In this document: in pieces, positions 1-64,000 of the stretch
Layout of the letters: each line of letters starts with the position of its first letter
Position numbering within the stretch: the first letter of the stretch is position 1
Origin: Planctomycetota bacterium
GTDB taxonomy: Bacteria > Planctomycetota > JAJSAM01
Assembly: GCA_024274785.1 (NCBI GenBank)
Contig: JAJSAM010000047.1
Coordinates: 1 to 64,000, forward strand
Length of the DNA: 64,000 nt
Reading direction: 5' to 3'
Notes under the pieces: model-generated
Told to the model about the DNA's origin: nothing
Databases searched by the model: none
The model's input: only the letters and a program-made list of their open reading frames with translations
Made by a program: the position numbers and the translations under genes

Positions 1-231
1 AAGCTGGCGCCGATCACCAGCGGGCGGGCGGCGAAGCTGGCGCCGATCACCAGCGGGCGGGCGGCGAAGCTGGCGCCGATCACCAGCGGGCGGGCGGCGA
101 AGCTGGCGCCGATCACCAGCGGGCGGGCGGCGAACCTGGCCCCGATCACCAGCGGTCGGGCGGCGAACCTGGCCCCGATCACCAGCGGGCGGGCGGCGAA
201 CCTGGCCCCGATCACCAGCGGGCGGGCGGCC
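1..231 (+). repeat. 33-bp tandem repeat, 7 copies, in frame (encodes 11-aa unit K/N-L-A-P-I-T-S-G-R-A-A)
   Basis: Units at 1, 34, 67, 100, 133, 166, 199. Copies 1-4 begin aagctggcgcc, copies 5-7 begin aacctggcccc. Confidence 0.95.
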
Positions 232-798
232 GGGCTCGCGCCGGTCGGCCGCGGTCCGGCGGACGAGAGAGGCCTCGCGGTCGGGATTCCGACACCGCCG
301 ATCCGCGATCTGATTCCCCCCAGGTCCGTACCGGAGGAATTCGTCAGAAGAGTCGCCGCGAGCCGTTTCCCCCTGATGGCCGGCGATGTCGCGCTGAAGA
401 AGGGGGAGTTCGGGAAGGCGGCCATCGCGTTCGATCACGCCAGCCGTCGCCACCCCGAGTCGGCCGGACCGCTCTTTGCCCTCGGCGATGCGCTCCTCGG
501 TCTTGACCAGTTCGAACGTGCCGCCGGGAGTATCCGGAAGGGACTCACCAGGGCGCCCCAATGGGCCAATGCGCTGAGTCGCACCGGGAAGCGCGGGAAC
601 GCGAACCAACTGAGAGCAGTGGCGAAGTATGCACGGGAGCACCCGGGAAACGGCGACGCCTGGTTCTTGCTCGGCTACCTGCGGATGACATCGGGCGTCG
701 AGTCCGAGCGTGAACGCGCCGAACATGCGTTCAGAAACGCGGTGTCGATCGACCCCCGCGACGAAGCGTCCCTGCGCTACCTGCTCCGCTCCCGGTGA
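1..798 (+). CDS. C-terminal part of a repeat-containing protein with TPR-like domain (5' end outside window)
   Basis: Frame 1 is open from base 1 through the 33-bp repeats into the 376..798 ORF. TPR-like segments include 'AIAFDHASRRHPESAGPLFALGDALLGLDQFERAAGSIRKGL' and 'GDAWFLLGYLRM...AEHAFRNAVSIDPRDEASLRYLL'. Confidence 0.75.
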   Translation, partial: KLAPITSGRAAKLAPITSGRAAKLAPITSGRAAKLAPITSGRAANLAPITSGRAANLAPITSGRAANLAPITSGRAAGLAPVGRGPADERGLAVGIPTPPIRDLIPPRSVPEEFVRRVAASRFPLMAGDVALKKGEFGKAAIAFDHASRRHPESAGPLFALGDALLGLDQFERAAGSIRKGLTRAPQWANALSRTGKRGNANQLRAVAKYAREHPGNGDAWFLLGYLRMTSGVESERERAEHAFRNAVSIDPRDEASLRYLLRSR

Positions 799-971
799 GT
801 CGGGCGCCGTCCCGACCAGTGATATCCCCGCATTGACCGCCGGACGGCGGTGCGGTGCTCTCTTGCGGTCCGGACGGGGTGCGGGTTTCCGGCACAGGCG
901 GGACCTCCCTGGACGTCGCTGCGGTGGGTGTGGTCGAGACGGCGCTCGACCCTCCGAGGCGGTGGAGCCGC

Positions 972-1892
972 CTACTCGGCCAGGCCCTGCAGGTGGGCCT
1001 CGACATTTGGGCCGAGTTCGGCGAGACCGTAGCCACCCTCCAGGGTGGAAATCACCCGCCCGTCGGCGTGTATCTCGGCCATCCGCACGATCTTCTCGGT
1101 GATCGTAAGGAAGTCCTCGGTCCGCAGGTTCAGCCCGCCGATGGGGTCGTCGACGTGGGCGTCGAACCCGGCGGAGATGAGCACGATCTCCGGCCGATGG
1201 GCGGCGACTTCGCGGAGCCCCTGGTCGAGGGCCAGCAGGTAGTCTCCCGGTGTGGTGTGGGCGGGGAGAGGAACATTACGGTTGGCGGCGGCGCGCCGGC
1301 GGGAGTGGTACGGGCCCCCGGTGCCCGGGTAGAACGGATAGCGGTGCAGCGACAGGAAGTAGATCGACGGGTCGTCGGCGAAGATATCCTCGGTCCCATT
1401 GCCGTGATGGACATCGATATCGACGATGGCCACGCGGCCAAGGCCGTGACGGCGCCGCAGATACCTGGCGCAGACCGCGATGTTGTTGAACAGGCAGAAG
1501 CCCATCGCCCGGCTCTTCGTTGCGTGGTGCCCGGGCGGGCGGACCAGGCAGAAACCGCGCCGGCTTCTCCCGGTCATGATCTCGTCGGCTGCGGCGAGGA
1601 GCGCGCCAGACGCTTTTTCCGCGGCTTCGAGGGAGCGCCCGCCGGTGTGGGTGTCGCTGTCGAAGGACCCGTTCCGGTCGGCCACGCTCTTCACCATCCG
1701 GTAGTATCCGGGATCATGAGCCATGGTGATCTCATCGACCGTGGCTCGACGCGCGGCAACGAGCGGGACCTTCGCAAACACGCCGGCCCGCTCGAAGTGA
1801 TCGAGAATAGCGGTCACGCGGTCCGCGGACTCCGGGTGTCCGTACCCCGTGTCGTGATCGAGACTCACGCTGTCGTGGACGAGAAAAGCCAA
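972..1892 (-). CDS. Histone deacetylase family protein (AcuC/HDAC-like amidohydrolase)
   Basis: Motifs [62 protein letters not shown] start at 1892 with upstream GGAG fits the family N-terminus; the ORF itself runs to 1970. Confidence 0.9.
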
Positions 1893-1996
1893 TACACCGC
1901 TCCGGTTTTCCCGGTCGTCGCCGGTGCGAAGTAGGATACCTCCCCGCGGCGGGATCTTTGAAGGGTGCATGTTGCGGAGCCGAGGGAGGGTTTTTT

Positions 1997-3988
1997 TTGG
2001 ATCAGTTCCGGATCGTCAGTGACTTCGAACCGAAAGGCGACCAGCCCTCGGCCATTCGCGAACTCTCCGCCGGCGCACGATCCGGCCGTCCGGACCAGGT
2101 GCTCCTCGGCGTGACCGGCAGCGGCAAGACCTACACCGTGGCCTGCGTCATCGAGGAACTGAACCGCCCCGCGCTCATCATGGCGCCGAACAAGACGCTC
2201 GCCGGCCAGCTCTTCACCGAGTTCCGCGACCTCTTCCCGGGGAACGCCGTCGAGTACTTCGTCTCCTACTACGACTACTACCAGCCGGAAGCCTACATCC
2301 CCTCGACCGACGTCTACATCGAGAAGGACGCCTCGGTGAACGAGCGGATCGATCGCATGCGCCACTCCGCGACGCGTTCGGTGCTCTCGCGCCGGGACGT
2401 GATCGTGGTGGCTTCGGTCTCGTGCATCTACGGCCTCGGTTCGCCGGGCTCCTACATGGACATGGTGGTGGAGCTTGCAAAGGGCCAGGTCATCGAGCGC
2501 GACGAACTGCTTCGGCAACTGACCACCATCCAGTATCGGCGTCGCGATTTCGATCTGTCACGAGGCTCTTTCCGGGTGCGGGGGGATGTGGTGGACCTCC
2601 TCCCGGTCTACGAGGACGATCTCTGCCTGCGGATCGAGTTCTTCGGAGACGAGATCGATGCCATCCGCCAGGTCGACCCGCTCACCGGGGAGTTGAAGGG
2701 CGATCTCGAGGAGACGAAGATCTACCCGGCAACACACTACGCTACGCCGGAGGAACGACTGGCCGCGGCGATGGAGGGGATCGAGGCGGAACTCGACGAG
2801 CAGCTCTCCCGGTTCCGCCGGGACGGGAAGATCATCGAGGCGCATCGGCTCGAGCAGCGGACCCGCTACGATCTCGAGATGATGCAGGAGATCGGGTTCT
2901 GCAACGGGATCGAGAACTACTCCCGCTTCCTCGATGGCCGCGAACCGGGTGAGCCGCCATTCACGCTGCTCGACTATTTTCCGAAGGACGTGCTGCTCTT
3001 CATGGACGAGAGCCACGTGACCGTGCCGCAGGTCGGGGGAATGTACCGGGGCGACCGCGCGCGGAAGGAGACGCTGGTGGCGCATGGGTTTCGATTGCCG
3101 TCCGCGCTCGACAATCGCCCACTCCGGTTCGACGAGTTCGAGAGTCGCGTCCGCCAGAAGGTCTACGTATCGGCGACGCCGGCGGACTACGAGGGGGAGA
3201 AATCGGGCGGCCGATACGTCGAGCAGATCATTCGTCCCACCGGCCTCGTGGACCCGCCGATCGAGGTGCGGCCGGTGGCGAACCAGGTGGACGATCTGAT
3301 CGCGGAGATTCGCAAGGAGGTGGAGCAGGGCTTCCGGATCCTGGTCACGACGCTGACCAAGCGGATGTCGGAGGATCTGACCGAGCACCTCTCCGACATC
3401 GGGATCCGCGTGCGGTACCTGCATTCCGACATCGATACGCTCGAACGCGCTGAGATCATCCGCGACCTTCGGATCGGGAAGTTCGATGTGCTCGTGGGCA
3501 TCAACCTGCTGCGGGAGGGGCTCGACCTGCCCGAAGTTTCCCTGGTGGCCATCCTCGACGCGGACAAGGAGGGCTTCCTGCGGGCCGAGCGTTCGCTGGT
3601 TCAGACCTGCGGCCGCGCCGCCCGGAACGTCGACGGACGCGTCATCATGTACGCCGGGAAGAGAACCGGGTCGATGGAGCGTGCGATCGCTGAGATGGAC
3701 CGCCGGCGGGAGAGGCAACTCGCCTGGAACACCGAGCACGGCATCACCCCGGAATCGATCAAGAAGAAGATCCAGGACAACCTCACTTCCATCTACGAAC
3801 GCGACTACGTGGATCTCGCGCCGGACGCCGGCGAGGACTCTCTCGAGATCGACGATCTGCCGGCGACGATCGAGAAGCTGAAGGAGGGCATGTTCGCGGC
3901 GGCCCGGCGGTTGGACTTCGAGGAGGCGGCGAAGCTTCGGGACGAGTTGTTCGAACTCGAGCAGCGTCAACTGGAGATGCGGGTTTGA
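1997..3988 (+). CDS. uvrB: Excinuclease ABC subunit UvrB
   Basis: [12 protein letters not shown] (Walker A), [12 protein letters not shown] (beta-hairpin), helicase motifs, C-terminal UVR domain. TTG start at 1997 preceded by GGAGGG; the ORF track extends to 1958. Confidence 0.97.
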
Positions 3989-5874
3989 AGGTATCGGAGC
4001 GTCTCGAGAAGAAGCTCGCCGACTTGCCGAGGGAACCGGGCGTCTACCTCTTTTTCGAGACCCGCCAGCGCGTGGCCTACGTCGGCAAGGCGATGGACCT
4101 CCGATCGCGCGTGCGATCCTACTTCAGCGGTACCGGGCCGGAGGATCGACCGCGGATCAGGCTGTTGCTGCCCGCGATCGTGGACATCGAGGTCATCCGG
4201 GTGGGCAGCGAGAAGGAAGCGCTTCTCCTCGAGAACTCACTGATCAAGAAGCACCGGCCGCGTGGCAATGTCCGCCTGCGCGACGACAAGAACTACCTTT
4301 GTGTGCGGGTGGATCGGCGGCACGACTTCCCCCGCATCACCTTCGTCCGGAAGTTCGAGCGGGACGGCGCGCTCTACTTCGGGCCTTACGCCGACGCCAA
4401 AGCCGTGCGCGAGGCGGTGCGGATCATCCAGGCCGCATACGGGCTCCGAACCTGCTCCGACCACGTGCTGAAGACCCGCAACCGGCCTTGTCTCTACCAC
4501 CAGATGGGACAATGCGCCGCCCCGTGCGCGGGTGCGGTCGATCCGGCGGAGTACGGACAGGCGGTGGAGCGGGCGCTTTCCGCGCTGCGGGGGCGTCCCG
4601 GAGACCTGCTGCGCGATCTGCAGGCATTGATGCTCAGGCATTCTGAGGCGCTTCAGTTCGAACGGGCGGCGGAGGTGCGCGACCGTATCGCCGCGGTCCG
4701 GAAGACCACCGAGCGACAGGGGGTGAGCCTTCCGGACCTGAAGGCTCGCGACGTCGTGCACGTCTCCCGGCGCGGTGACGATCTGCTCTTCATGGTGCTC
4801 TTCGTCAGGGAGGGCAAGCTGCTCTCGTCCCGGCATCACCACATCCGGTCCGATGCCGGCTACGAGGAGGCGATGGCCTCGTTTGTCGCGCAGTTCTATG
4901 CCGCGGGGAAGGCGGTGCCTCCGGAACTGCTGGTGTCCGACGAGCCGGAAGGGCGGGGGCTGCTCGAAGAAGTGCTCTCGGAGGTGCGGGGCGGCGTGGT
5001 GAGGATCCGGGTGCCCCGGCGCGGGGCCGGCCGGGATCTGATCCGCATCGCCGCCGAGAACTCGGACCAGGCGGCGAGGCGAGGCGAGGCGGAGTCGCGG
5101 TCTCGCACGCAGTTCGCGGTGGATGCGCTCGCGGAGAAACTCGGCCTTGACGGACCGCCGAGCCGGATCGAGTGTTTCGACATCTCGACGATCGGCGGGA
5201 CCGCGACCGTGGCTTCGCTGGTGGTCTTCGAAGAGGGCCTTCCGGATAAGTCCTCGTATCGCCGTTACAAGGTCAAGGCCGTCGAGGGGCAGGACGACTT
5301 CGCTTCCATGCGCGAGGTGCTGGCCCGGCGTTTTCTGCGTGCCGAGGAGATGCCTCTGCCGGACCTGGTGGTGGTGGACGGGGGCGCCGGCCAGCTCTCT
5401 TCAGCATTGCGGGCGCTCGAGGAGGTCGGCGTGATGGATGTGCCGCTGGTCGGGCTGGCGAAGGCGCGGTCCGGGCGATCGGGGCAGCAGGCGGTGGAGC
5501 GTGTGCATCTGCCGGGGCGCAAGGAACCCATCCTGCTCGAGCCGGACTCCCCGGAGTCGCTCCTCATCGAGCGGGTCCGGGATGAGGCCCACCGTTTCGC
5601 CATTCGCTACCACCGCAAGGTGCGCAGCAAGCTCGCGATCTCCTCGATGCTCGACCGGATCGACGGTGTGGGCGAGACCTGGCGTAATCGACTCCTCGCG
5701 CGTTTTGGTTCGGTGGCCGGAATCCGCAAGGCCAGCCTCGACGAACTGATGCTCGTGCCGGGCCTGCCGCGCGAGACCGCCCGCCGGATCCATGATTTCC
5801 TGAAGGCCGACCCGGGCGATCTGCCATCATCGTCTTCGCAACGATCCGACACCCATCCGGGAGATAGAAAATGA
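3985..5874 (+). CDS. uvrC: Excinuclease ABC subunit UvrC
   Basis: GIY-YIG N-terminus ([33 protein letters not shown]), UVR motif, endonuclease domain, HhH C-terminus. TTG start overlaps the uvrB stop (TTGA). Confidence 0.97.
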
Positions 5875-6515
5875 AGCTCTTTGCCGACACCGCGGACGTC
5901 GAAGAGATCCGGAAGCTGAACGACCTCGGCATCATCGACGGGGTGACCACAAATCCCTCGCTGATCGCGAAAGAGGGGCGGAAGTTCGAGGAGGTCGTGC
6001 AGGAGATCGCCGAAATCGTCGATGGTCCCATCTCCGCGGAGGTCGTCTCCGTCAAGGCCGAGGGCATGGTGGCCGAGGGCCGGGAACTGGCGAAGCTCCA
6101 TCCGAACATCGTCGTCAAGATCCCGACCATCCTCGAGGGGTTGAAGGCCACCCGGATTCTCGCGAACGAGGGGACCCCGGTGAACATGACACTCTGCTTC
6201 TCCGCCACCCAGGCGCTGCTCTGCGCCAAGGCCGGCGCCGCCTACATTTCCCCGTTCGTCGGTCGACTCGACGACATCCACACCGCGGGTATGGGCCTGA
6301 TCGAGGAGATCGTCACGATCTACTCGAACTACGATTTCGAGACCGAGGTCCTCGTGGCGTCGATCCGGAGTCCCCTGCACGTGCTGGACGCGGCGATCCT
6401 CGGTGCGGACGTCGCCACCTGCCCGCCGAAGACGATCTACCAGATGATGGCCCACCCGCTGACGGACATCGGCCTGGCGAAATTCCTGGCGGATTGGGAG
6501 TCGGTCCCGAAATAG
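5871..6515 (+). CDS. tal: Transaldolase / fructose-6-phosphate aldolase-like (TalC/Fsa-type)
   Basis: [37 protein letters not shown]... VKIPTI... [31 protein letters not shown] overlap with uvrC. Confidence 0.95.
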
Positions 6516-6540
6516 CGCGCCCTGCATTCCCGGAGATCCG

Positions 6541-7004
6541 GCCGCCGTGCCGACCAGTCACAACGCCACCGCGACCCGGGAGTCCCGCCTGTGCCGGTGA
6601 ATCGCCCGCAAACCGGAAACCCGAACCGATCACCACCCGCCTCGGAGGGTCGGCCTCTGTGCCGACCAGTCGCAACGCCACCGCGACCCGGGAGTCCCGC
6701 CCGTGCCGGTGAATCGCCCGCAAACCGGAAACCCGAACCGTCCGCACCCCCCCTCGGAGGGTCGGCCGCTGTGCCGACCTGTCACAATGCCGCCTCGACC
6801 CGGGAGTTCCGCCTGTGCCGGTGAATCGCCCACCTGCCCCGGCGTAAGAGAGCCCCGATCGCCCCCTGGCCCGCAGGTCGTGTTCCGCGCGGAATCCCGG
6901 ATGTGCCGCGATGCTCCTTCACCTTCAGGACCGCGGGTCGTCTTCCGGCACAGGCGGGACTGGTCGAGACGGCGCTCGACCCTCCGAGGCGGTGGATCCG
7001 CCTA
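6541..7004. repeat. Cluster of family-A repeat elements: three ~112-bp tandem copies plus one inverted copy fused to the dinB stop codon
   Basis: GTGCCGACCAGTCRCAACGCC at 6547 and 6659, with a related copy at 6771. CTCGGAGGGTCGGCC and GTGCCGGTGAATCGCCCGCAAACCGGAAACCCGAACC recur. Inverted copy GGTCGAGACGGCGCTCGACCCTCCGAGGCGGTGGATCCGCCTA ends at 7004. Confidence 0.85.
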
Positions 7005-7529
7005 CATACCCCAGAGGTTTCCGGTGTGAACCGGCTTGCCGAGGAGTTTCAGGTAGTAGTAGAGCTGCGCCTTGTGGGATTCGAGGTGGCCCACCATCCC
7101 GAGCAGGTGCCGGCCCAGGGAAATCTCGACCTCGGGATTCCATGGCGCCGATTGCATCTTGTGTTCGAGATCCTCTTCTCCCGCACGCTCGATCATCTCG
7201 CAGGCGAGCGTCTTGTCCGCGGAGAGCAGGTCCACCGCCTGGGCCACGGATTCGACGGTGGGCATCTTCTCCGCGGGGGGAAGCATCTCCTCCTCCGGGA
7301 TCTCCTCGTAACTCTGCCCTTCGGGAAAGCCCCAGTCGCCGGTGACGAAACCCTTCATGCAGAAGCCGCACGCGGTCTGGATGTGGAAGAGGAGTTGCCC
7401 CATCGTCATCCAGTTCGAGCCGGTTTCGGGTTTGAAATCAAGCATGTCGTCCGTCACGAGGTCGATCAGGCCTTCCGTGGCCTTGTAGGATGCGGCGACC
7501 TCGACTTTGAGCAGTTCCGTCCAGTTCAT
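7002..7529 (-). CDS. DinB-like (four-helix, DUF664-type) family protein
   Basis: MNWTELLKVEVAASYKATEGLIDLV...NWMTMGQLLFHIQTACGF...GRHLLGMVGHLESHKAQLYYYLKLLGKPV. ATG at 7529; the longer ORF upstream is not needed. Confidence 0.8.
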   Translation of the reverse strand: MNWTELLKVEVAASYKATEGLIDLVTDDMLDFKPETGSNWMTMGQLLFHIQTACGFCMKGFVTGDWGFPEGQSYEEIPEEEMLPPAEKMPTVESVAQAVDLLSADKTLACEMIERAGEEDLEHKMQSAPWNPEVEISLGRHLLGMVGHLESHKAQLYYYLKLLGKPVHTGNLWGM

Positions 7530-7606
7530 GATTTCTCCTCCCTGGCTCCCGGCTGGCTTGCAATTCAATTCTACTCCGGGTTGCGGAGAATGGGACCGAA
7601 TGCAGG

Positions 7607-8494
7607 CTACGCCCGTGGGTGAAACTCGCGGTGGATGCGCCGCAGGCGATCGGACTCCACGTGCGTGTAGATCTGCGTGGTCCGGATCGAGGCGTGGCCG
7701 AGCAACTCCTGGACGGAGCGGATGTCCGCGCCCCCCGCGAGCAGGTGGGTGGCGAAGGAGTGGCGAAGCGTGTGGGGCGAGACCTTCTTGCCGATTCCAG
7801 CGGCGAGGGCATGTCGCCTGACGATGCGCCAAAGATCCTCGCGGCGGAGGGGCGCTCCCAGACGGGTGAGGAAGATCACCGCGGGATCCGGCTCTCGAAC
7901 CAGGGTGGGACGGCTTTGCGCCAGGTAGCGCTCCACCGCCCGGATCGCCTTGCGCCCGAGGGGGACCAGCCGCTCCTTGTCGCCCTTGCCGATCAACCGG
8001 GCGAAGCCCACCGTCAGATCCACCGCATTCCGACGGAGCCCGACGGTCTCCGAGGCACGCGCGCCGGTGGCGTAAAGGACTTCCAGGAGAGCCCGATCCC
8101 GGATTCCCAGGGGCTTTCTCGGCGAGGGGGCCCGAAGCAAGGCCGTGACGTCGGTGGGGGAAAGGAACTCGGGCAGATGCTCCCAGGTCTTCGGGCTGTC
8201 GAGATGCACCAGGAGCGCGGTATCGACCAGGCCCTCGCCGGAGAGATGGCGGAGGAAGCAACGGATGGACACCAGGGACCGGGCCACGGAAGCGGGGGCC
8301 AGGCCACGGGCCCGCTCAATCATCATGAACCAGAGCACGTGATCGGCGGAAATCGTCGTGGCATCCGTGATTCCGCGGCCCGCAAGTTGCGAAGCGAAGC
8401 GGCCGAGGTCCCTGCGGTAGGCTTCGATGGTCTTCGGGGAAAGGCCTAGCTCTGATTGTAAGTATATTAGATATAAGTGGATATGTTGGTTCAA
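7607..8494 (-). CDS. xerD: Tyrosine recombinase XerC/XerD family
   Basis: ATGARASE, HTLRHSFATHLLAGGADIRSVQELLGHASIRTTQIYTHV (R-H-R-H-Y signature). Estimated TTG start at 8494 gives 295 aa, typical for Xer. Confidence 0.9.
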   Translation of the reverse strand: MNQHIHLYLIYLQSELGLSPKTIEAYRRDLGRFASQLAGRGITDATTISADHVLWFMMIERARGLAPASVARSLVSIRCFLRHLSGEGLVDTALLVHLDSPKTWEHLPEFLSPTDVTALLRAPSPRKPLGIRDRALLEVLYATGARASETVGLRRNAVDLTVGFARLIGKGDKERLVPLGRKAIRAVERYLAQSRPTLVREPDPAVIFLTRLGAPLRREDLWRIVRRHALAAGIGKKVSPHTLRHSFATHLLAGGADIRSVQELLGHASIRTTQIYTHVESDRLRRIHREFHPRA

Positions 8495-8533
8495 GGTACG
8501 TTCCGGCCGTCCGGGTGCGGTGGGTCGAATTGG

Positions 8534-8562
8534 TTGACCTGCCCCGGGGGCATCCCTATAAT
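8534..8562 (+). promoter_or_regulatory. Sigma70-type promoter for the dksA/traR-like gene
   Basis: TTGACC (8534-8539), 17-nt spacer, TATAAT (8557-8562), about 50 bp upstream of the ATG at 8615. Confidence 0.75.
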
Positions 8563-8614
8563 ACCGCACCTTTTCGGGATCCCGTCGTTCGCGACATCTC
8601 TTGGAGACGGCGCC

Positions 8615-9001
8615 ATGAGCGGCCAGAAGAAGAAAAGCATATTCTCGAAAGACGAACTCGCGAAGTACCGCGAGGAGCTGATCGAGAAACGCAACAGGAT
8701 CGTCGGCGTGGTGGAGCGCATGGAGAGCCAGGCGATCCGTGCCGGATCGGATGAAGTGTCGGTCGATCACATGGCGGACCACGGCTCCGACAGCTACGAG
8801 CAGGACCAGACCATCAGCCTGATCGAGCGCGAGAGCGAGGCGGTCCGGGCCATCGACCTGGCCCTGAAGAGGATGGAGGAAGGTACCTACGGACTTTGCG
8901 ACGAATGCGAAGCCAGGATCAAGAAGCCGAGACTGAAAGCGATGCCCTCGGCTCGACTCTGCCTGGAGTGCCAGATCGCAGAAGAAGAGGGGCGTCTCTG
9001 A
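8615..9001 (+). CDS. DksA/TraR-type C4 zinc-finger protein
   Basis: GTYGLCDECEARIKKPRLKAMPSARLCLECQ (C-x2-C-x17-C-x2-C). ATG at 8615. Confidence 0.9.
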   Translation: MSGQKKKSIFSKDELAKYREELIEKRNRIVGVVERMESQAIRAGSDEVSVDHMADHGSDSYEQDQTISLIERESEAVRAIDLALKRMEEGTYGLCDECEARIKKPRLKAMPSARLCLECQIAEEEGRL

Positions 9002-9092
9002 CCCTGCTCCCGGCCGGCGTCGATCGCAGGTTGGCGCTCGTCCGTGGCGGCAAGGCTTGTTGCCCTTCCATCCTCTCCCCGGAGGTTACGCC

Positions 9093-9608
9093 GTGAGACG
9101 CCTTCCCTGGCTCGCGATCGCGCTGATCGTCGCCGGCATCGACATGGCGACCAAGAGCGCCGTCTTCGCCTCTCTGAAACCCGGGGATACGTTGTGGATC
9201 TTCGGTGAGTGGTTCGGCTTCACCCAGGTCCTGAATCCGGGGATCACCGGGGGAATGCTGAAGGGGCTGCCGCCCTTCGCCCTCTCCGCCATGACCGGCG
9301 TCGCGGCCATCGGGATCGCGGTGTGGATTCTTCGCGGAAAGGACCTTTCGGGCCTGAATTGCCTGTGCCTCGCTCTCATCCTGGGGGGGGCTCTCGGCAA
9401 TCTGTATGATCGCGTCGTTTTCGACCGGGTGCGGGACTTCATCGACGTCTGGCCCGGTCTGGCCTGGCCTTCCCAGCGTAGCTGGCTCTACCACTGGCCC
9501 ACCTGGAACCTCGCTGATGCGGCAATCGTGGCGGGGGTGATCGGCCTGATGGTGAGTTCGTTCTTCTTCGCGAAGAGCGGGAAGGCCGTTTCGAGCGAGG
9601 CGAGGTAG
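9093..9608 (+). CDS. lspA: Lipoprotein signal peptidase (signal peptidase II)
   Basis: Four hydrophobic segments; LGGALGNLYDRVVFDRVRDFIDVW and WPTWNLADAAIVAGVIGL. GTG start at 9093 preceded by ggagg. Confidence 0.9.
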   Translation: MRRLPWLAIALIVAGIDMATKSAVFASLKPGDTLWIFGEWFGFTQVLNPGITGGMLKGLPPFALSAMTGVAAIGIAVWILRGKDLSGLNCLCLALILGGALGNLYDRVVFDRVRDFIDVWPGLAWPSQRSWLYHWPTWNLADAAIVAGVIGLMVSSFFFAKSGKAVSSEAR

Positions 9609-9612
9609 CCGA

Positions 9613-10539
9613 ATGGCCGGGGTCGACCTGGAAGTCAAGCTGGGGCGCCTTACTCTCAAGAACCCCGTGATGACCGCCTCGGGCACCTTCGGCGGCTCGG
9701 GCCGGGAGTTCGCACCCTATTTCGACCTCTCGGTCCTCGGCGCGGTGGTGGTCAAGACCATCACGCCCCGGCCACGCAAGGGCAACCCGCCGCCTCGCAC
9801 GCACGAGACCGCCGCGGGCCTCCTGAACTCCATCGGCCTGATGAATCCGGGATTCGAGGATTGGTGCGATGAGGTTCTGCCGCTGCTCTCCGAAGCCGGC
9901 ACCAACGTGGTGATCAATATCGCCGGAGAGACGCACGAAGAGTATTTCGAACTGGCGGCGCGGCTCGACGAACTGCCCGGCATCCATGCGGTGGAGGTCA
10001 ACATCTCGTGTCCGAACGTGGCGGAAGGCGGCGCCTGCCCGGCCCAGGACCCGAAAAAGACCGAGATGGTCATTCGCGGGGTGGTCGAGCGGACCAGGCT
10101 GCCGGTGATCGCCAAGCTCTCCCCGAACGTGGCGGATGTGACCGTGATCGCCCGGGCCGCGGAGGCCGCCGGCGCGGACGCGATCAGCCTGGTGAATACT
10201 TTCCTCGGCACCGCGGTGAAGTGGCGCGAGCGGCGACCGGTGTTCCGGAACGTCGTCGCCGGTCTCTCCGGGCCGGCTATCAAGCCGATGGCGCTCTGGC
10301 TGGTTCGCCGGGTGGCGGATGCGGTTTCTGTGCCGGTGATCGGCATCGGCGGCATAATGAATGCCGAGGACGTGATGGAATTCCTGCTCGTCGGAGCAAC
10401 GGCGGTGCAGGTGGGTACCGCGAACTTCGTCAATCCCACCGCCGCGGCGGATGCGGTCCGTGATCTGCCCGGGTTGCTCGCGGAGGTGGGGGCGGGGAGT
10501 GTCGTGGACTACGTCGGATCGCTCCGGATCGATCAGTGA
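9613..10539 (+). CDS. pyrD: Dihydroorotate dehydrogenase (class 1)
   Basis: LKNPVMTASGTFGGSGREF, GLLNSIGLMNPG, VEVNISCPNV, VIGIGGIMNAEDVMEFLLVGATAVQVGTANF. Confidence 0.95.
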   Translation: MAGVDLEVKLGRLTLKNPVMTASGTFGGSGREFAPYFDLSVLGAVVVKTITPRPRKGNPPPRTHETAAGLLNSIGLMNPGFEDWCDEVLPLLSEAGTNVVINIAGETHEEYFELAARLDELPGIHAVEVNISCPNVAEGGACPAQDPKKTEMVIRGVVERTRLPVIAKLSPNVADVTVIARAAEAAGADAISLVNTFLGTAVKWRERRPVFRNVVAGLSGPAIKPMALWLVRRVADAVSVPVIGIGGIMNAEDVMEFLLVGATAVQVGTANFVNPTAAADAVRDLPGLLAEVGAGSVVDYVGSLRIDQ

Positions 10540-10551
10540 GGATGGGCCCGA

Positions 10552-11373
10552 ATGGAGCTTGACTCAATCAGCGCGGAACTGGTCGAACACGCGCTCGGGC
10601 TGTATCTCGCCATCGCCTGGCCGGGAAGAGAAGAGGAGAAGTGCCCGGACATGAACATCGAGGGCCGGGGCGCAGCCGTCCTTTCCGGGTTTACGAACGA
10701 GAGCAAACGGGACGGGGACCGCCGGTACGTTCTGCGCCTCGGCAACTCCCGATACCCCCACATGAAGCTGGTGGTCGAGGAGTACCTGCTGCCCGGGGAG
10801 TACGTTTTCGAGGTCGATACCCACGATCAGCTCGACCTGAAGCCGGACTACCCCGATTATGAAGCCTGGCAGGTTCTGAAAGAGGCCAACCGGCAGATCA
10901 AGGCCGAGATCGAGCAGTGCTGGAGGGAAGAGAAAATCCCGACCTACGCGGATCTGGCGGAGAAGGCCACCAGGGTCGAGAGGACGAGTGGCGGCGTGCC
11001 CGGCGACGGCTGCAAGATCCTCGTGGTGGACGACGAACGGGAGATCGCCGACGCCGTGGCGACCCTGCTCATCACCGAGGGCTACGATGTGCTTCTCGCC
11101 CACGACGGGGAGCAGGCGGTCGGCACTGCCGTTCGCGAGCGTCCCGACCTCATCCTCATGGACTTCCAGATGCCGCGGCTGGACGGCGTGCAGGCCGCCA
11201 TCCGCATCCGCAAGACCCTGAAGAAGAGCGAATGCCGGATCCTCCTCGCCACCGCAGCGCTGATGGATCTCTCCGCGGTGGCCGAGGCCGACGGGTTCCT
11301 CCTGAAGCCCTATTCGAAAGAGATCCTCTTCTCCTTCATCCACGCTCTGCTGGGGCAGCGATCGGGCACGTAG
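10552..11373 (+). CDS. Protein with uncharacterised ~145-aa N-terminal region and C-terminal response-regulator receiver domain
   Basis: Receiver motifs: ILVVDDEREIADAV...LILMDFQMPRLDGVQA...LLATAAL...GFLLKPYSKE. N-terminal region not recognised. Confidence 0.85.
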   Translation: MELDSISAELVEHALGLYLAIAWPGREEEKCPDMNIEGRGAAVLSGFTNESKRDGDRRYVLRLGNSRYPHMKLVVEEYLLPGEYVFEVDTHDQLDLKPDYPDYEAWQVLKEANRQIKAEIEQCWREEKIPTYADLAEKATRVERTSGGVPGDGCKILVVDDEREIADAVATLLITEGYDVLLAHDGEQAVGTAVRERPDLILMDFQMPRLDGVQAAIRIRKTLKKSECRILLATAALMDLSAVAEADGFLLKPYSKEILFSFIHALLGQRSGT

Positions 11374-11510
11374 GGGGCGCGGGCGGGCACGAAATCACGC
11401 CGGGGACTCCGATGCCCGTACCTCAGGTGGCCCTCTACTCGTATGGAGGGAAACTTTGACGCGGCAATCAACAGAGAGATAGTGAACGGATTCCATTGTG
11501 GGGACTTCCG

Positions 11511-14135
<2,625 letters not shown>

Positions 14136-14182
14136 CCGTCATGCGCCGCGACCGCCCCTCAGATCGTTCGCAATGGTGAGAA

Positions 14183-15520
14183 ATGCGGGCTGAGCATCCG
14201 CGAAAGAGCAGGGCCTACATCCGGCTCCTGCAGTTCGTCTACAACCTGGTCTACCTGGTCATCCTGCTCCTGATCCTGCCGTTTCTCGTGTTCAAGCTCC
14301 TGACCAGCCCGAAGCACCGGGCCGGTCTGGTGCAGCGCATGGGGATCCTCGAGCCGTGGCCGTACCACGGGCCGCGGATCTGGATTCACGGGGTCTCGGT
14401 GGGGGAGGTGCTTGCCGCGAAGAGCCTCGTGGACGTGCTGGACCGCGAACTGCCAGACCATGAGGTGGTGATCTCCACGACGACGAAGACCGGCCAGCAG
14501 GTTGCGCGTGAGCACTATCCGGGCCGCCGCATTTTTTACTACCCGCTCGACTTCTCCTTCGCCACACGGCGGGTGCTTCGGCGGGTCCGGCCGGAGGCCG
14601 TGATCCTGATGGAACTCGAGATCTGGCCCAACTTCCTCCTCTCCACCTCGGCGGTGGACGTGCCGGTGCTCCTGGTGAACGGCCGGATTTCCGGACACTC
14701 CTTCCGCCGGTACAAGATCCTGCAGAGGGTCATTCCGGAACCGCTTGACCGGATCTTCCTCTATTGCGTTCAGACCCGGACCTACCGGGAGCGGTTCCTG
14801 GCGCTGGGGGTTTCCCCGGACCGGGTGCATGTCACCGGCACGATGAAATTCGACACCATCAACACCGAGGGAGTCGAGGAGGTGCGCCGGGAGGTTCGGG
14901 CCGGACTCGGCATCGCCGGGGACGAACGGGTTCTCCTCGCGGGTTCCACGCATCCGACCGAGGAGGAGACACTCTATGACATCTTCCTCTCCCTGGTCTC
15001 GGAGCACCCGGAGTACCGCCTGATCGTGGTACCCCGCCATCCGGAGCGATTGGCGGAGGCTGAGGCGATGTTCGTCCGGCGTCAGGCGCCGGTGGTTCGC
15101 AAGACGGCCCTCGGAAATCAGGACGCCGGTGACAGGAGACCGGTCATCCTTGTGGACACGATGGGGGAACTGGCGAAGATATATGCCGCCGCGGACATCG
15201 CTTTCGTGGGCGGAAGCCTGTTCCCGCACGGTGGGCAGAACATGATGGAGCCGGCCGGTCTGGGCCGCGCCGTTGTCTTTGGTCCGCATATCCAGAACTT
15301 CCAGGAATCAGTGGACATTCTCCTGGACGGAGACGCGGCGAAGATGGTGCGGGACGCTTCGGAGCTTGAGGAGGTTATTCTCTCGCTGGCGAATGACCCG
15401 GAGGCCGCCGAGGCGATGGGCGCGAGAGCTCGCAGGATTGTCATTGGACACAAGGGCGCCAGTGAGAGGATCATGGATCTGATCCGGCCTCACTTCACGT
15501 CGGTGCATGAGGCCGATTGA
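14183..15520 (+). CDS. waaA: 3-deoxy-D-manno-octulosonic acid (Kdo) transferase
   Basis: IWIHGVSVGEVLAAKSLV, STTTKTGQQVA, PLDFSFATRRVLRRVRPEAVILMELEIWPNFL, GGSLFPHGGQNMMEPAGLGRAVVFGPH. Confidence 0.93.
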   Translation: MRAEHPRKSRAYIRLLQFVYNLVYLVILLLILPFLVFKLLTSPKHRAGLVQRMGILEPWPYHGPRIWIHGVSVGEVLAAKSLVDVLDRELPDHEVVISTTTKTGQQVAREHYPGRRIFYYPLDFSFATRRVLRRVRPEAVILMELEIWPNFLLSTSAVDVPVLLVNGRISGHSFRRYKILQRVIPEPLDRIFLYCVQTRTYRERFLALGVSPDRVHVTGTMKFDTINTEGVEEVRREVRAGLGIAGDERVLLAGSTHPTEEETLYDIFLSLVSEHPEYRLIVVPRHPERLAEAEAMFVRRQAPVVRKTALGNQDAGDRRPVILVDTMGELAKIYAAADIAFVGGSLFPHGGQNMMEPAGLGRAVVFGPHIQNFQESVDILLDGDAAKMVRDASELEEVILSLANDPEAAEAMGARARRIVIGHKGASERIMDLIRPHFTSVHEAD

Positions 15521-15542
15521 ACGCGGCAGGAAGAGAGGGACG

Positions 15543-16799
15543 ATGAGCGACTACAAGGTGAAGGACATTGCCCTGGCTGAACAGGGAGCGATGAAGCTGG
15601 ACTGGGCCAATGCCCATATGCCGGTGCTGTCGGAGCTTCGGAAGGAGTGGGAGGCGGAGAGGCCGCTCGCGGGAATGCGGATCGCCGGATGCCTCCACGT
15701 CACCAAGGAGACCGGCATTTTGATCCGGACCCTGAAGGCCGCCGGAGCCGAACTCTCCTGGTCGGGATGCAACCCCCTGTCCACGCAGGACGACGTGGCT
15801 GCGGCCCTGGCCGCCGAGGGGTTCAGCATGTACGCCTGGCACGGGATGAATACCGAGGAGTTCTACTGGTGCATCGACAAGACCGTGGAGTTCAAGCCGA
15901 CGCTGACTCTCGATGACGGCGCCGACCTGATCTTCAGGATCCACGATCAGCACCAGGACCTGATCCCCGGGATCATCGGTGGTAGCGAAGAGACCACCAC
16001 CGGCGTTCACCGCCTGCGGTCGATGGCCGCGGACGGGGCGCTTCAGTACCCGGTCATCGCGGTGAACGACTCCGAGACCAAGTGGGACTTCGACAACGTC
16101 TACGGCACCGGCCAGTCCTCCATCGACGGGATCCTCCGGGCGACCTCCGTACTGCTCGCCGGGAAGACTTTCGTCGTCGCGGGTTACGGGCACTGCGGCC
16201 GCGGCTGCGCGATGCGCGCCCGGGGCATGGGGTGCCGCGTGGTCGTGACCGAGATCAAGGCCACCGCCGCACTGAAGGCCCGCCTCGAGGGCTTCGAGGT
16301 CATGGAGATGGACGATGCCGCGAAGATCGGCGACATCTTCATCACCGCTACCGGGATGCGCGACGTTGTGACCGGCCGGCACTTCGAGAGCATGAAGGAC
16401 GGCGCGGTGGTCTGCAACACCGGCCATTACGATGTCGAACTCGCCCTGACCGATCTCGACGAGATCATGGACTCGAGGCGGGACATCCGGGACAACTGCG
16501 AAGAGGTCACCATGCCGGATGGGCGGCACATCTACGTGCTCGCCAAAGGGCGTCTCGTCAACCTCGCTGCGGCGGAGGGGCACCCCTCCGAGGTCATGGA
16601 TATGTCCTTTGCGAACCAGGTCAAGGCCATGATCCATCTGGCGAAGCAGGGGGAGGCCATGAACAACGAGGTCTATGTCCTGCCCGCGGAGATCGACGAG
16701 GAAATCGCCGGCATCAAGCTTCGCTCAATGGGATCGAAGCTGGACGTCCTGACGCCGGAGCAGATCGCCTACCGGGACGCCTATTCGGAGGGTACATAA
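15543..16799 (+). CDS. ahcY: Adenosylhomocysteinase (SAH hydrolase)
   Basis: GCLHVTKETGILIRTLKAAGAELSWSGCNPLSTQDD, VNDSETKWDFDNVYGTGQSSIDGILRAT, GYGHCGRGCAMRARGMG, NTGHYDVEL. Confidence 0.97.
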   Translation: MSDYKVKDIALAEQGAMKLDWANAHMPVLSELRKEWEAERPLAGMRIAGCLHVTKETGILIRTLKAAGAELSWSGCNPLSTQDDVAAALAAEGFSMYAWHGMNTEEFYWCIDKTVEFKPTLTLDDGADLIFRIHDQHQDLIPGIIGGSEETTTGVHRLRSMAADGALQYPVIAVNDSETKWDFDNVYGTGQSSIDGILRATSVLLAGKTFVVAGYGHCGRGCAMRARGMGCRVVVTEIKATAALKARLEGFEVMEMDDAAKIGDIFITATGMRDVVTGRHFESMKDGAVVCNTGHYDVELALTDLDEIMDSRRDIRDNCEEVTMPDGRHIYVLAKGRLVNLAAAEGHPSEVMDMSFANQVKAMIHLAKQGEAMNNEVYVLPAEIDEEIAGIKLRSMGSKLDVLTPEQIAYRDAYSEGT

Positions 16800-16805
16800 A
16801 TCCGC

Positions 16806-17549
16806 ATGAAAACGGATCTTCCCGCGTTGACGCGGAGAAGAAGGATGGTTAGGATGCTCGCTCGGGCAATACTGATACAAAAGGATGCGGAGGAGCTTCG
16901 TAAAATGCGAAGGGAACACGGTTTCACGCTGATCGAGATCCTCGTGGTGATCACGATTATCGCTGCGCTGGTCGGAATGGTGACGTTGGTGATTCCCAAG
17001 GGCAAGGAGGTGAAGGATCGTGTCACGTGCATGAACAACCTTCGCCAGATCGGCTCCCTGCTTGTCGCCTTGGATGCGGGGCCGGGCGTGAAGGAGTACA
17101 GCGGTGCCGCGTTCGTCCTCCAGGTCGCCGGCGACGTCAAGAACGAGGATCTCGACGTGTACGTCTGCCCGGGTGAGGGAGAGAACATGGACGACCCCAG
17201 GCCGTCCACGTCCGATCCCGAGTTCGTCGCGATGTACCGCGAGGAGATGAACCTCAAGTCCGGGAAGGTGGAGGATCGCTTCACGTCCTACGCCGGACCG
17301 AACTGGAAGGCTTTCCCGAAGTCCAAGGCCGGCAAGGCCAAGCAGGAAACCCGGCTGTGGGCCTGTGACAAGTGCCGCAACGGGGCTGCCTACCACGATG
17401 GGATCGTCGTTCTATACTCCAGTTCAAAGGTGGACTTCATCAAGTTGGAGAACCTGGAGGGGCACAGCGTCGACAAGGGCACCATCGACGTCGGCCCGGA
17501 CTCCGGGGACAAGCGGCTCGCGAAGATGATCTTCTTCCCGAACCAGTAG
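16806..17549 (+). CDS. Type II secretion/type IV pilus pseudopilin-like protein (prepilin N-terminal methylation motif)
   Basis: MRREHGFTLIEILVVITIIAALVGMVTLVIPKG. The likely start is the internal ATG near 16905. Confidence 0.8.
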   Translation: MKTDLPALTRRRRMVRMLARAILIQKDAEELRKMRREHGFTLIEILVVITIIAALVGMVTLVIPKGKEVKDRVTCMNNLRQIGSLLVALDAGPGVKEYSGAAFVLQVAGDVKNEDLDVYVCPGEGENMDDPRPSTSDPEFVAMYREEMNLKSGKVEDRFTSYAGPNWKAFPKSKAGKAKQETRLWACDKCRNGAAYHDGIVVLYSSSKVDFIKLENLEGHSVDKGTIDVGPDSGDKRLAKMIFFPNQ

Positions 17550-17569
17550 ATCCTGACCGGAACACCGTA

Positions 17570-17605
17570 GCGGGCCGCTCCCTGGTGGGGCGGCCCGCTT
17601 CGTTT
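17570..17605 (+). terminator. Rho-independent terminator downstream of the pseudopilin gene
   Basis: 12-bp stem GCGGGCCGCTCC/GGGGCGGCCCGC (one G-U pair), CTGGT loop, then ttcgtttt. Confidence 0.8.
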
Positions 17606-17818
17606 TCATAGGCTTCGGATGGTCGGCCGCGGTGCCGACCACCCCTACCCGGGGAGCAGGCTGCGGTGTGACTCGTCGAGACGGCGCTCGACCCTCCATG
17701 GGCATGGTGCTGTCCACACTCGTCCTTCACCCCGTTCGCGTCCCCCTTTGCATTTTCTCGAATGCGGATCGAGCCCACCCTAGAATCGTCGCGGGCAATT
17801 CGCTCCGGAGATCCGTCC

Positions 17819-18421
17819 ATGTCCGAACCCCTTTCCAGGGAGTTCACGAAAGGCCTGTGGCGTGAAAACGGCCTGTTCGTGATGGCGCTAGGGCTCTGTC
17901 CGTCCCTGGCGGTGACCACCAGTGTGATGAACGGCCTCGTCATGGGGCTTTGCGTCACCTTCGTCCTCGTCGGCTCCAACCTGGTCGTGTCGCTGATCCG
18001 CAGCTTCACGCCGAAGGAGATCCGCATCCCGATCTTCATCGTGGTCATCGCGTCCTTCGTGACGCTGACCGAGATCGGCTTGAAGGGCCTCGATTACGAG
18101 CTGTACAGCAACTTCGGGATCTTCATTTCACTGATCGTGGTGAACTGCGTGATCCTCGGCCGCGCGGAGGCCTTCGCCAGCAAGAACGGCCCGTTGCGCT
18201 CGATCCTCGATGGTCTGGGCATCGGGATGGGCTTTGCCATCGCCCTCGTCATCGTCTCGTTCTTCCGGGAGGTGCTGGGTGCCGGTCAACTCTTCGGCAT
18301 GGATCTCGCGAAGGGCGCCTCTCCGGCGGCGGTCTTCATTCTCGCGCCCGGCGCCTTCCTGGTGGTGGGACTTCTCATGGGCCTCTTCAAGTACCGGAAG
18401 ATCATGAAGGGAGCGGCGTGA
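17819..18421 (+). CDS. rnfE: Electron transport complex subunit RnfE (RsxE/NqrD family)
   Basis: KGLWRENGLFVMALGLCPSLAVTTSVMNGLVMGLCVTFVLVGSNL... NCVILGRAEAFASKN. Confidence 0.93.
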   Translation: MSEPLSREFTKGLWRENGLFVMALGLCPSLAVTTSVMNGLVMGLCVTFVLVGSNLVVSLIRSFTPKEIRIPIFIVVIASFVTLTEIGLKGLDYELYSNFGIFISLIVVNCVILGRAEAFASKNGPLRSILDGLGIGMGFAIALVIVSFFREVLGAGQLFGMDLAKGASPAAVFILAPGAFLVVGLLMGLFKYRKIMKGAA

Positions 18422-19062
18422 TGGATATCGCCCAACTCTTCACCATCGCGATCGGCGCCGTCTTCGTGAACAACTTCGTGCTCGCGAAGTTCCTCGGGCT
18501 GTGCCCGTTCATGGGAGTCTCGAAAAAGACCGACCAGGCGCTCGGGATGGGTTTTGCGGTCATCTTCGTGATGACGCTGGCCTCCTTCGTGACCTGGTTC
18601 GTGTTTCAGTACTTCCTGAAGGCCGGCGAAGCCAACGTCTTCTATCAGCTGGGTTTCATCGAGGTCACGACGGACCTCACCGACGTGCTGAAGACCCTGT
18701 CCTACATTCTGGTGATCGCCGCTCTGGTTCAGCTCGTGGAGATGGCCATGCGGAAGCTCACCCCGGCACTCTTCAAGTCGCTGGGTATCTTCCTGCCGCT
18801 CATTACCACCAACTGCGCCGTGCTCGGCGTCACCCTGATGAACACCACGGACAACCCGGCGGGAGGGTTCAATCTCCTCGAGTCGATCGTCTCCGGGTTC
18901 TTCTCCGGGGTGGGCTTTCTGCTGGTGATCGTGCTCATGTCCGGAGTCCGCGAGAGGCTCGAGCTTCTCCGCACCCCGGAGAGCCTGAAGGGACTGCCGA
19001 TCACCTTCATTTCGACTGCTTTGATGGCCCTTGCATTCATGGGCTTCGTGGGTATGATCTGA
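18421..19062 (+). CDS. rnfA: Electron transport complex subunit RnfA (RsxA/NqrE family)
   Basis: FVNNFVLAKFLGLCPFMGVSKKTDQALGMGFAVIFVMTLAS... LPLITTNCAVLGVTLMN. ATGA overlap with rnfE. Confidence 0.93.
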   Translation: MDIAQLFTIAIGAVFVNNFVLAKFLGLCPFMGVSKKTDQALGMGFAVIFVMTLASFVTWFVFQYFLKAGEANVFYQLGFIEVTTDLTDVLKTLSYILVIAALVQLVEMAMRKLTPALFKSLGIFLPLITTNCAVLGVTLMNTTDNPAGGFNLLESIVSGFFSGVGFLLVIVLMSGVRERLELLRTPESLKGLPITFISTALMALAFMGFVGMI

Positions 19063-19095
19063 TCCTGCGGCGGTTTACGTCGCGTATACCGGGCG

Positions 19096-19111
19096 GCGCC
19101 CGATCGGGCGC
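19096..19111 (+). terminator. Perfect palindrome after rnfA, possible terminator
   Basis: GCGCCCGATCGGGCGC followed by ttta. Confidence 0.5.
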
Positions 19112-19156
19112 TTTAGGAAGACAGGTCCGTTACATCCGGATCCGGGAGGCGTCTTC

Positions 19157-19765
19157 ATGAAGACGGTCTTGATCGCGCTCTTGTGTCTCGCGCCATTCGT
19201 TGCCAGTGTCCAGGCCGAGGGTGACGGGGAGTACAAGCGCTGGAAGCTCGACATTACCTACGGGGCTCCTGATTTTGTCGTGCTCGAGGATGCTCTGGGG
19301 AACGTCCGCCTGTGCTGGTATCTCACCTACACCGTCACGAACAACACCGACGGCGAGGTACCCCTCGGCATCAGGATCGGCGCGGCAACGGATACCGGCA
19401 AGCAGTATCGCGACTCCATGGCGCCCCTGGCCGAGAAGGCCCTGAAGAAGAAGACGGGCAAGGAGTACAAGAACGCCCTGGCGATGGCGAAGGGCAGGAT
19501 CGCTCCGGGCAAGAAGATCGAGGCGGTCGCGCTCTTCGGCGAACTGGACCCGAACTGGGACTTGCTCACCATCCGCATCGCCGGCCTCTACGACACCGTC
19601 GATCAGGTGGACGGAAAGCTCTTCTTCGAGAAGAAGGTGATGGTGCTGACCTGGAGCCGCCCCGGGGACGAGTTCGGGGCCTCAGGCGACCCGATCACCT
19701 TCAAGAACAAGAGCTGGATGATCGAGGGCGAGCGCCGCGAGATCCCCCAGACCGAGAACAACTAA
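19157..19765 (+). CDS. Secreted hypothetical protein
   Basis: Signal peptide MKTVLIALLCLAPFVASVQAE. No family recognised. Confidence 0.75.
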   Translation: MKTVLIALLCLAPFVASVQAEGDGEYKRWKLDITYGAPDFVVLEDALGNVRLCWYLTYTVTNNTDGEVPLGIRIGAATDTGKQYRDSMAPLAEKALKKKTGKEYKNALAMAKGRIAPGKKIEAVALFGELDPNWDLLTIRIAGLYDTVDQVDGKLFFEKKVMVLTWSRPGDEFGASGDPITFKNKSWMIEGERREIPQTENN

Positions 19766-19795
19766 CCCGCTTTTCCCACCAGTGGAAAGGCTGCC

Positions 19796-19858
19796 GCATG
19801 GCGGAAGCCGCCATGTGGTGAAGCGGCCTGCGGCTCCGCTCAGCGGGCGCGCAGGCCG
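19796..19858. terminator. Two consecutive hairpins between convergent genes
   Basis: CATGGCGG-aag-CCGCCATG, and CGGCCTGCG (19824-19832) / CGCAGGCCG (19850-19858); lies between the + strand ORF ending at 19765 and dnaE ending at 19840. Confidence 0.5.
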
Positions 19859-22800
19859 TTTCCGTTGGTGCTCGGCCGCGCGGTGCTCGAGAACGTGACG
19901 GCGCCCTTCCCGACGAGCCCCTCCACCGCCTCCACAAAGCGGGGCGTGGCCATGACCGAGATGGTGGCCGGGAGCTTGAACAGCGTCCGTACGGTGGGGA
20001 GCGGGCGCAGCTCGAAGTAGACCGGACAGATCCCCCGGTGGTTCTCCAGCAACTCCTTCAGAGCGACGAGCATCGCCTGGCCCGTCTGGTCCGAGATGCG
20101 GATGGTGACGCAGCCGGCCAGTTCCTGGAAGGCGCGTTCGATCGGGATCACCCGGTCGATCCTGACCGACGGGTCCTCGCGGGTCTGGTCGAGCGTGCCC
20201 TCGACGAAGACGATCCTGTCTTCGCCGACATGCTCCTGGCACTTGGCGTAATGCTCCGCGAAGATCACGCCGTTGACGCTGCCCTCGAAGTCCTCGATGC
20301 GGACCAGGGCCATCTTCTTGTCCTTGTTCCGGCCGGACCGGGGGAAGGTCTCGCGGAGTTCGGTGAACATGCCGCCGAAGATGACCTTTCTGCCGTCGTC
20401 CATTTCCGCGAGGGCGCCGATGCCGGTGGTGGAAAAAGCCCGGATGACTTCCTCGTGAGCGGCCAGCGGGTGGCTCGTGACGTAGAAGCCGAGGACCTCC
20501 TTCTCGAAGGCGAGAATCTGGGTTTCCGGCCACTCGGGCAGGTCCGGCAGCCCTTCGGCGGCGGTGGCATCCTCCTTTGGTGCGCCGCCGAACAATCCGA
20601 GCTGCCCCGCGTCGCGGTCCTTCTGGGCCCGGCTTCCCGCCTGCAGTGCGGGACCGATGCCCTCGATGAGCTGGCTGCGCCGGGCGTTCAGGGAATCGAG
20701 CGCGCCGGCTTTCAGGAGCGCCTCGAGTCCGGCCCGGTTCATCAGGGAGAGGTCCACGGCTTCGCAGAGGTCGTAGAGGTTCGCGAATGGCGCTCCGCGC
20801 TCCTCGCGGGCATCCACCAGCGATTGGATCGCGGCCATCCCAACGCCCTTCACGGCCCCGAGGCCGAAGAGGATCTCGCCGTCCTCGACCGTGAATTCGG
20901 CCATGCAGGTGTTTACGTCCGGACGCCGGACCTGCATGTCCATCTTGCGGCACTCGCCCATGTAGCGGACGATCTTCTCGGTCACTCCCATGTCGCAGGT
21001 CATCAGCGCGGCCATGAACTCCCGCGGATAGGTCGACTTGAGCCAGGCCGTCTCGTAGGTGACCATCGCGTAGGCCGTGGTGTGCGACTTGTTGAAGCAG
21101 TACTTGGCGAAGTGGATCATGTCCTTCCAGATCTTCTCGTACACGCTCGCCGGAACCCCGTTCTCCTCCGACCCGGTCACGAACTGTTCCCGGAACTGCT
21201 CCATCAGCTCCGCCCGCTTCTTCCCCATGGCCTTCCGCAGGTTGTCGGCGGTGTTCATCGAGAAACCGGCCATCCGGTTCGCGATGAGCATGATCTGCTC
21301 CTGGTAGACCAGGGTGCCGTAGGTGTCCTTCAGAATCGGCTCGACGATCTCGTGGGGATACGTGACCTCCTCCTGGCCGTGCTTTCTCCGGACGAAACTG
21401 TCCACCATGCCGGAGCCGAGCGGCCCCGGGCGGTAGAGCGCGAGGATGGCCACGATGTCCTCGAAACAGTCCGGGCGCATGCGCGAGAGCAGTTCCCGCA
21501 TGCCCTCCGATTCGAGCTGGAAGATTCCGAGGGCGTCGCCGCGAGCCAGCATCTCATAGGTCTTCCGGTCACCCTCCGGGATGTCGGTCCGGGGGTTCAG
21601 CCGGATGCCCCGGGTGCGCTCGATGAGTTTCAGAGCCTTGTCGATGACGGTCAGGGTCTTCAGGCCCAGGAAGTCCATCTTGAGGAGCCCGATCCGCTCC
21701 AGGTCCTCCATGGTGTACTGGGTCGTGACGTCGTCGCGCTGCTTGTGGAGGGGAACGTAGTTCGTGAGGGGCTTGTCGCCGATGACGACGCCGGCGGCGT
21801 GCGTGGAAGCGTGGCGTTTCAGGCCTTCGAGCTTCAAGGCGATTTCGAAGAGCCTCTTGATTTCCGGGTCCTTGTCGCGGAGTTCCTTCAGGTCCGGATC
21901 GCCGTCGATGGCCTCGCCGAGTCTGGTCCCCGGCACCCCGGGGATCTTCTTCGCGATCATGTCCACCTGCGGCAGCGGGATGTCGAGCACGCGCCCCACG
22001 TCCCGGAGGACCGCCCGCGCGGCCATCGTTCCGAACGTGATGATCTGGCTGACGTTCTCCTTGCCGCCGTACTTGTCGTGGACGTACCGGATCACCTCTT
22101 CCCGGCCGTCCCGGCAGAAGTCGATGTCGATGTCCGGCATCGAGACCCGCTCCGAGTTCAGGAAACGCTCGAAGAGAAGGTCGTTGCCGAGCGGGTCCAC
22201 GTCGGTGATCGCGAGGGCATAGGCGATGATCGAGCCGGCCGCGGATCCCCGACCCGGGCCCACCGGGATGTGGCGCTCCCGCGCGAACCGGATGAAGTCC
22301 CAGACGATGAGGAAATAGGAGACGAATCCCATCCCCACGATGACTTCCATCTCCTTCTCGAGCCGGTCCGTGACCTCCTTCGTTGCCTCTCCGTAGCGCT
22401 CCCGGATGCCCTCATCGCAGAGCCGCCGGAAGTACTCCTCCTCGGTGCTGCCGTCGGGTGGGGGAAAGTGGGGGAGGTGGTACACGCCGAATTCGATCTC
22501 CACGTTGCAACGGGAGGCGACGAGGAGCGTGTTCTCCACCGCTTCCGGGACGTCCTTGAAGAGCTCCCACATCTCGTCGCCGGACCGGAGGAAGAAGTCC
22601 GAACTCGACATCTTCATGCGGTCGGTGTCCTTCAGCGTCTTTCCGGTGTGAAGGCAGAGCAGGACCTCCTGGGCCAGGGCGTCGTCCCGGTTGATGTAGT
22701 GGACGTCGTTCGTGGCGACGAGGGGGATGCGGAGTTCGGTGGCGATCTGCCGGAGGGTCTGGTTCGCCTCTTCCTGGCCGTCCACCCCGTTGCGCATGAT

Positions 22801-23346
22801 CTCGAGGAAGTAGTCCTCTCCGAAAACGGACTTGTACCAGTCCGCGGTTTCCACCGCCTTCCGGCGGTTTCCGGTCCGGATGCTGTAGTTGGGTTCGCCC
22901 TTCAAACAGCCCGAGAGCGCGATCAGCCCCCCGTGGTGTTGTTCGAGGAGCGTCCGGTCGATGCGGGGGTGGTAGTAGAAGCCGTCCATGTAGGCCCGGG
23001 TCATCAGGGTGAGCAGGTTCTTGTAGCCCTGGTCGTTTTTGGCCAGCAGGGTGACGTGGTATGCGGAGACCGGGTCGCGCACCCGCTCCTGCCGGTTCCC
23101 GGGGGCGATATACGCCTCGACCCCGATGACCGGCCTGATCCCATTGCTCTTCGCCGTGCGGTAGAAGTCCACCGCTCCGAACATGTTGCCGTGATCGGTC
23201 AGAGCGAGGGAGGACATGCCGAACTCGACCGCCCGGGAGACCAGGCGGTCCACCGGGGCGGCGCCGTCGAGCAGGCTGTAGTCCGAGTGGACGTGAAGGT
23301 GACAAAAGTCCTTACCCATACCGTCTCCCATTGTGGCCGGGCTCAC
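19840..23346 (-). CDS. dnaE: DNA polymerase III subunit alpha
   Basis: PHP domain FCHLHVHSDYSLLDGAAPVDRLV; VGPGRGSAAGSIIAYAL; MPDIDIDFCRDGREEVIRYV; QIITFGTMAARA; YQEQIM; FNKSHTTAYAMVTYETAWLK. Probable start is the internal MGKDF. Confidence 0.98.
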   Translation of the reverse strand: MSPATMGDGMGKDFCHLHVHSDYSLLDGAAPVDRLVSRAVEFGMSSLALTDHGNMFGAVDFYRTAKSNGIRPVIGVEAYIAPGNRQERVRDPVSAYHVTLLAKNDQGYKNLLTLMTRAYMDGFYYHPRIDRTLLEQHHGGLIALSGCLKGEPNYSIRTGNRRKAVETADWYKSVFGEDYFLEIMRNGVDGQEEANQTLRQIATELRIPLVATNDVHYINRDDALAQEVLLCLHTGKTLKDTDRMKMSSSDFFLRSGDEMWELFKDVPEAVENTLLVASRCNVEIEFGVYHLPHFPPPDGSTEEEYFRRLCDEGIRERYGEATKEVTDRLEKEMEVIVGMGFVSYFLIVWDFIRFARERHIPVGPGRGSAAGSIIAYALAITDVDPLGNDLLFERFLNSERVSMPDIDIDFCRDGREEVIRYVHDKYGGKENVSQIITFGTMAARAVLRDVGRVLDIPLPQVDMIAKKIPGVPGTRLGEAIDGDPDLKELRDKDPEIKRLFEIALKLEGLKRHASTHAAGVVIGDKPLTNYVPLHKQRDDVTTQYTMEDLERIGLLKMDFLGLKTLTVIDKALKLIERTRGIRLNPRTDIPEGDRKTYEMLARGDALGIFQLESEGMRELLSRMRPDCFEDIVAILALYRPGPLGSGMVDSFVRRKHGQEEVTYPHEIVEPILKDTYGTLVYQEQIMLIANRMAGFSMNTADNLRKAMGKKRAELMEQFREQFVTGSEENGVPASVYEKIWKDMIHFAKYCFNKSHTTAYAMVTYETAWLKSTYPREFMAALMTCDMGVTEKIVRYMGECRKMDMQVRRPDVNTCMAEFTVEDGEILFGLGAVKGVGMAAIQSLVDAREERGAPFANLYDLCEAVDLSLMNRAGLEALLKAGALDSLNARRSQLIEGIGPALQAGSRAQKDRDAGQLGLFGGAPKEDATAAEGLPDLPEWPETQILAFEKEVLGFYVTSHPLAAHEEVIRAFSTTGIGALAEMDDGRKVIFGGMFTELRETFPRSGRNKDKKMALVRIEDFEGSVNGVIFAEHYAKCQEHVGEDRIVFVEGTLDQTREDPSVRIDRVIPIERAFQELAGCVTIRISDQTGQAMLVALKELLENHRGICPVYFELRPLPTVRTLFKLPATISVMATPRFVEAVEGLVGKGAVTFSSTARPSTNGNGLRAR

Positions 23347-23453
23347 GGGGAAAGTGCCTGCCGGCCGAGGATGTGGCTATATTAGCGGATGCCGCCAGGG
23401 CCTCGTGCGGAGATCCTACCCGGGCCCGGTGACACCTCCTGAAGGAGCATGCG

Positions 23454-24353
23454 ATGAAGGGCATCTTCGTAGTCGCCTCACTGACCGCAATCCTTTTGCT
23501 TGCCGGTGGTTGTGAAGGAACGGCGGGTTCGGGTTCGACGGGTGAATCCACGCCGCCGGCGCCGGCCGCCACCACGAGTACCGGGCTCACCGGGCCGGGG
23601 ATCGCGGATGAGTACGGCCCGGACGCGAAGCGGAAGATGGATGTGGCCTGGCAGGCGTTCAAGGATGACGCCCCCGAGTGGCCGTACCTCCGCCAGGAAT
23701 GGATCAGTATCGGCCGTCGGGCCACCTCCACGCTCGTGGAGAACCTCTATGGAGCCATGCTCATCTCCGCCGCGGGGAATTTCACCGAGGGTTATGACCG
23801 GGCGCGGGGGGAACTCATCCTGCTCGGTGAGCTGGCGGTTCCGACGCTGGCCGCGGTGCTGGAGAAGGGCACCATCTACGACCCGCGGACACGGTCGGAT
23901 CTCCGCATGCCCACCGGGATGGTCAGTGCCACCACCGACATCATCGCCATGAGCCGGGGCTTCGCGGTGCCGTACCTCGCGAAACTCACCCGGAAGGACC
24001 GGCCGACGATCCGCCGCTCCGCGGCCGCGGGACTGGGGCAGACCGGCGCTCGATCCGCCGTGGCGCCCCTCACGAAGGTGCTCGAGGGAGCATCCGAGTG
24101 GTCGGAGCGGATGGTGGCGGCGCGGGCCCTCGGCAACCTCCGGTTCCCCGAGTCGGAAGCGGCGTTGATCCGCGCTCTCGAGGACACGGACGCGGAAGTG
24201 GTGGAGGTGGCGGCCCGCTCCCTCGCCCAACACAAGGCGCACAGTGCCCTTCCCGCCCTCGACAACCGTCGCCAGCGCGCCCAGGCGGCGGGCCGGCACC
24301 AGATCGCCGCGGCGTGCGGAGCGGCGGCGAAGGCAATCCGGGGAAGCCGGTGA
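23454..24353 (+). CDS. Lipoprotein with HEAT-like repeats
   Basis: Lipobox LLLAGGC. Repeats RPTIRRSAAAGLGQTGARSAVAPLTKVL and MVAARALGNLRFPESEAALIRALEDTDAEVVEVAARSLAQHK. Confidence 0.8.
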   Translation: MKGIFVVASLTAILLLAGGCEGTAGSGSTGESTPPAPAATTSTGLTGPGIADEYGPDAKRKMDVAWQAFKDDAPEWPYLRQEWISIGRRATSTLVENLYGAMLISAAGNFTEGYDRARGELILLGELAVPTLAAVLEKGTIYDPRTRSDLRMPTGMVSATTDIIAMSRGFAVPYLAKLTRKDRPTIRRSAAAGLGQTGARSAVAPLTKVLEGASEWSERMVAARALGNLRFPESEAALIRALEDTDAEVVEVAARSLAQHKAHSALPALDNRRQRAQAAGRHQIAAACGAAAKAIRGSR

Positions 24354-24880
24354 GCAGGTTCAGAATCGGCCGGAAGGGCGTCGCCTGCGGCGTCTGTGAT
24401 CGGGAGTTCGCCCCGGGGGACGAGTTCGTCTCGGCCATCTTCGAGGTGGATGCCGAGGGCGCCAACCCGGCCGACGAGGACGAGACCCGCACCTTCGAGC
24501 GCCTGGATGCCTGCCCGGGTTGCTTCGAGAAGATCGAGAAACCGGCCTACTCCCACTGGTTGACCAGCCTCCCGGTGGACGAGGCGAAACAGCCGCTTCT
24601 CGATCTCACGATGGCGCGCGACTTCCTGGTTCGCCTCTGTCGGGAGGACAACCCGGAACGCCAGGCCCTGGTCTACATCCTGACCCTCCTCCTGCTCCGC
24701 AAGCGAAGGGTGAAGCTTGTCACGGAGCGGGTGGAGAACGAGGTCACGGTCATGGACTTGACGGTCAAGACCGGCGAGGGTGATGAAATCGAGGAGATCA
24801 CCGTCCCGGTCTGCGAACTCTCGGAAGAGGAGACGACGGAGATCGAATCGGAACTGGGCCGGCTGTTCGGATTGGCGTAG
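24350..24880 (+). CDS. Hypothetical protein with N-terminal zinc-ribbon-like Cys pairs
   Basis: MSRFRIGRKGVACGVCDREFAPGDEF...CPGCFEKIEKPAY. GTGA overlap with the upstream lipoprotein gene. Confidence 0.7.
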   Translation: MSRFRIGRKGVACGVCDREFAPGDEFVSAIFEVDAEGANPADEDETRTFERLDACPGCFEKIEKPAYSHWLTSLPVDEAKQPLLDLTMARDFLVRLCREDNPERQALVYILTLLLLRKRRVKLVTERVENEVTVMDLTVKTGEGDEIEEITVPVCELSEEETTEIESELGRLFGLA

Positions 24881-25290
24881 GCCGCTCCGCGGCCTCGGAG
24901 GGTCGAGCGCCGTCTCGCCCAGTCACCATCGAACTTTTTCCCCGGGAGTTGCGCCTGTGCCGGTGAACCGTTCACCAACTGCAAGACCAGACCGTTCGCC
25001 CCCCCGATGTGGAAAACCGGTGTCCACGTCTCCTGGTGGCTGGCCTGCGTGCGGTTTTCCAGTGCAGGCGGGACCACCGTCGACGATGCTGCGTTGTGAC
25101 TGGTCGAGACGGAGCCCGACCATCCGACGGGGGAATCGCTGCCCGCCTCTTGAAATGTTCGCCCACCGTGGGCGTATTGCCTCTTGATTCGGAGGGGCGG
25201 CGTCCTCGCCGACCACGAACCCTGAAGAGCCGGACCACACGGGTCCCCTCGATCCGATCGGGGGAAGAGAGGGACGGGAACACGGCCTCC
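24878..25290. repeat. Cluster of family-A repeat elements between convergently diverged copies
   Basis: TAGGCCGCTCCGCGGCCTCGGAGGGTCGAGCGCCGTCTCGCCCA (24878 on), GCGCCTGTGCCGGTGAACC, inverted CCAGTGCAGGCGGGACC...GGTCGAGACGGAGCCCGACCATCCGACGG, and GGAGGGGCGGCGTCCTCGCCGACC. Confidence 0.8.
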
Positions 25291-25308
25291 GGTTAGCGTT
25301 GCACTCCC

Positions 25309-27816
25309 ATGGTCAGGCACCTCATCATCGACATCGGCAGCACGACCACCAAGGCCATCCTCTTCTCGGCGGATGAGCACGGCTGGCGCTTTGTCCGCCG
25401 CGAGGCTCCCACCACCGTCGAGGCCCCGCACACCGACGTCGCGGTGGGGCTTCTCCAGGTCCTTGGGGACCTCGGAGAGGAGGCGGGCGTGGCACTGGTC
25501 AAAGACGGTCGCCCGACGCTCCCGCTGCTTCTCAGTTCGAGCGCCGGCGGCGGCCTGGCCGTGGTCGTGACCGGTCTGGTGAAACGAGTCACCTCCCGCA
25601 GCGCGGAGCGAGCGGCGCTCGGCGCGGGGGCCATGCTCCTCGATACCATCGCCCTCGACGACGGCCGCGCGCCCTACCGCAAGATCGAGATGCTGCGGAC
25701 CCTTCGCCCTGACATGGTCCTCTTTGCCGGCGGGTTCGACGGCGAGGCCCTTTCCGGTCCGGTCTTCCTCGCCGAACTGCTCCGGCAGGCGGACCTCCGT
25801 TCGAAGTTGTCGGATTCGGTGAAGCTCCCGGTGGTTTACGCGGGCAACGCGTTTGCCGCGGAACTCGTCAGAAAAACCCTCTCGGACCGCTATCTCTTTC
25901 ACCCGGTGCCGAACCTGCGTCCCGATGGAGACACCGAGAACCTCCAGCCCGCCCGCGCGGCCATCCACGACCTTTTCATGGACCACGTGATGTCGAACGC
26001 ACCGGGGTACGCCGCCCTCGAGGACTGGGTGGACGCGCCGATCCTCCCGACCCCCTCCGCTGTGGCGAAGATCCTCGAATTGGCCACCACTGACACCGAC
26101 CGGACGATGCTGGTCATTGATATCGGCGGCGCCACGACCGATGTCTTCACCGCCCGGAGCGGGAAGGTATTCCGTACCGTGAGCGCGAACCTCGGCATGT
26201 CCTACAGCGCTCTGAACGTGGCGGTCACCGCGGGAATCGAGCCCATTTGCGAGTTGTTGGGTGGTGAACTGAGCACCCGGGAGGTCTGGAACCGGATCCT
26301 CAACAAGCACATCGACCCCACAGTTCTGCCCACCACCGAGGAGAACGTTCGCCTGGAACGGGCGTTGGCGGCGGTGGCCATCCGCGAAGCCGTCCGGGAG
26401 CACCTCGAGATCCTGAGCGGTGCACCGCTGAGCCTTGGCGAAGACGACCTCTCCCTCAGGACCATCGGACGGCGGTGGAAGGCGAAGATGCGGAAGAAGA
26501 GAAAGAGGAAAGGTCTGGACGTCTCCGGCTACGACCTCATCGTCGGTAGCGGCGGCATCCTCTCCCATTCTCCCCGTGCGGCCACGGCGTGGATGCTGAC
26601 CAGCGCCCTTGCTCCGAAGCGCAAGACGAAACTGGCGGCCGATAGCGCGTTCATGTTTCCCCAACTCGGCGCCCTCTCGGTGGAGGACCCGGCGCTGGCG
26701 GTTGAGCTCTTCCACTCCCTCGGGCTGGTGATGCTCGAGAAGGACGGTGTGGCCTCCGCCGTGCCGCCGCCGGTGCGGAGGTCTCTCTTTGGCGGAGCAA
26801 CGCTCGCGTCGGGGCCTCTCTCGGTCCGTCGCGAACTGGCCGCGGAGGGCGACGTGCTGGTTGGTCCGGGGGAGGCGGTGACTCCCGAGACGATCGTCGG
26901 GCGCTGTACCCGGAAGTTTCTCCGACCCTTCTTCCTGTCAGTGGCGGAGGCGATCGAGACGGAGCCGGAGAGGCTCCATGAGTTCATGGAGAAGGGGGTA
27001 GGCGACGAGATTTCCGCCGGAGAGACCCTGGCCCGGCGGCCGGCCGGTATCTTCCATCTGCTGCAGTACATCTCGCCGGTGGCCGGCACGATCCGGCGGA
27101 TCCTGCCCGACGGGACGCTGGTGGTGCGAGAGCTTGCGGAGCGTACGGAGACCCTCCGCGCGGTGCAGGTGGCGAAGGAACTCGATGTCGATCCGCGGAA
27201 GCTCAAACCCCACATCAAGGTGGCGGTCAACCAGGAGGTGGAGAGGGGGCAGGCGCTGGCCACGAGGTTCACCGGGAAGGGCGTGGTCTCCTGCCCGGCG
27301 CCGTTCCGCGCCCGCGTGGAGCGCATCGACTGCGACTTCGGGATCATCCTGATCGCCCCGATCCATGAGGAGTTGGATGTCAATGCGTGGTGCCCCGGTC
27401 GGATCGAGTCCGTAGACGACCGCAGCGTGACCATCCTGGTCGATGCGACCGTGGTGACCGGCGTCTGGGGCCACGCAGGCGAGGCCGTCGGTGATCTCGC
27501 CATCGACCGTGTTCAGGCCGGCGGGATCTCCGTGTTTCCCCGTGCCTCGGCGGAGGTACTCGAGACCCTCGTCGATGGTGGCGCCGCCGGTCTGGTCACC
27601 GGGAGCCTCGATTTCGCGGACATCATCGAGGAGCCTCCACCGTTCCCGATCGTTCTCACAGAGGGCTTCGGTCGGCGGGAGATGCGTCCCGACCTGGCAG
27701 ACGCTTTCCGCGCCCACGATCGCCGCCTGGCGGTCATGGACGGTACCACCGAATTGCGAGTGGGCGTCCGTCGGCCGCGGGTGGTGCTGCCTTTCAGGAT
27801 TGTGGACGAAGTGTGA
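25309..27816 (+). CDS. GlmL/MutL-like ASKHA-fold protein (glutamate mutase accessory family), long 835-aa form
   Basis: DIGSTTTKAILF, SSSAGGGLAVVVTGLVKRVTSRSAERAALGAGA, VIDIGGATTDVFTA, VGSGGILSHSP. Confidence 0.7.
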   Translation: MVRHLIIDIGSTTTKAILFSADEHGWRFVRREAPTTVEAPHTDVAVGLLQVLGDLGEEAGVALVKDGRPTLPLLLSSSAGGGLAVVVTGLVKRVTSRSAERAALGAGAMLLDTIALDDGRAPYRKIEMLRTLRPDMVLFAGGFDGEALSGPVFLAELLRQADLRSKLSDSVKLPVVYAGNAFAAELVRKTLSDRYLFHPVPNLRPDGDTENLQPARAAIHDLFMDHVMSNAPGYAALEDWVDAPILPTPSAVAKILELATTDTDRTMLVIDIGGATTDVFTARSGKVFRTVSANLGMSYSALNVAVTAGIEPICELLGGELSTREVWNRILNKHIDPTVLPTTEENVRLERALAAVAIREAVREHLEILSGAPLSLGEDDLSLRTIGRRWKAKMRKKRKRKGLDVSGYDLIVGSGGILSHSPRAATAWMLTSALAPKRKTKLAADSAFMFPQLGALSVEDPALAVELFHSLGLVMLEKDGVASAVPPPVRRSLFGGATLASGPLSVRRELAAEGDVLVGPGEAVTPETIVGRCTRKFLRPFFLSVAEAIETEPERLHEFMEKGVGDEISAGETLARRPAGIFHLLQYISPVAGTIRRILPDGTLVVRELAERTETLRAVQVAKELDVDPRKLKPHIKVAVNQEVERGQALATRFTGKGVVSCPAPFRARVERIDCDFGIILIAPIHEELDVNAWCPGRIESVDDRSVTILVDATVVTGVWGHAGEAVGDLAIDRVQAGGISVFPRASAEVLETLVDGGAAGLVTGSLDFADIIEEPPPFPIVLTEGFGRREMRPDLADAFRAHDRRLAVMDGTTELRVGVRRPRVVLPFRIVDEV

Positions 27817-27949
27817 AAACGCAGTGAAGCCGCAGGGCTGGGCACGGGTTCGATGTCATGCTGGCCCTGCTGCTTGCTGCAAGAGAGCCCACGACAGGGG
27901 CAAACATGTCACTAACATACTGCCACCAAAGGATTTACGCCATTACCCC

Positions 27950-27978
27950 TTGCGTCGGCCTTTTTCTTGGGCTAAGCT
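27950..27978 (+). promoter_or_regulatory. Candidate mraZ (Pmra) promoter
   Basis: TTGCGT, 17-nt spacer, TAAGCT, immediately upstream of the three GTGGG boxes. Confidence 0.5.
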
Positions 27979-28003
27979 GTGGGGGAAAGTGGGGCCAAGT
28001 GGG
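27979..28003 (+). promoter_or_regulatory. Putative MraZ operator: three GTGGG direct repeats at 10-bp period
   Basis: GTGGG-GGAAA-GTGGG-GCCAA-GTGGG at 27979, 27989, 27999; 40 bp upstream of the mraZ ATG. Confidence 0.8.
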
Positions 28004-28043
28004 TTACTGAGGCGAATTGGCCCCGGGAGAGGTGGATCAGGGC

Positions 28044-28475
28044 ATGTTCGCCGGAACCTTCACGAGGAAGCTGGATGAGAAGTGGCGTCTGCCGCTGCCA
28101 GCCGACCTCCTGATCGGCGAGGACGACCAGACGATCTTCTACTTCGCCCCCTCCGCGGGCTACCTGATCCTCTTCTCCCCGCAGTACTTCGATCAGCTGT
28201 CCGAGCAGATCCACGCCAAGTCGGTCATGGGGCACCGGAAGCTACGGAAGAAGTTCTTCGGGAACACCTACAAGAAGCCCCGGGACAAAAGCGGCCGGAT
28301 CACGATCCCTGAGTCCCTTCGCGCCCGATGCGGTCTCTCTGCCGGGGCGGAGGTGGTGATGGTGGGGACCGGCCTCTATGCGGAGATCCTGCCCGCGGCC
28401 ATGGCTCCTGAGGAACCCGGACCTGAAGAGATGGAAGACGTTTTCGACGCGCTGGAGGCCTTGGGAGAGGGTTGA
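28044..28475 (+). CDS. mraZ: Transcriptional regulator MraZ
   Basis: MFAGTFTRKLDEKWRLPLPADLL... KSGRITIPESLRARCGLSAGAEVVMVGTGLYAEI; adjacent to rsmH. Confidence 0.92.
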   Translation: MFAGTFTRKLDEKWRLPLPADLLIGEDDQTIFYFAPSAGYLILFSPQYFDQLSEQIHAKSVMGHRKLRKKFFGNTYKKPRDKSGRITIPESLRARCGLSAGAEVVMVGTGLYAEILPAAMAPEEPGPEEMEDVFDALEALGEG

Positions 28476-29368
28476 TGACCAAAGACGAGGCGACCATCCA
28501 CCGGCCCGTGATGCTCCGGGAAGTGGTGAAGATCCTCGTCGAAGGCAAGATCGACCTCCTGCTCGATGCCACCGTGGGCGCTGGAGGACACTCGGCCGGC
28601 TTCCTCGAGGCTCGAGGGGAAACGGCGCGGGTGATCGGGCTCGACCGTGACCCGGAGATGGCCGAGGGTGCTTCGCGGCGGCTCGCCCGCTTCGGTGGGC
28701 GGGCGACGATCCGGGCCCGCAGCTTTGCCGACCTCGACGTGGTGCTCGACGAACTCGGGGTGGACCGGGTGGACGGCGCGCTCTTCGACCTCGGTGCGAA
28801 CTCGCATCACTTCGACGAGGGCGGGCGAGGGTTTTCGTTCCTCTCGCCGGGGCCGCTCGACATGCGCTACGACCGTACCGGAGGCGTCACCGCCGCCGAC
28901 CTGGTCAACGATCTGTCCGAGGAGAAACTCGCCGAGCTGATCCAGGAATACGGAGAAGAACACCGGGCACGCCGGATCGCCCGGGCCATCGCGCAGGAGA
29001 GGCCGATCCGCGACACGCTTCGCCTGGCGGAGGTGATCGAGCGCGCTCTGGGCGGGCGCGGCCGGGCACACCCGGCGACCCGCACCTTCCAGGCTTTGCG
29101 CCTGGCTGCAAACACGGAACTGGAACATGTGTCGCTGGGCATCCCCGCGGCATTTCGCCGGCTCTCGCCGGGCGGGCGGCTGATTGTGCTCAGCTTTCAT
29201 TCCGGAGAGGACCGTCTGGTGAAGCGACTGATGCGGGACGAGGTGAGTCGGGGGTCTGGGCAGCTCCTGATGAAGAAGCCTCTTCGTCCCGCAGCGGATG
29301 AGGCTCGGTCGAACCGAAGGGCACGCAGTGCGATGCTTCGCGTCTGCGAGAAGACGAGGGAGGGTTGA
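28472..29368 (+). CDS. rsmH: 16S rRNA (cytosine1402-N4)-methyltransferase
   Basis: HRPVMLREVV...LLDATVGAGGHSAGFLEA...LFDLGANSHHFDEGGRGFSFLSPGPLDMRYD... RTFQALRLAANTELEHV. Confidence 0.96.
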   Translation: MMTKDEATIHRPVMLREVVKILVEGKIDLLLDATVGAGGHSAGFLEARGETARVIGLDRDPEMAEGASRRLARFGGRATIRARSFADLDVVLDELGVDRVDGALFDLGANSHHFDEGGRGFSFLSPGPLDMRYDRTGGVTAADLVNDLSEEKLAELIQEYGEEHRARRIARAIAQERPIRDTLRLAEVIERALGGRGRAHPATRTFQALRLAANTELEHVSLGIPAAFRRLSPGGRLIVLSFHSGEDRLVKRLMRDEVSRGSGQLLMKKPLRPAADEARSNRRARSAMLRVCEKTREG

Positions 29369-29673
29369 GGATGGCGAAGTCTCTGGCAATCGTTGCCTGT
29401 GTCACCGCGTTTCTCCTGTGCCTCGTGGCGATCAAGGATCACGCGGCGCTGATCAGGACGGGGTACGAGGTCACCGCGCTGGAGCGGGCGCGGGACGGGC
29501 TCGAGATGGAGGCCGCCCGCTCGAGGGAGCAGGTGAACCAGCTCGGTTCTCCGGCGGTGCTCTCCCGGCTGGTGGATGATCTCGGGCTGTCGAGGGCCTA
29601 CCCCCGGGAGTTCGGGGTGGTGCGGGTAATGCCGATCCGGATCGATGGTCCGGTGCTGGCGAAGAAGGACTGA
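29365..29673 (+). CDS. ftsL: FtsL-like cell division protein
   Basis: Short single-TM protein with coiled-coil periplasmic part (ALERARDGLEMEAARSREQVNQLGSPAVLSRLVDDLGL), positioned between rsmH and ftsI. Confidence 0.7.
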   Translation: MRMAKSLAIVACVTAFLLCLVAIKDHAALIRTGYEVTALERARDGLEMEAARSREQVNQLGSPAVLSRLVDDLGLSRAYPREFGVVRVMPIRIDGPVLAKKD

Positions 29674-29750
29674 GTTTCGTGCCGGCCCGGGGCGGTGACG
29701 CGCAGGGAGTCGCACCGGTCGGCGAGGGTCGTGGCATCCCGGGAGTGGAG

Positions 29751-31625
29751 ATGGCGATGATGACGGTGAAGGAACAGCGCGCTGCGGGGTTCAGAGCGGT
29801 TGTTCTCACCGTCGCCATCATGTTGCTCTTCCTGGGAATGGGGGGCCGTTACTTCCACATCATGGTGGTGCGCCATCGCGAGTTTCGCCAGCTCGCCCGT
29901 GCACAGCTCAACTCCACCCGCGAACTTCGAGGCATTCGAGGGAGCATTCTCGATCGGTTCGGGCGGGAGCTCGCCCTGACTCGTACCCTCGATTCGGTCG
30001 CGGTGGATCCGGGGATGGTCGAGCCCGAGGACCGGGAGCGGGTCGCCAGGGTGATCGCCGCGGCGGTCCGGGTGGATCCGGCTTTCGTCAGGAAGCAGCT
30101 CGACAGGGACTGCCGCTTTCGCTGGATCCGCCGCCTGATCCGGAACCCCGAGGTCTCTGCGCGGCTGCCCATGCTCGACATCGACGGCCTCGTGCTCCGC
30201 AAGGAACTGGGGCGCTGCTACCCCGCGGGCGCCGCCGCATCGCACCTGGTCGGTTTCGCGGGCATCGACGGGGGCGGCCTGGCCGGCATCGAACTGGCAT
30301 TCGATCAGACCCTCCGGTCCCGTGCTGGAGTCAAGCCGGTCATGCGCGATGGGAAGTCGGGAGCGGTCAGCCTCCCCGCCGACCTCTCTGCCGGCACCGT
30401 GCTCTCCGAGGATGGCGGGGACGTTCTGCTTGCCCTTGATCTGACCATCCAGGCCTTTGTGGACCAGGCCTTGAACGACGCCTGCGCGGAGTGGACCCCG
30501 GAGTCGGCGGTGGCGGTCGTGCTCGATCCCCGCAACGGCGACGTGCTGGCCATGGCCTCCCGCCCGGATTTCGATGCCGTCAACTTCCCGGATGAGCCGG
30601 CGGCGTCCCGACGCAACCGGGTGATCGCGGACGTCTACGAGCCCGGATCCACCATGAAGCCCCTGGTGGCCGCGGCCGCGCTCGATCGAGGCGCGGTGTC
30701 GTTCCGTCAGACCTTCGACTGTACGGATGACGGAGCCTGGGAAGTTCCGCGCATCCGCAAGGACGGGACCCGGCGCCGGGGCCGCCGCACCATTCACGAC
30801 CACAAGCCCATGGGGCGTCTGACCTTCTCCGAGGTGGTCGTGCACTCCTCGAACATCGGAATGGCCCAGATCGGCCTCGAACTCGGTGTCGAAGAGACGT
30901 ATCGGCATATTCGGGCTCTCGGCTTCGGGGAGAGCACTCGCAGTGGGCTTGGCGGCGAAGAGGCGGGCATCGTGACGCGCCGCTCGGAGTGGACGGAAGT
31001 CTACACGCTGCCGTCGGTCTCGATGGGGCACGAAATCTCGGCGACGCCGCTGCAATTCGCGGCGGCCTTCGCCAGCCTGGCCAATGGCGGCGTGCTCTAC
31101 AAGCCCCGCATCGCCATTGCCGTGGGGGGCAAAGATGTCCCGCCGCTGCCGCTCCGCCAGGTCTTCGACCCGACGGTCCTGCGGGACTTCATGACGCCGG
31201 TGCTCGTGCGCGTGGTGACGGAGGGTACCGGGAAGCGCGCGAGGATCCCGGGCTACCGCGTGGGTGGAAAAACCGGTACGGCGCAAGTGCTCGGGGAGGG
31301 GGGCAGGACGGTCGGGTACATCTCCTCGTTCGTGGCTTTCGCGCCGGCGGAGAGCCCGCGGTTCCTGGTGTTTGTCCTGCTCAACAAGCCACGGCGGGAT
31401 CGGGGCACGCCCTACGGCGGAACGGTGGCGGCCCCCGCAGTGAAGGAGATCCTGGAGCGCTGTCTCGGCTACGCCGAAGTGCCGCCCCTGGACGGATGGG
31501 ATGGAAGCGGGGGAACAGGTCGGACGGGCAGCCTGTTCAGGGGTGAGGCGGTCGGGGGGCGGGGCAGTCGGCGCTCCGCGAGGGGTGGGGTGGAAGGGGC
31601 GGGTCCGGGAGGACGGTCCCGATGA
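29751..31625 (+). CDS. ftsI: Peptidoglycan transpeptidase FtsI (class B PBP)
   Basis: RGIRGSILDRFGRELA, EPGSTMKPLVAAAAL (SxxK), HSSNIGMAQ (SxN), GGKTGTAQV (KTG). Confidence 0.93.
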   Translation: MAMMTVKEQRAAGFRAVVLTVAIMLLFLGMGGRYFHIMVVRHREFRQLARAQLNSTRELRGIRGSILDRFGRELALTRTLDSVAVDPGMVEPEDRERVARVIAAAVRVDPAFVRKQLDRDCRFRWIRRLIRNPEVSARLPMLDIDGLVLRKELGRCYPAGAAASHLVGFAGIDGGGLAGIELAFDQTLRSRAGVKPVMRDGKSGAVSLPADLSAGTVLSEDGGDVLLALDLTIQAFVDQALNDACAEWTPESAVAVVLDPRNGDVLAMASRPDFDAVNFPDEPAASRRNRVIADVYEPGSTMKPLVAAAALDRGAVSFRQTFDCTDDGAWEVPRIRKDGTRRRGRRTIHDHKPMGRLTFSEVVVHSSNIGMAQIGLELGVEETYRHIRALGFGESTRSGLGGEEAGIVTRRSEWTEVYTLPSVSMGHEISATPLQFAAAFASLANGGVLYKPRIAIAVGGKDVPPLPLRQVFDPTVLRDFMTPVLVRVVTEGTGKRARIPGYRVGGKTGTAQVLGEGGRTVGYISSFVAFAPAESPRFLVFVLLNKPRRDRGTPYGGTVAAPAVKEILERCLGYAEVPPLDGWDGSGGTGRTGSLFRGEAVGGRGSRRSARGGVEGAGPGGRSR

Positions 31626-31715
31626 CAGCTACGGAAGGGAGCAGCGGTGCCTCGGACGTTGACCAGCATTTTTGCGGCCTATGCGCCGCGGCCGAGCGGG
31701 AAGGAGCGTCCGCAC

Positions 31716-33194
31716 ATGACGCTCGTTGACCTGCTCGCCTCCGCGTTTCCGGGTGAGGTCCCGGAGATGCCGCCGGCGATAACGGTCACCGGTATCACCG
31801 CCGATTCGCGAAAGTGCGCGGCCGGCAGCGTCTTCATCGCGATCCCGGGTACGGCCGTGGACGGGGCGCGCTACGCCCACGAGGCCGTGGACCGCGGCGC
31901 CGTCGCGGTGGTCACCGAGCGCCGGATCGACCTTCCCGAGGATGTGATCCAGCTCGTGATCCCGGATGCCCGGGCCGCCGTGGCCGATCTCGCGGCCGCA
32001 TATTATGGCCACCCCGCGCGCGACTTGACCGTGGTCGGCATCACGGGTACGAACGGGAAGACCTCCACCTCCCTGATCCTGCGCTCCATCTTCCGGGCGG
32101 CCGGAAAGAAGACGGCGGTCTTCGGCACCATCTCCTACGAGGTGGGAGAGCGGAAAGTGCCGGCGCCCACGACCACGCCGGATCCGGTGAGCCTGATGGG
32201 CTACCTGGCCGAGGCGCGCGACCAGGGCATCGACCACGCGGTGATGGAGGTGTCGAGCCATGCCCTGGTGCAACAGCGCGCCAGGGGCATCCCGATGGCC
32301 GCGGCGGTCTTCACCAACCTGGCGCCCGAGCACCTCGACTATCATCGGGACTTCGCCGACTACCGGGCGGCCAAGAGCCTGCTCTTCGAGGGGCTTGCTC
32401 CCGATGCCTTCGCCGTGCTGAACGGCGACGATCCGGCCAGCAACCACATGGCATCGCGCACCCGCGCCCGGGTGTTGCGATACGGGACGAACGATGCCCT
32501 TGCGATCCGCGCCGGGAAGGTGCACTGCGGGACCTCGGGGATAACGTTTCTCCTGACGCTTCCGGGCGGGGAGGCTGAAATCCGGTCGCCTCTCCTCGGA
32601 CGGGTCAACGTCATGAACTGCCTCGCCGCGGCCGCGGCCGCGCACGCTCTCGGGTTCTCGATCGAGGAAATCCGAAAGGGGCTGAACGGCGTCTCCGTAG
32701 TTTCCGGACGGCTTCAGAGCATCGAGGCCGGGCAGGATTTCACGGTGCTGGTCGACTACGCCCACACCGATCACGCCCTCGAGAACGTGCTGAAGAGCAT
32801 TCGCACCTTCTCCGGCAATCGTCGCATCACGACGGTGATGGGGTGCGGCGGCGATCGGGACCGGACGAAGCGGCCCCGGATGGGGCGAGTTGCGGCGGAG
32901 CTGTCCGACCATGTGGTCATCACCTCGGACAACCCGCGGAGTGAGGAGCCCGAGGCCATCATTCAGGACGTCCTCGCCGGCCTCGAAGGACAGACGAACT
33001 TCGAGGTGGAGGTGGACCGGCGCAAGGCGATCCGGGCGGCGCTCTCGCTGGCCGGTCCGACGGACATCGTCCTCGTGGCGGGGAAGGGGCACGAGCCCTA
33101 CCAGATCATCTCGGGCGTGGTGGTGCCCTTTGACGACCGGCTCGTGGTGCGTGAGGAGATCAGGAAGCTGTCTTCCGGGGGAGGTGGGGGATGA
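31716..33194 (+). CDS. murE: UDP-N-acetylmuramoyl-L-alanyl-D-glutamate ligase MurE
   Basis: GITADSRKCAAGSVFIAIPG, GITGTNGKTSTSLILRSIF, DYAHTDHALENVLKSIR, TSDNPRSEEPEAII. ATG at 31716 after AAGGAG; ORF open from 31647. Confidence 0.95.
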   Translation: MTLVDLLASAFPGEVPEMPPAITVTGITADSRKCAAGSVFIAIPGTAVDGARYAHEAVDRGAVAVVTERRIDLPEDVIQLVIPDARAAVADLAAAYYGHPARDLTVVGITGTNGKTSTSLILRSIFRAAGKKTAVFGTISYEVGERKVPAPTTTPDPVSLMGYLAEARDQGIDHAVMEVSSHALVQQRARGIPMAAAVFTNLAPEHLDYHRDFADYRAAKSLLFEGLAPDAFAVLNGDDPASNHMASRTRARVLRYGTNDALAIRAGKVHCGTSGITFLLTLPGGEAEIRSPLLGRVNVMNCLAAAAAAHALGFSIEEIRKGLNGVSVVSGRLQSIEAGQDFTVLVDYAHTDHALENVLKSIRTFSGNRRITTVMGCGGDRDRTKRPRMGRVAAELSDHVVITSDNPRSEEPEAIIQDVLAGLEGQTNFEVEVDRRKAIRAALSLAGPTDIVLVAGKGHEPYQIISGVVVPFDDRLVVREEIRKLSSGGGGG

Positions 33195-33304
33195 GGGTCC
33201 TGCCCCTGCCTGAGTTGCCTCTTGCGGGAACACCCGCATCTGGGGTAAATTCATGTTTAGGGCCCATCATATAGCGCTCCATACTGAGGAGCGGAGGGTG
33301 AGGA

Positions 33305-34714
33305 ATGGACCCGAGACCTGTGACGTGGGTCCTCGATGCAGTCGGAAACGGCGGTAGCGGTTGTGCGTGCAACACGACCGATGGCCGGGTTACCGGTGTG
33401 TCAACGGACTCCAGGGTGGTGAACGAGGGCGACCTGTACGTCGCACTCGACGGTGATAAATTCGATGGTCACGATTTCGTGGGTGCGGCCTTCGCCAAAG
33501 GAGCGGCGGCGGCGCTGATTTCGAAGGATGTCGACGACCTCGGTGGAGTCCGCGATCGACCGGTGATCCGCGTGGACGACACGCGAGAGGCGCTGGCGCG
33601 TCTGGCCGCGGCCCACCGGCGAACGCTCGACACGGAGATCATCGCGGTTACCGGTTCGAATGGAAAGACGACGGTCAAGGATCTCGTCGCCCACCTCCTG
33701 GCCGGCAAGGGCCGGGTGGCGAAGGCGCCGAAGTCCTTCAACAACGAAATCGGCTTGCCGCTGACGATCCTCGCCATGGATCGGCGCACGGAATTCGGCG
33801 TCGTGGAAATGGGCACGAACGCGCCCGGCGAGATTGCGGAGCTCAGTCGCATCGCCGCTCCGGACTGCGGCATCGTGACGAACGTGGGACCCGCCCACCT
33901 CGAGGGATTGGGTGGGATTCAGGGTGTTGCCGAGGAAAAGGGAGCGCTGGTGGAGACGCTGCCGGAGGGCGGGATGGCGTTCCTCAATTACGAGGACTAT
34001 CACTGCCGGGAGATGGTGCGGATGGCAAAATGCCGGGCGGCCACCTTCGCCTTCGACCCTTCCGCGGACATCTGGGGCCTCAAGCGCCGGCGCGTACCGG
34101 GCGGCGTCTCCTTCTACCTTTACGGGAAGATGGAGGTGACGATGAACGTACCCGGACTTCACAACGCCATGAACGCTCTCGCCGCGGCGGGGGTGGCTCT
34201 GCGTTACGGGGTTTCCCCGGACGTGATCCGGGACCGCCTGGCCTCCTTCGAGCTTCCGGAAATGAGGCTTCGCCAGCGCCGGGTCGGGGGTGTCACGGTC
34301 ATCAACGACGCCTATAACGCGAACCCCGCTTCCGTCTCCGCCGCCATCGAGGAACTCCGTTCCCAGCCGGGCGGTGGGCGTCGGATTCTCATTCTCGGCG
34401 ACATGTTCGAACTCGGCGGGCACAGCGATCAGTTGCACCGGAAGATGGGGCGCAGCGCCGCTCGCGCGGGGATCCACAGCGTCTGGGCGGTAGGCCGGCA
34501 GGCCGGGGAGGTGGGCCGCGGGCTCGCCTCCGTCAGTCGCTGGAAAGGCCAGTTCCACCCGTCACCGTCCACGGACGATGCGGTGGGGAGTATCCCCTTC
34601 GATCTGGCGCCTGGAGACGTGGTGCTGGTCAAGGGGTCGCGGAGAATGAGGCTCGAGCGCGTCCACGATCGGATCGTGGAAGAACTGGGCCGGATGGATC
34701 CGGGCGGAGTGTAG
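33305..34714 (+). CDS. murF: UDP-N-acetylmuramoyl-tripeptide--D-alanyl-D-alanine ligase
   Basis: VSTDSRVVNEGDLYVAL, VTGSNGKTTVKDLVAHLL, SFNNEIGLPLTIL, INDAYNANPASVSAAIEEL. Confidence 0.95.
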   Translation: MDPRPVTWVLDAVGNGGSGCACNTTDGRVTGVSTDSRVVNEGDLYVALDGDKFDGHDFVGAAFAKGAAAALISKDVDDLGGVRDRPVIRVDDTREALARLAAAHRRTLDTEIIAVTGSNGKTTVKDLVAHLLAGKGRVAKAPKSFNNEIGLPLTILAMDRRTEFGVVEMGTNAPGEIAELSRIAAPDCGIVTNVGPAHLEGLGGIQGVAEEKGALVETLPEGGMAFLNYEDYHCREMVRMAKCRAATFAFDPSADIWGLKRRRVPGGVSFYLYGKMEVTMNVPGLHNAMNALAAAGVALRYGVSPDVIRDRLASFELPEMRLRQRRVGGVTVINDAYNANPASVSAAIEELRSQPGGGRRILILGDMFELGGHSDQLHRKMGRSAARAGIHSVWAVGRQAGEVGRGLASVSRWKGQFHPSPSTDDAVGSIPFDLAPGDVVLVKGSRRMRLERVHDRIVEELGRMDPGGV

Positions 34715-34811
34715 TCGGCCCTGCCGAGTGGGCGGGCCGGGCTTCTGTCCGGGCGCCCCAGGGGGCAGTGGAGTCGGTCTGACAAGGTAGAAGGGAGGGG
34801 TCGGGCAGGAG

Positions 34812-35921
34812 ATGCTATACGAGATTCTATACCCCCTCTCGAAGCACTTCATCGGCTTCAACCTGTTCCGGTACATCTCGTTCCGCGCCATCTTCGCCGC
34901 GCTGACCGCGTTCCTCGTCTGCGTCGTGGTGGGCCCCGGCATCATTCGCCTGCTCAAGCAGCATCGCTTCAATGAGCAGGTCAAGTCCGCCAGTTCGAAG
35001 ATCGACGAGGTCCGCAAGCTGAAGCACGATACGCCGACGATGGGCGGGACCATCATCCTGCTCGCCATCGTGGTCTCCGTGCTGTTGTTCGGGCGCCTCG
35101 ACAACCTCTATGTGATCCTCGGGCTGTGGACGGTTGTGGCCTTTTCCGTCATCGGGGCCGCGGACGACTGGACCAAGCTGACCCGCAAGGGTCACGGCAT
35201 GAAGAGCATGACCAAGCTCAAGTTCCAGTGCCTGGTCGCGGCGGTGGTCGTCACCGTGCTCTACATGAACGTGAAGGACCGCGCGGAACTGACCTCGCTG
35301 CAACTGCCCCTGATGAAGGACTGGGTCTTCGACCTCGGACCGCTCTATCTCGTCTTGTCTTTCCTCGTCATCGTCGGGGCGACGAACGGGGTGAACTTCA
35401 CCGACGGCATGGACGGTCTGGCCATCGGCGGCGTCACCATGACCGGGCTCACTTTCCTGGTCATCACCTACATCGTGGGCCAGACCGACCTGACGCGGTT
35501 TCTGAACATCATCCACGTGCCGGGTTCCTCCGAACTGACCGTGTTCCTCGGTGCGGTCGTGGGCGCCAGCCTCGGCTTTCTCTGGTTCAACTGTTTCCCG
35601 GCACAGGTCTTCATGGGCGACACCGGTTCCCTGGCCCTCGGCGCGGCGCTCGGTTACGTGGCGATCGTCACCCGCCAGGAAATCGCCCTGATGATCGCCG
35701 GCCTGATGTTCGTTGCCGACGGCCTGTCCGTCGTACTTCAGATCGGGTCCTTCCGCCTGTTCGGGAAAAAGATTCTCCCCTTCGCCCCCATCTCCAACTG
35801 GTGGCTCCTGCAGAAAAAGGACGGCGGCTACCAGATGCACGAGGTGAAGGTCACGGTGCGCTACTGGATCGTCATGGCCCTGATGGGAGCGCTCTCCCTC
35901 GTTCTCCTGAAGGTCCGCTGA
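34812..35921 (+). CDS. mraY: Phospho-N-acetylmuramoyl-pentapeptide-transferase
   Basis: HDTPTMGGTIIL, GAADDWTKL, GATNGVNFTDGMDGLAIG, FMGDTGSLALGA. C-terminal HHH motif seemingly replaced (see findings). Confidence 0.95.
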   Translation: MLYEILYPLSKHFIGFNLFRYISFRAIFAALTAFLVCVVVGPGIIRLLKQHRFNEQVKSASSKIDEVRKLKHDTPTMGGTIILLAIVVSVLLFGRLDNLYVILGLWTVVAFSVIGAADDWTKLTRKGHGMKSMTKLKFQCLVAAVVVTVLYMNVKDRAELTSLQLPLMKDWVFDLGPLYLVLSFLVIVGATNGVNFTDGMDGLAIGGVTMTGLTFLVITYIVGQTDLTRFLNIIHVPGSSELTVFLGAVVGASLGFLWFNCFPAQVFMGDTGSLALGAALGYVAIVTRQEIALMIAGLMFVADGLSVVLQIGSFRLFGKKILPFAPISNWWLLQKKDGGYQMHEVKVTVRYWIVMALMGALSLVLLKVR

Positions 35922-37063
35922 TGCCGTGGTTCATGGCGGCGCCCGGCCTGCCGGTCCGGACCTGTGGACGCGCGGTGGCGGTCATCGCCTATGTCCTCAC
36001 GGCCCTCGGCGTTCTGATGATCTACTCCGCGAGCACGACCTGGGGCGTCGACAAGTTCGGGGACCCGGCGCACTTCCTGAAACGCCAGCTCGTGAGTGTG
36101 GCGATGGGCACGGTGCTGTTTCTCATCTGCGCCAGACTCGACCCCTCATTCTGGCGGCGCCACACGGGCAAGTTCTTCCTGTTGACGGCGATCCTCCTCG
36201 TCCTGGTGCTCCTCTTCGGGAGCCGATTCAACGGGGCCCGCCGCTGGCTTCGCTTCTTCGGATTCGGGTTTCAGCCGTCCGAACTGGCCAAACTCGCGGT
36301 GATCGTCGTCGCGGCCGGCTTCCTCGCCCGCAAGGACACCGACATCCGGGACTTCAAGCGGGGATTTCTCCCGGCCATGCTTCCGATTATCCTGATCTGC
36401 GGCCTGACCGTCGCCGAGCCGGACTTCGGAACCGCGCTGTTCCTCGGAGCGCTCGGCGTCATGGTCCTCGTGCTGGGGGGGCTCAAACTCTCCCACCTGC
36501 TCTTCGCCGGCGCCGCAGTCCTGCCTGCGGTCACCTTCCTGATGTGGACCAAGTTCGAGTACATCAAGCACCGCCTCTCCTTTTTTTCCGGTGCTGAAAT
36601 GGGCTACCAGGTCAAGCAGGGGTTCATCGCCATGGGCTCCGGCGGTCTGATCGGGCGGGGCATCGGCGCGGGACGGGGCAAGCTCTTCTTCCTGCCGGAG
36701 GTGGCGGGCGACTTCATCTTCCCGGCGATCGGCGAGGAGATCGGTTTCCTCGGCATTCTGCTCGTGATCATGCTGTTCATGGCGCTCTGCTGGTTCGGCT
36801 ACCGCATCGCCCGGGCCGCGCTCGGGATCGACGCCTTCGCGTTCTATCTCGGGCTCGGGATTACCGCGTTTCTTTGCATGCAGGCGCTGACGAACATGGC
36901 GGTGGTGAGCGGCTCGGCCCCCACGAAGGGGATCGCGCTGCCCTTCATCTCCTATGGCGGAAGCTCACTCGTGGTCGGTCTGGCGGGCATCGGCATTCTC
37001 GTCAGCATCTCTCGATCGATTGCCGAGCGGACCCGCATCGACCTGATGGAGGTGCGGTCATGA
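35921..37063 (+). CDS. ftsW: SEDS-family lipid II polymerase FtsW
   Basis: GVLMIYSAST, FQPSELAKLAVI, GSGGLIGRGIGAGRGKLFFLPEVAGDFIFPAIGEEIGFLG, GIALPFISYGGSSLVVGLAGIGILVSISR. ATG overlaps the mraY TGA. Confidence 0.95.
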   Translation: MPWFMAAPGLPVRTCGRAVAVIAYVLTALGVLMIYSASTTWGVDKFGDPAHFLKRQLVSVAMGTVLFLICARLDPSFWRRHTGKFFLLTAILLVLVLLFGSRFNGARRWLRFFGFGFQPSELAKLAVIVVAAGFLARKDTDIRDFKRGFLPAMLPIILICGLTVAEPDFGTALFLGALGVMVLVLGGLKLSHLLFAGAAVLPAVTFLMWTKFEYIKHRLSFFSGAEMGYQVKQGFIAMGSGGLIGRGIGAGRGKLFFLPEVAGDFIFPAIGEEIGFLGILLVIMLFMALCWFGYRIARAALGIDAFAFYLGLGITAFLCMQALTNMAVVSGSAPTKGIALPFISYGGSSLVVGLAGIGILVSISRSIAERTRIDLMEVRS

Positions 37064-38166
37064 AGGCCCCGGGATCGGTGCGGATCGCCCTGGCCGGCGG
37101 CGGCTCCGGCGGGCACCTGTTCCCCGGCCTCGCCCTGGCGCGGACGCTCCTGCCCAGCGGCCGGAAGCCTCTGCTCTACGGCAGCGGCAAGGCCGCGGAG
37201 GCTGAGTGGGTGGGGCGGTCCGCGGAGTCGATCCGGGTCGATGCGCCGATGCTTCCGGGGTCGAAGAGGGCCATCCCCGGTTTCTTCGCCCGGATGGCGA
37301 AGGCGATCCACCACTCCCTCGTGGAGATGCGCGTGCGCCGCCCGGACCTCGTCGTCGGGCTCGGCGGGTACGCATCCGTGGCGCCGGGCGTGGCCGCGCT
37401 GATGTCGGGCTGCCCGCTCCTGCTCCTCGAACAGAACGTGGTGCCGGGCAAGGCGAACCTCCTGCTCTCCCGCCTGGGCGGAACCATGGCGGCGACGTAT
37501 CCGGCCTCGATGTCGCATCTGCCCCCGGCGGCCCGCGCTCGCGCCCGGGTGCTCGGGAACCCGGTGCGCGCGGAACTGCTCGCCGGGGTGTCCGACCCGG
37601 CGAGGTTCGCGTTGACTCCGGACCGCCCGATCCTCCTCGTGATGGGAGGCAGCCAGGGCGCCACCGGCCTGAACCGCCGCGTGGCCGATGCCGCCCGCGA
37701 GTTCGCGAAACGGAACGTGCAGGTGATCTGGCTCACCGGCCGGGGCGATGAGGCGATGGCCCGGGGCGCCCTGGATCGCGCGGGTCTGCGGGGCTTCGTC
37801 CGGCCCTTTTCGCCGGACATGGCGACGATCTACCGCACCGCGGACCTGGTCCTCAGCCGCGCCGGCGGAACGACCGTGGCGGAACTGGCCGCGCTTGGCA
37901 AGCCGAGCGTGCTGGTGCCGTATCCGCACCACCAGGATCGGCATCAGGAGTTCAACGCCGGGGTGCTGGTTTCCGTCGGGGCGGCCCGGATCATCCCGGA
38001 AGATGACCTGACGGCTCTCCGGATCGGCCGCGACGTGGCGGATCTGGCCCTTGACGGAGAGACCCTCGGTGAGATGGGCGCGGCCGCGGCAACGGTTGCG
38101 GTTCCCGACGCGGCGGAACGCGTGGCCCTTCTTGCCGCGGAGCTGATCAGGAGAGGGCGGAGATGA
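37060..38166 (+). CDS. murG: UDP-GlcNAc:lipid I glycosyltransferase MurG
   Basis: ALAGGGSGGHLFPGLALAR, GGSQGATGLNRRV, DLVLSRAGGTTVAELAALGKPSVLVPYPHHQDRHQEFNAG. ATGA overlap with ftsW. Confidence 0.95.
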   Translation: MKAPGSVRIALAGGGSGGHLFPGLALARTLLPSGRKPLLYGSGKAAEAEWVGRSAESIRVDAPMLPGSKRAIPGFFARMAKAIHHSLVEMRVRRPDLVVGLGGYASVAPGVAALMSGCPLLLLEQNVVPGKANLLLSRLGGTMAATYPASMSHLPPAARARARVLGNPVRAELLAGVSDPARFALTPDRPILLVMGGSQGATGLNRRVADAAREFAKRNVQVIWLTGRGDEAMARGALDRAGLRGFVRPFSPDMATIYRTADLVLSRAGGTTVAELAALGKPSVLVPYPHHQDRHQEFNAGVLVSVGAARIIPEDDLTALRIGRDVADLALDGETLGEMGAAAATVAVPDAAERVALLAAELIRRGRR

Positions 38167-39578
38167 ACGGGACCCCTTTTCGCCAACCGACGCGCGCTCA
38201 CCTGGTGGGGATCGGCGGCTCGGGCATGAGCGGTATCGCCAGCACTCTCCTGGCCCGCGGCCATCGCATCACCGGGAGCGACCAGAGCGATGGGCGCACC
38301 ATCCAGCGTCTTCGTGGGGAGGGCATCCCGGTGCTGGTGGGACACGACGGTGCCAGCGTGCCCGACGACACCGAGATGCTCGTGGTTTCCGCGGCGATCC
38401 TCGATTCCAATCCCGAACTCATGGAGGCGCGGCGGCGCGGTGTGCCGGTCCTGAAGTACGCCGAAGCCCTTGGCGCCCTGATGGGGGAGAGTCGGGGTGT
38501 GGCGGTGGCCGGGGCGCACGGCAAGACCACGACGACCGGCCTCCTGGCTTTCGTGCTGGACCGCCTTGGCGCCGATCCCACTTTCGTCGTCGGTGGCGAA
38601 GTGGGATCCCTCGGCGGCTCCTCCCGGGTGGGCGACGGCCCGTTCCTGGTGGCCGAGGCCTGCGAATACGACCGCTCCTTCCTGCACCTGAAGCCGGAAG
38701 TGGCGGTGGTGACGAACATCGACGAGGACCATCTCGACTACTACTCCGGAATCGCGGAGATCACCGACGTGTTCCGGGAGTTCGGGCGCCTGCTCCCGGA
38801 ACACGGGCAACTCGTGACGCTGAACGAGCACCGCGCCGCTTTCGAGTGCGACCCGGGTTTCAAAGCGTTGCTCACCACGGTGGGCATCGGTGCCCTGGCC
38901 GACTGGGTGGCTACCGATTGCGAGGTGGGGGCGAGCACCATTCGCTTCACGGTGCGCCGCTACGGCGAGGACGTGGAGCGGATGACCATCCGCATGCCCG
39001 GTTACCACAACGTGCTGAATTCGTTGATGGTCCTGGCGGTTGTCGATCACCTCGGCTTCGATCCGGCGGCCGCGGCGAAGGCCATTCGGGAATTCCGCGG
39101 TGTCCGGCGGCGCTTCGAGGTGAAGTACCACCGTGCCGGGATCGTGATCATGGACGACTACGCGCACCACCCGGCGGAGATCCGGGCCGCGCTGGCGTCG
39201 ATCCGGATCACCTGGCCGAACTCCCGGGTCTGGTGCGTGTTTCAGCCGCACCAGGCGAGCCGCACCCGCTTTCTCCTGCGCGAATTCGCCGCGGCCCTGT
39301 CCCGGGCCGACCGGGTGGTGGTGCCGGACATCTTCTTCGCGAGAGACTCCGCGGAGGAGCGGCGGCTGATCTCCTCCCGGGATCTGGTGATGAAAGTGCT
39401 GAACCTCGGCGCGAATGCCGAGTACCTGCCGGACTTCAAGGACATCGAGCAGCACCTGCTGCTGAACCTGCGGCCGCGCGACGTGGTGGTGACCATGGGC
39501 GCGGGGGATATCTTCAGGGTGGCCGACGCCGTCGCCGCCCGACTCGAGAACTATGGATCCACGAGCATTCCCGCTTGA
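38163..39578 (+). CDS. murC: UDP-N-acetylmuramate--L-alanine ligase
   Basis: AHLVGIGGSGMSGIASTLLARGHRITGSDQ, VAGAHGKTTTTGLLA, EACEYDRSFLHLKP, DDYAHHPAEIRAAL, FQPHQASRT. Confidence 0.95.
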   Translation: MNGTPFRQPTRAHLVGIGGSGMSGIASTLLARGHRITGSDQSDGRTIQRLRGEGIPVLVGHDGASVPDDTEMLVVSAAILDSNPELMEARRRGVPVLKYAEALGALMGESRGVAVAGAHGKTTTTGLLAFVLDRLGADPTFVVGGEVGSLGGSSRVGDGPFLVAEACEYDRSFLHLKPEVAVVTNIDEDHLDYYSGIAEITDVFREFGRLLPEHGQLVTLNEHRAAFECDPGFKALLTTVGIGALADWVATDCEVGASTIRFTVRRYGEDVERMTIRMPGYHNVLNSLMVLAVVDHLGFDPAAAAKAIREFRGVRRRFEVKYHRAGIVIMDDYAHHPAEIRAALASIRITWPNSRVWCVFQPHQASRTRFLLREFAAALSRADRVVVPDIFFARDSAEERRLISSRDLVMKVLNLGANAEYLPDFKDIEQHLLLNLRPRDVVVTMGAGDIFRVADAVAARLENYGSTSIPA

Positions 39579-40449
39579 GCAGTTGACGTCGTTCCGCATC
39601 GGCGGGGTCGCGGAACGGGTGGCGTTTCCCGATTCCATACTCTCGGCCCGGGACGAGCTTTGCCGCGCCGCGGACGATGGACTTCCGGTGCGGGCGCTCG
39701 GGGGTGGAAAGAACCTGCTCGTGGATGACCGGGGGGTGTCCGGCCTCGTGATGTCGCTGACGAGACTCCGGGAGTTTCATTTCCGGGATGAGACGCTCGT
39801 AGCCGGAGCGGGGGTTCCCATCGGCGCGCTGATTCAGCGGACGGCGCGCTCCGGCCTGGCCGGTCTCGAGGTGCTGGCGGGCATCCCCGGGACGCTCGGA
39901 GGCGCGGTTCGCATGAACGCGGGTGGCGCCCACGGCTCGATCGGTGACCGGGTCCTCTCGGTGAGTGGTTTCACCAGCCGCGGGGAACCCTTCCGCCTGG
40001 CGCGGGAGGAGTGCGGGTTCTCGTACCGCCGGAGTTTCCTCGGGGGGACGTTCATCACCGAAGTGGAACTTCGTTTGACCCGCTCGAGCGCGGATCTCGC
40101 TCGCCGCGCGCGCGAGATCTTTCGCGGGAAGAGTGCTGCGCAGCCGCTTGCGGCGGCCACGGCCGGTTGCGTTTTCAAGAACCCCGACGATCGGCAGCGC
40201 CGGAGTGCGGGGCACCTTCTCGACAAGGTGGGCATGAAGGAAGTCAGCCGCGGCGCGGCACGCGTCTCACCGCGTCACGCCAACTTCATCGAGAACCGCG
40301 GGGGCGCCGCCTTCGACGACGTCGTCGCGCTTTTCGAGGAAGGCCGAAGGCGGGTCTTCGACCACTTCGGCATTCTGCTGGTGCTGGAAATGGAAGTCTG
40401 GCCAAGAGAGGAGGGGGACGCGTTGTTCCCGGTATGCGGGACGGCCTGA
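39553..40449 (+). CDS. murB: UDP-N-acetylenolpyruvoylglucosamine reductase
   Basis: LTSFRIGGVAE, GGGKNLLVDD, LAGIPGTLGGAVRMNAG, AGCVFKNP; overlaps the murC 3' end. Confidence 0.93.
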   Translation: MDPRAFPLEQLTSFRIGGVAERVAFPDSILSARDELCRAADDGLPVRALGGGKNLLVDDRGVSGLVMSLTRLREFHFRDETLVAGAGVPIGALIQRTARSGLAGLEVLAGIPGTLGGAVRMNAGGAHGSIGDRVLSVSGFTSRGEPFRLAREECGFSYRRSFLGGTFITEVELRLTRSSADLARRAREIFRGKSAAQPLAAATAGCVFKNPDDRQRRSAGHLLDKVGMKEVSRGAARVSPRHANFIENRGGAAFDDVVALFEEGRRRVFDHFGILLVLEMEVWPREEGDALFPVCGTA

Positions 40450-40501
40450 AACCCTTGTGGTTTCAAGAGTTGGGAGGATTTCTCCCGCGACGGTAAAGCC
40501 C

Positions 40502-40530
40502 TTGTATCGTGCGTGATGGACTGATAGGAT
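40502..40530 (+). promoter_or_regulatory. Candidate internal promoter after murB
   Basis: TTGTAT, 17-nt spacer, TAGGAT; preceded by the small hairpin GGGAG-gattt-CTCCC. Confidence 0.4.
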
Positions 40531-40675
40531 CAACCTCCATCCTGCGCGTTCTTTCGTCGCCGGATCAGGGCGTCAAAGGGCTGAAGTGAACGGAACCGTG
40601 AGTGCCGCCGAGCGTCAGCCGTGCACTCACCTGGAATTGCAGCGTCCGCCCTGTCCGGGCGACTTGAAAGGAGTT

Positions 40676-40960
40676 GTGCAGGCCATGATCATGCCGGAGA
40701 AGCTGTCACTCAGTGATTTTGTCAGCCGCCGTCTTCACCCCATGAAGGTGACCATCTCCCTCCTCGGCCACGAGCTCGATCAGAATTCGGACGGAGATGT
40801 CACCACCATCAACGCTTCTCTCCTCGGTTCCGTGATCAACACGCTCGAGCTGTTCGTCGAGGACTACGAGAGGCTCCTGGAGAAGACGACCGCGGCCGCA
40901 CCGAAGCAGCCGGCCCCGGCGGTCGAGCGGAAGTTCGTCGGCGACGACGTGAAGCAGTAG
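40676..40960 (+). CDS. Small hypothetical protein between murB and ftsQ
   Basis: GTG at 40676 (or ATG at 40685) after AAAGGAG; IMPEKLSLSDFVSRRLHPMKVTISLLGHELDQNSDGDVTTINASLLGSVINTLELFVEDYERLLEKT. The longer ORF starts at 40586. Confidence 0.55.
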   Translation: MQAMIMPEKLSLSDFVSRRLHPMKVTISLLGHELDQNSDGDVTTINASLLGSVINTLELFVEDYERLLEKTTAAAPKQPAPAVERKFVGDDVKQ

Positions 40961-41075
40961 GTCTTCGCGGTCGGAGGATCGCCGGGTGGTGGTTCGCCCC
41001 GCGGATTGTCGCCGGAACGACGCCGCAACACCGTGTGAGCCGGCTGGTGTCCGACACAGGACACGTGAGAGGCTC

Positions 41076-41978
41076 GTGAACGAAGGCGTGGAAGGACGGA
41101 GAGCGAGACGGCGGAGCCGGATTGTCAGGATCATCCGGCTCCAGCTCGTCGTCGTGTTCGTGCTCGCGTGCTGGCGCGGATCCCAGGTGGTTTCCGCCTG
41201 GACCGCCGTCCGCCCGGCCTTTCTCGTCGAGAGTTCGGGGACGCGGATCCTTTCGCGTGCGGGCTGGCTCACCGACGACGACGTGCGTTCGATTCGCGAT
41301 GCCTCGGGGGTCGACTCCGGTCTCTACTCCTTCTTCTCCCCGAAGCTGACCTCTTATTTCGACGCCCCCTATGCCGCCTCTCCCTGGGTCAGGCGCGTGG
41401 TGGATGTGCGGCCCGCCTATCCGAATCGGGTGCGGGTCTTCCTCGAGATCCGCGAACCGGTGCTCGGTGTGCCGGTTGATGAAAGGGGGATCCATCTCGT
41501 GGATGAGCGCGGGGTGCGGCTTCCCGGCGTCCGGAGTCGGCCTCCGGAAGGGCTCACTCGACCGTTCTACCGGCTGATCGGAGTGGATGGGCCGCCGCCC
41601 CGGGCCGGAGAAGTCTGGTCGCGCGGCACGGTGGAGGGGGCGGCTGTGGCCGGGGAACTGCAAGCTCTGACCGGCGATATGGTCGCCGCGGCCCGCATTC
41701 ACACGGTGGACGTCGCCAACGTCGGAGGGCGGATCGACCGCCGCCGTCCGGAGATCCTGCTGGAAACCGCATCAGGCGCCGTGATCGAGTGGGGGCGCTC
41801 GAGCCGTTCCCCGCGCGCCGGGACCGAGCCCGCGCTCGCGGACAAGGTCAAGCGCCTCCGCCAGGCCCTCCGCACCTACCCCGGCCTTGCGGGCCTGGAT
41901 CGGGTGAAACTGCAGTTCGACCGGCTCACGGTCGTGGAAACCGGGTATGGGGTGGCAGCGAATGCCGGACAGCACTAG
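41076..41978 (+). CDS. ftsQ: FtsQ/DivIB-like cell division protein
   Basis: Basic N-terminus, one TM, then VRRVVDVRPAYPNRVRVFLEIREPVLGVPVDERGIHLVDERGVRLP (POTRA/FtsQ pattern); dcw position. GTG start at 41076. Confidence 0.75.
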   Translation: MNEGVEGRRARRRSRIVRIIRLQLVVVFVLACWRGSQVVSAWTAVRPAFLVESSGTRILSRAGWLTDDDVRSIRDASGVDSGLYSFFSPKLTSYFDAPYAASPWVRRVVDVRPAYPNRVRVFLEIREPVLGVPVDERGIHLVDERGVRLPGVRSRPPEGLTRPFYRLIGVDGPPPRAGEVWSRGTVEGAAVAGELQALTGDMVAAARIHTVDVANVGGRIDRRRPEILLETASGAVIEWGRSSRSPRAGTEPALADKVKRLRQALRTYPGLAGLDRVKLQFDRLTVVETGYGVAANAGQH

Positions 41979-43905
41979 CCCGCTTTTCTCACCGGTGCGG
42001 GGACTTGGCGCACTGTTGTTGCTCCTCCTGGTATTCGCCGAACTCCCCCTGCTCGCGAAGCACCTGCCGGTGGGCCCGGCCGGTCTCATCACGCCTCGGG
42101 CCGTCGCCGCCGCATCCGCCATCGCATTCCTCTTCCACGTGCTCGCGGTGTGGCCGGTCATCGGGACGCGGGGGAGGGCCGGGGCCACCGCGGTCCAGGG
42201 GGCGCTCTTCTTCCTGGTCGGGGCGACGTTTGTCTTCGTGTCCGCCCGAGCCGCCGGCGTTGGACTGGGTGAGGTCCGGTCCGCGACCCTGGTGCTCGCG
42301 GCCACGACGCTCCTAGCCGGAATTCTGCTGGCCCGCTCGGCGGCCGGGCCGGGTTGGGATCGCCTCTGTGCGATGGCGGTTCTGCTCGTTTCCGCGGGCC
42401 TGCCGCTCGCGAACTACGCGCTGAACGAGTTCGGAGGCATCTCCGGGCGTCTGGGTTATCGCCTTTCGCCGCCGTTGCTGGTGCGGCGGATCCTGCTCGG
42501 CCATGCGGATGCGGACCCGGTTCCTTTCCTCATGCTCTGTCTGCTGGCATTGGCGGTTCTTCAGGGGCGTCGTCTGCTCGGCAGGGGCAAGGCGGCGGCG
42601 ATGATCGTGCTTCTTCTCGCGGGAACCGTTCGGGGAGAGGAGACGCGCGTTGCTCCCCTGCTCGGGGACGCCTACGTACCCGGGCGCCCTTTGCCGGTCC
42701 TGGTTACGGGCACGCCCACCGGGGTGACGCCCGCGGTCCTGGTGCCCGGTGTGGCGATGGTTATCGGGCAGTCGACTCCAGGCGGGTGCATCCTGCTGCT
42801 TCCCGCTCCGGAGGATCTGAACCTGATCCACGTGCGGGTGGCCGGAACGGGGGGTCCGGGGTGGGAGGAACGCGGTATCGACGTGCGTGCGGTGCCTTTC
42901 GGATGGCGCCACCTCGTGAGTTTTACCGGGGTCGGGGACGAGTTCCTCGATCAGGCCCAGATGCGGTCGATCGTCTTGTCGCGGGTTCACCCCGGTGCCC
43001 TGTCTCAGGATGCGGCGGCGCCAGCTTCGGCGATGGGGGACCTGGCCATCGCCCTGCTCGCCGCGGACGGGGTGCTCGACCCGGACGGGATTTTGCCGCC
43101 GGAGACGGTTCGCTCGCTCGAGGCGGCCGGTGTCCCGGTGCTCACGGAAGCGAGCGCGGTCGCCCTCGACCGCCTCACTGCAGACGTGAGCGTCGTGAGG
43201 AGGATCTGGGAGGAGGAGGAGACGGTGCTCTCGGCCGCCGGTCTGTTCGATCTCTTTCCGGGGCGGGAGGGGCCCGATCCGGCGCGTTCGCGCACGGCTC
43301 TCTTCATCCTCCTCGGTTTTTCGCTTCTTTTCTTCGCGGGGGTTCGCTTCATCCTGCGGCGCCGGCTGAACCCGGTGACGGCGGTGGTCTTTGCGCTGCT
43401 GGCCGCCGGGTGGACCGCCTTTCTGGCGCTTTCGGTCTTGCCCGAGCCGCCCGACTGGAAAGGGCAGTCCATCACCGTCAGGGAGGGTGAGCGGACGGTC
43501 CGGCTCGAACTGCTGAAGGCCGTGTGCGTCTGCCGGGCGGCGGGAGAGGGGCGCATGGTGCTCGGTCCGGGCGCCGTGCCGGAGATCACCGCGGATCGAG
43601 TCATCGTGCCGCTGAAGGCACACGAGGCGCGGATCACGGTGGCGGAGCGTTTCTCCCCACCCGTGGTCTCCGGATCGCCGGATGTGCTTTTCGGGCCGGC
43701 GGGGCTCAGGTTGCCGGGCCGGAAAGCGCAGGCGCCGGCGGAGTTCCTGAAAAAACACTATCCCGGCGGCCCCGGGCGTCCGGATCCCCGGGCCCTGGTG
43801 CTTCGCAAGCTGATCAGGCTCGCGAATCCGCCGCAGACGGAGGTGGGGATTCGATTCCCGACGCCCGAACGCGCGATCCTCTCCGTTTTGCCGGTGAGCG
43901 AGTAG
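41947..43905 (+). CDS. Hypothetical multi-spanning membrane protein (652 aa)
   Basis: Clustered N-terminal hydrophobic segments, a long central hydrophilic region, two TMs (LFILLGFSLLFFAGVRFIL, VTAVVFALLAAGWTAFLALSVL) and a C-terminal domain. Start codon overlaps ftsQ. Confidence 0.7.
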   Translation: MGWQRMPDSTSPLFSPVRGLGALLLLLLVFAELPLLAKHLPVGPAGLITPRAVAAASAIAFLFHVLAVWPVIGTRGRAGATAVQGALFFLVGATFVFVSARAAGVGLGEVRSATLVLAATTLLAGILLARSAAGPGWDRLCAMAVLLVSAGLPLANYALNEFGGISGRLGYRLSPPLLVRRILLGHADADPVPFLMLCLLALAVLQGRRLLGRGKAAAMIVLLLAGTVRGEETRVAPLLGDAYVPGRPLPVLVTGTPTGVTPAVLVPGVAMVIGQSTPGGCILLLPAPEDLNLIHVRVAGTGGPGWEERGIDVRAVPFGWRHLVSFTGVGDEFLDQAQMRSIVLSRVHPGALSQDAAAPASAMGDLAIALLAADGVLDPDGILPPETVRSLEAAGVPVLTEASAVALDRLTADVSVVRRIWEEEETVLSAAGLFDLFPGREGPDPARSRTALFILLGFSLLFFAGVRFILRRRLNPVTAVVFALLAAGWTAFLALSVLPEPPDWKGQSITVREGERTVRLELLKAVCVCRAAGEGRMVLGPGAVPEITADRVIVPLKAHEARITVAERFSPPVVSGSPDVLFGPAGLRLPGRKAQAPAEFLKKHYPGGPGRPDPRALVLRKLIRLANPPQTEVGIRFPTPERAILSVLPVSE

Positions 43906-43953
43906 CGTTCTCGCCGGGCCGGTGGTCCGGGCGGCAAACGCCTGGCAGAAACT

Positions 43954-43981
43954 TTGACTTCGCGATTTGGCGGTCTATAGT
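43954..43981 (+). promoter_or_regulatory. Sigma70-type promoter for rplM-rpsI
   Basis: TTGACT, 16-nt spacer, TATAGT, about 45 bp upstream of the rplM ATG. Confidence 0.65.
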
Positions 43982-44025
43982 CTCCGGTTTCCCCTCGTAT
44001 TGGACCCGGATTGAGGGATGGATCG

Positions 44026-44475
44026 ATGCGCAGTCGTACATACAGCGCCAAGCCCGGCGAGGTCGACCGTGGCTGGCACCTGGTGGATGCTGAAGCTGTA
44101 CCGCTTGGCCGCATGGCCTCGCGAATAGCGAGAATCCTGCAGGGCAAGCACCGGCCGATCTACACGCCGCATATCGACACCGGCGAGTTTGTCGTCGTGA
44201 TCAATGCGAAGAAGGTGATGCTCACCGGCCGGAAGATGGACCAGAAGGTCTATCACAAGTACACCGGTTGGGCGGGCGGCCTGCGTGAGACCAGCGTTCG
44301 CACCATGCTCGAGAGGAAGCCCGAGGAGGTCGTCCGTCTGGCGGTCCGGCGCATGTTGCCGAAGACCAAGATGGGCCGGCACATGCTGAAGAAACTGAAG
44401 ATCTACAGTGGCACCGAGCACCCGCACGAGGCGCAGGATCCGCAGCCTCTCGACATCGGGGAGTTCATCGGATGA
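44026..44475 (+). CDS. rplM: 50S ribosomal protein L13
   Basis: WHLVDAEAVPLGRMASRIARILQGKHRPIYTPHIDTGEFVVVINAKKVMLTGRKMDQKVYHKYTGWAGGL. Confidence 0.97.
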   Translation: MRSRTYSAKPGEVDRGWHLVDAEAVPLGRMASRIARILQGKHRPIYTPHIDTGEFVVVINAKKVMLTGRKMDQKVYHKYTGWAGGLRETSVRTMLERKPEEVVRLAVRRMLPKTKMGRHMLKKLKIYSGTEHPHEAQDPQPLDIGEFIG

Positions 44476-44990
44476 ACGATGGTACGGAGAACGGTCCCGT
44501 GACCGACGAGCAGACTGTGAACGAGAATATCGAATCCGCGACCCCGCAGACTGGAACTCCCCAGACCGAAACCGCGGTCGTCGAGGCTCCGCCCCCCGTG
44601 ATCCCGGATGTCGTCTGGGGCACCGGTCGTCGGAAGTCCTCTGTGGCCCGCGTGCGGGTGAAGAACGGATCGGGGCGCGTCCTGGTCAACGGCCGGGACT
44701 TCAAGGAGTACTTCCCGAGCGTCCAGTACCAGAACATCGCCATTGCGCCACTCCGCGCCACCGGCACCACCGCGCGGTTCGATGTCATCGCCAACATCAA
44801 CGGCGGAGGCCTGACCGGCCAGTGCGGTGCGCTGAGTCTCGGGATCGCCCGGGCGCTCAAGGTCATCGACCAGAGCCTGGAGCAGACGCTGCGCGACCAG
44901 AACCTCATGACCCGCGACCCTCGCATGAAGGAGCGCAAGAAGTACGGCCTCCACGGTGCCCGCCGCGGCGTTCAGTTCAGCAAGCGTTAA
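44472..44990 (+). CDS. rpsI: 30S ribosomal protein S9 with acidic N-terminal extension
   Basis: GTGRRKSSVARVRVKNGSGRVLVNGRDFKEYF...KERKKYGLHGARRGVQFSKR. Confidence 0.96.
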   Translation: MNDGTENGPVTDEQTVNENIESATPQTGTPQTETAVVEAPPPVIPDVVWGTGRRKSSVARVRVKNGSGRVLVNGRDFKEYFPSVQYQNIAIAPLRATGTTARFDVIANINGGGLTGQCGALSLGIARALKVIDQSLEQTLRDQNLMTRDPRMKERKKYGLHGARRGVQFSKR

Positions 44991-44997
44991 TCTCGCC

Positions 44998-45110
44998 CTG
45001 ATGAGCAGCATGCTGCTCTATGCCTGCAGCCGTGGCATCGACTCCTCCCGGCGGATCGAGCAAGCCTGCGGGGAGCGAGTGGACTTCATGGCGCTGATCG
45101 GCGGAAAGAA
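44998..45110 (+). pseudogene. Remnant of an IS1182-type transposase
   Basis: LMSSMLLYACSRGIDSSRRIEQACGERVDFMALIGG resembles the N-terminal region of IS1182-family transposases (…SRKIERAC…D..F..L…); no further transposase sequence follows. Confidence 0.55.
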
Positions 45111-45235
45111 GGGATTTTCGCTCGATTCAGAGGCGCTCACGGCCTCCAGGGCCCCTACAAGGCTCCCTGCGCCCTGACCTTCACCCCGCACGCCCGGATC
45201 ATCACCAGCCGCGGAGCGGCTGCACAACCTGGGAG

Positions 45236-45285
45236 GCCGTCGGGAGGACGGGACTGCCTGTGCCGGGACGCGTTATCCCGACGGC
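45236..45285 (-). terminator. Stem-loop directly downstream of the tamA-like gene
   Basis: GCCGTCGGGA (45236-45245) / TCCCGACGGC (45276-45285), 10-bp perfect stem with 30-nt loop. Confidence 0.35.
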
Positions 45286-45288
45286 CGG

Positions 45289-47415
45289 CTAGAACGGGTA
45301 GCCGACCGCGAAGAAGAGCATCCAGCTTCGCTCATAGCTCTTCGGGTTCGGGTTCACGCCGAAGTCGAGACGCAGGGGGCCGATGGGGGTGCCGAAGCGG
45401 ATGCCGGCGCCGATGGCGAAACGATAGTCGCCAGATCCCGCATCGCTGATCTTCCTGATCACGTTGCCGCCGTCGACGAAGACCACACCTTCCAGTCCAC
45501 CGATTGGCAGGTCGGCCCGGAGCTCCAGGTTCGCCAGGCTGAAGAACTCACCTCCCGAAGGAGCGTTCGTGACCTGGCCGCGCTCGATCACCCGCGGGCC
45601 GAGGTCGTCCTGCCGGAACGAGCGGACGGTCTGGCCACCACCAAGATAGAATCGCTCCTGAATCGGGATCTCCCCGGTTGAGCCGTACGGTGCGATCGCT
45701 CCGACCATGATCCGCCCGGCCAGCACGAACCCGGAACCGAGATCGACGTACTTGATCCCCGAGAGTTTTCCCCGCCAGAAGTTCAGGTCGCCGCCGAGGA
45801 GGCTCGCATTCGCGTACTGCAGCGAACCTCCGAGGGCCGAACCCCGGCCTGGCGACCACGGGTTGTCGCGGGTGTCCCGGATGGCGGAGAGGGTCAGGCT
45901 GCCGATATTGGTCTGGTTCTCGAACTCCTCCGGGAGGTTGTCGGTGACCTTGAACACGTCCGTGAAGTTGTAGGAGTAGCCGAACGAGGTGATCGTGTGC
46001 TGGAACAGGTCGCGCTTTCGGAGGATCAACCCGATCTCTTCCCGCGCATAGGCGAAAGTGGGGCGCTCCTGGTTCTCGATGAAACCCTCGGCGATGAAAG
46101 CGGTGCGGTCCCAGAGGATGCCGGGGAGCACCCACGGATCCTTCAGGGTGCCACCGAGCCGGTAGCCTCGCACCGAGCCGGAAAGTGAGACCGTACCTTC
46201 ATAGGCCCGGCCCCACATGTTCCGCCAGCTCATCGACACCCCCCCGCGCAGGAGTTCCCAGGTTCCCCAGCCGACCGTTGTCTCGAGTCGCCGGAAGTCG
46301 TTCTCCTCGACCGTGATCTCGAGGTCCGCCAGGGCCGTCTTGGCCCCCAGTCCCTCCTCGGGCTTCACCATGTCCACGAACACCTGCCGGAAGAGTCCGG
46401 TCCGGATCAGGTTTCCCTGCGCTTTCGCCGCGGCGGTGATCTGGTAGAGGTCGCCCGGGAAGAGCTCGATCTCCCGCCGGATGACGTAGTCGTGCGTGCG
46501 CTGGTTGCCGTGGATGCGGATCGCCCGGATACCGGTTTTCGGCCCCTCCCGGATCAAGAGGCTGAGGATCGCCGCCGTCGTTTCGCCCCGGGGCTCGAGA
46601 ACCACGTTCTCCGCTACCTCGACGAACGGGTAGCCGAGCTCGCCGTAGTGCTCCACCACCATGGCCTTGATGTCGAAGGGCGTGAACGGACCGAAGGGCT
46701 TGTCGATCTGCCCGCGTATCATCTTTCCGTCCGGCTCCGCCCGCCGATCGAGGATCTGTTGTTCCGTCAGGATGTGGCTCCCGGTGATCCGCACGGATTC
46801 GAGCAGGTGTAGCGGCCCCTTGTCGACCGCGTACACGACCGGGACGATGATTTCCCCGGGAGTGGCGCCGCAGGGGGACCACTGTTCGACCTCCTTCGAG
46901 GGTAGCCGGGTCACTTCGGCGTCGGCATAGCCGCGCTGCCGCAGGAACCCTTCCATCTTGCGGGCGGCCCCCTCGAGGTTGCTCCGGGTGAACAGGTCCG
47001 AGCCGAAAAGCCAGGTCTTCGGCGCCCGGACGAACCTCCTGAGGGCCTCGCGGTCCTCGTCGTCGACCCCGGCAACCGTCACTTCCCCCAGGAGAGCCCG
47101 CGGCCCCGGCGCGACATTGAAACGCACTTGCCCCTCTGCCAGAGTCACCTCGACCCCGGCGAGCGGATAGCCCTGCTTCCGGAGATAGAGGAGCATCTCG
47201 AACGCCGCATCCTCCCCATAGGCCAGGATCTCGTCTTCCGCGGCTCCCGCCCGAAGGAGTTCACAGACGTCCTCCAGGTCCTCCCGCCCGGCGGTGAGCA
47301 GCTCGTCCGGATCGAGATCCCCGAGCCCGGTGAACCGGACGAGCTCCTTCCCGTCCGCGGCCAGAGTGGGCGTGAGCAGTATCAGGAGGGTAAGCAGCGC
47401 CGTACCGGTTCTCAT
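45289..47415 (-). CDS. tamA: TamA/BamA-type outer membrane assembly protein (POTRA + Omp85 barrel)
   Basis: Signal peptide; POTRA-like repeats; IRIHGNQRTHDYVIRREIELFPGDLY; RERFYLGGGQTVRSFRQDDLGPR-type Omp85 motif; C-terminal GIRFGTPIGPLRLDFGV...FFAVGYPF. Paired with the tamB-like gene. Confidence 0.88.
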   Translation of the reverse strand: MRTGTALLTLLILLTPTLAADGKELVRFTGLGDLDPDELLTAGREDLEDVCELLRAGAAEDEILAYGEDAAFEMLLYLRKQGYPLAGVEVTLAEGQVRFNVAPGPRALLGEVTVAGVDDEDREALRRFVRAPKTWLFGSDLFTRSNLEGAARKMEGFLRQRGYADAEVTRLPSKEVEQWSPCGATPGEIIVPVVYAVDKGPLHLLESVRITGSHILTEQQILDRRAEPDGKMIRGQIDKPFGPFTPFDIKAMVVEHYGELGYPFVEVAENVVLEPRGETTAAILSLLIREGPKTGIRAIRIHGNQRTHDYVIRREIELFPGDLYQITAAAKAQGNLIRTGLFRQVFVDMVKPEEGLGAKTALADLEITVEENDFRRLETTVGWGTWELLRGGVSMSWRNMWGRAYEGTVSLSGSVRGYRLGGTLKDPWVLPGILWDRTAFIAEGFIENQERPTFAYAREEIGLILRKRDLFQHTITSFGYSYNFTDVFKVTDNLPEEFENQTNIGSLTLSAIRDTRDNPWSPGRGSALGGSLQYANASLLGGDLNFWRGKLSGIKYVDLGSGFVLAGRIMVGAIAPYGSTGEIPIQERFYLGGGQTVRSFRQDDLGPRVIERGQVTNAPSGGEFFSLANLELRADLPIGGLEGVVFVDGGNVIRKISDAGSGDYRFAIGAGIRFGTPIGPLRLDFGVNPNPKSYERSWMLFFAVGYPF

Positions 47416-50400
47416 GGAAAGGTCAACCGGAAGATCAGGTCGAAGCCGTAGTCGAGCGCACTCTCCTGCTGTCCGCGGACGAAAAGCCAGTCGAGGATCC
47501 TGGCGGTGGCGGTGAAACCGGGTATGCCGCCGCTCCTGGTCTTTCGATCGTCGAACTCCACCTCGATCCGGGAGATCAGATCGCTGACCGCGGAATCGCC
47601 GCCGTCGTCATCTCCGAAGTTGGAGGAGAGTTGCCGGAGGAGATAGGTCGAGGCCATCCCCGACAGCGCGCTGGTGCCGAGATTGGATCGGGTTGCGCCG
47701 GTCAGGATCAGGGAGACGATGTCCGGGGTCGGGTGGGGAGGCACCGAGGAGAAGAGGACTTTCGCGTTGTAAGCGGGGCCGCTCACGTTGACGAATACGT
47801 CCACCCCGGACACGCGCGCCGTCGCCCGGCCGTCGATGAAGGGGACCAGCGGTTCGTTCTCCTTGAACGTGACGATCGGGTTCAGCAGGTCGAGCCGGCC
47901 GGCGATGAGGAACACGGTTCCCTCCGGCACGTAGATCCGGCCGCGCGGCCGCGGGATCGCCAGCGTGCCACCGACGAGCAGCTTGCCCTTCACGGTCGCT
48001 TTCACCAGGTTCGTGCGGATGTGGACCGCGCCCTTTGGGATCAGGAGGGTCAGGTCGAGCCGGATGTCCTTCAGGGCCGGATCCGTCGTGAGCGGCAGGG
48101 TCGCCAGGCCGGGGCTGGACTTCAGGCCGGAGAGGACGGTTTCGATGTCCTGCGCGGCCAGGAGCCCCGTGGCGCCGACCTTCAGGCTTCGCACCGTCAC
48201 GGTGCCACCGACCGTCAGGTCTCCGGGGCCGGTGCCTTTCAGCGTCAGGTCGAGGTCGGTGCGCAGGCGCATCCCCTCGCTTCGGACGAGTTGGGCATTG
48301 TCGGCCTGGATCCGCAGGTTTGCGGCTCCGGGCTGTCCGGAGTTGATGGCGACGTCACCCGTGACCTCGAAGGCTCCACGGCCCAGCGTTCCGGCCAGGC
48401 GTTCGATGGTGATTCGCTCCCGGTTGAATCGGATCGTCCCACCGAGTTTGTCGATACCCGGGGCTCCGGCGGTGCGAAACCGTACGTCCGCGAGGGTCAG
48501 CGTTCCGTCGAATTCCGGGTTCGGGAGGATCCCCGAAACCTCGACCTTCGCATCCGCGGAGCCGGCCAGGCGGATGCCCTCGGAGGCGAGCGGGAGGGTG
48601 CCCAGGTCGAGACCGGTGATCCCGAGCACGACCGCGATTTCGCGATCCGGTGACGGCCCGCCGGCCGGAGGGGAGAGAGAGAGGTCGAAGGGCACGGTTC
48701 CGTCGATCCGCACGGTCCGGCTTTGATTGGCCAGCATGCTCTCGCGGAACGTGAACGTCCCATCCCGCCATTCTCCTCCGATCGAGCACACCATGCCGGG
48801 GCTATCCGGAAGGGCCAGCTCCGGCAGATCGAGCTCGAGGTTCACCACCGGCCCCGGCGTCACGCGCAGCCCGAATCGACCGCTTCCCGTGACGGGAACA
48901 TCGACGTCGAGGGCCTCGCGGATCCGGGCAATGTCGATGGCGGTGATGTCGAGAGTCAGGTTTGGATCGACGATCTTCCCGTTGGTATGTGCGATGGACC
49001 CGCTCGCGGCCAGACGGGCTCCCGCGGCGCTCAGGTGGAGATCCTCGATTGACAACCGGCCGCCGCCCGCCCCGAGGTCGTCCGGTTGCAGCACCACGCC
49101 GATGCCGGTGAGCGGAACGCCCTCGAAACCAGGAAGGACGAGCCGGTCGATATCGACTCGCAGTGCGCCGCTGACGCGGGGGTCGTCCGCCCGCCCGGAG
49201 ATGGTCAGATTCGCGTTCACCAATCCGTCGAGGGTTCCGATGCCGGGGATCTCACCCGCGAGGTCTGTGGGCAGCGAGGAGATCCGTACCCTCCCGCTGA
49301 CCGGTGCGGCCGAGAGGTCTCCAGCTGCGTCGAGGGAGAAGGGTACACGCGCGCTGGCGGCGATGTCGAACCGCCGGCCCTTGATCTCAAGCGTTTCGAG
49401 CGTGAGGAAATCGCTCTCGTAGGAGACTCTCAGGTCGGCGCTCTGCGCGGCGATGGTCGGTAGGTTCTCGAGTCTGGAACGTGGTTCCCGGACCTTTATG
49501 TCGAGCACCGCGCGCGGGGACTTCGGGGTGCCGGACGCGATGATCGTGCCGGTCAGGGATCCGCTTATTCCCAGGTCGACGCCGAAATGGTCGGCGACCG
49601 CGCCGACGTCGAGGCCATCGATGGTCACCTCCGCCGCCATCCGGCCGCCGGGCTCGATGCCGGCCCGGATGTTCGAGATGAGCAACCAGTCCTCGCGCGT
49701 GACGGCGATAGCCGGCGCCTCGACCCGGATCCCCGCATCCGTCCACTCGATGGTGGCGTCGCGCAGCACCACATCCGGCAGGTGGCCGCGCCCCTTGATG
49801 ATCAGGCTCTTCAGTTTCACGCTCCCGGCGGTCTTCACGATCGCGCCGAGTTCGATGGTCTCGGTGAAGAACCCCTCCGCCCCGGCGCCGGTGAGCACGG
49901 CGGTGATGATCGCCCCGGGCTCCTCCGCGGTACCATTGGCGGTGACGTCGAGGACCAGGCTTCCGGTCAGGTCCTCCGGCAGGTCGGTGGGGATGAACTC
50001 CCGGTAGGCTGACAGATCCGCCACCTCGGCGTGGGCCCTGACGGCGAATGCCGGCGGCTCGGCACTCGGGCTCAGCTCGCCGGTGACCGAGACCCGATCC
50101 GCCCCGCGGATCACGAGCAGTCTCTCAATCGTCACCCGGTCGAGATCGCCACGGGCCGCGAACTCGATGGCGTCCGCGCCGAGATCCCCGAGGGCGGGAG
50201 AGGCGATCCGGGCCCTGGCGGAAAAAACCGGCGCATCAGTCGTTCCCCCGACGGTCGCCTGCACATCGACGACGCCCGTCGCGGCCCGCCCATCGACCTC
50301 GATCAGCAAACGGCTGACATCGAGCCCTTTCATCTTCAACGACCCCTTGACCGCCCCGGAATCGGCCAGCAGATCGCCCTCGAACTCGAAGGTGCCCGGA

Positions 50401-51476
50401 GGATCGAGAAGTTCGCCGTTGGCGGTCAGAACGCCTCCATCAAGTGTGCAGCGTGCCGTGATCGCCTGGAGTCGATGCTCCCCGTAGACGGGGTCCCTGA
50501 TCGTCAGGTCGAACTGCGCCTGCACCGAGGCCGGGCCGGGTTCATTCTGGCTGTTCGTGCGAAAGGTGGCGTCCACGGTGACGTGTCGCGCGCTGACCGG
50601 CAGGTCCGGGAGGAGCGCCAGGAAGGGAAGTGGATCGACCTCGGTCAGGCGGACCCGGCCGTTGAACTCGGGGGGATCGTCGGCGAACCCGGCCCGGATG
50701 TCGGCTAACAGCGTTCCGTCCGAGAGGGGGAAGTGAAGGCGGGCCTCGATCTCGCTTTGCTCGAGCCGGGAGAGATCGACGCGGGCCGGTGTCTCGATCC
50801 GCCGCTCGTTCGCGCTGACGGTCAGGACGGTGGCGACACCATCCGCGAACTCAAACCGGCCCGAGGCATCTGTCGCCCGCCGTTCGCGGCCTTCGACGAG
50901 GAGGAGAAGCTCATCCGCGCCGAATCCGCCGGTGAGGTTTCCGGCCCGGTCCGCATCGGCGCTGAGCCGGCCGCCCGAGAGAGAGAGCCGTTGCGCATCG
51001 AGCCTGATCTCGAGGTCGACGCCGGACAGTCGGAGCCGCTCGGGGATGAGATCGATCGCGAGCGGCTCTCCGGGCTCCGACTCCGTGGTTTCCGGCGGGG
51101 GAGGGGCGTCGAGATCCAGGGCGAGCGTGACCTCCGCCACGGTGATCTCGCGGATAAACCGGTCCTGCCCGAGGAGGAGGCCGACGAGCGAATAGCTGAC
51201 GTGGAGGCGGCCCACTCGCGCGGTCGTTATCGCGGGGAGGCCCGGCGACTCGGTGATCGAAAAATCGGTGACGGTGACGTCGCCGAGGAGCGAGCCGGTC
51301 AGTTCCCCGTAGTTCGCCTCGAATCCGGCGGCGCGCAGTCCGTCGGTGATCGCATTCCGGATCAAGCCGCCGAAGAGCGGAAAACGGAAGACCCACAGGA
51401 GCGCGAGCACCAGGAAGAGCACCAGGACGCCGATCCCGGTCCGGCGCAGCCACTTCCGGAGGCGGCCCTTCTTCAC
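47412..51476 (-). CDS. tamB: TamB-like translocation/assembly (AsmA/DUF490) protein
   Basis: One N-terminal TM (GIGVLVLFLVLALLWVFRFPLF), about 1350 aa of beta-rich repeats, C-terminal FLIAGRLDLLNPIVTFKEN...YNAKVLFSSVPPHPTPDIVSLILTGATRS. GTG start at 51476; ORF open further upstream in another gene's frame. Confidence 0.85.
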   Translation of the reverse strand: MKKGRLRKWLRRTGIGVLVLFLVLALLWVFRFPLFGGLIRNAITDGLRAAGFEANYGELTGSLLGDVTVTDFSITESPGLPAITTARVGRLHVSYSLVGLLLGQDRFIREITVAEVTLALDLDAPPPPETTESEPGEPLAIDLIPERLRLSGVDLEIRLDAQRLSLSGGRLSADADRAGNLTGGFGADELLLLVEGRERRATDASGRFEFADGVATVLTVSANERRIETPARVDLSRLEQSEIEARLHFPLSDGTLLADIRAGFADDPPEFNGRVRLTEVDPLPFLALLPDLPVSARHVTVDATFRTNSQNEPGPASVQAQFDLTIRDPVYGEHRLQAITARCTLDGGVLTANGELLDPPGTFEFEGDLLADSGAVKGSLKMKGLDVSRLLIEVDGRAATGVVDVQATVGGTTDAPVFSARARIASPALGDLGADAIEFAARGDLDRVTIERLLVIRGADRVSVTGELSPSAEPPAFAVRAHAEVADLSAYREFIPTDLPEDLTGSLVLDVTANGTAEEPGAIITAVLTGAGAEGFFTETIELGAIVKTAGSVKLKSLIIKGRGHLPDVVLRDATIEWTDAGIRVEAPAIAVTREDWLLISNIRAGIEPGGRMAAEVTIDGLDVGAVADHFGVDLGISGSLTGTIIASGTPKSPRAVLDIKVREPRSRLENLPTIAAQSADLRVSYESDFLTLETLEIKGRRFDIAASARVPFSLDAAGDLSAAPVSGRVRISSLPTDLAGEIPGIGTLDGLVNANLTISGRADDPRVSGALRVDIDRLVLPGFEGVPLTGIGVVLQPDDLGAGGGRLSIEDLHLSAAGARLAASGSIAHTNGKIVDPNLTLDITAIDIARIREALDVDVPVTGSGRFGLRVTPGPVVNLELDLPELALPDSPGMVCSIGGEWRDGTFTFRESMLANQSRTVRIDGTVPFDLSLSPPAGGPSPDREIAVVLGITGLDLGTLPLASEGIRLAGSADAKVEVSGILPNPEFDGTLTLADVRFRTAGAPGIDKLGGTIRFNRERITIERLAGTLGRGAFEVTGDVAINSGQPGAANLRIQADNAQLVRSEGMRLRTDLDLTLKGTGPGDLTVGGTVTVRSLKVGATGLLAAQDIETVLSGLKSSPGLATLPLTTDPALKDIRLDLTLLIPKGAVHIRTNLVKATVKGKLLVGGTLAIPRPRGRIYVPEGTVFLIAGRLDLLNPIVTFKENEPLVPFIDGRATARVSGVDVFVNVSGPAYNAKVLFSSVPPHPTPDIVSLILTGATRSNLGTSALSGMASTYLLRQLSSNFGDDDGGDSAVSDLISRIEVEFDDRKTRSGGIPGFTATARILDWLFVRGQQESALDYGFDLIFRLTFP

Positions 51477-52360
51477 TACCGCCCACCCTTCGAGATCAGG
51501 ATGGCCTCGTCCGCAATGGCGCCGGCGATGTCGATCCCCGTGGCGTCCTCGATGCCTTCCAGGCCGGGGCTGGAGTTCACCTCGAGCACGAGCGGGCCGT
51601 CGTCGGACTCGATGATGTCCACCCCCGCGATCCGCAGCCCGAGCGCCTGCGACGAACGGAGGGCCAGGTCGATGTGCTCCGCGGTCGGGTCGGCGACCGA
51701 TGGTTGCCCGCCGGAGTGCAGGTTCGAACGGAAAGTGCCCTCGGGAGCGGTTCGGCGCATGGCGGCGACGACGCGGTCGCCGACGACGAACAGGCGGAGA
51801 TCCTGACCGGCCGCCGACGCGATGTAGCGCTGGACGATGAGGTTCTTTTCGAGGCTCCACATGGCTTCCAGAATGCTGCGCGCGCTCTCTGCGGTGTCCG
51901 CCAGAAAGACGCCGACGCCGTGTGTGCCGGTGAGGAACTTCAACACCACGGGTGGCCCGCCGACGGCCTCGACGGCCCACGATGCATCCGGCCCCTGACG
52001 GGCGAGGGTCGTCTCCGGAATGGGGACTCCCGCGTTCGCGAGGGCCTGCAGGCAGCCCATCTTGTCCTTTGCAATGCGCACTGCGTCCGCGGAGGCGGTC
52101 AGGGGAACCCGCAGGATCTCGAACTGTTGAAGGACCGAGAGGGAGTGTTCGGTGGTGAGTACGCCGATCCGGGGGATGACCACGTCGGGGTTCGGCAGGC
52201 GCCGGCCGCCTTCGTGCAGTTCCACGGTGTTTCCGCTGATCTTCAGGCAGAGGGAGGCGGGGTCGAGTACCGAAAGCGAGAGCCCCCTGGCGCGGAAGGC
52301 CTCGGTCAGCCTCCGGGTGGAGTATATCGCGACATTGCGGGAAAGAACGAGGGCGGCCAT
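51476..52360 (-). CDS. rimK: RimK-like ATP-grasp ligase
   Basis: PDVVIPRIG, KDKMGCLQALANAGVPIPET, PPVVLKFLTGTHGVGVFLAD, LIVQRYIASAAGQDLRLFVVGDRVVAAMRR, FRSNLHSGG, VLEVNSSPGLEGIE. Confidence 0.92.
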   Translation of the reverse strand: MAALVLSRNVAIYSTRRLTEAFRARGLSLSVLDPASLCLKISGNTVELHEGGRRLPNPDVVIPRIGVLTTEHSLSVLQQFEILRVPLTASADAVRIAKDKMGCLQALANAGVPIPETTLARQGPDASWAVEAVGGPPVVLKFLTGTHGVGVFLADTAESARSILEAMWSLEKNLIVQRYIASAAGQDLRLFVVGDRVVAAMRRTAPEGTFRSNLHSGGQPSVADPTAEHIDLALRSSQALGLRIAGVDIIESDDGPLVLEVNSSPGLEGIEDATGIDIAGAIADEAILISKGGR

Positions 52361-52441
52361 GGTCGGACGTTAGCAGTTTGCGGGGGGCCGTTTCACAAGA
52401 AAAGATCCCCCTGCGGCGCAAGGCATGGAATCCTAGTACAC

Positions 52442-53152
52442 ATGCCGCACTTCCTCATTCGCCGTACCGTGTTGGCCGACCGTCGGCTGCCGCTCCCGGG
52501 TAAGGTCATCGTGATCGGGCGGAGCCTCGACGCGGACGTACCCATCCCCCATCCATCGGTGTCCCGGCGGCATGCCCTGATCGAGGAGACCGATGCCGGT
52601 TTCGTGATTTCCGACCTCGGGAGCAGCAACGGCACCTTCGTGGATGAGGTCCGGGTCTGCCCGGCGGAGAAGGCGGTGCTCGTGCTCGGGTGCGCCTTCC
52701 GGGTCGGCGAGGTGCGGATCGTCCTTGCGCAGGACGAGGTTATCGGCGGCGGTGGCGGCGGCGCATTGCCCGCTCAGGTCCGGCCTGCCGCGCGCACCGA
52801 CGGCCCGCTCACTCTGTCGCCGTCCCCGAAGACTCCACCGGTAGATGCCTCCGTGGCGCGTCCGGCATCAGCCGAGCCTCCTCGCGCCGGCAAGAAGCCG
52901 CGTCCCGCCCTGAAGGCCCGCATCGAAGAGAGAAAAGCCAAACGCGCAGTGGTGCGGCTGGCGATGATGGGCGTCACCATCGTGCTGCTGGCGCTGGCCG
53001 CGTTCTTCGTCTACCGGATCGTGGACAACCGGAAGCGAAGCACCCTCAGGGTTCCCGCGGAGGAACCCGCGGGGGCCGGCTCCGCGAAACAGACCGAGCC
53101 GCAGACAAAGAATCCCGGGGTCGCTCCGATCCTCGTCGACGAGGAGCGCTGA
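52442..53152 (+). CDS. FHA-domain protein with C-terminal transmembrane helix
   Basis: VIVIGRSLDADVPIPHPSVSRRHALIEETDAGFVISDLGSSNGTFVDEVRV; TM RLAMMGVTIVLLALAAFFVYRIV. Confidence 0.88.
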   Translation: MPHFLIRRTVLADRRLPLPGKVIVIGRSLDADVPIPHPSVSRRHALIEETDAGFVISDLGSSNGTFVDEVRVCPAEKAVLVLGCAFRVGEVRIVLAQDEVIGGGGGGALPAQVRPAARTDGPLTLSPSPKTPPVDASVARPASAEPPRAGKKPRPALKARIEERKAKRAVVRLAMMGVTIVLLALAAFFVYRIVDNRKRSTLRVPAEEPAGAGSAKQTEPQTKNPGVAPILVDEER

Positions 53153-53370
53153 CCGCCATTTCTCATCGGGGCGAATGTTCCGGGGGGAGGTCGCGGCGCA
53201 TCTCGCGTCAAACGTCCTCCGAGATGGGATGGCGTCACGTCGTCGGTCTTCCACGCGCGGCATCCGCGCCGGCCTCCCCAGATTCACCTCGTCAGGTCGA
53301 AAGCCCGCAGAAACGCGACGCGCGCACTGGCGGGAATAGCGGGCTGAGGGCCCGCGCAAGAATAACTTCG

Positions 53371-53510
53371 GGATTCGAGGGCTGCTGCATCCCGCCCAGC
53401 TGCGTTGCCCGTCGGTTGAAACCAGTAAGGTTGCGCGCTCCCCGCGCCTTGCTTTCTCGGGCGCAGCGGTGCTCTCGGTGCAACGGTCGCACTTCTTTCC
53501 AGACGAACCC
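53371..53510 (+). repeat. Family-B dispersed element, copy 1 (degenerate left end)
   Basis: Shares GATTCGAGGGC..CTGCAT, GTCGGTTGAAAYCAGYAA, GCCTTGCTTTCTCGGG.GCAGCGG.GCTCTCGGTGCAACGGTCG and TTCTTTCCAGACG with 59694-59856. Confidence 0.8.
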
Positions 53511-53536
53511 TGACCCCTGATCGTGAGCGGGAATCG

Positions 53537-53567
53537 GGCAAGTCGGCACCATGGTGCCGGACTTGCC
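53537..53567. promoter_or_regulatory. Long inverted repeat upstream of yebC (possible terminator or operator)
   Basis: GGCAAGTCGGCACC-AT-GGTGCCGGACTTGCC: 14-nt arms with one bulged base. Confidence 0.5.
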
Positions 53568-53621
53568 GAACCCGGGATTCTCCGTTAGTCTCCCACCATC
53601 CACTTCGGAGGAGGAAGCTCC

Positions 53622-54374
53622 ATGGCAGGTCACTCGCACTGGGCGGGAATCAAACACAAGAAGGCCCTCGTGGACGCGAAGCGGGGGAAGATTTTCTCGA
53701 AGATCGCGAAACAGATCACCATCGCCGCGCGAAATGGCGGCGGCGACCCCGCCGACAACCTGTCCCTCCGGTACTGCATCGATCGCGCGCGCGCGGCCAA
53801 CATGCCGAAAGACAACATCACCCGCGCTATCAAGAAGGGCACGGGTGAAATCGATGGAATCAACTACGAGGAGATCTGCTACGAGGGCTACGGCCCCGGC
53901 GGAGTGGCGATCATGCTGGGAGTCGTCACCGACAACCGCAACCGGAGCGCCGGCGAGATCAAGAGGCTGTTCGAGAAGTACGGTGGGTCCCTGGGGCGCA
54001 ACGGCTGTGTGGCCTGGCAGTTCGAGACGAAGGCTTTTCTCCTGGTCGACGCCGGCCGGTTCGACGAGGAGCATGTCTTTGAAGCCGCCATCGAGGGCGG
54101 GGCGGACGATATCGAGAAGTCCGGTGAGAGCTACGAGATCGTCGGACCGCCGGAGAGCTTCGAGAGTATCCGGGATGCCCTTGCCGCCGCGGAGATCGAA
54201 ACGGAATCCGCGTCCGTGACGAACATGCCCGGCAGCACGGTCGCCCTCGACGTCAAGACCGGCCTGAGAGTCCTGAAGCTGCTGGAAGCGCTGGACGACC
54301 ACGACGACGTGGATACTACCGACACCAACCTCGACGTCACCGACGAACTGATGGCCGCGGCGGAGGAAGACTAG
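53622..54374 (+). CDS. YebC/PmpR family protein
   Basis: MAGHSHWAGIKHKKALVDAKRGKIFSKIAKQITIAARNGGGDPADNLSLRYCIDRARAANMPKDNITRAIKKGTG. Confidence 0.97.
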   Translation: MAGHSHWAGIKHKKALVDAKRGKIFSKIAKQITIAARNGGGDPADNLSLRYCIDRARAANMPKDNITRAIKKGTGEIDGINYEEICYEGYGPGGVAIMLGVVTDNRNRSAGEIKRLFEKYGGSLGRNGCVAWQFETKAFLLVDAGRFDEEHVFEAAIEGGADDIEKSGESYEIVGPPESFESIRDALAAAEIETESASVTNMPGSTVALDVKTGLRVLKLLEALDDHDDVDTTDTNLDVTDELMAAAEED

Positions 54375-55340
54375 ATGCCTGCCGGGGGAATCGCGGGGGG
54401 CGCTGAGGATGTGGCGGAGAAGGTCCGGATCCTTCGCGAGAACATCGAGAAGGTCTTCATCGGCAAGCCGGCGGTGGTCACGAAGGTGCTCGTGGCGCTC
54501 TTCGCGGGCGGCCACATCTTGATCGAGGACGTACCGGGAGTGGGCAAGACCACGCTGGCTCGTGCGTTGGCCAGGTCCCTCGACCTCTCCTTCTCACGGG
54601 TGCAGTTCACGCCCGACCTGCTGCCGTCCGACCTGCTCGGGGTCTCGGTGTACAACCAGGGCACCGGGGAGTTCGAGTTCAAGAAGGGGCCGGTTTTCGC
54701 CTCGGTGGTGCTTGCCGATGAGATCAACCGGACGACCCCCCGGACCCAATCCGCCCTGCTCGAGGCGATGAGCGAGGCGCAGGTCTCGGTGGACGGCAAG
54801 ACCTTCCGGCTCGGACCTCCGTTCATGGTTCTCGCCACCCAGAACCCTTTCGAGTTCGAGGGGACCTATCCGCTGCCGGAGTCGCAACTCGATCGCTTCC
54901 TGATGAAGATCAGCGTCGGCTATCCCTCGCGTGATCACGAATTGGAGGTGCTCTCGAGTCAGCGGACGGCTCACCCCATCGACTCGACTGTCGCGGTCAT
55001 GAGCGACGTCGACATCCAGGCGATCCAGCAGCGCGTGAAGGAGGTCCGCCTGGAGGAGTCGCTCGCCGGATACATCCTCTCCCTCGTGACCGAGACGCGT
55101 CGCAGCAAGTCGCTCACCATCGGCGCCAGCCCGCGTGGTTCGCTCTTCCTCTATCGAGCCGCTCAGGCCCTCGCACTCGTCGAAGGCCGGGATTACGTGG
55201 TTCCCGACGACATCAAGCGCCTGGCGGTTACAGTGCTGGCGCACCGCATCATCGGCAAGGGCTTCGCGTACGAGGGCGGACAGGATGAGCGGGAGAGAAT
55301 CGTTCGGGGGATCCTGGAGACGGTCGAGGTTCCGGTGTGA
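54375..55340 (+). CDS. MoxR family AAA+ ATPase
   Basis: [96 protein letters not shown]. Confidence 0.93.
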
Positions 55341-56581
55341 AGAATGCTGCCGGGGGGGCGCCTGGTCGGACTCTCAGCGCATTGCTTCTGCTGGCGGCGG
55401 CGCTCTCTTCCTGTGCGCTCAATCGTCGCGGCGACGAGCCGCCGGACACGGTGGCCCGCGGTTTTCCGCCGTTCTACCGCAACGCCGTGTGGGAGGGGCA
55501 CGAGAAGACGAACATCATGTTTCCGTTCTACCGGGAGTTCAAGACCCCCGAACGCAACGGCATCCTCGTTTTTCCGCTCTTCTGGAAGCGGGAGTTCGAC
55601 GGCGGTGATGGCCGGATCGACATGGACTGGACCCTCCTGCCGTTTCTCAGCGGCGGCACCGATGGGGGCGACGGAGACCACTTCCTGTTCTTTCCGATCT
55701 GGGGTGAGACGAAAGACATCCTCGGGAAGGACGTGATGCGCTTCCGGTTCTTCCCCCTCTACCTGGACGCGGTGCAGGATGAATACGAATCCGTGCATCT
55801 GCTCTGGCCCCTCGTCTCGTGGGGCGAGAGCGGCAAGCGGAGGGACTTTCGGATCCTTCCGTTCTATGCCCGGGACGACCACGATGGAAAGTCGTGGTCG
55901 CGGGCGGTGATGTGGCCTCTCGTCACCTGGGGCCAGGAAAACCTGAATACAGACAATCCAACGGACGTGGTGTTCGTGTTCCCGTTCTACGCGCACTCGA
56001 AGTCGGCCATTCACAGCTCCACTTCGGTGCTCTGGCCGTTCTTCTCGTTCTCCGACAACATCGAGGGCTACACCGACGTCAACTTCCCCTGGCCGTTCTT
56101 CCGGAACATGCGGGCCCCGGACGGACGTTACTCGTACCGGGTCTGGCCGTTTTTCGGGAGCAAGCGGGACGAGGGCCTGGAGGATGATTTCCTCCTCTGG
56201 CCGATCTTCTGGCGGACGAAGCAGATCCTGCCGTACGGGGCTTCGCTCACCTACAACGTCGTCCCGTTCTACAAGAACACCCAGTACCTCTCGAACCCGG
56301 AACTGGAGAACGCCGACCGAGGGCGGATGGTGCAGGTCTGGCCGCTGTTCCGGCGGATCCGGGACACGCGAGGCGCGGTGTATTTCCGGGCCTTCTCCCC
56401 GCTGCCGTTCAAGCGTTGGACCGACGTCAAGGCCAACCTCGGCTGGACCTGGACTCTCTTTGAGTACTATGAAGACGACACGATGGAGAAGGCTGTCCTG
56501 CTTTCCGGCCTTCTGGGTTATGAAAGGTCCCCGGAGGGTGACTCGATCCGCCTCTTCTGGTTCATCGACATTCCGTACTGA
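55337..56581 (+). CDS. Lipoprotein with repeated aromatic WPxF/FPxY beta motifs
   Basis: Lipobox LSSC; repeats FPFYREF, FPLFWKREF, LPFLSG, FPIWGE, FPLYLD, WPLVSWGE, LPFYARD, WPLVTWG, FPFYAHS, WPFFSFSDN, WPFFRN, WPFFGSK, WPIFWRT, VPFYKN, WPLFRR. ATGA overlap with moxR. Confidence 0.8.
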   Translation: MKNAAGGAPGRTLSALLLLAAALSSCALNRRGDEPPDTVARGFPPFYRNAVWEGHEKTNIMFPFYREFKTPERNGILVFPLFWKREFDGGDGRIDMDWTLLPFLSGGTDGGDGDHFLFFPIWGETKDILGKDVMRFRFFPLYLDAVQDEYESVHLLWPLVSWGESGKRRDFRILPFYARDDHDGKSWSRAVMWPLVTWGQENLNTDNPTDVVFVFPFYAHSKSAIHSSTSVLWPFFSFSDNIEGYTDVNFPWPFFRNMRAPDGRYSYRVWPFFGSKRDEGLEDDFLLWPIFWRTKQILPYGASLTYNVVPFYKNTQYLSNPELENADRGRMVQVWPLFRRIRDTRGAVYFRAFSPLPFKRWTDVKANLGWTWTLFEYYEDDTMEKAVLLSGLLGYERSPEGDSIRLFWFIDIPY

Positions 56582-56590
56582 AGAAGTAAG

Positions 56591-57400
56591 GTGAGCGCGT
56601 TGATCAGTGGTGTGGGCAGGGAGGTTTCGCACACTGTCGGCATGGCGGGCTGCACCATTCGCGTTTTCCTGCAGGCCGTGGGATACCTCTTTCCGGTGCT
56701 CGTCGAGAAGGGTGGTTTCCGGTCCATCGTCAGCCAGATGTACTTCTGCGGCGTGAAGGCGCTCGGCGTCTCGACCATCGTCGCCCTGTTCATGGGCATG
56801 ATCGTCTCGCTGCAGGGCGGCATCGAGCTGAAGAAGTTCAACCAGGCGGAACTGATCGGCGCGGCGGTGGCGGTGTCCATGTGCCGTGAGATGGGGCCGA
56901 TGATCACGGCGATCATCCTCACCGCCATGGTGGGGTCCACCATCGCTGCGGAGATCGGTACGATGAAGGTCTCCGAGGAGATCGACGCCCTCGAGGTCAT
57001 GGCGATCGACCCGGTCCGGCTGCTGGTGACGCCCCGGGTGGTGGCGCTGACGCTGATGACTTTCGCGCTGACGATCCTCGTGAATCTGTTCGGGATTCTG
57101 GGCGGTGGAATCGTGGCCGTGGCGCAACTCGACGTCCCGTTTGATCGATACCTCGAGTCCGCGCAGACGATCCTGACCGGACGCGACCTCCTCGGTATTC
57201 TGCCGAAGAGCGTCTTCACCGGCCTGATCAAGTCGTTCGTCTTCGGGGCGTTGATCTCTTCGGTGGCGTGCGCCCAGGGCCTGGTGGCGCGCGGTGGACC
57301 GCTCGGTGTGGGCCGGGCGGTGCGGCGTACCGTGGTGGCGTCCATCATGCTGATCCTGATATTCGGATATCTCATGACGGCCTTCTTCTACACCGTGTAG
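56591..57400 (+). CDS. mlaE: MlaE-family ABC transporter permease
   Basis: STIVALFMGMIVSLQGGIELKKFNQAELIGAAVAVSMCREMGPMITAIILTAMVGSTIAAEIGTMKVSEEIDALEVMAIDPVRLLVTPRVVAL. Confidence 0.95.
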   Translation: MSALISGVGREVSHTVGMAGCTIRVFLQAVGYLFPVLVEKGGFRSIVSQMYFCGVKALGVSTIVALFMGMIVSLQGGIELKKFNQAELIGAAVAVSMCREMGPMITAIILTAMVGSTIAAEIGTMKVSEEIDALEVMAIDPVRLLVTPRVVALTLMTFALTILVNLFGILGGGIVAVAQLDVPFDRYLESAQTILTGRDLLGILPKSVFTGLIKSFVFGALISSVACAQGLVARGGPLGVGRAVRRTVVASIMLILIFGYLMTAFFYTV

Positions 57401-57420
57401 CGGGCCGATGGGGGAGTGAC

Positions 57421-58503
57421 ATGGAGAAGTCGCACGATTTCCTGACCGGGGTGGTGTTCTTCGTGCTCCTCGGTGTTCTCGGGTTCTTCACCATCGTATT
57501 GGCGGACGTGAGGTTCGGTGACCTGCCGACGCGCACGGTGCGGTTCGAGGCGATCGAGGGACTCGAGCCGGGCCATGCGGTTCTGATCGACGGCGTCCGC
57601 TGCGGCCGGGTCAGTGAAGTGCGCCGGCCCGCCGGGCAGCGTGAGATCGACGTCGTGCTGGAATTCGACGAGGAGCCGGCGTTGTTCGAGGGGGCCACCT
57701 TCACCATCAAGAGCGCCAGCATGCTCGGCGGGCGGGTGATGGAGATCGTGAACCTGCCCGATGCAACGGCGAAGCTCGGGGCGGTGGGGCTCACTGGCAG
57801 CGTGGCCGGAGACCCCCTGGTCCAGGCCGGGAAGCTCCTCAGCGACGAGAACATCGCCCGGGTCCAGGACATCCTGGCGCATCTCGATGCCCGGATCGTA
57901 GAACTCGAGGAGTTCACCGTGGCCTTGCGGGATAAGGGCCCGGAGCTGATGGACAACCTGAACAACCGGGCTCTGGAGATCGAGGAGTTCACCGTGGCCT
58001 TGCGGGACAAGGGGCCGGAGCTTCTGGATCATCTGAACGACCGGGTCGTCGAGATCGGAGACTTCACCACGGCCCTCGGAGAGCAGGGGCCGGAACTCCT
58101 GGCCAAGCTGAACGAAAGGGCCGACGAGATCGAGGGATTCACGAAGTCGCTCGGACGGGACGGCCCGGAGATCCTCGCCGAAACGAAGGCGATGGTCGCG
58201 GAACTGAGAGGCATGACCGCGAAGATCTCGAGGGGCGAAGGCGTCGGCCGGGTGCTCCTCCGGGATGACCCCTGGATCAAGTTCGAGAGTGCCGTCGCGA
58301 AGGTGGAGAAGGCCGCGGAGAACGTGGAAATCGCCACGGGCAGCCTGCGCCGCAAGGACAACATCGTCGGCCTCCTTTTGACCGACCAGGAGATGGCGAT
58401 GCAACTCAAACGCGCCATGAAGGCCCTGAACGACTTCCTGGAAAGCCAGCGCGAGGACGCCCCGCTGACGTCGTTCGCGGGTGTGCTGCTCACCCCGTTC
58501 TAG
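57421..58503 (+). CDS. mlaD: MCE/MlaD domain protein with four 25-aa helical repeats
   Basis: N-terminal TM; RFEAIEGLEPGHAVLIDGVRCGRVSEVR (MCE domain); then 4 x 25-aa repeats beginning VELEEFTVALRDKGPEL. Confidence 0.9.
   Translation: MEKSHDFLTGVVFFVLLGVLGFFTIVLADVRFGDLPTRTVRFEAIEGLEPGHAVLIDGVRCGRVSEVRRPAGQREIDVVLEFDEEPALFEGATFTIKSASMLGGRVMEIVNLPDATAKLGAVGLTGSVAGDPLVQAGKLLSDENIARVQDILAHLDARIVELEEFTVALRDKGPELMDNLNNRALEIEEFTVALRDKGPELLDHLNDRVVEIGDFTTALGEQGPELLAKLNERADEIEGFTKSLGRDGPEILAETKAMVAELRGMTAKISRGEGVGRVLLRDDPWIKFESAVAKVEKAAENVEIATGSLRRKDNIVGLLLTDQEMAMQLKRAMKALNDFLESQREDAPLTSFAGVLLTPF
57898..58197 (+). repeat. 75-bp in-frame tandem repeat, 4 copies, within the mlaD-like gene
   Basis: GAACTCGAGGAGTTCACCGTGGCCTTGCGGGATAAGGGCCCGGAGCT and GAGATCGAGGAGTTCACCGTGGCCTTGCGGGACAAGGGGCCGGAGCT etc. 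at 75-bp spacing. Confidence 0.85.
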
Positions 58504-58600
58504 GCGGCCCTGCCGCCTCGGAGGGGCGGCCGCGGTGCCGACCACACGCCGCCGACCTCTTTTCGGGGAAGTCACGCCTGTGCCGGAAACCCGTGCGCCG
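58501..58600 (+). repeat. Family-A repeat element fused to the mlaD stop codon
   Basis: TAGGCGGCCCTGCCGCCTCGGAGGGGCGGCCGCGGTGCCGACCACAC...AGTCACGCCTGTGCCGGAAACC. Confidence 0.8.
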
Positions 58601-58641
58601 TCTCGACCGCTGAGGAGCATCGCCTCTCCGGGGGGCGACAC

Positions 58642-59535
58642 TCAACGTGAGTCGCGATGATACCCCTTTGCCGCGCACCATGATCCGTGCCGGCCGGCCA
58701 CCGCCAGGCCGGCCACGATGACCGCCAGCCCGAGCAGCACCCGCGCATAATGGGCCTGCTCGCCGAAGATCAGCCAGGCGGCGAGCACCGCCAGGGGGAT
58801 CTTCAGGTTGTTCGCGGCGGCGAGAGTGCCCGGCCCGGTGCGCGCCGCTCCCTTGTTGAAGAGGTAGAAGCCGAGTCCGGTGGGGATGATCCCGAGGTAG
58901 AGCAATGCCAGGATGGCGTCCCTCGCGAACCGGAGGTTGCCGAAATCCGCGGTGATGACCGCGAAGAGGCCCGTAAAGAGCGCTGCGCCAAGAACCATGT
59001 AGGCGATCATTCCCGCTTCGGCCGGCCTTGAACCGGCGGCGTCATTCCGGCGGGCCATGCGCTGGAAGCCGAGTTGGCCGATGGCGAAACAGAGGTTCGC
59101 GCCCTGCAGGATCCCGATGCCGGTGAGCGCGGCGGGTGTGTCGAAGCTCCGTGCGACGATGACCAGGGCCCCGGCGACGGCGAGGACGGCCGCGGCGGCG
59201 TAGCGCCAGGACCAACGGCGCGAGAGGATGGCGTCGAGCAGCACCACGTAGAGCGGGGTGAAAATGGTGAAAACCGCGACCGCGTAGGCCGGCAGGTACT
59301 GGTAGGCGGTGATGTAGAGCCAGTACATGATGCCGAACTGCACGGTGCCGAGCACCATCAGGCGGATGGCGCGGCCGAACCCGAGTCCGGACCGTGCGAG
59401 CCAGGGGGAGAAGACGAGGAGCGCGAGCCAGAGCCGGATGGCGGCGACCACCAACGGGTCGTATCCGGTCAGAAAGGTCTTGATCAGCCCGAAGGACAAC
59501 GCCCAGATCAGGGAGGTGACGATGAGGTAGCTCAC
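58642..59535 (-). CDS. EamA/DMT-family transporter
   Basis: Ten hydrophobic segments; SYLIVTSLIWALSFGLIKTFL, ALLYLGIIPTGLGFYLFNKGAARTGPGTLAAANNLKIPLAVLAAWLIFGEQ. GTG start at 59535. Confidence 0.88.
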   Translation of the reverse strand: MSYLIVTSLIWALSFGLIKTFLTGYDPLVVAAIRLWLALLVFSPWLARSGLGFGRAIRLMVLGTVQFGIMYWLYITAYQYLPAYAVAVFTIFTPLYVVLLDAILSRRWSWRYAAAAVLAVAGALVIVARSFDTPAALTGIGILQGANLCFAIGQLGFQRMARRNDAAGSRPAEAGMIAYMVLGAALFTGLFAVITADFGNLRFARDAILALLYLGIIPTGLGFYLFNKGAARTGPGTLAAANNLKIPLAVLAAWLIFGEQAHYARVLLGLAVIVAGLAVAGRHGSWCAAKGYHRDSR

Positions 59536-59693
59536 AGGGAGACGATACCGGCGATATCGCCATTTGCGCCGCGTTCTCCGGCCGGCGCCGGAACAGGCGG
59601 CACCCCGGCTCCGATGACTGCGATCGGAACAGGCCCAACCTCTCGCGGGCAGGTCGTGTCCCCGCCGGCCGGTACCCTTTCTCGAAACCCATG

Positions 59694-59856
59694 GGGCCCG
59701 TCTGGAAAAAACTGCTGCATTCGAGGGCCGCTGCATTCCGCTACGCTTTGTTGCTCGTCGGTTGAAATCAGCAAAGATGCGCCCTCCGCGCGCCTTGCTT
59801 TCTCGGGGGCAGCGGCGCTCTCGGTGCAACGGTCGAGTTTCTTTCCAGACGGGCCC
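59694..59856. mobile_element. Family-B MITE-like element, copy 2, with perfect 15-bp terminal inverted repeats
   Basis: GGGCCCGTCTGGAAA (59694-59708) and TTTCCAGACGGGCCC (59842-59856). Internal sequence shared with 53371-53510. Confidence 0.65.
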
Positions 59857-59882
59857 ACACCGTCATCTTTGAGGGACGAAGC

Positions 59883-61979
59883 ATGAACAGAGACGAGGCG
59901 GAGAGACTACTTCGGAAGGCCCTCGACGATCCCGATGCCGAGTTTCGCGACGGGCAGTGGGAGGCGGTCGATGCCGTCGCCAATTGGAAGAAGAAGCTGC
60001 TCGTGGTCCAGCGCACCGGGTGGGGGAAGAGCCTGGTGTACTTTCTCGCCACGCGGATCCTCAGGGATCAGGGGGCCGGGCCGACGCTGATCGTGTCTCC
60101 GCTGCTCGCGCTGATGCGGAACCAACTCGCCGCGGCATCGCGTCTGGCGATCGACGCCGCGACCATCAACTCCACGAACCCCGACGACTGGGACGAGATC
60201 ATCGAGCGGATTCGCACCGACCGGGTCGATGCCGTCCTCGTCTCTCCGGAGCGGCTCGCCAACCAGAAGTTCGAGGAGAAGGTGCTGCGGAATGTCGGCG
60301 AGCGGATCGGTTTGCTCGTCATCGACGAAGCGCACTGCATCTCCGACTGGGGGCACGACTTCCGCCCCGACTACCGCCGCATCGCGAATCTGCTGCGGCT
60401 CATGCCGCCGAACATGCCGGTGCTCGGCACCACCGCGACCGCCAACGATCGGGTCATCGCCGACACGATGGACCAACTCGGCGACCTCGAGGTCTCCCGC
60501 GGTCCGCTGACCCGGCCGAGTCTTTGCCTGCAGACGATCCGCCTGAAGGATCAGGCCGCGCGGCTCGCCTGGCTGGCGGAGCATGTGCCGGAACTCACCG
60601 GGACCGGCATCATCTACGTCCTGACCAAACGGGACGCGGAGCAGGTGGCGGGCTGGCTCCGGCAAAACGGCATCGAGGCGATGGCCTATTTCAGCAACGT
60701 CTCCGTGGAGGGCTTCCCGGATTCCCACGCGGCCCGACTGCACCTCGAGGATCTGCTGCTCGGGAACCGGGTGAAAGCCCTGGTGGCGACGACGGCGCTC
60801 GGGATGGGCTACGACAAACCGGACCTCGGCTTCGTCGTTCACTACCAGTCGCCGGGTTCGATCGTGTCCTACTACCAGCAGGTGGGCCGGGCCGGTCGCG
60901 CCATTGATTCCGCCCACGGCATCCTTCTCGCCGGCCGCGAGGACGATGACATCCACGAGTTCTTCCGCCGGGCCGCGTTTCCTCCGGAGTCGCACGTCGA
61001 GAGCATTCTCGACGCCCTCGGACAGAGCGACGGATTGAGCATTCCATCGCTCCAGAAGGAACTCAATCTCCGGCGGGGCGAGATCGAGAAGGTGCTGAAG
61101 TACCTTTCCGTCGAGACGCCCGGCCCGGTCTTCAAGGATGGGCCGAAGTGGAAACGGGCGGCGGTGCCGTGGCGGATGGACCGGGACAAGATCGAGCGCC
61201 TGACCGGTAAGCGGGAGGAAGAATGGGCGGAGGTGCAGAGCTACATCGACGATCCCGGCTGCCACATGGACTTTCTCCGTCGCTCTCTCGACGACCCGGA
61301 GACCGGGGAGTGCGGCCGATGCGCCCGGTGTGTCGGCGAGCCGCTCGTCCCTGTGGCGTTTTCCGAAGCCCTCGCGCTGGGCGCAGCGGATTACCTGCGG
61401 CGCCTCGCGTTGCCGTTTCACCCCCGGCGGCGCGTGGCGAAGGGAGCATCCGGGATTCCGGGATTCAGCGGAAACCTCCCTCCGGGTCGCCAGGCGGAAG
61501 TCGGCCGGATCCTCTGCTGTTACGGTGATGCCGGTTTTGGCGTAGCCGTTTCCGAGGACAGGGAAACGGGGGAGTTTCGCGACGACCTCGTTGCGGCCGC
61601 CGCCAGAGTGGTCCGGGAGTCCTGGATGCCGAGTCCCTCGCCGGAGTGGATCACCTGCATCCCCTCCCTGCGCCACCCGGATCTTGTGTCTTCCTTCGCG
61701 CAACGCCTGGCGGATAGACTGGGGCTCCCGTTTCGAGGGGCCATCCGGAAAGTGAAAGAGACCGTGCCGCAAGTGGAGATGGAGAACAGCTTTCACCAGT
61801 GTCGCAATCTCGACGGGGTGTTCTCGGTGAACGCGGATCTGCCCCACGCTCCGGTACTCCTGGTGGATGACACGGTCGGCTCCCGGTGGACCATGACCGT
61901 CGCCGCTTTCCTCTTGCGCAAGGCGGGCAGCGGGAAGGTGTACCCGTTTGCTCTGGCCACCACGGCGGGGAGCGGATAG
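59883..61979 (+). CDS. recQ: RecQ-type DNA helicase with C-terminal phosphoribosyltransferase-like domain
   Basis: GWGKSLVYFLATRIL, VIDEAHCISDWGHDFRPDYRRI, TTALGMGYDKPDLGFVVHYQSPGSIVSYYQQVGRAGR, CHMDFLRRSLDDPETGECGRCARC (Zn); C-terminus APVLLVDDTVGSRWTMTVAAFLLRKAGSGKVYPFALATT. Confidence 0.9.
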   Translation: MNRDEAERLLRKALDDPDAEFRDGQWEAVDAVANWKKKLLVVQRTGWGKSLVYFLATRILRDQGAGPTLIVSPLLALMRNQLAAASRLAIDAATINSTNPDDWDEIIERIRTDRVDAVLVSPERLANQKFEEKVLRNVGERIGLLVIDEAHCISDWGHDFRPDYRRIANLLRLMPPNMPVLGTTATANDRVIADTMDQLGDLEVSRGPLTRPSLCLQTIRLKDQAARLAWLAEHVPELTGTGIIYVLTKRDAEQVAGWLRQNGIEAMAYFSNVSVEGFPDSHAARLHLEDLLLGNRVKALVATTALGMGYDKPDLGFVVHYQSPGSIVSYYQQVGRAGRAIDSAHGILLAGREDDDIHEFFRRAAFPPESHVESILDALGQSDGLSIPSLQKELNLRRGEIEKVLKYLSVETPGPVFKDGPKWKRAAVPWRMDRDKIERLTGKREEEWAEVQSYIDDPGCHMDFLRRSLDDPETGECGRCARCVGEPLVPVAFSEALALGAADYLRRLALPFHPRRRVAKGASGIPGFSGNLPPGRQAEVGRILCCYGDAGFGVAVSEDRETGEFRDDLVAAAARVVRESWMPSPSPEWITCIPSLRHPDLVSSFAQRLADRLGLPFRGAIRKVKETVPQVEMENSFHQCRNLDGVFSVNADLPHAPVLLVDDTVGSRWTMTVAAFLLRKAGSGKVYPFALATTAGSG

Positions 61980-63164
61980 GTGCAGGTGTCCCGGCAAGCG
62001 CAGGCGATCCTCCTGTTGACCGTGCGGTTCTCCGCGCAAAGCGACGCAAACCCGCTGACGCTGACTGAATGGGACCGCTTCGCCGCGTGGCTGCAGGGGA
62101 TGGACCGTCGGCCGGAGGACCTGTTGGGCCAGGAGCGCGGATCACTGCTCGCGGAATGGCAGGATGCGGAAATCAGTGCTTCGCGGCTCGGAATGCTGCT
62201 CGATCGGGGTTCCGCACTCGCGGTGGCGCTCGATCGCTGGCTCGGCGCCGGGCTCTGGGTTGTGACCCGGGGTGACCGGCATTATCCTTCGCGCTTGAAG
62301 CACCGGCTCGGCCGGATGTCTCCTCCGGTGCTGTTCGGCTGTGGCGACCCCGCACTCCTTCACCGTGGCGGTGTGGCGGTCGTCGGTTCGCGAAAGGCTC
62401 CGCCCCCGGACCTGGAGTATGCCTGGCACCTCGGCGCACGGATCGCGGAGGCGGGGCTCCCGGTCGTCTCCGGCGGTGCCGTCGGTATCGACGAGGAAGC
62501 CATGGCCGGGGCGCTCGAGGCAGGCGGGTCGGTGGTGGGGGTGCTGCCGCATGGTCTGCTCGGCGCCACCGCCGAGAGCCGTTACCGTACGCACCTGATG
62601 ATGGGGGAGATGGCGCTCATCTCTCCGTACCAGCCGGAGGCCCGTTTCGAGGGCGGGAATGCGAAGCGGCGGAACAAGATCATCTACTGTCTTTCCGATG
62701 CCGCGGTGGCGGTGCATTCCGGGAAGACCGGAGGCACCTTCTCCGGTGCGAGCCAGGTCCTCCGGGAGGACTGGATTCCCCTCTGGGTGAGAGTCAATGC
62801 GGATCCGGAATCGGGGAATGCCGCTCTCATCGAGTCCGGCGGATGGGCGCTCACCGTGGATGCCGCCGGTGTGGATCCCGCCGTGCTTGCTGCTCCGCGC
62901 CGGGATGCCATGGCGAACGGCGGTGTGAGTGGGGGCGGGGCGGAGGCCATTTATCACAGCTTCCTCACACCAGCTCTTCAACTCTGCGGTGAACAGGCGA
63001 GAACCCTCGATGAGCTGTCCGTGGCTCTCGGGCTCACGACGGATCAACTTGGTCTCTGGCTGTCCCGCGCGGTGTCTGAAGAGCGCCTGGTAAAGCTCGC
63101 TGACCCGGATCGCTACGAACCTCCGAGGTCCACGCCTGGTCAGCTGACCCTCTTCGATGCCTGA
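61980..63164 (+). CDS. Divergent DprA-like (SLOG/Rossmann) DNA-processing protein
   Basis: GGVAVVGSRKAPPPDLEYAWHLGARIAEAGLPVVSGGAVGIDEEAMAGALEAGGSVVGVLPHGL; GNAKRRNKIIYCLSDAAVAVHSGKTGGTFSGASQVL; C-terminal winged-helix-like segment. GTG start abuts the recQ stop. Confidence 0.85.
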   Translation: MQVSRQAQAILLLTVRFSAQSDANPLTLTEWDRFAAWLQGMDRRPEDLLGQERGSLLAEWQDAEISASRLGMLLDRGSALAVALDRWLGAGLWVVTRGDRHYPSRLKHRLGRMSPPVLFGCGDPALLHRGGVAVVGSRKAPPPDLEYAWHLGARIAEAGLPVVSGGAVGIDEEAMAGALEAGGSVVGVLPHGLLGATAESRYRTHLMMGEMALISPYQPEARFEGGNAKRRNKIIYCLSDAAVAVHSGKTGGTFSGASQVLREDWIPLWVRVNADPESGNAALIESGGWALTVDAAGVDPAVLAAPRRDAMANGGVSGGGAEAIYHSFLTPALQLCGEQARTLDELSVALGLTTDQLGLWLSRAVSEERLVKLADPDRYEPPRSTPGQLTLFDA

Positions 63165-63610
63165 ATCGGGGCCTCCCTGTCCGATATACCGCATATCATC
63201 GGAGGGTCGGCCGCGGTGCCGACCACACCCACCCGATCTTCCTCCCCGGATGTTGCGCCTGTGCCGGCAAGGCGTTCGCCGACCACGAGACCAGACGTTC
63301 CACTGCCCGAGCCTCGGGCTTCAGTACGCGCCCGTCCGACTGGGAATTGCAGTCGGCGTCTTTCGGTGGTTGGAGTACGGGCGGTTTTGGGCACAGGCGG
63401 AGTGAACTCGTGTGTGTGGCCGTCTCGAACGTCGGCGTACCCGGCAGGCACCAGTTCGCGGAGTGCATGAGCGTCCTGTCGCTCCTTCTTCTCCCTGATG
63501 AGAGCGCGGACGAACTCACTCGGCGTCGAGAACAAGGTTCCATCGCCGGGGTTCTGGTCGAGGAATGCCCGCAGTTCGTCGGTGAGTGAGAGATTGATGG
63601 ACCGGGCCAT
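63140..63610 (-). CDS. ParD/RHH-like antitoxin fragment reading into repeat sequence
   Basis: MARSINLSLTDELRAFLDQNPGDGTLFSTPSEFVRALIREKKERQDAHAL resembles ParD-type antitoxins. The portion below about 63400 is repeat-derived. Confidence 0.6.
   Translation of the reverse strand: MARSINLSLTDELRAFLDQNPGDGTLFSTPSEFVRALIREKKERQDAHALRELVPAGYADVRDGHTHEFTPPVPKTARTPTTERRRLQFPVGRARTEARGSGSGTSGLVVGERLAGTGATSGEEDRVGVVGTAADPPMICGISDREAPIQASKRVS
63195..63400. repeat. Family-A repeat elements between convergent dprA-like and parD-like genes
   Basis: CGGAGGGTCGGCCGCGGTGCCGACCACACCCACC...GTTGCGCCTGTGCCGGCAAGG; inverted half GGCACAGGCGGAG near 63390. Confidence 0.75.
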
Positions 63611-63846
63611 GATGCGATCTCCTTGCCTGTACCTGTTCATGGTCGCATGTGTGGCGGATACTGTTGAATATCGACACCAGGGGGCGCTCGAGCCTCCGAC
63701 GGGGAAGGGGTGTTCGCCTCTTCCGATGATCCGCCCACCGTCGGCGTACAGCCTTGTGCCGCGGAGGGTCGAGCTCCCGGAATCGAGTCGGGCCCGCGAT
63801 GGCGGGCCCGAACTGTCCTACCGATGTCTTTCGTGGATCCCCGGGC

Positions 63847-64000
63847 CTACTTCCCCGTCTGCTGGGTCAGCTTCTCCATGACCTGGTCGATCGTGAAGCT
63901 CGCGGGCTTCTGGCGTGGCGGGAACTCCTCGAAGGTGGCGAGGAATTTCGCCACGAAGCCCTGGGCCGGCACCAGGAGGAACAGGTGGTCGAATCGCCAC
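63847..64000 (-). CDS. C-terminus of a sulfatase/arylsulfatase-family hydrolase (continues beyond window)
   Basis: Complement frame: WRFDHLFLLVPAQGFVAKFLATFEEFPPRQKPASFTIDQVMEKLTQQTGK*; this C-terminal pattern resembles bacterial arylsulfatases. Confidence 0.6.
   Translation of the reverse strand, partial: WRFDHLFLLVPAQGFVAKFLATFEEFPPRQKPASFTIDQVMEKLTQQTGK

Follow-up and report, generated by a model that had tools for sequence, protein, structure and literature searches.

Published accounts, which are drawn on here in part, describe REPs as tagged stem-loops, typically 20-40 bp long, which often occur in head-to-head pairs and lie behind genes (PMC3733652). As far as that account is used here, the subfamilies of GTAG REPs differ at complementary residues of the stem, form both HH and TT dimers, with heterodimers being common, and reside in convergent or codirectional gaps, where the GTAG ends often give the TAG stop. 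Sections of two other papers state that palindromes are preserved in BIME and REP variants by complementary changes (PMC2817692) and that compensatory changes are common in REPINs (PMC3116915). The GTAG tag and the palindrome are described as acting in cleavage by REP transposases (in part of PMC8266576), while E. coli REPs situated at most 15 nt from a stop codon are described as able to stall ribosomes (in part of PMC12306157). A more complex arrangement is presented in PMC3733652 for Pseudomonas putida and P. fluorescens, namely double inverted repeats in which a degenerated GTAG-1 unit is accompanied by an unrelated stem-loop. Here we compare with these systems a family of interspersed hairpin elements, one member of which is located at 24878-24925 of the window, i.e. 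of the whole 64,000-nt stretch of DNA that was analyzed.

Architecture and distribution of the arm family

The repeated unit is an arm of approximately 100 nt. An outer hairpin 1 with a GTAG foot is optional but often present at gene ends; TCGGAG and hairpin 2 come next, and a variable spacer separates them from a distal box (consensus CGG..AGT.CCGCCTGTGCCGG). The hairpin-2 unit itself reads GGAG followed by GGTCGNN-loop-NNCGACC. Two arms can face each other with their tags outward, separated by 0-142 nt, and they then form an imperfect palindrome of approximately 260 nt. Ten such tag-outward pairs were counted, together with 2 further elements in the tag-inward (-+) arrangement, and a single hairpin was present in 48 of the 61 clusters. 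Positions of the features in the window are given in Table 1.

Table 1. Arms and hairpins of the family in the window, with the genes whose stop codons they supply
Feature	Position	Strand	Remark
Diverged hairpin 2, GG/CC type	792..818	+	Partner of arm 877..975
Arm, GTAG-hairpin 1, hairpin 2 AG/CT type	877..975	-	TAG is the stop of a histone-deacetylase-like gene, 972-1970 (-)
Arm, unit 1 of 112-nt tandem triplicate	6512..6609	+	Hairpin 2 degraded on 5' side
Arm, unit 2 of 112-nt tandem triplicate, GC/GC	6624..6721	+	
Arm, unit 3 of 112-nt tandem triplicate, GC/GC	6736..6833	+	
Facing arm, GTAG-hairpin 1, AG/CT	6933..7005	-	TAG is the stop of a minus-strand gene with its end at 7002
Hairpin 2, GC/GC type, short arm	17615..17641	+	
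Facing diverged arm, AG/CT	17648..17717	-	
Left arm of two-armed element	24877..24975	+	93.1 bits, model R1
Hairpin 1 (TAGGCCGCTCCGCGGCCT)	24878..24895	+	G precedes, so reads GTAG; TAG terminates the upstream gene (24314 or 24098 to 24880)
GGAG tag and hairpin 2 (GGTCGAG-CGCCGT-CTCGCCC)	24897..24920	+	One mismatch
Right arm, hairpin 2 GG/CT (wobble) type	25047..25146	-	Partner of arm 24877..24975
Extra diverged hairpin-2-like copy without arm	25189..25215	+	4 substitutions
Arm, CTAG-hairpin 1, hairpin 2 GC/GC type	58500..58598	+	TAG terminates gene 57421-58503 (ORF list: 57268-58503)
Arm, GC/GC	63181..63279	+	Motif 35 nt behind DprA-like gene 61980-63164

The sequence-only reading from which this study started had listed three hairpin-2 sequences in the window, and all of them were recovered: GGTCGAG-CGCCGT-CTCGACC on the minus strand (932-951 and 6962-6981), GGTCGGC-CGCGGT-GCCGACC at 17621 and 63205, and GGTCGGC-CTCTGT-GCCGACC at 6648 (the last three on the plus strand). 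Hairpin 1 was located as it had been described, at 957-974, 6987-7004 and 24878-24895. The two hairpin-2 patterns were found 6 and 5 times, against 0.07 and 0.06 expected from dinucleotide-preserving shuffles. At the coordinates given in that reading (24878-24925), the copy of hairpin 2 (24901-24920, GGTCGAG/CTCGCCC) carries one mismatch, a T opposite a C at the third pair.

At 6531-6866 a 112-nt arm unit is repeated three times in tandem, the copies being 88% and 70% identical to the first, which indicates that arms multiply in place too. Two other tandem repeats were observed inside genes of the window, a 33-nt repeat at 1-295 inside the first called gene (1-798) and three 75-nt repeats at 57905-58129 inside a MlaD-domain gene (57268-58503).

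The family is dispersed through the 4.54-Mb genome (83 contigs), in which BLAST with positions 24877-25010 as query found 49 places, the query itself counted. A covariance model (R1) built on 41 arms from BLAST and nhmmer gave 88 arm matches at E<=1e-3 in the same genome and zero at this threshold in 293 other genomes of the phylum. With laxer filters, the eight other genomes of the order yielded two matches only, both near chance (E 0.014 and 0.030). Exact hairpin-2 patterns had no matches in the GTDB genome contigs and IMG/VR, the 270-nt element had none in a distant BLAST against plasmids and phages, and the 64-kb window had none in Rfam at the gathering score. Two weak DNA matches in relatives (33 and 35 query bases) were unlike the arm in sequence and were taken as chance. 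As far as the searched genomes show, the arm family is specific to one lineage. The best named relatives of one protein encoded in the window are records of Candidatus Eisenbacteria and Zixiibacteriota, with 52-55% identity, so that the phylum assignment is to be taken as a lead only.

Hairpin 1 searched alone, with 0 or 1 mismatch, was matched only in arms or their reverse reading, and its matches with 2 mismatches showed no excess over the backward-read control (73 and 70). The arm elements look like mosaics of modules. By eye, an outer flank like TCAAG.C.ACTCAGGT recurs beside arms at C11:34212, C14:85976 and C80:11719 of the genome (G000), and an inner motif like GGGATGCAGCGGCCCTCGAATGCAGCA in elements at C56:20494 and C75:81171.

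Covariation in the hairpin stems

Two base pairs of the hairpin-2 stem vary in the family. In the 41 arms, stem columns 40/49 are AU in 22 and GC in 16, and columns 41/48 are GC in 26 and CG in 12. We further compared 77 hairpins taken from 76 stretches of the genome, for which the hairpin regular expression was tested against chance with mononucleotide shuffles. Sixty-two of them are fully Watson-Crick at both variable pairs and belong to four classes, AG/CT (28), GG/CC (15), GC/GC (14) and AC/GT (5), all four combinations of the two pairs being represented and the G-C to C-G change included. The other 15 possess mismatches or wobbles and no unique compensated pair. Fisher tests of the partner pairs gave p values of 5e-14 and 3e-17, and three non-partner comparisons in the same 77 hairpins gave 0.01, 0.03 and 0.04. 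The exchange of AG/CT for GC/GC with pairing kept, first noticed in the window, therefore extends beyond it with the support of these tests. Since model R1 rewards hairpin-2 pairing, copies recovered through it alone might be biased in favour of paired stems; the same covariation is seen in the 41 arms, which came from searches by sequence only (BLAST, nhmmer).

Controls on the whole structure gave the following results. Once it was slid out of register, the proportion of paired cells fell from 77% to at most 47%. Compared with shuffles, it stood out in paired cells, in cells changed on both sides and in the covariation score (0/500 each), while two measures which count pairs or types were not above shuffles (419/500 and 150/500). 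RNAalifold, run on the 41-arm alignment, predicted just three pairs of hairpin 2, the inner ones, and two others. The covariation of the two hairpin-2 stem pairs is real and strong. Hairpin 1, for which preserved pairing had also been proposed, keeps it above offset controls but only in a minority of arms: of the 77 upstream stretches, 14 contain it fully paired (6/6, loop of 5) at the proper offset, compared with 0 or 1 when the offset is moved upstream by at least 3 nt.

In a palindrome composed of two facing arms each stem could in principle pair with its own partner or with the other arm. Single-strand folding of one element favours the arms pairing into one long hairpin. At the variable positions of the 10 two-armed elements, pairing within the hairpin was found in 39 of 40 cases versus 20 of 40 between arms, and in all 10 elements the two arms carry different stems. 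The local hairpin is therefore the unit kept paired, and the covariation of hairpin 2 is distinct from the symmetry which any long palindrome shows trivially.

Double changes show that the stems were kept paired at some stage, and of the proposed selection on a folded RNA or single-stranded DNA this much holds, since such changes preserve pairing locally and above controls. Selection on RNA of the host, which may have acted, does not follow from this: the covariation is real, but paired stems occur in four classes only, and compensation was not seen outside these common classes. Because all paired stems belong to the four common classes and the rare changes are uncompensated, the simplest reading is that source copies were required to fold if they were to spread and that the insertions then decayed. 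A pattern of classes like the observed one would be expected if the stem subfamilies arose ahead of the spread or in its course and the copies then decayed in the ordinary way. We also built a tree of arm tails for 56 of the 77 hairpins, i.e. those from the four paired classes with at most 3 substitutions and a complete tail. This tree, poorly resolved with few columns and few resolved forks, requires at least 20 class changes, the minimum possible being 3 and the mean for shuffled labels 26.9.

Genomic location and stop codons

Genes were called with a codon-usage script in place of a standard gene finder; by these calls, 94 of the 98 arms lie between genes. The 61 elements are situated in 32 convergent, 24 codirectional and 3 divergent gaps, with 2 at contig edges; in the window, 5 of 28 gaps of at least 60 nt are divergent. 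This is the location of GTAG REPs and BIMEs, behind coding regions and rarely between divergent genes. A same-strand gene end is found at most 400 nt upstream of 58 of the 77 hairpins, and 13 of these 58 have the stop codon at a distance of exactly 15 nt from the TCGGAG motif that follows. In 11 paired hairpin-1 copies the TAG is at the same time the stop of the upstream gene, with GTAG present in 9 of them. TAG terminates 40 of the 58 genes upstream of hairpins versus 18 of the 50 genes called in the window.

Search for a transposase

A genome-wide search with PF01797 revealed one Y1_Tnp gene, with no arm within approximately 3 kb on either side. Its protein scored 57.9 bits with the NCBIfam RAYT model, below the cut-off of 80, and phmmer against PDB sequences returned nothing relevant to it. 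We rejected this gene as the transposase of the arm, its terminal repeats being unrelated to the arm. A RAYT gene flanked by an arm was not found in this genome, whose assembly is 90% complete, and the Y1 loci of relatives (n=11) had no arm beside them. A dedicated transposase may sit in the absent 10%.

The Y1 tyrosine transposase gene (335 aa) occupies 53759-54890 of contig C17 (locus L078, G000:C17:50500-58000) and is flanked by inverted GGGGTCAGGTCTGACA repeats. The pattern of these repeats has 21 hits in the genome, often as inverted pairs with a spacing of roughly 70-90 nt. A second repeat family, starting TAGCCCGCNTTTCTCACC, was observed in the window at 14175-14192 (-), 19763-19780 (+) and 41976-41993 (+). 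With up to 2 mismatches it has 67 matches in the genome versus 1 in the control, including several inverted pairs approximately 217 nt apart. Unlike the arm family, it recurs in the phylum (24 of 199 genomes at 1 mismatch), where its copies number in the tens in some genomes and frequently lie close to contig ends. It is possibly a terminus of a mobile element with a wide distribution.

Origin and maintenance of the element

From these results we consider it probable, at roughly 0.7, that the element represents an interspersed extragenic palindrome of the REP/BIME-like kind, which was spread by single-stranded DNA recognition of the HUH/Y1 type and survived behind genes. The hairpin would be recognized as single-stranded DNA by a tyrosine transposase of this type, which would have copied the unit around the genome, and new source copies would have had to stay paired. 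Such a demand on source copies could have left a few stem subfamilies which differ by complementary changes. The insertions that persisted would mostly be those immediately downstream of genes, a position in which hairpin 1 can provide the stop codon. Once transcribed, these hairpins lie in 3' untranslated regions and may affect RNA stability or stop-proximal translation, by analogy with the REPs of E. coli. A special form of this reading, in which the GTAG and GGAG hairpins travel as a unit without a dedicated transposase, as a composite REP-like class whose insertions hand genes a new stop and a structured 3' end common to many unrelated genes, is tentative and rather doubtful.

The position behind genes could also be attributed to a host-selected RNA element of the 3'-UTR, in which the arm folds behind the stop and ends or stabilizes the mRNA, with its pairing maintained by host selection; Rho-assisted termination, exonuclease block and ribosome stalling near the stop were considered as routes. 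Such a role is in accordance with arms which begin close behind genes on the sense strand, with the many convergent gaps that contain one arm for each gene, with the 13 stops at exactly 15 nt from the motif, with the stability of hairpin 2 alone (approximately -11 to -14 kcal/mol) and with the C-rich, G-poor composition of the first 20 nt past it (C 0.44, G 0.20). An intrinsic terminator was rejected, since no T-rich tract follows hairpin 2: none of the 77 copies has at least 5 T in the next 10 nt, and TTTT within 20 nt is absent in 75 and present in 2. Besides this lack of a U-tract, most genes have no arm, 15 of 77 stems contain uncompensated changes with no rare compensated class, and the gene ending at 17549 already has, by eye, a terminator-like hairpin with a T-run ahead of the arm. 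Purifying selection against insertions elsewhere gives the same location bias, and we regard selection by the host as an unlikely origin of the pairing.

The arms could further be the long terminal inverted repeats of a MITE, a non-autonomous relic of a DDE transposon, as two facing arms of up to approximately 100 nt, 0-142 nt apart and dispersed between genes, would suggest. However, the 10 two-armed elements show no signal of target-site duplication (4.7 vs 4.3 for swapped flanks), 48 of the 61 clusters consist of one hairpin, so that many arms are single, and simple terminal repeats do not need a locally covarying hairpin in each arm. No transposase-bearing copy was seen, the genome-wide transposase search being that with PF01797 only, and we find this origin improbable. 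Least of all do we favour the absence of any structural constraint, with a few inherited stem variants copied as blocks or symmetrized by hairpin-templated repair or gene conversion, which we consider very improbable. In its favour, only four paired classes exist, unique changes are uncompensated and related copies are more alike in class than shuffled labels (20 vs 26.9 changes). Against it, the double changes that distinguish the classes are two and independent, and occur in all four combinations; each of two classes needs a minimum of 3 changes on the starred tree branches alone; and making the classes requires some stem changed on both sides.

Comparison with known repeats

To judge from the part of PMC3733652 considered, the family resembles GTAG REPs in being a tagged hairpin in many copies, with subfamilies of complementary stems, HH dimers with conserved spacers and heterodimers, and in its position behind genes and between convergent genes, with ends that supply TAG stops. 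Its copies are dispersed and intergenic, and its stem-loop palindrome has variants which keep the pairing, as in GTAG REPs and BIMEs. Unlike in GTAG REPs, there is no unpaired GTAG (GT[A/G]G) at the 5' foot of hairpin 2: the tag of the main hairpin is GGAG, and the GTAG hairpin is an optional outer module, a TAG-bearing paired hairpin 1 at a gene end being present in only 11 of 77 copies. In addition, a RAYT gene bordered by the unit was not detected here, and the arm of approximately 100 nt exceeds the 20-40 bp given for typical REPs in that part of PMC3733652. On account of the GGAG tag of hairpin 2 and the failure to find a RAYT gene accompanied by the arm, we name the element a REP/BIME-like variant and not a GTAG REP.

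The Y1 gene of the same genome has a likeness of its own, to TIRYT/TIRtron, its inverted repeats fitting the GGGGWSAS consensus in the portion of PMC3733652 considered, and these repeats are unrelated in sequence to the arm. Closer to the arm in composition are the Pseudomonas double inverted repeats, likened here by their description in part of PMC3733652 only, in which a GTAG-type hairpin is likewise joined to a second, unrelated stem-loop. These flank a transposase in some copies, according to the same description, unlike the arms, for which no adjoining transposase was found. A literature search found no paper linking Eisenbacteria with repetitive extragenic palindromic repeats, and the six papers listed among the 21 matches of a broader search made no mention of Eisenbacteria. 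Our results extend REP/BIME-type repeats, most of whose hallmarks are present here, to a lineage whose closest named relatives, by the scan of one protein, are Candidatus Eisenbacteria and Zixiibacteriota. They also sharpen a question on REPs, namely which enzyme spread a tagged hairpin family that is found beside no transposase. The phenomenon as such is known for REP-type repeats; what is new is the lack of a partner transposase, the family and its two-hairpin arm. With BIMEs and REPINs, as they appear in the sections of PMC2817692 and PMC3116915 considered, it shares the inverted pairs, the structured spacer and palindromes kept by complementary or compensatory changes. It differs from them in arms of approximately 100 nt with a conserved distal box and in covarying pairing within each hairpin, which makes it a clean case where local hairpin pairing can be separated from the pairing of the long palindrome.

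Follow-up and report, generated by a model that had tools for sequence, protein, structure and literature searches.

The element that follows the stop codons of four unrelated genes in the window (the whole 64,000-nucleotide stretch of Planctomycetota DNA that was analyzed) is part of a dispersed palindromic family, built on a GGAG tag and a covarying 7-bp hairpin that we call hp2. This family is probably a lineage-specific miniature repeat of the REP/REPIN kind, which spread in the genome and lies against native stop codons, chiefly between convergent genes. Its copies are dispersed, their paired structures covary, they are placed at gene 3' ends and in convergent gaps, the stops there are native, and the repeat is absent from relatives, all of which belong to other genera than the source, one incomplete metagenome-assembled genome.

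The initial annotation had aligned four sequences at the ends of an HDAC, a dinB, a zinc-ribbon, and an mlaD gene and held that their TAG left edge is the actual stop of each gene. All four sequences were recovered at the positions given there, and every TAG proved to be the stop of a gene called by a simple codon-usage caller (HDAC, 972-1868, minus strand; dinB, 7002-7529, minus strand; zinc-ribbon, 24314-24880, plus strand; mlaD, 57421-58503, plus strand). Pfam searches confirmed Hist_deacetyl, DinB_2, and MlaD domains in the HDAC, dinB, and mlaD products, while the zinc-ribbon protein had no Pfam match. In the four genes, GGAG begins exactly 16 nt past the stop and is preceded by a further hairpin, hp1. 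The suspicion that the transaldolase stop is a decayed fifth case was borne out: its TAG lies at 6513-6515, GGAG follows again 16 nt on, and our covariance model scores the arm at 6530-6599 (plus strand) as a family member with an E value of 4e-9. The copy reported at 17611, away from a stop, is likewise a genuine member whose TAG is not a stop codon; its GGAG lies 67 nt downstream of the end of the called gene. The features of the window are as follows.

794-817, plus strand: inverted partner arm of the HDAC copy, a GGTGAG variant that holds the TGA with which the opposite gene (1-798) ends
932-955, minus strand: GGAG and hp2 of the HDAC copy (model match 887-957, minus strand)
957-974, minus strand: stop TAG of the HDAC gene with hp1
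6513-6599, plus strand: transaldolase stop TAG, then left arm one of three, with hp1 and hp2 both decayed (model match 6530-6599)
6644-6667, plus strand: second tandem left arm in the transaldolase-dinB gap (GGAG and hp2)
6756-6779, plus strand: third tandem left arm in the same gap (GGAG and hp2)
6962-6985, minus strand: right-arm hp2 of the transaldolase-dinB element
6987-7004, minus strand: stop TAG of dinB with hp1, the stop position being that of the orthologs
17617-17697, both strands: 81-bp inverted hp2 pair (17617-17640, plus; 17674-17697, minus), away from stop codons
24878-24895, plus strand: stop TAG of the zinc-ribbon gene with hp1 (AGGCCGC-TCC-GCGGCCT), a covaried stem
24897-24920, plus strand: GGAG and hp2 of the zinc-ribbon copy, left arm of a 229-bp inverted element (found by pattern and model)
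25102-25125, minus strand: right-arm hp2, inverted partner in the element that starts at 24897 (found by pattern and model)
58501-58518, plus strand: stop TAG of mlaD (58501-58503) with hp1 (AGGCGGC-CCT-GCCGCCT, 58502-58518), the stop position being the same in 13/13 relatives
58520-58543, plus strand: GGAG tag and hp2 of the mlaD copy (model match 58518-58588)
58575-58586, plus strand: CGCCTGTGCCGG box of a class I arm, nearly invariant in the class I alignment
63201-63224, plus strand: GGAG and hp2 of a class I arm, 36 nt past the TGA of the gene at 61980-63164

The left arm of the transaldolase-dinB element is tandemly triplicated (window 6531-6866, unit of 112 nt). Other repeats were also seen. 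The window has 33-bp direct tandem repeats at 1-295, with at least six copies in register, and three 75-nt (25-residue) repeats in the mlaD coding region at 57905-58129. A second dispersed motif, like ACTCAACGTGAGTC...GATACCCCT, lies beside several elements (L011, L021, and the window at about 58600-58660), another repeat, GGGCGGGATGCAGCGGCCCTCGAATCCCG...TTATTCTTGCGCGGCCCCT, occurs in intergenic gaps at L061, L076, L015, and L091, and GGAAACCGTCCGGC units form a short tandem array upstream of a gene at L042.

The common core of the family is GGAG followed by hp2 (GGTCGAG-CGCCGT-CTCGACC and variants), rather than the TAG edge. A degenerate pattern of this core gave 167 matches in the 4.5-Mb genome, against 14 for a reversed-pattern control, leaving about 153 units above control. 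The stricter CGGAGGG form gave 60 matches against 0 in the control; across 98 relatives it gave just 3 single matches, each with different loops. Similarly, a 71-position covariance model detected at least 83 class I arms in the host genome and none in 58 relatives. The pairing of hp2 is maintained by compensation, since 179 of the 228 variable-pair cells are Watson-Crick, compared to a mean of 103 and a maximum of 124 in 2,000 shuffles, and the covariation score is 0.27, against at most 0.10 for slid-column controls. Many units are inverted pairs of 81 to 297 bp, among which sizes of about 85 and of 228 to 257 bp recur. Grouped by eye, they form a class I, which spans about 230 bp and whose arms each carry a CGCCTGTGCCGG box, a class II of about 85 bp, and a class III that carries GTGCCGGCAGTCCGGGAACGTCAC.

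Nearly all copies lie between genes: 105 of 107 collected matches are outside called genes, and the two intragenic ones resemble chance matches. Convergent gaps made up 28 of 57 gaps with an element and 17 of 127 without (P = 5e-7), the stretches having been chosen because they hold the element and the element-free gaps being their neighbors rather than a random genome sample. For 52 copies, a same-strand stop lies at most 100 nt upstream, and among these the distance from the stop to GGAG peaks at exactly 16 nt (10/52; P of about 1e-10 under a uniform null). The covariance model added 20 matches, mostly too diverged for the pattern and again mainly at gene 3' ends, typically some 29 to 58 nt from the stop; one of them, L192, was previously known as a stop-hairpin case, and no further stop-hairpins were found among these 20. 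At L008, the complete gap between two convergent stops consists of hp1 and hp2.

The usual form of hp1 is T-AGGCGGC-nnn-GCCGCCT-C-GGAG, and in its stem variants GGCCGC/GCGGCC and GCCCGC/GCGGGC both arms are changed. Perfect stems of at least 6 bp directly 5' of GGAG were found in 14 copies, compared to 0.6 expected from shuffles. In 12 of these 14, the 5' arm contains or touches the stop codon, and the copy at C56:20495 (L119/L192) is a 13th. The initial annotation had proposed to count how often the TAG is a stop across the genome, and this count gave about 13 of about 105 copies examined with the stop within the upstream hairpin. Upstream hairpins that are intact nearly all hold the stop (12 of 13 with a 7-bp stem, besides a single variant of 8 bp), and in 11 of 13 hp1 copies the register with respect to the stop is the same. 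At L002 (TAA) and L048 (TAG), the stem reaches into the codons before the stop.

We also considered whether hp1 could be a general gene-end hairpin, and this was rejected, as the TAG cases from about 352 sampled genes and from the entire genome were all element-linked. Hairpins that start at the second base of the stop numbered 12 among 352 genes, against 1.0 expected; 11 of the 12 adjoin the element, a linkage with a Fisher P of about 1e-11. Genome-wide, the pattern TAGGCSGnnnnnCSGCCT gave 10 correctly paired hairpins, each of them followed by the element (10/10), while the eleventh match is mispaired and has no element after it. Because stop-hairpins were found only beside the element, we assign hp1 to the element rather than to gene ends in general.

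The initial annotation had offered two readings, the first being that the element targets gene 3' ends and supplies their stop codon. The targeting half is in good agreement with the intergenic location, the convergent enrichment, and the 16-nt peak, whereas the supply of a stop does not hold for mlaD and dinB, where the stops are native. All 13 element-free mlaD relatives stop at the same residue, mostly with TGA where the host has TAG, and in two element-free dinB orthologs the last residue is likewise the same Met, followed by TAG. The suggested comparison with orthologs thus revealed the same protein end in both genes instead of a shortened or replaced C terminus. Since native stops are conserved in relatives, the element abuts these stops and did not shorten the proteins. 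The C termini of the HDAC and zinc-ribbon proteins differ by several residues among relatives and are little guide to exactness. Truncation or replacement of the C terminus is therefore out for mlaD and dinB by their orthologs and is unlikely elsewhere by the completeness of the domains, Hist_deacetyl, TonB_C, and CAP domains being complete and ending 2 to 4 residues before the stop.

Among stops in the 13- to 16-nt register, TAG is over-represented (11/14, P = 8e-4), and it is possible that the letters AG of the stop derive from the element. An insertion that preserves the stop would have this effect: the element would begin with the AG of hp1 and integrate after the first T of the stop (T^GA or T^AG), remaking TAG, with gene-edge insertions alone surviving or being targeted. 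The excess of TAG speaks for this, as do the TGA stops of most mlaD relatives, the register shared by 11 of 13 copies, and one intact hp1 that reads CAG (CAGGCGC) at L066:8100, off any called stop. However, the TAA stem of L002 and the AATAG stem of L048 enter pre-stop codons, the element-free dinB orthologs already read ATG-TAG, and a stop-codon-reading transposase is not known to us, so that we consider this explanation rather unlikely. A more ambitious version of the mobile repeat, which we put forward only tentatively, is a 3'-end module that would absorb the host stop into its outermost hairpin, pairing being kept by compensation or template switching, so that the stop and the protection of the mRNA 3' end would be united in a single structure, with effects on termination and mRNA lifetime. 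L002 and L048, with stems that run into the last codons, are the cases cited for it.

The second reading of the initial annotation was a conserved 3'-UTR or terminator module. A structured 3'-end module is supported, but of another kind than canonical intrinsic terminators, which consist of a GC hairpin followed by a U-tract. Here the sequence after hp1 is CGGAGG and that after hp2 is of the ACACCC/AGTCAC type, and because no U-tract comes after either hairpin, the module is not of the canonical Rho-independent type. The window had no Rfam match at gathering thresholds, and none up to E=1 was found at 58440-58700. Thermodynamic folding of whole 3' regions was not unusual (z from -2.1 to +0.7), mlaD at -2.1 being the one exception to the lack of a clear signal. 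If the module were an immobile, native one, hp1 and hp2 would be a host termination signal evolving with its genes, in line with the covarying stems, the position at gene 3' ends, and the convergent enrichment. This appears improbable, since besides the absent U-tract, stop-hairpins occur solely beside the element, the module is missing at the orthologous gene ends of relatives, and the long inverted arms and tandem copies (6531-6866) resemble mobile repeats.

As to the base before the stop, TAG stops are mostly preceded by G (81/128) and TGA stops by C (96/197 genes) in the sampled genes. G precedes TAG in 9 of 11 hp1 copies against the 81 of 128 TAG-stop genes sampled, so that a GTAG tag as a feature of hp1 is unsupported, G before TAG being common. 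It is very improbable that hp1 is a separate, older mini-hairpin (a GTAG-type REP with a CT cut site) at whose 3' edge the GGAG element inserted: it does have the look of GTAG-stem-CT, and TnpA-REP cleaves at CT and uses a GTAG tag (PMC8266576), but the genome-wide TAGGCSG pattern yields no unoccupied hp1, and the GTAG is not significant.

We thus favor a REP-like repeat abutting native stops. Its GGAG-hp2 element would be, or have been, mobile, and its copies presumably spread through the genome and persist mainly downstream of genes. Abutment could have arisen by deletion of the spacer between stop and hairpin, by stop-preserving insertion, or by both, and selection or template-switch correction may keep the stems at stops perfect. 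The single register of 11 of the 13 hp1 copies is not readily explained by random insertion and trimming. Other points that count against the favored explanation are that the repeat was seen in one metagenome-assembled genome, that its tag is GGAG instead of GTAG or CGTC, that no transposase with its ends was found, and that folding of whole 3' regions is not unusual.

Since the 5' arm of hp1 holds the stop, the end of the mRNA would be formed by two stacked hairpins, leaving hardly any unpaired bases behind the stop. These could block 3'-to-5' decay of the mRNA and insulate convergent genes from mutual read-through, and hp1 may slow terminating ribosomes, by analogy with stop-proximal REPs of E. 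coli. Since about 13 copies are in one register and about 90 are not, this genome could serve as a natural experiment on the effect of hairpin-stop distance on translation and mRNA stability. Overall, these data separate two easily confused ideas, a repeat that supplies a stop and a repeat that abuts a native one, and they add an uncultured lineage to those with REP-like, stop-hugging repeats, one in which the tag is an unusual GGAG and the end holds two hairpins.

MITEs are non-autonomous inverted-repeat elements. Like them, the family is small, non-coding, dispersed, and intergenic and has inverted ends, but no target-site duplication, parent insertion sequence, or autonomous copy was noticed among the loci examined. 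In the broad sense of the term, the family is a REP, being palindromic, extragenic, and present in about 153 units, and its inverted doublets at recurring spacings are those of REPINs. It falls outside the GTAG/CGTC REP superfamily, as nearly all aligned class I copies have GGAG, and its membership in the RAYT-mobilized REPs or REPtrons is not supported. The sole Y1_Tnp gene found (L032:5851-6850; G000:C17, about 53850-54850) is flanked by other sequences, namely GGGGTCAGGTCTGACATTTGTC inverted repeats, and only chance-like matches to the GGAG unit, with 3 mismatches, were found in 14 kb around it. This RAYT-like protein was therefore rejected as the mover of the GGAG element. It seems to own a small repeat family, because GGGGTCAGGTCTGACATTTGTC-like ends recur as short repeats near L067 and L042. 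No transposase flanked by GGAG-hp2 ends was found in the genome, which is 90% complete, so that the gene may be missing from the assembly. We call the family REP-like because architecture and placement fit REPs and REPINs, while a GTAG tag and a matching RAYT were looked for and not found.

REPs are chiefly found where neighboring ORFs converge or run in the same direction, the distance to an ORF 3' end often being below 20 bp, and a TAG stop is often provided by the termini of GTAG REPs (PMC3733652). REP-type repeats that overlap TAG stops are thus already reported, whereas the literature searched held no earlier description of the GGAG family with its stop-codon hairpin. The family shares with GTAG REPs (PMC3733652) short, tagged, high-copy palindromes that are mostly extragenic and form inverted dimers, convergent or co-directional placement very near ORF 3' ends, and frequent TAG at the termini. 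It differs in its GGAG tag, in longer arms (71 nt or more) with a conserved CGCCTGTGCCGG box, in the extra stop-codon hairpin outside the tag, and in having no associated RAYT that we found. REPINs are inverted REP doublets that form hairpins (PMC3116915), and they resemble our family in their two inverted tagged hairpins with a spacer, their compensatory changes, and their tandem clusters. Class II, at about 85 bp, is REPIN-sized; in contrast, class I measures about 230 bp, and no cognate RAYT flanked by the repeat was found. Finally, translation in E. coli is lowered by REPs that lie less than 16 nt from a stop (Liang et al. 2015, as cited in PMC12306157). These stop-proximal REPs are similar in having a hairpin within about 15 nt of the stop, whereas in the family described here the hairpin contains the stop itself and a second hairpin comes next.
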